Positions 1 to 24,886 of a stretch of DNA of 24,886 bases are shown here, piece by piece; position 1 is the first letter of the stretch, and every line of letters begins with the position of its first letter. A program made the translations under genes and the position numbers. Below the pieces are notes generated by a model. The model made no database searches, was not told where the DNA came from, and was given only the letters and a program-made list of their open reading frames with translations. Origin of the DNA: a virus; IMG/VR virus record IMGVR_UViG_3300007523_000082, positions 1 to 24,886 of that record. One strand, given 5' to 3'.

Positions 1-2105
1 GCTACCAAACAGCCACGAGCTACAGAATATAGAGGATCTTCTGGACGAATAACACTGCCGATTTCAACAGGCATTTCTGCTGATCTCAACAACTTCTCGA
101 ACAACTTGTCAAATCCCGGAGGACTTGCTGTTCCGCCTGCAACAATAATGTCAATCGGCTGTCCGATGCGAGCATTCTTGTCTTTATTTTCTGTAAGACC
201 TTTTTTAATGCCAGAAACTGTTTTTTCTATCATCAACTCATACTGTGTACGAATTGCTCGCTGTACAAGTGTGTCAGGCTCTTTATTCAAATCAATCTTT
301 GTTTTTTCTTTGTTAATGAAAGCTACAGTCTCACCAGCAGCACGAGCCGATTGTTGATCAATCCAGTCTCCAGAATTCACGATGGAGAAACTGAAAACTT
401 CTGCACCGAACAAGGAAAATGCCACATTGACCATACCGGCTCCGCAATTGTGAATTGTTAAATTTGGTCCAGAAAATGAATGATCTCCGGGAACTTGTAA
501 ATCATATACAGCACCTTCATATTCTTCGTGTTCAATAGCTTGGATTCGACCACAACAAAACCCATCTTCAATAAATATTTTTTCTGAAATTTGGCTGTTT
601 TCACAATCCAAATTAGTCATTAAATCTGATAAAGAATATGAAACTTTTTTGCCAGCCGCACTAACAACCCATTCGTTTAATTTTCCAACAATATTTCTTC
701 CATCTTTCAGATGACTAATCCTTGGTTCTCTCCAAGAAACACTAGAAGCAATTCCAATTCTTGAAAATAATTGTTTTGCAAGTAAAATTAATTTTGTATT
801 AGAGTTTCCAAATGTGATCTGACTTTCAGAAATAGTCCCATCAGAACGAACCAATCCACATAAAAGATTCATACATTCTGAATTGGTTAATTTTTCAATT
901 GACCAAGGATAATGTTTTTTCCCAGCAGAATCATAACAATGATTGTTCATCCAATTTGCCAATCCTTTGCTATAACACTTAAGTCTAATCACATTGTCTG
1001 ATTTGTTGATTTCTGTGGAAGATTTATCAAATCTTTTTTGCAATATTTCTTTGGAGTCGTTAACAAATTGTTGTTCTTCAAGTCCAAAATCTATTTGAAT
1101 ACATCCTTCTTCTAAGTTAATGCTTCCATCGCCCATAAAATATCCTAAAAACCTTTGTAGATCAGGAGTTGATTCTATGCGTTTTTTATTCCATTTCTTA
1201 GAACATGTAATTCTTTCACAAATATTCATTGCAGGTCTTGTTGAATTTCTATCTTGTTTAAGTATTGGCTCTCCAACGATATCTCCAATTTCTAGTTCTT
1301 CACAGCCAACCCATGACCAAATTCCATTTCTTTTAACATAAAGTTCATGGTTGTCTACAAACTTATATTCGTCAGTGTTATTTGAATATCCGGCAATTTG
1401 TATCTTTGTCATTGCACCATTAAATTCTTTTGTAATAATATTGCTGATTTCACTCCATTTGCCCATATGTGTGATTACTTTATCCCCAATTTTGACATCT
1501 TGTATTTCTACAATTCCCTTGTCTGTGTATATTTTTGTTCCTGGACACAAACACGAAACGCCAATTCCTGTAAACATTTTATCGGCAAGTTCTGCATAAA
1601 CTAAAGCCATAGCTTCATTAATTGGTCTAGCGTCAACTTTAAAACCTTTTTCACTCTTGAAAGCTTTGAAGATGGATTCCAGAATTTTTCTGTGATAATC
1701 AGCATCTGTGTTTTCGTTAATGGCATTGGCTGGAACAGAATAACATAGAATCTCTCCGTCCTTTTTGATTTCGTCTAAAAGACTATGAATCATAATACTC
1801 ATGATCTGAAATGCGTCACGTTCATGCGGGTTTACGCAACCATCTTTCATTGGTCTCTTTAGATCTACATTTCTCATTGTGTAAGCCATGTTAATGGCTG
1901 CTTCGCCGAGAGCATAAGCCACGTTGGCGTCTTCCCGATGAATTAATGGAACGCCAGATTTCTTCATCATGTTAAAAACAAAGTCATTCTCAAGTTCCAT
2001 TTCAAGAAATGCGTTCACTTCTCTCTTGTAAATGAAATTTCCTTCTGCATTTCTTTTACAGCAAACTAAATTATACGTCCCAGCGTCAAATCCGATTCCG
2101 CTCAT
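1..2105 (-). CDS. Actin-like ATPase interrupted by an intein (3' end outside window)
   Basis: Read from the ATG at 2105 this frame is open to the window edge (about 701 codons). Once the intein (447-1553) is removed, about 332 residues of an actin/ParM/Hsp70-fold ATPase remain. Visible motifs are an N-terminal phosphate-1 loop (GIGFDAGTYN, residues 3-12), a phosphate-2-like loop formed across the splice junction (GVS joined to CGAGMVNV), and a C-terminal adenosine motif (VAGGTASPPGFDKLF) followed by a DP-containing segment ending near ARGCLV. Family knowledge: such proteins form nucleotide-dependent filaments for plasmid segregation or phage positioning, or act as chaperone-like ATPases; which applies here is unknown. 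The start overlaps the stop of the 78-aa gene by 4 bases (ATGA), so translation is probably coupled. The C-terminus lies beyond position 1. Confidence 0.88.
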   Translation of the reverse strand, partial: MSGIGFDAGTYNLVCCKRNAEGNFIYKREVNAFLEMELENDFVFNMMKKSGVPLIHREDANVAYALGEAAINMAYTMRNVDLKRPMKDGCVNPHERDAFQIMSIMIHSLLDEIKKDGEILCYSVPANAINENTDADYHRKILESIFKAFKSEKGFKVDARPINEAMALVYAELADKMFTGIGVSCLCPGTKIYTDKGIVEIQDVKIGDKVITHMGKWSEISNIITKEFNGAMTKIQIAGYSNNTDEYKFVDNHELYVKRNGIWSWVGCEELEIGDIVGEPILKQDRNSTRPAMNICERITCSKKWNKKRIESTPDLQRFLGYFMGDGSINLEEGCIQIDFGLEEQQFVNDSKEILQKRFDKSSTEINKSDNVIRLKCYSKGLANWMNNHCYDSAGKKHYPWSIEKLTNSECMNLLCGLVRSDGTISESQITFGNSNTKLILLAKQLFSRIGIASSVSWREPRISHLKDGRNIVGKLNEWVVSAAGKKVSYSLSDLMTNLDCENSQISEKIFIEDGFCCGRIQAIEHEEYEGAVYDLQVPGDHSFSGPNLTIHNCGAGMVNVAFSLFGAEVFSFSIVNSGDWIDQQSARAAGETVAFINKEKTKIDLNKEPDTLVQRAIRTQYELMIEKTVSGIKKGLTENKDKNARIGQPIDIIVAGGTASPPGFDKLFEKLLRSAEMPVEIGSVIRPEDPLYSVARGCLV
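447..1553 (-). mobile_element. Complete intein with LAGLIDADG (DOD) homing endonuclease
   Basis: The intein is 369 residues with no internal stop. The N-terminal splice motif begins at Cys1 (CLCPGTKIYT), block B is FVDNHELYV (His present, but Val replaces the usual Thr three residues earlier), block F is VYDLQVPGDHSF, and block G is TIHN followed by Cys as the +1 extein residue. The nucleophile set Cys1, terminal His-Asn and Cys+1 is complete, so protein splicing is expected. Between the splicing blocks are two LAGLIDADG helices: FLGYFMGDG (intein residues 135-143) and LLCGLVRSDG (230-239). Both retain the acidic residue, so the endonuclease is probably active and able to home into intein-less alleles. 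The insertion point is the phosphate-binding loop of the host ATPase. Confidence 0.93.
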
Positions 2106-2338
2106 AGTTGCTCCTTGTCTTTTCCAAATTTAAGTTTAACACCAGAAAAGAAATCCGGGATCATTAGTTCGGCATCCTTTTCTTTATCTTTTTCAAGCAC
2201 AGAAACGCTTTGTGCATCGATTGCATTAGCTGTTAATTGCCCATCAATTGTAATATTGATATTCAAAGTAATTTCAATCTCGCCATCTTTCGGGACGATT
2301 CGAATTTGTGTCTTTGGTTGCTTGACTATCTGTGGCAT
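2102..2338 (-). CDS. Small protein coupled to the actin-like ATPase
   Basis: A 78-aa protein, not recognised. It has a basic N-terminus (MPQIVKQPKTQIRIVPKDG), a central alternating polar/hydrophobic stretch (EIEITLNINITIDG) that predicts beta strand, and a charged C-terminus rich in Lys and Glu. No membrane segment or signal peptide is seen. Its stop codon overlaps the start of the actin-like gene (ATGA at 2102-2105), so the two are almost certainly translated together and may act together, for example as an adaptor or regulator of the filament; that is inference. No strong Shine-Dalgarno precedes its ATG. The 88 bases between it and the GT9 gene hold no recognisable gene. Confidence 0.72.
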   Translation of the reverse strand: MPQIVKQPKTQIRIVPKDGEIEITLNINITIDGQLTANAIDAQSVSVLEKDKEKDAELMIPDFFSGVKLKFGKDKEQL

Positions 2339-2426
2339 GATGGTATTTACGATATCAAAATGCCATTTTATTTTAAAACTACAATTCTATAACAGCGACA
2401 ATCACATAAAAGCTGCAATAAAATGC

Positions 2427-3416
2427 TTATTTATCTGTCTTAGAAGACAATTTATCAAATGCAAAAAGTATAGAATTTGCAGTTATTTTAGAACAACATG
2501 GAACTTTTGGTGCTTCTTTAATTTTTGGACATTTGCCCCAATCATAACAGCCAGAATATTTCAATGGACACGGGCCCTGAACTAATTCCACATTTGGATA
2601 ATGCAAAGCATATGTTGGGCCATTAACGAATGTGAAAATTCCAACAACAGGTTTTTTCATTCCTCCTGCTGCATGAAAATGAGATGTATCAACACTTACA
2701 ATAAAATCAGCTTGATTTATTACAGACAACCATTTTCTTAATTTAAGACCATAAATTGTTGGTATATCGTTTTTCAACAATCCGTATATAGGCGTTCCAT
2801 GAAGCCCGGTTACAAAAAATCCACGATCACGAAGACCATTTGTCACCTCAACCATTAATTCGTCTGTTAGATTTTTATTGTGCATAGCTGAAATTGGAGC
2901 CAACACAACGATCTTTCCATTTCTATCTCTGTGTTTTTCTAATATGTCTTTTCCATCTTTATTTTCTTCTTCAGAAATTTGAAAGTGCATTTCATGACTT
3001 GTAAGAGATACTCCACAATGATTTGCCCAGATGTCACTTCTGTGTTTTCCAGACATAGGAGCCATGTTCATCTCCCAACGACCACAAGATGTTGTGGTGT
3101 TATAATGTACAATATAATCATGACAGTTGACAGAGTTTGAATCAAGAATCTTGTCTATAAAAGGATGATCAATTAAAGCGTCATGGTAAATAGCTGGACA
3201 AGAAAAATGAATTTCTACATTTGGCATAAGCTTCTTAAAATCTTCGAACATCATTCTGTGCATCAAAATGTCGCCTAGACCGCCACATCCTCGCTGAATT
3301 AAAACTTTTTTTCTTTTTTTATAAAAATCACGAATTCCAATAGTGGGCTTTGCTTGTTCTGGTCTTTTATAATCGATACGTTGTCGAATAGGTAATTTTG
3401 ATTTTACTACTGGCAT
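2427..3416 (-). CDS. GT9 family glycosyltransferase (heptosyltransferase-like)
   Basis: A 329-aa protein with the two halves of a GT-B glycosyltransferase of family 9. The N-terminal nucleotide-fold start is LIQRGCGGLGDILMHR (about residues 39-54), matching the GGLGD loop of ADP-heptose:LPS heptosyltransferases. The C-terminal donor-site region is FIVSVDTSHFHAAGG (about 238-252), equivalent to the D-T-x-x-x-H-x-A motif. The last 50 residues are Cys-rich (CPLKYSGCYDWGKCPK, then PCC), as often seen in GT9 proteins. Predicted role: transfer of a sugar from an activated nucleotide donor to a glycan or protein acceptor in the infected cell. Lying among virion genes, it may modify phage proteins or host surface glycans (inference). 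It starts about 20 bases past the T-tract of the terminator at 3436-3471 and has no strong Shine-Dalgarno. Confidence 0.82.
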   Translation of the reverse strand: MPVVKSKLPIRQRIDYKRPEQAKPTIGIRDFYKKRKKVLIQRGCGGLGDILMHRMMFEDFKKLMPNVEIHFSCPAIYHDALIDHPFIDKILDSNSVNCHDYIVHYNTTTSCGRWEMNMAPMSGKHRSDIWANHCGVSLTSHEMHFQISEEENKDGKDILEKHRDRNGKIVVLAPISAMHNKNLTDELMVEVTNGLRDRGFFVTGLHGTPIYGLLKNDIPTIYGLKLRKWLSVINQADFIVSVDTSHFHAAGGMKKPVVGIFTFVNGPTYALHYPNVELVQGPCPLKYSGCYDWGKCPKIKEAPKVPCCSKITANSILFAFDKLSSKTDK

Positions 3417-3435
3417 TGTCTAATAGAGTTCAAAG

Positions 3436-3471
3436 AAAAAAAAATGGACACGGTTCCTAAAAACCGTGTCC
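3436..3471 (-). terminator. Rho-independent terminator after the 198-aa gene
   Basis: On the minus strand a perfect 10-bp stem (GGACACGGTT pairing with AACCGTGTCC) with a 6-base loop is followed by an A and nine consecutive T. It lies about 29 bases after the stop codon at 3500 and just before the GT9 gene. It is the clearest terminator in the window. On the plus strand the same hairpin is followed only by a weak T run. Confidence 0.9.
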
Positions 3472-3499
3472 AAGTAATTTTTCAGTTGTTAATAGTCAA

Positions 3500-4096
3500 T
3501 TAGCTAGTTGGTGTAGACTTGATGGATGCCATCCAATTAGCGGTAGAAGTTCCGCTAGAAGTCTTAAGTCTCAACAAAGTAATTGCAAGGTCTCCATTGT
3601 TGAAGATTTGGCTTTCACCTGCATTCAGCGTGAATGTGACGTTAACGTCTCCATTCAATTCGCCTGTAACAGACTTTGTACCGTCCAAGTTCTGAATCTG
3701 CAAGAATCTTGCTGGTCCACCGTATGTGGTAACAAAATCGATTACGTTTCCAGACAGTGCTGTTGTCAATGTAACGGTTTCACCCTTAGCGAATGTATTT
3801 TCTTCTGGGATGTCGCTGTAAACCGAACCGTCATCTGTAATAACTTTAATGAAAGCTTGTTCATGAGATACTTGTGGGTAAGCAAATCTCTTCCAGTAGT
3901 TGCAGTCGGTGAATTGATCCCCGTCTTTCAAAAGTCTGTAGGTTCTGTTAGGACCAGCAACATAAATCTGACGTTGCTTTGATGTTAAGAATGCTGAACC
4001 AAGCTGACCATAGCCGCTTCCAGAAACGTAGGATGATGGATCGACATCCAATTTTCCCTGATTTACATTTTGTAGTTGTACTTGAAATACTGACAT
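3500..4096 (-). CDS. Probable virion structural protein, unknown family
   Basis: A 198-aa protein starting at an ATG with a good Shine-Dalgarno (GGAGTAAAC directly before it). No family is recognised. It is rich in Gly, Ser, Thr and beta-prone segments (for example GETVTLTTALSGNVIDFVTTY and a C-terminal half with alternating hydrophobics), with no membrane segment and few Cys, as in phage decoration, fibre or tail-associated beta proteins. It is the only gene here with both a promoter-like -10 box just upstream and a strong terminator just downstream, suggesting a separately transcribed, abundant product (inference). It could be a head decoration or neck protein; the sequence alone does not decide. 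Confidence 0.8.
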   Translation of the reverse strand: MSVFQVQLQNVNQGKLDVDPSSYVSGSGYGQLGSAFLTSKQRQIYVAGPNRTYRLLKDGDQFTDCNYWKRFAYPQVSHEQAFIKVITDDGSVYSDIPEENTFAKGETVTLTTALSGNVIDFVTTYGGPARFLQIQNLDGTKSVTGELNGDVNVTFTLNAGESQIFNNGDLAITLLRLKTSSGTSTANWMASIKSTPTS

Positions 4097-4136
4097 GTTT
4101 ACTCCATGTGTTCTTTAATGTGTATTGTCCGTCACA

Positions 4137-4145
4137 ATTATATAT
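4137..4145 (-). promoter_or_regulatory. Possible promoter -10 box for the 198-aa gene
   Basis: The minus strand reads TATATAAT about 40 bases before the ATG at 4096, inside the last codons of the upstream gene. It contains a perfect TATAAT. No convincing -35 hexamer sits 16-18 bases upstream, so it could be a phage-specific or extended type, or chance in AT-rich DNA. Support comes from the strong terminator closing the same one-gene unit. Confidence 0.35.
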
Positions 4146-4764
4146 TCAGGACATTTATTTTTGGCATCATAGATTTATACAAGCGTGTACCTACTCCTGT
4201 TGGAACCAAATGTGTTTCAATTCCAGAAAATGCCGCCTGACACAAACCAACAGATTCTACGCCCATAACTAAACCAGCGTCATTTACATCTGTGTCATAC
4301 TCACAATACATACCTTTTAATGTGGCGATTCTTTTTAATTTGTCTATCTTGTATTTTTCCAAAGTTTTAGTAGGGTGAGATCCTTTGGTTATGATCACAC
4401 ATTTGGTTGTTTTTTCTGGAGTTTCAGGTTGTAATCCAAAATTTGTAAGACCAGCACTGATGATAAAATCTTCAATTGGATGAGTAGATCCATTATATCT
4501 AAGCTCTGAAATATGTGCAAAATCATTTTTTCTAATTTTAAGCTCTGATATCTTTAGAACGTGATTACATTCTTTAAGCAATTCAATTTTATCGTCTTTG
4601 CATCCTATGTAAATCACAAGATCTGGAAACTCTCTCTCCAAGATTGGCTTGAGATTTTTCAGTTGCACAAGGTATTCGTCGGAATTTCCAAAATAACAGA
4701 TGCAATAGTTGTTGGCTATTTTGGAGTATTCAGTAAAACTTATCATAAGACAATATAAGATCAA
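4138..4764 (-). CDS. Unknown protein, possibly glycosyltransferase-like
   Basis: A protein of up to 208 aa. The longest frame begins at a TTG (4764) only about 3 bases after an AAAAGG; the first ATG is at 4746 (202 aa, beginning MISFTEYSK), so the start is uncertain. The N-terminal part looks like a Rossmann/GT-B half: YCICYFGNSDEYLVQLK, then a helix, then the strand PDLVIYIGCKDD. Later segments KCVIITKGSHPTKTL and GLVMGVESVGLCQAAFSG resemble the donor-binding side of GT-B enzymes but lack a diagnostic motif. It may be a short, divergent relative of the GT9 gene nearby. It is the last minus-strand gene before the plus-strand island. Existence is fairly secure; function is weak. Confidence 0.68.
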   Translation of the reverse strand: MILYCLMISFTEYSKIANNYCICYFGNSDEYLVQLKNLKPILEREFPDLVIYIGCKDDKIELLKECNHVLKISELKIRKNDFAHISELRYNGSTHPIEDFIISAGLTNFGLQPETPEKTTKCVIITKGSHPTKTLEKYKIDKLKRIATLKGMYCEYDTDVNDAGLVMGVESVGLCQAAFSGIETHLVPTGVGTRLYKSMMPKINVLNI

Positions 4765-4793
4765 TTACCTTTTCATACTTGAGAAAAATTTTC

Positions 4794-5072
4794 ATGAACG
4801 ATCAAGAAAAATCAGAAATAGGCACTAAAACTTTTGTTGGTTTTTGTCATCAATTTGGAGATGATATTCATGCACAGATATTACTGGAAGAATTATTTAA
4901 GGGGTTAATCCATGAAGAGACTTTATTTGTATTTGGCGAGCCGATCCAAGGAGGGGATGAAGCTAGTGACAGTTCTACAGAGCGAATCTGCGACAACATC
5001 GAAGTTGACGGATCTATCGAGTCTGAATCTACCGATTGCTTGGGAACTTCGGATTTCTCAGATTATCCATGA
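4794..5072 (+). CDS. Doubtful small plus-strand ORF overlapping the next gene
   Basis: A 92-aa frame from an ATG at 4794. Its first 45 or so residues look protein-like (for example KTFVGFCHQFGDDIHAQILL). The second half is acidic low-complexity sequence lying over the out-of-frame gene at 4912. The Shine-Dalgarno is weak. The coding signal appears to move from this frame to the 4912 frame at about 4905, but a stop at 4906 separates the frames. It may be a short gene ending in an overlap, or a former in-frame N-terminus of the next gene. Confidence 0.3.
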   Translation: MNDQEKSEIGTKTFVGFCHQFGDDIHAQILLEELFKGLIHEETLFVFGEPIQGGDEASDSSTERICDNIEVDGSIESESTDCLGTSDFSDYP

Positions 5073-5271
5073 CAATAGAATGTTGTATGAGCCTTGGGTG
5101 GAAACAGCTAAAGATTACAACGAATTGGCATCACGTCTTCAATCAAGAGGTTACTCCAACATCACAACAGGAGCAATTCCTTTGTTGGACTTCAAAGCAT
5201 ATTGTGATGCACCTATCGCTGATACAAATTCATGCAAAATCGTTAAAACGATGCTTAGAAAAAAAGATTAG
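4912..5271 (+). CDS. Unknown small plus-strand protein
   Basis: A 119-aa protein, not recognised. The ATG at 4912 is preceded by AAGGGG at 4899-4904 with 7-base spacing, which supports this start; an in-frame stop at 4906 rules out an earlier one. It begins MKRLYLYLASRSKEGMKLV. The middle (SSLNLPIAWELRISQIIHD) and the remainder look like a compact soluble alpha/beta protein without signal or membrane segments. It lies on the strand opposite to its structural neighbours, followed three bases later by the next plus-strand frame, so the two may be co-transcribed as accessory genes. It could be a small regulatory or host-takeover protein, but nothing in the sequence says so directly. Confidence 0.58.
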   Translation: MKRLYLYLASRSKEGMKLVTVLQSESATTSKLTDLSSLNLPIAWELRISQIIHDNRMLYEPWVETAKDYNELASRLQSRGYSNITTGAIPLLDFKAYCDAPIADTNSCKIVKTMLRKKD

Positions 5272-5309
5272 TATTGCAAAATTATTGCAAATTTGATAAA
5301 TATAAAAGT

Positions 5310-5705
5310 ATGTTTAATATTAATATTTGTGAACAAAACTATGGAATTGGTTGTACTAAAATAATAATGTCTATAGAAGTAGATGGGCGAAAATACAACA
5401 AATATATTATTGTTGCCGATGAAATGATAAGAAATGAAATTTATAATGACATGATAATAAACAATATGAAACAAGATATTGTTGAATCTTCTGCCAAATT
5501 AAAGGCAATCTGGAGTTTTGAATCACAACAAGATTTTGTAAATTCGCAAAACTCAGAAGATGTACCCACACTTGCAGAAATCATGAGTAGAGATTTTTTA
5601 GGGACCATGTATAATTCCCTAGATTCAGAAGACAATTCTCGTTGCAATTCTCGTTGCAATTCTCGTTGCAATTCTCGTTGCAATTGGAAAGAAGAAGGTT
5701 TTTGA
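5310..5705 (+). CDS. Unknown plus-strand protein with C-terminal NSRC repeats
   Basis: A 131-aa protein from the first ATG of the frame (the frame can be extended to a TTG at 5274). Not recognised. The N-terminal part is a plausible beta/alpha fold (SIEVDGRKYNKYIIVADEM), followed by a helical middle with acidic and Gln-rich segments. The C-terminus is four tandem copies of Asn-Ser-Arg-Cys, then NWKEEGF, encoded by perfect 12-base DNA repeats. No good Shine-Dalgarno precedes the ATG. Codon third positions are more A/T-rich than in the tail genes, which may mean recent acquisition. The opposite-strand frame through the same repeats (ELQR repeats) looks like a shadow. Confidence 0.52.
   Translation: MFNINICEQNYGIGCTKIIMSIEVDGRKYNKYIIVADEMIRNEIYNDMIINNMKQDIVESSAKLKAIWSFESQQDFVNSQNSEDVPTLAEIMSRDFLGTMYNSLDSEDNSRCNSRCNSRCNSRCNWKEEGF
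5634..5681. repeat. Four perfect 12-bp tandem repeats
   Basis: The unit AATTCTCGTTGC occurs four times head to tail with no mismatch, followed by a partial fifth copy (AATT). In the plus-strand gene it encodes Asn-Ser-Arg-Cys each time. Because the unit is a multiple of three, copy-number change would lengthen or shorten the protein without breaking the frame. Confidence 0.95.
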
Positions 5706-5729
5706 CAAGTTGCTGAATCAATCAACTTG
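5706..5729 (+). terminator. Weak candidate terminator between convergent genes
   Basis: A 7-bp stem (CAAGTTG with CAACTTG) and a 10-base loop follow the plus-strand gene directly. The sequence after it is T-rich (CAATTTTC, then GTTTTT) but has no clean T run adjacent to the stem. Its position between convergent genes supports a terminator role; the structure itself is weak. Confidence 0.3.
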
Positions 5730-5739
5730 CGTTCAATTT

Positions 5740-6066
5740 TCATTCTTCGTTTTTAGCGATCTTGACACAAAATCTTGGCAAGTAAAATTCTCCTGATTCA
5801 ACTTCAATTTGAATTCTTTTTTCTTCTACTGTAAGAATTGTTCCGCCTTCTTCTATAAATTCATCGATCAGAGACTCAGCATCGCTCTCTGAATCCACCT
5901 TTTCCATAAGTTTGTTCTTGCTTACTTTTGTGCGTACAGATTTTCCGACATACTTGTCATATGGGTTTTCTTGTTCGATACCAAGAGTGAAGAAACTGGA
6001 CAAGTCTTTTTGTTCTGTTATCCAGTTCTTAAAATCTTGAAGTGAAATTCTTTTATTTTGCTCCAT
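5740..6066 (-). CDS. Small unknown phage protein
   Basis: A 108-aa protein, not recognised. The ATG at 6066 is chosen because GGGGAGGAG stands just upstream; a longer frame to 6081 would put that ribosome site inside the gene. It begins MEQNKRISLQDFKNWITEQK, a helical start, then a Lys-rich stretch (KYVGKSVRTKVSKNKLMEKV), an acidic helix (DSESDAESLIDEFIEEGG), and a beta-prone C-terminus (RIQIEVESGEFYLPRF). It overlaps the end of the DUF115-like gene by 14 bases, so it is probably translated from the same message. No membrane or signal segment is seen. Confidence 0.75.
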   Translation of the reverse strand: MEQNKRISLQDFKNWITEQKDLSSFFTLGIEQENPYDKYVGKSVRTKVSKNKLMEKVDSESDAESLIDEFIEEGGTILTVEEKRIQIEVESGEFYLPRFCVKIAKNEE

Positions 6067-6910
6067 TGGGCTCCTCCCCATTAACGAAAAAGTTTAAAGC
6101 ATCCATTTCAGATTTTATATATGAGGCATTAAAATAATCTCCGGCATCAGAATAATCAACAACAGTCACTTCTTTGTCTTTTTGATGTGTTAACCAGTAG
6201 AGATTTGCATCTATAATTTCTTTGGATCGTATGTGTTGAGGATATGTCCACAGTCCGTTCTCAAGCCTTACTGCATAATCACGCTCTCTTTCAAACGACT
6301 CGTCACAGCACATTAACATGAGATTTTCTACCCCAAATTGGTACGCCAATCCTATAGCCGCACAAACAGGATTTCTGTAGTCATCTATAAAGTATTTCTC
6401 GCTATATTCCGCTCCAAATGACTCGTCTGGAGTAGGGGAATAGACATACAAATCATTCTTGTATGACTTCGTGAAATTATAGTTCGTTCTGATTGAAGAA
6501 ACACAAATTGGATAGTAACCATTTTGCTTTGGGAGAAAGTTAGAACATTCTTGATATGGGTTGTTTACCACATAGGCATTGATGGATTTTTTTCCTGTAA
6601 GTTTCCAGTCTTTCAAGGCACCATTGATCGCTAAAACGCAAACATCTGTCGGCATCTTGGCAATAATTTCATGTCTTTTCGCAAAACTATACCCGTCAGA
6701 CACGATGACTATCTTGTTGAATGAAATGACTTCATCAGCAATTTTTGGTCTTATTGAATTTACTTGCTCATTGTGAACAATCAATCCGTAATCTTTTTGA
6801 TCGTATAAATGAGACACAGTGATTGGAGTATTGTTATTTTTCGTGAAATTACGAACCCATGTTCCGCCTCCAAGAATATATTCGTTAGTGAGATGTTTTT
6901 TGACTTTCAT
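6053..6910 (-). CDS. DUF115/Maf-like putative glycosyltransferase-fold protein
   Basis: A 285-aa protein. The region IVIVSDGYSFAKRHEII (about residues 67-83) resembles the Rossmann-like glycine/serine loop of the DUF115 (MptE-like/Maf) family. A later segment NPVCAAIGLAYQFGVENLML followed by CCDESF (about 180-206) matches that family's helix, strand and acidic residue near the active site. Members include Maf flagellin-modifying transferases and related sugar enzymes, so a glycan-related role is likely but not proven. It has no membrane segment. Its ATG lies inside the 3' end of the GIY-YIG gene (26-base overlap) and has its own Shine-Dalgarno (AGGGAAC), consistent with the endonuclease having inserted just upstream of a working gene. 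Confidence 0.66.
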   Translation of the reverse strand: MKVKKHLTNEYILGGGTWVRNFTKNNNTPITVSHLYDQKDYGLIVHNEQVNSIRPKIADEVISFNKIVIVSDGYSFAKRHEIIAKMPTDVCVLAINGALKDWKLTGKKSINAYVVNNPYQECSNFLPKQNGYYPICVSSIRTNYNFTKSYKNDLYVYSPTPDESFGAEYSEKYFIDDYRNPVCAAIGLAYQFGVENLMLMCCDESFERERDYAVRLENGLWTYPQHIRSKEIIDANLYWLTHQKDKEVTVVDYSDAGDYFNASYIKSEMDALNFFVNGEEPNGAK

Positions 6911-7901
6911 TTGTTCCCTGTCTTCCTTTCTTTCTTAATCTTATAGTAGATTTTGGAATATTTGTAATGTTGTGAATCTCTGTTACTGTTTTTTTATCTA
7001 ACAACAAACGATATATTTCTTCTTCTTTTTCTCTTGTTACTTTCTGCAACTTAATTCCTTTGCGAGCATTAGGATTCTTAAACATATCAGTGACGCCATT
7101 TTGATGCAATGCAAAGCGACTTACGCCAATCTCTTTTTCAATATCTTCCCATTTCTTTCCTTCAGCACGCAATATTTCTACCTTGGCAATAACATCTGGC
7201 GTAACAGTCCTATATGTCTCTCTTTTTACTTTGCCGCCATATTTGTTATCTTCAACTATAGTTTCTGTTCTACGAAGTTGCGTCTCACTGACTCCAGTTA
7301 TTTTGCAAATCTCAGCAACAGTATTGTTTTGATCTCTAAGTTCTTGAACTTGTTGCTTAACTTCTTCTGTAAGCTTGATCTCATTTCCTCTGCCTGTATT
7401 GTGATATAAATCATTTTGTTCAAGACATGAATAAACAGCAGATCGTGTGACACCTAATTTGATTGCAATAAAATTTTTGCTTTCTCCCTCATTGAACAAT
7501 TCAATAATTTTTGCATTGGTTCCTGTTGTCCAATAATTTTCAATGTTTTTAGTTTCTATTGTTTTTTTAATTGACTCTTGTGATAAAACTTGTTTTTCGT
7601 CAACAACTCTATTTAAGTTGTAACCATGTTCTCTTTCCCAAGATTTATAATATTCAATCCAATATCCTTCCTTTTCTAGTAACAAAGATATGTTGCATTC
7701 CTCAATCACAATAAATTCAAAATTGTTTTCCCCGTATTTATTCCATGCACTTTGCAGGTGCCTATTAAAATGAATGGAATGCCTTAATTGAACAAGATGG
7801 TTTTGAGACCATCTGTAATATACAGATTTAGAAGATCCAATATATCGCTTATTGTTTGTTTTGTTGATTATGGCATAAATGCCGCTAATGTTTTGTTTCA
7901 T
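6885..7901 (-). CDS. Free-standing GIY-YIG homing endonuclease with tandem HTH units
   Basis: A 338-aa protein from the ATG at 7901 (the frame also opens at a GTG at 7937 directly after the upstream stop). The N-terminal catalytic domain has GIY (residues 7-9), KRYIGSS (18-24), the likely catalytic Arg30 in YYRWSQNHL, and Glu78 in LLLEKEGYWI. The rest contains about four helix-turn-helix-like units, near 130-160, 176-211, 232-270 and 287-327, each with a pattern like GVSETQLRR, GVSRFALHQ or NIPKSTIRL. Role: site-specific nicking or cutting of intron- or gene-less alleles to spread its own gene. It shows no sign of decay. It sits with no gap after the 608-aa tail gene and overlaps the next gene. 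No good Shine-Dalgarno is seen. Confidence 0.88.
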   Translation of the reverse strand: MKQNISGIYAIINKTNNKRYIGSSKSVYYRWSQNHLVQLRHSIHFNRHLQSAWNKYGENNFEFIVIEECNISLLLEKEGYWIEYYKSWEREHGYNLNRVVDEKQVLSQESIKKTIETKNIENYWTTGTNAKIIELFNEGESKNFIAIKLGVTRSAVYSCLEQNDLYHNTGRGNEIKLTEEVKQQVQELRDQNNTVAEICKITGVSETQLRRTETIVEDNKYGGKVKRETYRTVTPDVIAKVEILRAEGKKWEDIEKEIGVSRFALHQNGVTDMFKNPNARKGIKLQKVTREKEEEIYRLLLDKKTVTEIHNITNIPKSTIRLRKKGRQGTNESQKTSH

Positions 7902-7937
7902 ACAAATATCATAGTACGCCTGCGTGAAAAATTGCAC

Positions 7938-9764
7938 TTAGCGGGTCTGACATGGCACGATCATAACGCATGAGCCATTAGCATTTTGCTGCATGATCTG
8001 ATCCATTGTGATTTTTAGTTCAATAGGAGCACCACGATAAACTACTTCTATTTCTGGCATTTTATCTGGAAATAAAAGTGGGATTCCGAAATTTTCTGGC
8101 ATAGAAATTGGAATTGAGATCGGACCTTCAAGAATGATTTTGTCTGGAAGGTTGCTTTCCAAAATTATCTTCTCTGGAATTGGTCTTGGTATTTCCAGAA
8201 TAATTCTTTCTGGCAAGGTGCTTTCTACTTTAAGAAATACTTCTGTATTGACCTGCACAGGAATTGGACCGCCTTTATAAACTAAGTCAAATTCTTCTGG
8301 CAACTCACTGCCATCCAATCTAATTGAAGTTGGAATGGGACTATCTGGTCCATAGATTTTAATATCAGGGATATAAACTTCACTTGAATCAATTTTGATC
8401 CTGTCAATCATGTTTGATGTGTCAATCATGATTTTGGGCATATCTGGTGCAATGATTCTAATCTCAGATGGCAATCCAACTGGTTCATATTCTACAGTCA
8501 TTGTTCCAGCAGCTTGGAATAAATCGGCAAACTCAGTGCCAAATTCATTAATGATAGATGGATCTGCGGCAAAACGACGAGGAGGTTTAACTTGTCTAGC
8601 CATTGTTAAAGCTACTTCCATGTTAGGAGGCATGCCCCAATCAACTTCTAATCTTGGCAAATCTGAAGAATCCAATGAAATGAAGATGTTTGATTGTGGA
8701 GGAACGATTACAATCGTTGGAGGAATTGGAGGATCAATTATGATTGTCGGAGGAATTGGAGGTTCAACCAAAATAATTGGAGGAATTGGAGGTCCAGTGA
8801 TTTCAATTGTGCTTGGAATGTTAATGTTACTAAATCCAGTAATTATAATTTGACTAAAGAAGTTTCCTTCAATTACAGAAGGAATTGGACCAATCTGACC
8901 TTCAATTGAAATACAAGGAACAACCAGTGGCGGAAGATTTATATCTGCTTCTGGAACAGTACATGGAACAAAAGTGAAGTCTGGGATTTCCGGTATTTCT
9001 GGCACAGGAACAATAAGCGTCATTCTGATTTGTGGTGGTGGTTCTGATGGTTCTTCACGTTCAATTGGCGTTTGAATTATTTGACATTTATCATTGGTAA
9101 CTGTAACAACAGGGTCTACAGTAGAATTTACAGCATATCTATGGCTTCCTTGGAATTCTGTTGTCGTGAAAGATCCATCTCCAAAATCAAGTCTATAACT
9201 GTTTGTGTTTCCTGTAATCTGTATTAGATATGTTGCTAATTTTCCAGTGATTGGACTGTCTTCAATAATATTGAATGTGAAATTGATATCAGGGCAATCA
9301 AAATCATCAAAAATCACCTCTAATGCTTCAAGGTTTCTAATTCTCCAATCCAATGTTGGTCTGCGAGGATCAAAATTGTAACCAATGAAATTTTCTGTTT
9401 TCAGAATAGCATTGACCATTTGATTATGGTGTTCTGCAACAACAAAGCTTCTTATCCAAGTTCCTCGTGTGTTGAATTTCGTGTGCTCTCCACCTAGATT
9501 TCTTGCACAATTCTTAAGCTTGTTGACCTTTCCTTCGCTATTTTTGCCAACCTCATCGTAATACAAAAGCTCTCCGTCAATATTCGCAAACCCATTGTTT
9601 GCCCAAATTTCAGGCTTATCTCCCACAACAGGAATGATGTCTATTTCTTGAGACCATGCAGAATTGTCTAAACACAGTTTTGTTTCAGTCGTGTTATAGA
9701 CCAAGAACAATGTGTAGTCATCATCTATGGCACGAGGGAATTGCGTCGAAGGAGGAAAAACCAT
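7938..9764 (-). CDS. Large tail/baseplate protein: A-[ED]-HHN domain, PKD-like domain, Pro-rich beta repeats
   Basis: A 608-aa protein. Residues 10-130 share a domain with the next two upstream genes, ending in SFVVAEHHNQMVNAIL (106-121). A degenerate PKD-like domain follows, with LDFGDGSF near 192-199. From about 240 the protein is Pro- and Ile-rich: three ten-residue repeats PPIPPTIIID-like (about 325-354), then a long run of short strands separated by Pro, Asp and Gly up to PCQTR. This resembles an extended beta-repeat rod or spike, not a known enzyme. Predicted to be a virion component attached to the baseplate through the N-terminal domain (inference). The ATG has AAGGGCAAAAT before it. 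A 120-base gap separates it from the 757-aa gene. Confidence 0.83.
   Translation of the reverse strand: MVFPPSTQFPRAIDDDYTLFLVYNTTETKLCLDNSAWSQEIDIIPVVGDKPEIWANNGFANIDGELLYYDEVGKNSEGKVNKLKNCARNLGGEHTKFNTRGTWIRSFVVAEHHNQMVNAILKTENFIGYNFDPRRPTLDWRIRNLEALEVIFDDFDCPDINFTFNIIEDSPITGKLATYLIQITGNTNSYRLDFGDGSFTTTEFQGSHRYAVNSTVDPVVTVTNDKCQIIQTPIEREEPSEPPPQIRMTLIVPVPEIPEIPDFTFVPCTVPEADINLPPLVVPCISIEGQIGPIPSVIEGNFFSQIIITGFSNINIPSTIEITGPPIPPIILVEPPIPPTIIIDPPIPPTIVIVPPQSNIFISLDSSDLPRLEVDWGMPPNMEVALTMARQVKPPRRFAADPSIINEFGTEFADLFQAAGTMTVEYEPVGLPSEIRIIAPDMPKIMIDTSNMIDRIKIDSSEVYIPDIKIYGPDSPIPTSIRLDGSELPEEFDLVYKGGPIPVQVNTEVFLKVESTLPERIILEIPRPIPEKIILESNLPDKIILEGPISIPISMPENFGIPLLFPDKMPEIEVVYRGAPIELKITMDQIMQQNANGSCVMIVPCQTR
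8719..8792. repeat. 30-bp-period repeat encoding PPIPP units
   Basis: On the plus strand GGAGGAATTGGAGG begins at 8719, 8749 and 8779, giving exact 30-base spacing with variable bases between. On the coding (minus) strand each unit reads Pro-Pro-Ile-Pro-Pro plus about five mostly hydrophobic residues. The period keeps the reading frame. Confidence 0.9.
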
Positions 9765-9884
9765 ATTTTGCCCTTGAAATACGAGGAATTATCTAGTATA
9801 TATGTTTTTATTAAAGAAAGTCATGGTGTATGGTAGATCTTGGATATCGTAGATTACACCTTTTGTTGCAATTGATGAATCTGG
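9765..9884 (-). promoter_or_regulatory. 120-bp intergenic gap with possible promoter
   Basis: This is one of the longer gaps in the tail block. On the minus strand TATATACT lies near 9795-9802, about 30 bases before the ATG at 9764, within an AT-rich stretch. No good -35 is seen. A weak inverted repeat (GGTGTA at 9825-9830 with TACACC at 9855-9860) sits between it and the 757-aa gene and could be a poor terminator. Only the gap itself is certain. Confidence 0.25.
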
Positions 9885-12158
9885 TTAATTAATCCCAGCC
9901 ACCCATTGTTCCCCTTCTGGACGAGGTGCCAACAATTTGAAGCTTAGGTCGATTTCACTAAATTTTACAAATGCGTTTTCACTATAGTCAAAACTCAAAT
10001 ACGCTCTATGGTCACTGTCCGAAGCAACAAGAAACGTGTTTGACGAATTGTCAAATCCTTGAACACTTGTGTCTTGCAACTTTCTGTAAAGCAAAGAATT
10101 TACTCCGGGTCCACCAGTTGACCAAGCTGTTGCAGTATCATCAAATTTAGAGATAGACCCTGTATTGTTCAAAAGGTATATACCCGTGCTCAAGTTTGTT
10201 AATTGTCCTTCTATTTTGGTCGGACCTTGAATATCTTGCATCTTTCTTATAGATGTGAAAGGATTAGACACAGAACCTTCTGTTCTGTAAAAATTCTTAA
10301 TTCTAAAAAATGGTCCAACTCCGTCATTTCTTGCGAAATATCCTGTACTATCTTTCCAAGCACTTCTATAGACGCTGAAATGTCCGTATGTGTTATCTCC
10401 ACTGCCATCATAAACTGCTGGATTAGAATTCAATTCTGCGGCACCATTGAAATAATTGCTGTCAGAAAATGTCGTGCTTGATGTTGTTAATCCAGACAAT
10501 TCTAATGCTGTTTTTGATGTGTTTGTATATGAAGTGAAAGGAAGTCTTGTTGGAGTGTCTCCAAAGGCAAAATAAGAAATTGATGGAGAATTTACATTAA
10601 GCCAATTCCACTGTCTTGTAATTGAAGGTTTTGTTATATAAGTTCCAAGGAATCCGTTAAATTCTCTTACATTTATCACTTCGCTCGACACTGGATCTAA
10701 TTCATTTCGTCCTCCAGCCCAATAAAGCATAGCTGTTCCGCCTTGACCAGAAGCCAATGTTCCTCTTGCTGCAAAACCAGTATTTCTCTTAAATTCAGAA
10801 ATTTGTTTGTTAGATTGTGGCAAGGACATCAAAAAGTCGTCATTTCTAGTAACCGCCAAATTGTTTGAAGAATTGATTTTGAATGTTTCGCTAATTAAAC
10901 CATATTCATATGATTTTACAGTGTTTGCATCGCTAAACACCCATAGCCACAAATTATAGTTTTCAACAATATCAACAGATTCGTTGTAAGTTGTTATTCT
11001 GTAAGCTTTAAATTCTGTATCTACTCTTAGTTTTATGTCGTAGATTCCGCCGATGCTATAAGATGCTTTGGTATTGGGAGAACTTGGATGCAATAAATCA
11101 TCTCCTAAAAGCCAATTGTATGAAATTATAGGATCAATAGGAATGTTTGAATCATTAAGTTGTTCTCCAGAATATGAGTATCCTAGATTTGATGGATTTT
11201 CTCCAGAAGGAAGTTCAATGTGAATTAATGTGTTGATTGGAGAACGAATCTTCGGAGTTGTTTCAAATGGACCATCTGGTGGAACACCGGGTTCCACTTG
11301 TTGATTTGATGTGTTTTCAATAAATCGAATGATAGCGTTATCTGGTGCTTTGACTCTGGCATTGATTAATTTTGGAATAACAATGACATCAGAGCCAAAT
11401 CCGTTTTCCACAGTCAACTTTACGTCATAGATTCCCGGCTCTTGGTAACATTTTTTTATGGTTCCGCCGTCTTTGTCTCTTACGATTACATTGACTGCAC
11501 TTTCTGGAACCATACTTGTTTCGCTAATTAGCGAAACAATTGAATTTGTGTTGTCACCAAAATCCCAAGTTAATTTTACTTCACCGGCATCACCATCTGT
11601 TCCGAGTCTAAAACTTAAGTCTTTGAATGTGACACAAAAAGGAACATTTCCAATTTTCTTATCTGCTGAAAACCAAGCTTTTGGCTGTAAAACTAATCTT
11701 CTAAGAAAGTTGATTCTTCCTTCTAGTGTTGGTCCGAATGGTTCTTTGTCTTCCGTTCCTTTAACGCCGCAAAATTCTTGTATAGAAATTAAAGTGTCTT
11801 TAAGATTGTTGTGATGGTCAGCCATCACATTAACAGTTATGTTTGTGATTCTTTTAATCTTTGGCACATCTGCAAATCCTTCTAATATTGTTAAATTAGA
11901 AAATACAATCGTTTCCGAATCAAATGATTCGTAATAGAAAGATATTGCTCTGTTTTTTAAATCACTGCATTGCTCTGTCAATGTGATTTGTCCAGTTGGA
12001 GGAATTCTTGATACAACCAAGAAGTCTCCTTCTGCGTAAATCACATTATCTCTGGGATTGTAATCAACAGAAAGTCTTAATCTAAGAGAATCATGTACCA
12101 AGTACAGATTGTTATCTGAATCAAAGCTTTCTGGATAAAGAGGTACTTCTGGTATCAT
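9885..12158 (-). CDS. Large tail protein with PKD domains, possible fibre or receptor-binding part
   Basis: A 757-aa protein. The N-terminal domain is shared with its two neighbours and ends in NVMADHHNNLKDTLISI (about residues 110-126). A PKD domain follows (about 160-268) with LTWDFGDNTN at 196-205 and YDVKLTVENGFG. A second, weaker PKD-like unit has YNWLLGDD (347-354) and GGIYDIKLRVD. The C-terminal 350 residues are Ser/Thr/Asn-rich with repeated short strands and Gly turns, such as FNGFLGTYITKPSITRQW and TGIYLLNNTGSISKFD, compatible with a beta-propeller or fibre-like fold. PKD and similar Ig-like domains on phage virions often help adsorption. The ATG follows AAGGAAATC and starts 7 bases after the 342-aa gene, so they share a message. 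Confidence 0.85.
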   Translation of the reverse strand: MIPEVPLYPESFDSDNNLYLVHDSLRLRLSVDYNPRDNVIYAEGDFLVVSRIPPTGQITLTEQCSDLKNRAISFYYESFDSETIVFSNLTILEGFADVPKIKRITNITVNVMADHHNNLKDTLISIQEFCGVKGTEDKEPFGPTLEGRINFLRRLVLQPKAWFSADKKIGNVPFCVTFKDLSFRLGTDGDAGEVKLTWDFGDNTNSIVSLISETSMVPESAVNVIVRDKDGGTIKKCYQEPGIYDVKLTVENGFGSDVIVIPKLINARVKAPDNAIIRFIENTSNQQVEPGVPPDGPFETTPKIRSPINTLIHIELPSGENPSNLGYSYSGEQLNDSNIPIDPIISYNWLLGDDLLHPSSPNTKASYSIGGIYDIKLRVDTEFKAYRITTYNESVDIVENYNLWLWVFSDANTVKSYEYGLISETFKINSSNNLAVTRNDDFLMSLPQSNKQISEFKRNTGFAARGTLASGQGGTAMLYWAGGRNELDPVSSEVINVREFNGFLGTYITKPSITRQWNWLNVNSPSISYFAFGDTPTRLPFTSYTNTSKTALELSGLTTSSTTFSDSNYFNGAAELNSNPAVYDGSGDNTYGHFSVYRSAWKDSTGYFARNDGVGPFFRIKNFYRTEGSVSNPFTSIRKMQDIQGPTKIEGQLTNLSTGIYLLNNTGSISKFDDTATAWSTGGPGVNSLLYRKLQDTSVQGFDNSSNTFLVASDSDHRAYLSFDYSENAFVKFSEIDLSFKLLAPRPEGEQWVAGIN

Positions 12159-12165
12159 GATTTCC

Positions 12166-13194
12166 TTACATTACCAATAATGGATTTGACAGTTGATATT
12201 TTTTGAGTGTTCCGTTACTAAATTGTACCAGTTCTGTAACAATGTAACTTCCCGGAAGACTATAGATGTGGTTCATTTGATGAATATCTGGATCTTGTTG
12301 AGTAAATGTTTCTCCATCTCCAAATATCCAGTTTCTTTGGACAATGTCGCCATCCGTTTGATCTACAAATATAAACTCCTTTGGATCAACACTGTTCTCT
12401 GTTGCATACTCAACAGAATATGGCAAATCAATCGAATCAACATAAAAAAATGGTGATGATTCTTCTTTGTCTACAGTAATGTAGTTGGTTTTTGTAACGA
12501 TCCCTTGAGCACCCGTTGTTGTAACTACATTTAACTTTACTGTATATTTCCCTTCGGAAACATATGTGTGCGTAGGACTTTTTTCCAAGGATGTTCCGCC
12601 GTCTCCAAAATCCCATAAAAATCTAGCAACATGTCCTGTTGTGAAATTTTGGAATCTAACCTCAAGAGAAGGTGCCCCTTTGATTGGAGACGCTCTAAAC
12701 AATGGCTTCGGAGCCAAAAATCTAATTTCTTGCTTTTTCAATATACCATTTAAAGATTCTGGTTCTGGAAAGTTTTTAACCCCGAGATCAACTTCGATGT
12801 TAAGTATCGCATCTTTTATAGCATTGTGATGTTCTGCTACGACAGAATTAGAAACCCAACTTTTTACTGCTGGCCAAAAATTTATTTTTGATCCAGCATA
12901 GCCTCTTTTAAGTTGTTGAAATGTATTGCTTGTTTTCTTATTGTAGTAAATCAATTCGTATTCGCCAGCTTCTCCCGGAAGAGGACCAATTCTTAATTCT
13001 CCTTTATCTGGGAACAATGATGTGTCTTCAACAATGATTGTTTTTCCGTTGTAAGTCAAAGTTTGTTTAAGTGAAACAAAAGAATTGTTTGTTGCTTCAA
13101 ACAATATATGCTTGTCATCAAGGGCTTCTGGGAACAAACTCAAGTCGCCAGTTCTATAAGCGTCGTCAAGTGAAGATATACGATCTATGAACAT
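12166..13194 (-). CDS. PKD-domain tail/baseplate protein
   Basis: A 342-aa protein and the clearest example of this three-gene paralogous set. Residues 25-140 are the shared N-terminal domain: strands, a GELRIGP segment, YYNKKTS, LKRGYAGS, then SVVAEHHNAIKDAIL (117-131). Two PKD domains make up the rest: one at about 163-241 with FLWDFGDGGTS (192-202) and YTVKLNVVT, and a second at about 270-330 with NWIFGDGETF (288-297) and GSYIVTELVQF. It lacks the long C-terminal extensions of its two neighbours, so it may be the simplest version. Likely secreted only as part of the virion; no signal peptide. A Shine-Dalgarno AAGG lies about 8 bases before the ATG. Confidence 0.86.
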   Translation of the reverse strand: MFIDRISSLDDAYRTGDLSLFPEALDDKHILFEATNNSFVSLKQTLTYNGKTIIVEDTSLFPDKGELRIGPLPGEAGEYELIYYNKKTSNTFQQLKRGYAGSKINFWPAVKSWVSNSVVAEHHNAIKDAILNIEVDLGVKNFPEPESLNGILKKQEIRFLAPKPLFRASPIKGAPSLEVRFQNFTTGHVARFLWDFGDGGTSLEKSPTHTYVSEGKYTVKLNVVTTTGAQGIVTKTNYITVDKEESSPFFYVDSIDLPYSVEYATENSVDPKEFIFVDQTDGDIVQRNWIFGDGETFTQQDPDIHQMNHIYSLPGSYIVTELVQFSNGTLKKYQLSNPLLVM

Positions 13195-13234
13195 GTTTCT
13201 ACCTTTTTTAAATTCTCATTTTTATCTGTCATTT

Positions 13235-13942
13235 TTATCCTGCTACTTTTGCTTTTGTTTCTACTTGTGGCGGTTTTGCTTGTTCAATCATTTTCTTTTG
13301 AATGTTATCAATTAATTTTACGACATGCTGTTTTACAGTAGAATCGTCTCCAAGACACAATACTGTTCTGACAAATTCTGGCTCTAATGGACGTTGTAAA
13401 ATTACTCTTAAATTGAATTCCTCAAGTAGCTTTTCATTCCACATCTCCCTTTGAGCTTCGTCATCGTCCAAAGGTTTTATTTTTTCGTAATTATTAACAA
13501 TCTTGTCATAAGCAGAAGCCAAAAAAGATAATTCTTCAAGAACACATCTAAGTTTTTTATTAACTTTTCTGGCCGATAAAATGAGGGATTCTTTGTCACG
13601 TTGCATCTTTCTTATATTTATCTCATACTCCTGAGAATTTAAGTCTGTATATTCATTCTTGTCTTTTGCTTCTGATCTAAGAACCCTGTTTTGTCGTTCA
13701 ATTCTGATATCAAACAATTCAAGATTGTCTTCAGCATCTTCAAGCTGTTTTCTGTAAGAATCAACAGTTTCAACTCTAGCTTGCATTTCCCTGACAATTT
13801 GCCATAATTGAGCTTGAGCAGTTGGCTCTTTGCCAATTACGAATTTTTCGAGCTGAAAGAATGTGTGGCGATCTGGAAGATCGACTTTGTTTAAAATCAT
13901 TTCGATTTTTTCAATAAGTTCGGTTGACAAATTTACCTCCAT
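13235..13942 (-). CDS. Coiled-coil protein of the tail module
   Basis: A 235-aa protein, not recognised. Residues about 45-150 are strongly helical with heptad-like hydrophobics and many Glu, Lys, Arg and Gln (for example LWQIVREMQARVETVDSYRK), predicting a long coiled coil. The N-terminus is short and helical; the C-terminus (EFVRTVLCLGDDSTVKQHVV) looks like a small folded helical domain followed by a charged Pro/Lys tail. It has no membrane segment. As the first minus-strand gene after the plus-strand deoxyribosyltransferase-like gene, it heads the PKD-protein operon and may be an assembly chaperone or a structural linker for those proteins (inference). Confidence 0.78.
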   Translation of the reverse strand: MEVNLSTELIEKIEMILNKVDLPDRHTFFQLEKFVIGKEPTAQAQLWQIVREMQARVETVDSYRKQLEDAEDNLELFDIRIERQNRVLRSEAKDKNEYTDLNSQEYEINIRKMQRDKESLILSARKVNKKLRCVLEELSFLASAYDKIVNNYEKIKPLDDDEAQREMWNEKLLEEFNLRVILQRPLEPEFVRTVLCLGDDSTVKQHVVKLIDNIQKKMIEQAKPPQVETKAKVAG

Positions 13943-14149
13943 ATGTTTGTTTAATATAGTTATGTTGCGAAGAGTTGCTCAGTTTTTGGCTAAAAAGAAA
14001 AGTTTGATATTAAATCTCACATGAAAAATTACAGTGGGTTATAAAAATTTGATTATTGATCTTGATTCAAGAAAATAATTTGTTAGTCTGATTAAAGACG
14101 ATTTTCTAGATTGCATGAGATACAAAGTAACTTTTAGGGAATATTACAC
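13943..14149. promoter_or_regulatory. Divergent intergenic region
   Basis: About 207 bases separate two divergent genes, so promoters for both strands are expected here. Candidates are weak: on the minus strand TATATT at 13953-13958 is only about 11 bases before the ATG; on the plus strand several TTGATT/TTGATC hexamers (about 14048-14075) lack a clear -10 partner. A Shine-Dalgarno-like AGGGA lies before the plus-strand ATG at 14150. No RNA gene is recognised. Confidence 0.4.
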
Positions 14150-14749
14150 ATGGGTAAATTAGATTGTGCTTGTGGGTATTTGAGCGGAGCAATGGAAAAC
14201 GTGGCAGATCACGGCGTCGAGTGGAGAAGGAAGTTTGTTAAGCTCATTGCAGAATCTGGTCTTAAAATTGACTTGATCGATCCGACTGATAAGCCGGGCG
14301 GCTATGATATCAAAATCGGAGAAAACAAAGCTTACCAAGAAACACTTCAAAAAGAAGGTCGTTGGGAAGAGCTTCGTCAGTATGTCAAACAATATCGGAG
14401 ATACGATTTAAGGTTTGTGGACATTTCCGATTTTTTGGTTGTTGTTGTAGATACAAAAGTTCCACAATGGGGAACCTCAAATGAGGTTTATACTGCTGAA
14501 CAACAACATAAACCAATGTTTTTCATATGTGATGGTGGTTTGGCAAAATTTCCAAGATGGCTGTTTGATGTTGCAGATCTTGATGATCCTATCAAAAACA
14601 AGAGATGCAATGTGTTTCAGTCTGTAGAAGAAGTCGTTGCAGAACTGGTGTCTTTAGATACTGGAGTGAATCCACTGAGTGATGAATGGGTTTTGGTTAG
14701 AAAGAATCTGGAAATTCAACGTTTAAAAACCATATCGACGCCAATCTAA
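14150..14749 (+). CDS. Nucleoside 2-deoxyribosyltransferase-like protein
   Basis: A 199-aa protein with the layout of the nucleoside 2-deoxyribosyltransferase superfamily. A first strand and loop YLSGAME (residues 10-16) is followed by HGVEWRRKF (21-29); the strand DISDFLVVVVD (91-101) has the expected acidic residues; and WGTSNEVYTAEQQHKPMFFI (107-126) matches the G-T-x-x-E segment with the likely catalytic Glu112. Family activity is transfer or hydrolysis of the deoxyribose-base bond in nucleosides or nucleotides, used in salvage or modified-nucleotide metabolism; the substrate cannot be told. It lies opposite to the tail genes and its last 27 bases overlap the convergent 106-aa gene. It probably belongs to an earlier-expressed metabolic set placed inside the tail block. 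Confidence 0.85.
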   Translation: MGKLDCACGYLSGAMENVADHGVEWRRKFVKLIAESGLKIDLIDPTDKPGGYDIKIGENKAYQETLQKEGRWEELRQYVKQYRRYDLRFVDISDFLVVVVDTKVPQWGTSNEVYTAEQQHKPMFFICDGGLAKFPRWLFDVADLDDPIKNKRCNVFQSVEEVVAELVSLDTGVNPLSDEWVLVRKNLEIQRLKTISTPI

Positions 14750-15043
14750 AATTTGTTCTATCTTCTTGATTTTTGGAATTTTAATTGAGGCAAATAAGGG
14801 AAATGATCGGAAATTCATCTCTAAAATTATAAAACCATCTAATTCACGCCAATTAATCAAATTTAAAACAGCGTTATTAATGGTTTGATTGCTTATTTTA
14901 ATAGTAACAGGTTTGAAATTATTGTTTGTAATAGATTGATTTACAAATTGCATCCAATCAGTAAATTGAGTTTGTTGTACTTTGTCAAATCTGCCGTCAG
15001 TTTCATATTGTACTGAAATGTTTAGAGCAAACGCATTAGTCAA
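14723..15043 (-). CDS. Small tail-module protein with disputed 5' end
   Basis: A 106-aa frame read from a TTG at 15043 that has no Shine-Dalgarno. It is not recognised. It contains FALNISVQYETDGRFDKV, a central Asn-rich region, and a well-structured C-terminus ending KKIEQILDWRRYGF. Coding sequence seems to continue upstream of the TTG (DENENYILTNAF) until a TAG, but without any ATG; the only nearby ATG (15101) is in another frame and is described separately. The gene therefore either uses a poor TTG start or has lost its N-terminus by a frame shift. Its 3' end overlaps the convergent plus-strand gene by 27 bases. Confidence 0.6.
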   Translation of the reverse strand: MTNAFALNISVQYETDGRFDKVQQTQFTDWMQFVNQSITNNNFKPVTIKISNQTINNAVLNLINWRELDGFIILEMNFRSFPLFASIKIPKIKKIEQILDWRRYGF

Positions 15044-15059
15044 AATATAATTTTCATTT

Positions 15060-15101
15060 TCATCTAATGTCTACCGTCCATCCTTGAGCGATTGTTGTCA
15101 T
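15060..15101 (-). other. Short out-of-frame segment that could be the lost N-terminus of the 106-aa gene
   Basis: From an ATG at 15101 the minus strand reads MTTIAQGWTVDIR and then TGA (15060-15062). One frame over, and overlapping this stop, coding-like sequence DENENYILTNAF runs straight into the 106-aa protein. Joined by a +1 shift near 15060-15068, the two give one smooth N-terminus. A weak AGAAAGAAA precedes the ATG. Confidence 0.4.
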
Positions 15102-15112
15102 GCAATTTCTTT

Positions 15113-15646
15113 CTAGGTAATTCTCATTCCGACTATTCCTTTGAATACTGCTTTCTTTTCAATCGCATCTATGCACCAGAAAAGTTTTGCTATTTCAAAG
15201 TCATTCATTCCTTCTTTAATCATAGGAGATTCAGGAAAATCTCCAATTTCTTGAAAGAATTTTGTATTAATCACAACACCGTTGAGTGAGCTAGACACGA
15301 AGTCATATTTTTGTTCAATGACCGGAAAAAGAATATCCTTTTCTGATTTTGCAAACATCTCTATTTTCTTTTCGAGATATGGTCTGATGCGGCTTCCTCC
15401 AAACATTAACAAAGCCCATTCATGTTTCATTTTCTTCATGCCAAGATTAATCAAACTTGTAATTGTGTCTTTGCCTTTGTATGTTGGACATATTTCCTTG
15501 AATTCTTTCATATCAGCAGCGTTAGCGTCGTCACCAACTATAGCGATTGACTCTCTGTCATAAGAATTGTGTCCGATTGAGCCTATGCTATTCTTGACCC
15601 CAGCAATATTTCTATCAGGGGAAAGGATTATAAATCCTAAATCCAT
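15113..15646 (-). CDS. GT2-like putative glycosyltransferase
   Basis: A 177-aa protein beginning at an ATG with AAGGA just upstream, 10 bases after the previous stop. It has the outline of a small GT-A (family 2-like) fold: the first strand MDLGFIILSPDRN with a short helix, a second strand ESIAIVGDDANAAD, a helix TITSLINLGMKKMKHEWALL, and a late region FQEIGDFPESPMIKEGMNDFE resembling the acceptor-side helices (compare the ED motif) of such enzymes. The usual D-x-D is replaced by FGGSRIR, so metal binding or activity may be altered. Likely role is sugar transfer in the infected cell, perhaps onto virion proteins; confidence in the fold is moderate. Confidence 0.62.
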   Translation of the reverse strand: MDLGFIILSPDRNIAGVKNSIGSIGHNSYDRESIAIVGDDANAADMKEFKEICPTYKGKDTITSLINLGMKKMKHEWALLMFGGSRIRPYLEKKIEMFAKSEKDILFPVIEQKYDFVSSSLNGVVINTKFFQEIGDFPESPMIKEGMNDFEIAKLFWCIDAIEKKAVFKGIVGMRIT

Positions 15647-15655
15647 GTTGTGTCC

Positions 15656-16435
15656 TTAAACAAACGAGATATCGTAATCAATTTTAATCACATCATCTTC
15701 TGATATTGCAGAAGATAAAGCAAATTCTCCATTTACTGAGTTTGAAACAAAGGACAAAAGAGTCCATGGATCATCAGCAAGTGGTCCGGGTGCATAAACT
15801 TCTATGTCTTCAAAAACTCTGACCCCATTTACATAAACACGTAGACTTCCATCAACAAATGGACTTGGGGTAGAGTCTACTGTATAATTGATATAATCTG
15901 GGTCCATCAAATTAACATCAACTGGAGTAGATCCATAAAAGTGTCTATGAGCAGCAGCTACTGGAAACCCAAGTTCAAATGTAAGAATGTTGGGAGCAGT
16001 TATAACTGGAACCACACTACTTGATGCTTGAAGTTCAATAACTCCACCATCAAACAATATCACAGAACTGCCATCTACATCAATCTGAATTGATAAATTT
16101 GTAGCGTCTTCTGAAATTAAATCTAACTTATCAGATTGATATTTGGTCATTCTAACATAATTTAATGTATCTGCGTGATCTTCTATGCTGTGCAAAGCTT
16201 CGTCAATTGCACTGGATTTTAAAGAACCGTCTGAATTTATAGACTGGTTCAAACGATTAGATACAGATCCTTGAGTGCCGATAGCATCCCTAATTTGTTC
16301 TAATAAGTTGTCTACAGACAAATTGATTAAATTCTGACGCCTTAAGATGTTCTTAAGAGGCAGATTGTCTATCTCCCAATGATAAGGATCTTGAGGATGA
16401 TATAAAACTTCTGGAATTAATTCTATGCGTGGGAT
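15656..16435 (-). CDS. Tail-module structural protein, apparent ATC start
   Basis: A 259-aa frame if read from 16435. A TTG at 16321 gives a 221-aa version, but clear coding sequence continues in frame upstream (PRIELIPEVLYHPQDPYHW, then NLPLKNILRRQNLINLSVDN), and no ATG, GTG or TTG occurs there. The codon where Met would be expected is ATC, preceded by AAGGAAGG (16442-16449) at 6-base spacing. Domains: a conserved-looking N-terminal segment, a helical part (LEQIRDAIGTQGSVSNRLNQ), and a beta-rich C-terminal half (GSLRVYVNGVRVFEDIEVY) like a small carbohydrate-type or collar sandwich. Family name not known to me; position argues for a virion protein. Confidence 0.75.
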   Translation of the reverse strand: MPRIELIPEVLYHPQDPYHWEIDNLPLKNILRRQNLINLSVDNLLEQIRDAIGTQGSVSNRLNQSINSDGSLKSSAIDEALHSIEDHADTLNYVRMTKYQSDKLDLISEDATNLSIQIDVDGSSVILFDGGVIELQASSSVVPVITAPNILTFELGFPVAAAHRHFYGSTPVDVNLMDPDYINYTVDSTPSPFVDGSLRVYVNGVRVFEDIEVYAPGPLADDPWTLLSFVSNSVNGEFALSSAISEDDVIKIDYDISFV

Positions 16436-16575
16436 AGCACACCTTCCTTAAATAAATATCCCCAGCGTTTTCCGCTCAGAATTTTACTTACAACAGAACA
16501 ATCTATGTTAAATTTATTGGACAAATTGGACTCCTTTAATAACTCTCGAAACAATACTTTAACAACTAATGCCGA
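16423..16575 (-). pseudogene. HTH tail remnant of a homing endonuclease
   Basis: A 50-codon open frame after a TGA (16576-16578), with no ATG. It reads LFRELLKESNLSNKFNI and then DCSVVSKILSGKRWGYLF, a typical helix-turn-helix end as found in the C-terminal part of phage HNH and LAGLIDADG homing endonucleases. No catalytic domain lies upstream, so it looks like the leftover of a decayed endonuclease. It runs 13 bases past the apparent ATC start of the next gene and contains that gene's ribosome-binding site. About 45 bases between it and the 118-aa gene hold nothing else recognisable. Confidence 0.5.
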
Positions 16576-16619
16576 TCAGGAATATAATTTGCTACATGAG
16601 TTGAATTTAGATTTATTTG

Positions 16620-16976
16620 TTATTGGAACTTATGAGAACCTACAGCATTTGTTATTCGAAGATAACCTGTAGCAACTCTTATAAATTGGTTATCTGGAAC
16701 TTTATTAATTGCATCAGATACAATTCTTACTATAAATTGTTTGAATTTATCGGGAGTCAATTGTTCTGACAAATATGCAGCCTGTTGTTCGGCAGACATT
16801 TTACTCATGTCTAAATTTAATCTAGGGGCTGTTTCCCAATCTTGTTTTTCAGGCTGAGTAGGCTGAGTAGGATTATCTCCTGAAAAATTTTCCATCCAAA
16901 TGTCATATTGATTTTTATAAAATGACTCATGCTTTGTTAAATGTTGATTCTGATCATTATTGTTTGTGAAATACAT
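16620..16976 (-). CDS. Small tail-module protein
   Basis: A 118-aa protein, not recognised. Its ATG has a good Shine-Dalgarno (TAGGAGCAAA) that lies in the 7-base gap after the LAGLIDADG gene. The N-terminus is Asn/Gln-rich and polar, with a short duplicated TQPTQP, followed by a helical region (KMSAEQQAAYLSEQLTPDKF) and a C-terminus (RIVSDAINKVPDNQFIRVA) with helix then strands. It has no membrane segment. It could be a small baseplate or assembly factor; position between tail genes is the only hint. Confidence 0.72.
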   Translation of the reverse strand: MYFTNNNDQNQHLTKHESFYKNQYDIWMENFSGDNPTQPTQPEKQDWETAPRLNLDMSKMSAEQQAAYLSEQLTPDKFKQFIVRIVSDAINKVPDNQFIRVATGYLRITNAVGSHKFQ

Positions 16977-16983
16977 TTTGCTC

Positions 16984-17979
16984 CTATTTTCTTAAGTTAG
17001 ATTGGTTGACCAATCTCGACACTGTGCTTTGATTGATATTTAGTGTTTCTGCAATGTTTTTTTGAGAAACTCCTTGTGAGTTCATGTCAACTACCTGTCG
17101 CTTTTTATCTTTTGTAACTCGTGGTTTTTTAAGCTTTGGTCTACTGAGACCAAGATGACCCCATTGTTCTCCAGATAAAACAGCAGAGATGTTAGATGTT
17201 CCAATTTTCTCTGCTATTTCTTTCTGTAACATGCCTTCATCCCTCATTCTAAATATCTCATGCACCTTATCTTCTGTAAGAATAGATCCAGAATGGTCTT
17301 CTCCTCGATGTGGCTGTTTTGTATATCCGATGGTTTCTGTTTTATACTTGAAGCAATCCCATTCAATATGTGGCTTTATCATATCAATGAAATCAAAGTA
17401 TGAGTTGCGACCAATGTAAATTTTGTATTGTCCTTCTTTTCTACCGCCAGTTTTTTTGTGACTATTTATTCCAATATCTTCTTTAAGTCTATTGATCAAA
17501 AAATCTACTTCATCAACCGTAAAGCTTTGTGTATTTAACTCAATGTTAGCATCTTTTTGGTTATTGCTGCCGTCATCCATGTGCCAAATGCACAATGTAA
17601 GTGGCGTCAGTTTGATGTCTGTAGGAACTATCTTACGTCTTTTGAATCTATGATGATCTGTGCGAGGTACATACCACTTAGATTCAATCTGATTCCAAAT
17701 TTTGTCGCAACGAGAACAAAAAACATATCTATCGAAATGTGACTTTTTGCCATTTGCAACTATTCCAGTAGCTTTGATTGTCATCGGCCTGACAGAACAA
17801 CCAAAACTCAGGAATTCTTTAACATACCAACAAATATAACTGCTTTTGTCGTCTCCTTGGTGATCTCGTTTTGATTGTCCAATCTGTAGTTTCATCATCG
17901 GATCAACGAAATTCGTCCAAATTGTTCCGTCGCCCAAAAGCGATCCTGTAACTATCTGTGTTTGTCTCTCTGTAAGCAT
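16984..17979 (-). CDS. Free-standing LAGLIDADG homing endonuclease with C-terminal HTH
   Basis: A 331-aa protein starting at the ATG at 17979, which has AAAGGAGG five bases upstream; the longer frame to 18027 ignores that site. Two LAGLIDADG-type helices are visible: QIVTGSLLGDGTI (about residues 8-20) and LTLCIWHMDDGSNN (127-140), as in the LAGLIDADG_2 group typical of intron-type endonucleases. A Cys pair (CSRC, about 88-91) sits between them. The last 100 residues carry two helix-turn-helix-like units (EIAEKIGTSNISAVLSG and NIAETLNINQSTVSRLV). It would cut a specific DNA site to copy its own gene. Surrounding genes are intact and separated by only 7 and 55 bases, so it behaves as a free-standing insertion, with no intron seen. 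Confidence 0.88.
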   Translation of the reverse strand: MLTERQTQIVTGSLLGDGTIWTNFVDPMMKLQIGQSKRDHQGDDKSSYICWYVKEFLSFGCSVRPMTIKATGIVANGKKSHFDRYVFCSRCDKIWNQIESKWYVPRTDHHRFKRRKIVPTDIKLTPLTLCIWHMDDGSNNQKDANIELNTQSFTVDEVDFLINRLKEDIGINSHKKTGGRKEGQYKIYIGRNSYFDFIDMIKPHIEWDCFKYKTETIGYTKQPHRGEDHSGSILTEDKVHEIFRMRDEGMLQKEIAEKIGTSNISAVLSGEQWGHLGLSRPKLKKPRVTKDKKRQVVDMNSQGVSQKNIAETLNINQSTVSRLVNQSNLRK

Positions 17980-18034
17980 AATTGCCTCCTTTCGGATATT
18001 TATACCACAAACAAAAAGAATTGGCAACTATTTT

Positions 18035-18505
18035 TCAGATGAAGTTTAAGCGCCAATTGAACGTAATTTGCATGTCTTCTGTTTTGTTAAGATCTGCAAA
18101 TGTAGTCATACTGTATAAATCTCCATTAGCCATTTGTAGAGCCATTTCATTTAATGTGACCCCTACAATCTCATTAAATGATATTACAGACGTTAATATG
18201 ACCTGTGTTGGCATTGAACCATCAACACTGGCGATTACAGGCTTAGAGAGTCTAGTGACTCCAAATAAACCTTCTCGACCAGCATTCACGTATTTTTTAA
18301 CTCCACTCTGAGTTCCGCCATCTCCAAACAACATTCGAGTGATGTAAAATTGATAGCTATCTCCAATTTGATTTGCTAAACTCCTACAAAGAGCACGTCT
18401 TCCTGTCAAAAGAATGGTATTATCGACATTGAATATTTCTTTTTCTCCATCTTTCCATTCTCTAATAATTTCCACATCTCCCAATGCAAATGTATCACTG
18501 TTCAT
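18035..18505 (-). CDS. Baseplate/tail-associated protein
   Basis: A 156-aa protein, family not recognised. Its ATG overlaps the stop of the 1036-aa baseplate gene by 4 bases (ATGA), with GAAGGAG upstream, so it is translationally coupled to a wedge-type gene and is probably assembled with it. Features: an N-terminal strand-rich segment (DVEIIREWKDGEKEIFNVDN), a central Gly-rich part (RMLFGDGGTQSGVKKYVNAG), and a beta-rich C-terminus ending in MQITFNWRLNFI, all consistent with a small all-beta virion protein. The LAGLIDADG gene follows after 55 bases; the wedge operon may have continued directly before that insertion. Confidence 0.78.
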   Translation of the reverse strand: MNSDTFALGDVEIIREWKDGEKEIFNVDNTILLTGRRALCRSLANQIGDSYQFYITRMLFGDGGTQSGVKKYVNAGREGLFGVTRLSKPVIASVDGSMPTQVILTSVISFNEIVGVTLNEMALQMANGDLYSMTTFADLNKTEDMQITFNWRLNFI

Positions 18506-21500
18506 AATGCTACTCCTTCTTCGGTGTTGCCAGATCTTGTTTCAATTGTAAAAGAGACGCCTTCTTCCTGACCTACATTTTCTTGCATCCCTGTTCCGCC
18601 AGCCGACAGTGCAACAATTGCTAAGTTCCCAACTGGATCTGAAATTGTTCTAATTACTGGATCATTTCCATCACGATCTAATTCACTAAATACTGTAAAT
18701 CCCACGTTTACTCCAATTTTTGGAAAATGCACCAAACTATAAGCCACTGTTGTCCCGCCAGAATTAGAAGTCATCCAATATTGATCTCTTCCAGATAATT
18801 TGACTTCTTTTTCATCCCATTCAAGAATTCTAAAGAACTCTTCGTTGATTTTAAACATGTAGTTTTCTTTAAAATTATTATCTTCTAACAAGAGAACGGG
18901 AGGGTTACTTCCATTTTGAATATCAAATTCTGATTCATGATCATCAAATGTAGTTAAATGCAATCCTTTATATCCAAATTGCCCAATTTTCCTATTGGCA
19001 ATTCTTCTTCTTATTTCAACTGTAACCCCAGCCATGTCGCCATCTGTCCAATTTCTTATCCAGAATTCTTGACCAGAAAACGAAACAACTTCATATTCTG
19101 TGCTGTTGTAATATAGGAAGTCTCCAATGTTTACTACTTGATGAATTTCTAAAATACTATCATTGAAGTTAACAATAGCACGTCTTTCTACGGCTAAATT
19201 TGATTCATCTGATTCGTAAATTTCTACATCATTATCGTCAAGTATTTGGTATGTTATATTTGTTGTGTTTGATGTTGGAAGACTTGAATTTCCACTAAGA
19301 ATTAAGGCTCCATTGACTAAATCTTTGATTTCATATGGAGTTAATGAATATGCTGGAATAAGAACTTTCCATGATCCGCCAGTGTAATCTGGGGTATTAT
19401 CTATGTCCCATAATGTCTTTACTCCAAGATCTTCAAACAACACAGTTGAATCTGTAAATTGTAAATAATCATCTTGGTTGATCTGTGTAGAAAAATTGCT
19501 GTAAGTTATATTCGACAAATTGAATGTAAATTGACTTTCATTTAAAGGCTCATTAACGGCAGATGATACATTTGCTGTTCTTCCGTCCAAATTTGAAATT
19601 GTATATGTTCCAGCATTCGGAGAAGGAGAAAGAACTTCCAAAACGTGATATTGCAACATCACGCCAGTATCCTGAAGAATAACGTCTGGAGTTACAATTG
19701 AAACATATTCATTTATAGCTGTGCCTAACTTTCCAGACAGAACTGTCATTTGATCAGCCAGTGTTTCTCTATCAACATACCATTCTGAATTGATGTGTCT
19801 TGTAAATATTGGATTAGACTCTCCAGATAAATGATTTTCAATTCTGTTAATATGAACTAAAAAATCAATTGCTTCTGTTGGCGGATGAACGAATTCACTA
19901 ACTTCACCAGTGAAACTGATTGTTTGCAATACGGAATGAAAAGGCATAAATTCTTTAAGAACATCTTGAGCTTCAAGCATTCTGTCATTGCAAAGTTCTT
20001 CAACGCCAATATCAACGCTGTAGCTGCTGCCAATACAAGATCCACAAGGATCAATGAATTTTTTGTCTATGTTACATACATCATACGATGGTCTTGTGCT
20101 GCCATTGTACTCTTCCATGTTGTAAATGTTTTCAGAGTATGCAAACTCAGTTCTAATAAATCCAAACACCAAAGGATCAGCAAATGGATGTTTTACTGGG
20201 ACCAATACAGAAAACAAAGGATCTTTTTCATCAATAATCCTGACATTCCAATTCTTGGGCGGAAACTCTTGATTGGCTTCATCTCTGTTGTCTAGTAAAG
20301 GTAAATCTCTGAGATAGTTTTCTAATTGTTGTTCTGATGGGTTTGGTATTTCTTTGTATTTGTAAAGAACACGAATTATATCTCCTTCAAATATATCAAC
20401 AGGGGCAGAAGACAATTCGTCTCCAATCCATGTCATTGTTATTTTTTCATTACACTCTTCATCTTCTTCAAATCTAACATAATCTAATGAATATTCTGTG
20501 TAGTTACTTTCATTATCTCTTCTAACCCAAACACTAAAATTATTTTCATCGATCGGCAAAACAATTGTTTGTTTGTCCAATATAAATGTTGGACTGGATT
20601 CGACTTTAAAAGATTCCTGCCAAGTGTATTTTGATGTTATTTGCCAATGTTGCGTAATTGAATTTAACGACATTCCTGACTGAGCGAAGGCGTCTGACAA
20701 TGCTCCAATCGTCCCTTTTCTCTTAAACAAAGGAATCGCTTCTTTTATTTGTCTTCTCCACAATGTCGGGTCATCTGACTTCAAACGTAGATCAAACAAA
20801 TTAGACAAATACATCAATAAAGATTCGTGTATTGCATTTGAATCATACAAATCAATGATTTGATTGGCGAAATTTTCCAGAATTGTAAATCCACTTCCAA
20901 CCGCTTGATTTAATCTTTGTGTTGTTTGAGGGGTTAAATCATTATCTGTAAGAAATGTTTTATACATTTCTGGCAAATACTTTTCGAGCAAAGTGTTATA
21001 TTTTCCCTCTGGTGCAGCATGAGTTGGAATAGAAATGGCTGCTCTTGGATCTCCCACAATATTGAATGGTGTATGTGATGTTAGTTTTGATCCAGCAGGA
21101 TTTGGAGTCCAAGTCCAGCATAAGAAATAATTTCCTTCTCTAATGCTTCCGTTGGCATCCCATTCAAACTCAAATTGACCTTCAATCAGATCACCATCTT
21201 TATCAACAGATTGAAAAAATTGAGAGTTATCTAAATCTGTAGAAAGCCAAGCTGGATATGTTGGAGTTCCAATTACTTCAACAGCACGTCTATCTTTGTA
21301 GTAATACGGCATAATCATTGAACTGGAAGATAATTCTTTTTGAAGCTTTTCTACTTTTGAAAGATTTTCTGGCGTTGGGTCTAAACAAGCTACAGCTACA
21401 GCTTTATCTAAAGCGTCACGTATGGTTTGATTTTGGATTTTATAGTCATATTCCCCCCAATTTGTTCCAATAAAATTTCTCTCGACATAATACACAGTTG

Positions 21501-21612
21501 CTGAATCAATCTTATACGGAGTATCAAAACATCCATTCGTATCCGTGGTTTGTATCTTTAGCAAGATCGTATCTGTTGTTCTGGGGTTGTCTGTGAAATT
21601 TTTTAGCGTCAT
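18502..21612 (-). CDS. Large baseplate wedge protein, tail-protein-I/gp7-like
   Basis: A 1036-aa protein. Residues about 205-310 match the phage tail protein I pattern (P2 gpI and related T4 gp7-type wedge parts): KYLPEMYKTFLTDNDLTPQ, a helix LENFANQIIDLYDSNAI, then NLFDLRLKSDDPTLWRRQIK and the ending LFKRKGTIGALSDAF. The preceding 200 residues and the very long C-terminal part are mostly beta-type segments, with a Cys/Gly-rich insert near SCIGSSYSVDIG and later VRRRIANRK-like strands. P2 gpI is only about 180 residues, so this is a greatly extended form, probably supporting a larger baseplate. It starts 2 bases after the gp6/J-like stop and overlaps the next gene, placing it centrally in the wedge operon. 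Confidence 0.87.
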   Translation of the reverse strand: MTLKNFTDNPRTTDTILLKIQTTDTNGCFDTPYKIDSATVYYVERNFIGTNWGEYDYKIQNQTIRDALDKAVAVACLDPTPENLSKVEKLQKELSSSSMIMPYYYKDRRAVEVIGTPTYPAWLSTDLDNSQFFQSVDKDGDLIEGQFEFEWDANGSIREGNYFLCWTWTPNPAGSKLTSHTPFNIVGDPRAAISIPTHAAPEGKYNTLLEKYLPEMYKTFLTDNDLTPQTTQRLNQAVGSGFTILENFANQIIDLYDSNAIHESLLMYLSNLFDLRLKSDDPTLWRRQIKEAIPLFKRKGTIGALSDAFAQSGMSLNSITQHWQITSKYTWQESFKVESSPTFILDKQTIVLPIDENNFSVWVRRDNESNYTEYSLDYVRFEEDEECNEKITMTWIGDELSSAPVDIFEGDIIRVLYKYKEIPNPSEQQLENYLRDLPLLDNRDEANQEFPPKNWNVRIIDEKDPLFSVLVPVKHPFADPLVFGFIRTEFAYSENIYNMEEYNGSTRPSYDVCNIDKKFIDPCGSCIGSSYSVDIGVEELCNDRMLEAQDVLKEFMPFHSVLQTISFTGEVSEFVHPPTEAIDFLVHINRIENHLSGESNPIFTRHINSEWYVDRETLADQMTVLSGKLGTAINEYVSIVTPDVILQDTGVMLQYHVLEVLSPSPNAGTYTISNLDGRTANVSSAVNEPLNESQFTFNLSNITYSNFSTQINQDDYLQFTDSTVLFEDLGVKTLWDIDNTPDYTGGSWKVLIPAYSLTPYEIKDLVNGALILSGNSSLPTSNTTNITYQILDDNDVEIYESDESNLAVERRAIVNFNDSILEIHQVVNIGDFLYYNSTEYEVVSFSGQEFWIRNWTDGDMAGVTVEIRRRIANRKIGQFGYKGLHLTTFDDHESEFDIQNGSNPPVLLLEDNNFKENYMFKINEEFFRILEWDEKEVKLSGRDQYWMTSNSGGTTVAYSLVHFPKIGVNVGFTVFSELDRDGNDPVIRTISDPVGNLAIVALSAGGTGMQENVGQEEGVSFTIETRSGNTEEGVAL

Positions 21613-21614
21613 AA

Positions 21615-23171
21615 TTACTCGTAAATGAAGTTGATGTCGATTGATCCGGGTCTAACTATTTCAAAGAATCTTGCTGTAACTATTTCTCCAGAATTCGATT
21701 CATTGTCAGTGACAAAGTTTGTTTCTGTTCCTTTGATTTCTTTGATATCAGCCAGTTCCTTTATCATATCCGATGATTTCAAGTCTTGACCATAATCCCA
21801 TTTATTCAATGAGAAGAATGTGTTTATTTTAAGATTGATTCTCTCTTTGATTTCATCTTCAAACTTTCTGTAGAACTTATCAACCAATACATCCAATGCA
21901 ACATCAACTATAATTACAACTCCATCCCTGATACAAACATGATCTGTAATCATTTTCTTTGATTGAAGTTCTTCTGATAAAGCATTTTTTAATTGGCTGT
22001 TTGCTTCAATTAAGTCTTCTGGTGCGTCTAATGCTAAAATGTATAGATCAATGACATTGGCAGCACATCCATATTGTCTTAAAACTGCTTTTGATTTTCC
22101 AATCTTACCTTGAAACTCTGTAGTAAATTGATTGCTCACTGTTTCATAATCATCACCAGTGACAGCACGATTCTGAGTTCTTAACCAACTTGGAAGCTTT
22201 CTTTTAATGTCTTCAAGAGTATCTCCGGAATACCCGAATTCACCTCTGGTGTAATTTTTGAATGTAACAGTTGATCTAAAGTTGAACCCCGGAACTAAGA
22301 AATTTCTCTGAAACTCAATTGATCCGGTCACTATATTTCCAGATGTTCCACCTCCAACTCTGTGCGTTACAGTTATTGAAGAACCATCAGAAGGTATCAT
22401 TCCAGCTCTGTTGTTTCCAAATATTATAAAAGCACTATAATCTGAATCATATTCTACTCTGAATTCACGTCTCGGTTGTGAATCTGTAAAATAACTAACT
22501 GGAATCCAAGGCATTCCATCAACATAAACATTAACAGAATTCCAAATTACAGGATTAGAGCTTATTCGATATGATTGATTCGTTTCACCAGATCCAGCAA
22601 GTTGCTGAGAAATGGTTCTGCCTTCTAAGCCAACTAAATTTGTATTTATGAATTGTCCCGCACTAATGAAAATAGGATCATAAAATCTTGGATTGTTTTC
22701 TGAATCTGCGGCGAACAATTCAATTGTTTTTGGACCTTCGCTAGTTGAAAAATCAACCAACACAGGAGTTGGAATAACCAGATCTGTTTCTAGTAAATTA
22801 TTAATCGTTGCCGACCAAAATGATCTTGCTCCGACTGGAGGCTGTGGTCTAAATCCAACAAGAGTCGAAAGTCTGAATGCGTTGTCAACCTCCGTTACCG
22901 TGTCTATGAATATTTCATTTGCAATCTGGTCGATCTTAAACGACATTGTATCTGCAATGAATGCCCAATTTTCTATGAGCATTACAGCTAAATCAGATTC
23001 TACAAAGTCATTGAAGTTATCAGAAAATCGCTCTTTAATAAAATCAACTAATCTAGCTTTCATAGACCAGAAGTCTTGATTAGTGTAATTTACATTTGTT
23101 AATTTTGGCGTTTTGATTAAACTTGAAATGTCATAAGGTGTAACATCAAATGGGCAATTTGCATAATTCAT
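21615..23171 (-). CDS. Baseplate wedge protein, gp6/J-like
   Basis: A 518-aa protein of the baseplate J/gp6 family, which forms the ring joining wedges around the hub of contractile tails. Diagnostic parts: the N-terminal helical region with SDLAVMLIENWAFIADTMSF (about 59-78), the middle beta region with FGNNRAGMIPSDG (251-263), and the near-invariant NRAVTGDDYETV (334-345) that starts the C-terminal J domain. The C-terminus continues with the expected strand-helix repeats (IIVDVALDVLVDKFYRKFED). Length fits J/gp6 proteins. The start codon immediately follows the gp25-like stop (TAA then ATG) with GGGGGA as ribosome site. Confidence 0.95.
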   Translation of the reverse strand: MNYANCPFDVTPYDISSLIKTPKLTNVNYTNQDFWSMKARLVDFIKERFSDNFNDFVESDLAVMLIENWAFIADTMSFKIDQIANEIFIDTVTEVDNAFRLSTLVGFRPQPPVGARSFWSATINNLLETDLVIPTPVLVDFSTSEGPKTIELFAADSENNPRFYDPIFISAGQFINTNLVGLEGRTISQQLAGSGETNQSYRISSNPVIWNSVNVYVDGMPWIPVSYFTDSQPRREFRVEYDSDYSAFIIFGNNRAGMIPSDGSSITVTHRVGGGTSGNIVTGSIEFQRNFLVPGFNFRSTVTFKNYTRGEFGYSGDTLEDIKRKLPSWLRTQNRAVTGDDYETVSNQFTTEFQGKIGKSKAVLRQYGCAANVIDLYILALDAPEDLIEANSQLKNALSEELQSKKMITDHVCIRDGVVIIVDVALDVLVDKFYRKFEDEIKERINLKINTFFSLNKWDYGQDLKSSDMIKELADIKEIKGTETNFVTDNESNSGEIVTARFFEIVRPGSIDINFIYE

Positions 23172-23588
23172 TTATCCCCCGAGTGGTAACTGTAATACAA
23201 GAGACTCTACCTGCGATATATTATCAGGATCAACAAATGATATCTTGATCCCCAGTATATTTTCAATCTCATCTCCTTGATCATCTTTATTAAGATCTTC
23301 ACGATTAAATTTTGAAGTGACTGATATATCAGAAATCACAATACGTGGTTCCCATTTTGTAATTGAGTCTGCAATCATTTGTTTTGCAATTATCTCTAAA
23401 GAAGAATCATTCTGTTCAAAAATCAATTTTCTTAAAGGAGTTCCAAAATCCGGCAACATACACCTTTCTCCCGGATTTGTCAAAAGAAGCTGCAATAAAT
23501 CTGCTTTGATTTGGTCTACACCATTATTTTGTGCCAATAAACCTCTAGTTGTTTTTACTAATGGATATTGTAATCCAAGAAATTTCAT
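23172..23588 (-). CDS. Baseplate wedge protein, gp25-like
   Basis: A 138-aa protein of the gp25/W (GPW_gp25) family. The hallmark is NPGERCMLPDFGTPLRKLIF (38-57), the highly conserved ER...PDFG...L segment that sits at the sheath-initiating wedge in contractile tails and related injection systems. The length is close to T4 gp25, and C-terminal strands (GIKISFVDPD, SLVLQLPLGG) complete the small alpha/beta fold. An AAAGGAAAAC ribosome site precedes the ATG. It lies between the gp5-like and gp6/J-like genes, the usual neighbours in contractile-tail clusters. The family is lysozyme-like in older names but is not expected to be catalytic. Confidence 0.95.
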   Translation of the reverse strand: MKFLGLQYPLVKTTRGLLAQNNGVDQIKADLLQLLLTNPGERCMLPDFGTPLRKLIFEQNDSSLEIIAKQMIADSITKWEPRIVISDISVTSKFNREDLNKDDQGDEIENILGIKISFVDPDNISQVESLVLQLPLGG

Positions 23589-23617
23589 AATTTGTTTTCC
23601 TTTTATTGTATAGGTAT

Positions 23618-24886
23618 TTATGGAGTTGCTACTGTGTTATTATTAAATGTAATGTCTCCTGATCCAGTATCAATGGTTTCAGTTGACGAACTACATGGAG
23701 CATCTTGAGCCGCTGCCATTTTAGATTCATAATCTGGATCACATCCTTCACATTCTCCTACTTGACATTGATTGTACGCTGAAGCAAAAACTCTTTCGCT
23801 AACGGATTTTTCCGTCCAGTGAAGAATTCCAGTCAAAGGACAAATTACAGGGCATCGTGCTATAATAACTCCGTAAACACATGGACCTTTACATCCTCCA
23901 TGTTCTTTTGGCGGACAATCACGACCAGCCATAAGTAGAATTTTATCTTCAGCAAAAAATATGTGATTTTTTCCAGAATATCTAAAATCATCTTCTTCTA
24001 CAGAACTCATACGTTTCTTAGAAACATAAGTGAATTTGTCTGAAGGATTCTTTTCTTTATCTCCAACTAAAACAATGTCCATGTCATAAGTCTGTCTAAT
24101 GGCGTGTCCGCCAGCCCGTAAAAACACAATTCCCGGAGTTCCTTTAGGTCTTCCTTGAAATCTGAGAAAATGAGGTCCACGACATTCATCAGATCCACAT
24201 GAGTTGCATTTTTCATCTGTATTAGGATCTACACATTGAGGATGTAAAATCTGAATAAACTGTTGTTGCGTTTCAACTTGAGAATTATCATCATTAAAAC
24301 GCATTTCCAATCCATATCCAGATTTAATCTGAATATATGCTTCTGTGGCTTTTGCAACTGGAACTCCACCTTCTTTTCTACACGGAGAACACTGTTCATT
24401 AAGATGATCAATCAATCTAATGGCGTGTTTGCTAGTGCTTTCAATGTGAATTCCACGTTTTGGACCAGCTAAATTTGGAGGACAAGCACATATGTTAGGC
24501 TCTCCAATTGTGTCATCATTCAATTCAATTTTGTTTCCACTTGCGGACTTCAACTGAATGTAATTCATATCTCCACGAAGTTTTGAGTCCTTTTCAACAT
24601 CGCTCATGACAAAACTGTGACCAGTCATCGACTTGATGAAAAATACACCAAGGCATTTATCGTTACATCCAAAATTGAAGCTTTCTTTAGATCTTTCCCA
24701 CACTGGTTTTCCAAATGGTTCTTCTACAGAATCATCCATGACCATTGTGTGTCCGCCAATGGAAAGAAATTGAATGCCAGATTGTGGAAGTTGACATTTG
24801 TTGTTTTGAGGAGTTCCCGGACCCTTGTAAGGACGACATTCATTTTCATGTTTAAAGAATTTGTTTGCTCCGCCTTGTGACTTGTA
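23618..24886 (-). CDS. Cys-rich baseplate spike, gp5/VgrG-like C-terminal part (5' end outside window)
   Basis: Open from the right edge to the stop at 23618; 422 residues are visible, and the true start lies outside (an internal ATG at 24745 is not the start, since 47 in-frame codons precede it). It contains repeated spike-type units: FLSIGGHTMVMDDSVEEP, then FIKSMTGHSFVMSDVEKD, then YIQLKSASGNKIELNDDT, then YIQIKSGYGLEMRFNDDN. This G-H-x-x-x-x-D-D pattern is known from gp5/VgrG beta-helical needles that pierce the host envelope. Unusually, about 21 Cys occur in clusters (CNDKC, CACPP, CSPC, CNSCGSDEC, CKGPC, CQVGECEGC). It is probably the hub or central spike upstream of gp25. The Cys clusters may bind metal or form cross-links. 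Confidence 0.82.
   Translation of the reverse strand, partial: YKSQGGANKFFKHENECRPYKGPGTPQNNKCQLPQSGIQFLSIGGHTMVMDDSVEEPFGKPVWERSKESFNFGCNDKCLGVFFIKSMTGHSFVMSDVEKDSKLRGDMNYIQLKSASGNKIELNDDTIGEPNICACPPNLAGPKRGIHIESTSKHAIRLIDHLNEQCSPCRKEGGVPVAKATEAYIQIKSGYGLEMRFNDDNSQVETQQQFIQILHPQCVDPNTDEKCNSCGSDECRGPHFLRFQGRPKGTPGIVFLRAGGHAIRQTYDMDIVLVGDKEKNPSDKFTYVSKKRMSSVEEDDFRYSGKNHIFFAEDKILLMAGRDCPPKEHGGCKGPCVYGVIIARCPVICPLTGILHWTEKSVSERVFASAYNQCQVGECEGCDPDYESKMAAAQDAPCSSSTETIDTGSGDITFNNNTVATP

Follow-up and report, generated by a model that had tools for sequence, protein, structure and literature searches.

The actin-like gene at the left edge of the window (the whole stretch of 24,886 bases analysed here, an IMG/VR virus record and probably a fragment) very probably encodes a large tailed phage's Volactin-like actin-fold protein, interrupted in its phosphate-2 loop by a mobile class-1 intein that bears a LAGLIDADG homing endonuclease, self-splices and homes. 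The phage is considered tailed because of the baseplate and tail genes at 18502-23588 (-), and large because related contigs reach 234 kb among intein carriers and 595 kb among intein-free relatives. Comparisons between related sequences demonstrate an exact in-frame insertion, kept nucleophiles, empty sites and recent horizontal spread, and make it very likely that splicing restores the loop.

The host ORF occupies 3-2105 (-), 701 codons, and leaves the window at its left edge with no in-window stop. In relatives the stop lies about 8 codons past this contig end, meaning that very little of the gene is missing. The N-extein (residues 1-184) is encoded at 1554-2105 (-), with an ATG at 2103-2105, and its residues 4-184 match the Pfam profile PF25216 (Volactin). 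The C-extein, encoded at 3-446 (-), starts at Cys+1 (444-446). Once joined (332 residues), the exteins match Volactin with an E-value of 3.5e-66 over profile positions 3-319, compared to 3.8e-59 with the flanks split by the intein, and their score of 224 bits is above the curated cut-off of 35. The extein is a member of the Pfam Volactin family, PF25216. A Glycosyltransferase-9 (heptosyltransferase-like) gene, at 2427-3416 (-), adjoins the actin-like gene, and a gene of the same family is found at the same place in L005.

As the extein profile found no match when PDB sequences were searched by HMM, folds were compared instead. An AlphaFold model was obtained for L004, an intein-free relative 91% identical to the window's extein (31 sequences, pLDDT 81, pTM 0.82). 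It superimposed on the MamK filament with a Z score of 25.9 (3.2 A over 295 residues), on crenactin with 23.9 and on MreB with 23.0. A profile comparison of the extein with MreB gave a probability of 94%, and a Foldseek search of viral models retrieved mainly Hsp70-like and some actin-related proteins. The model thus predicts an actin fold for the extein, and the earlier note's description of the host as a phage actin-like protein holds on both the Volactin match and the MamK- and MreB-like model.

The intein itself spans 447-1553 (-), residues 185-553, and the earlier note had its coordinates exactly right: 369 aa from Cys1 to Asn369, followed by Cys+1. The insert scores 43.6 bits against LAGLIDADG_3 (PF14528; Pfam cut-off 22.5), and falls slightly under the cut-offs for Intein_splicing (33.9 for 35.8) and Hint_2 (27.4 for 28.4), both of which are exceeded by its relatives. 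In a family of 15 aligned members, the first nucleophile Cys1 (1551-1553) is unchanged in all 15 and the C-terminal cleavage residues His368-Asn369 (447-452) are invariant; block-B His69 and a block F (VYDLxVxxDHSF) with its Asp are also present. Both LAGLIDADG helices had been described as intact, in agreement with the PF14528 score and with the two motifs, LQRFLGYFMGDGS with catalytic-type Asp142 (1122-1160) and LLCGLVRSDGT with Asp238 (834-866), whose Asp residues are kept in all full-length members. An Rfam scan of the window found no intron or other RNA, so that nothing suggests an endonuclease carried by an intron. The intein profile had a single weak match among PDB sequences, PI-PkoII (E 7e-4), and a search of a plasmid collection yielded a weak partial match only. 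An AlphaFold model of the intein alone (five sequences) reached a pLDDT of 50 and was set aside.

One departure from the canonical pattern had been overlooked. The claim that all splicing residues are intact stands for Cys1, His-Asn and Cys+1, but not for block B, where Val-Asp-Asn-His (residues 66-69, 1347-1358) occupies the place of the expected TxxH. Val66 replaces the Thr, as it does in 15/15 aligned family members; in four other phage inteins this position is Thr or Ser. The block-B Thr is an assisting and highly conserved residue, not a nucleophile, which helps to strain the first scissile bond (PMC10663303). Its replacement could slow the first splicing step. The missing Thr, together with the Intein_splicing score slightly under the cut-off, would also fit a dead insertion, in which splicing is lost and the actin-like gene of these phages inactive. 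We find this very improbable, given that all 15 members, widely divergent as they are, keep Cys1, the block-B His, the Asn and block F unchanged, with Cys+1 always present. Non-synonymous change is moreover low compared to saturated synonymous sites, in intein and extein alike, and the flanking extein remains conserved. The constancy of all other splicing residues rather argues for an intein that splices with Val at block B.

Empty sites are abundant. Searching IMG/VR with the extein gave 51 encoding loci, 45 of which are uninterrupted; two stop at contig edges (L048 and L054), and four carry the intein (L049, L050, L052 and L053). At least 45 homologous loci, L004 among them, therefore read straight through the junction, and homologues devoid of the insert join smoothly at GVS-CGAGM, as the earlier note's reading implied. 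A scan for the junction pattern found 42 uninterrupted stretches, partly on the same contigs as the other loci, and none of the 39 examined has an intein. A chance match is excluded, since both flanks match Volactin, the insert matches LAGLIDADG_3 and at least 45 loci are uninterrupted. 

Further carriers were found by searching with the intein and with its end motifs. The same intein occupies the same position in 19 other viral contigs and in one bacterial MAG contig, and in all 17 contigs with the C-terminal intein motif it interrupts an actin-like protein at the same Ser-Cys junction. Carrier exteins go down to ~30% identity, and the intein-free members of one distant group are ~31% identical to the window's extein. 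In L075 (L075:371-1867) the endonuclease has been cleanly removed in frame, leaving 163 aa with the splicing blocks intact, a natural mini-intein useful as a minimal splicing domain. On the MAG contig (L061, RXKI01000042.1), binned as Neisseriaceae, the same intein lies within an actin-like gene. This contig may be a provirus, or a phage contig that was binned wrongly; its neighbouring ORFs gave no telling phage match.

Two lines of evidence speak for mobility. Mapping intein carriers on the extein tree required 7 changes, versus a mean of 7.5 for shuffled labels, a scatter close to random. The second line comes from L049 and L050, found in one sample, whose inteins were compared over the first 114 nt only: these are identical at 114/114 nt, compared to 431/546 nt for the exteins. 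The window differs from each of them at 1/114 intein nt, and at 57 (L049) and 105 (L050) of 546 extein nt. Extein synonymous differences between the window and L050 amount to 0.76, near saturation, versus 0 in 38 intein codons. The contig ends of L049 and L050 share exactly 123 identical bases, and those of L073 and L076 an overlap of exactly 127; we take such exact end overlaps to be breaks of the assembly graph at sequence common to several genomes. Carriers are found alongside empty relatives in samples 3300042197 and 3300035698. Contig L048 stops 4 nt short of the intein, which was weighed as a sign of a mixed population, and is suggestive only.

The trees are less clear-cut. The exteins group L052 and L053 as sisters, a relation that the intein data reject (p-AU 0.036), and a test of clade W/L052/L053/L055 on the intein data was not significant (p-AU 0.155). 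The deep intein and extein trees partly agree, which points to some vertical descent as well. Because of this partial agreement and of the p-AU of 0.155, transfer is argued here mainly from the scatter of carriers and from the L049/L050 pair. Taken together, the comparisons show recent spread by copying, the outcome expected of an active homing endonuclease, and describe a mobile class-1 intein family that has spread recently and is specialised on a single conserved loop.

The location of this loop was deduced from MreB. The intein is inserted in-frame between S184 and C185 of the ORF, and the segment GVSCGAGMVNVAF...NSGDWID aligns gap-free with VVDIGGGTTEVAV...IGGDRFD of E. coli MreB, so that S184-C185 falls on D-I of the MreB motif VVDIGGGTT. 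This places the site in the phosphate-2 loop, just past the position of the MreB Asp, and in the L004 model it lies at a strand-turn-strand (180-185, 188-195). The earlier placement of the intein in the phosphate-2 loop is thus borne out by the alignment as well as by the comparison of the model with MamK and MreB. Nucleotide binding by this loop is inferred from the fold and the motif. Across the aligned exteins, position 184 is Ser in 44/44 rows, with Gly at 186 and 188. All 44 relatives therefore have Ser in place of the phosphate-2 Asp of MreB (window 444-446 and 1554-1556), and for this reason the ATPase chemistry of this phage actin-like family may be altered. The +1 residue is Cys in 24/42 rows, the rest being mostly Phe, and is Cys in every intein carrier. 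Inteins of this type require a nucleophile at +1, so relatives with Phe, Tyr or Trp at this position should be refractory to it.

The mechanism that we propose is the following. The precursor would be translated whole, and Cys1 would attack the bond after Ser184; Cys+1 would then take over the N-extein and Asn369 cyclise, joining S184 to C185 in an intact GVS-CGAGM loop. In co-infected cells, the endonuclease would cut the intein-free alleles of other phages, and repair would copy the intein in. Phage inteins are usually inserted in active or ligand-binding sites. A conserved ligand-binding loop would offer a target present in many phages, where imprecise loss is costly. Given the site, no proper nucleotide pocket is expected in the unspliced protein, which should be non-functional until the intein is excised. 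Most inteins in active sites share this need for splicing to make the loop whole.

The earlier note had gone further, seeing in splicing a switch for filament formation. With most relatives devoid of the intein and carriers scattered at random, no conserved regulatory role is indicated, and closely related phages manage without the intein, making a switch unneeded. In a regulated version, conditional splicing, depending on redox, metal or infection stage, would set the timing of nucleotide binding and polymerisation. The site in the phosphate-2 loop, the presence of Val instead of Thr in block B across the family, the Cys that one subgroup has at intein position 3 and the conditional splicing known in other inteins (PMC10663303) are compatible with it. 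We nevertheless hold it to be unlikely, in view of the intein-free relatives, some of them close, of the random scatter, and of the fast splicing of all five mycobacteriophage terminase inteins tested (PMC5050341). Equally doubtful is the related proposal that a loop-specialised intein family with block-B Val has a slow or conditional first step, delaying actin-like filament assembly in infection. The simplest reading, and the preferred one, remains a parasitic element that self-splices after translation and homes between phages infecting the same cell.

Two other homing endonuclease genes were seen in the window. One, at 6885-7937 (-), encodes a GIY-YIG enzyme with HTH repeats; it also looks mobile, because in the syntenic L049 its place is taken by a different short stretch. 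The other, at 16984-18027 (-), is a free-standing LAGLIDADG_2 gene with C-terminal HTH motifs, located among tail-region genes, and brings the homing endonucleases in these 25 kb to three, each of a different kind. The putative gene at 14150-14749 (+), with a weak nucleoside 2-deoxyribosyltransferase match, is one of few plausible genes on the plus strand of a module that runs on the minus strand.

The earlier note knew of no common example of an intein in a phage actin-like protein, and the literature searched likewise gave no paper on an intein in any actin-like protein; most subscription papers lie outside that literature, and absence is no proof. The element is of a well-known kind, in a new host protein and at a new insertion site. 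As far as the searched literature shows, the actin fold is thereby added to the nucleotide-binding folds invaded by inteins. Phages carrying this site present the states of the homing cycle, namely empty, freshly invaded, full-length and endonuclease-deleted, and lend themselves readily to asking whether the timing of filament assembly in phages is set by that of splicing. The family-wide Val at block B is a natural test of intein splicing without that Thr.

Volactin makes dynamic filaments in vivo in Haloferax volcanii (PMC10869688). The extein belongs by profile score to the same PF25216 family; unlike volactin, it is phage-encoded and, in some phages, intein-bearing. AlpC of prophage CGP3, which aids viral DNA replication (PMC4446434), is likewise actin-like and phage-encoded; unlike the window's protein, phage actin-like proteins such as AlpC have no reported intein in the literature searched. 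Among inteins, the nearest full-length database matches, aligned over the whole length of the window's intein, are those of the Eggerthella phage LE2-3 portal and the crAss-like phage cr118_1 terminase, which differ by their ~24% identity, their host genes and their canonical block-B Thr. The closest parallel in site is with mycobacteriophage TerL, whose inteins lie in the terminase P-loop (PMC5050341): these, too, are class-1 LAGLIDADG inteins that interrupt the nucleotide-binding site of a phage NTPase, occur sporadically and have spread horizontally. The present family differs from them in its host, an actin-fold protein rather than a P-loop ATPase, and in its family-wide block-B Val.
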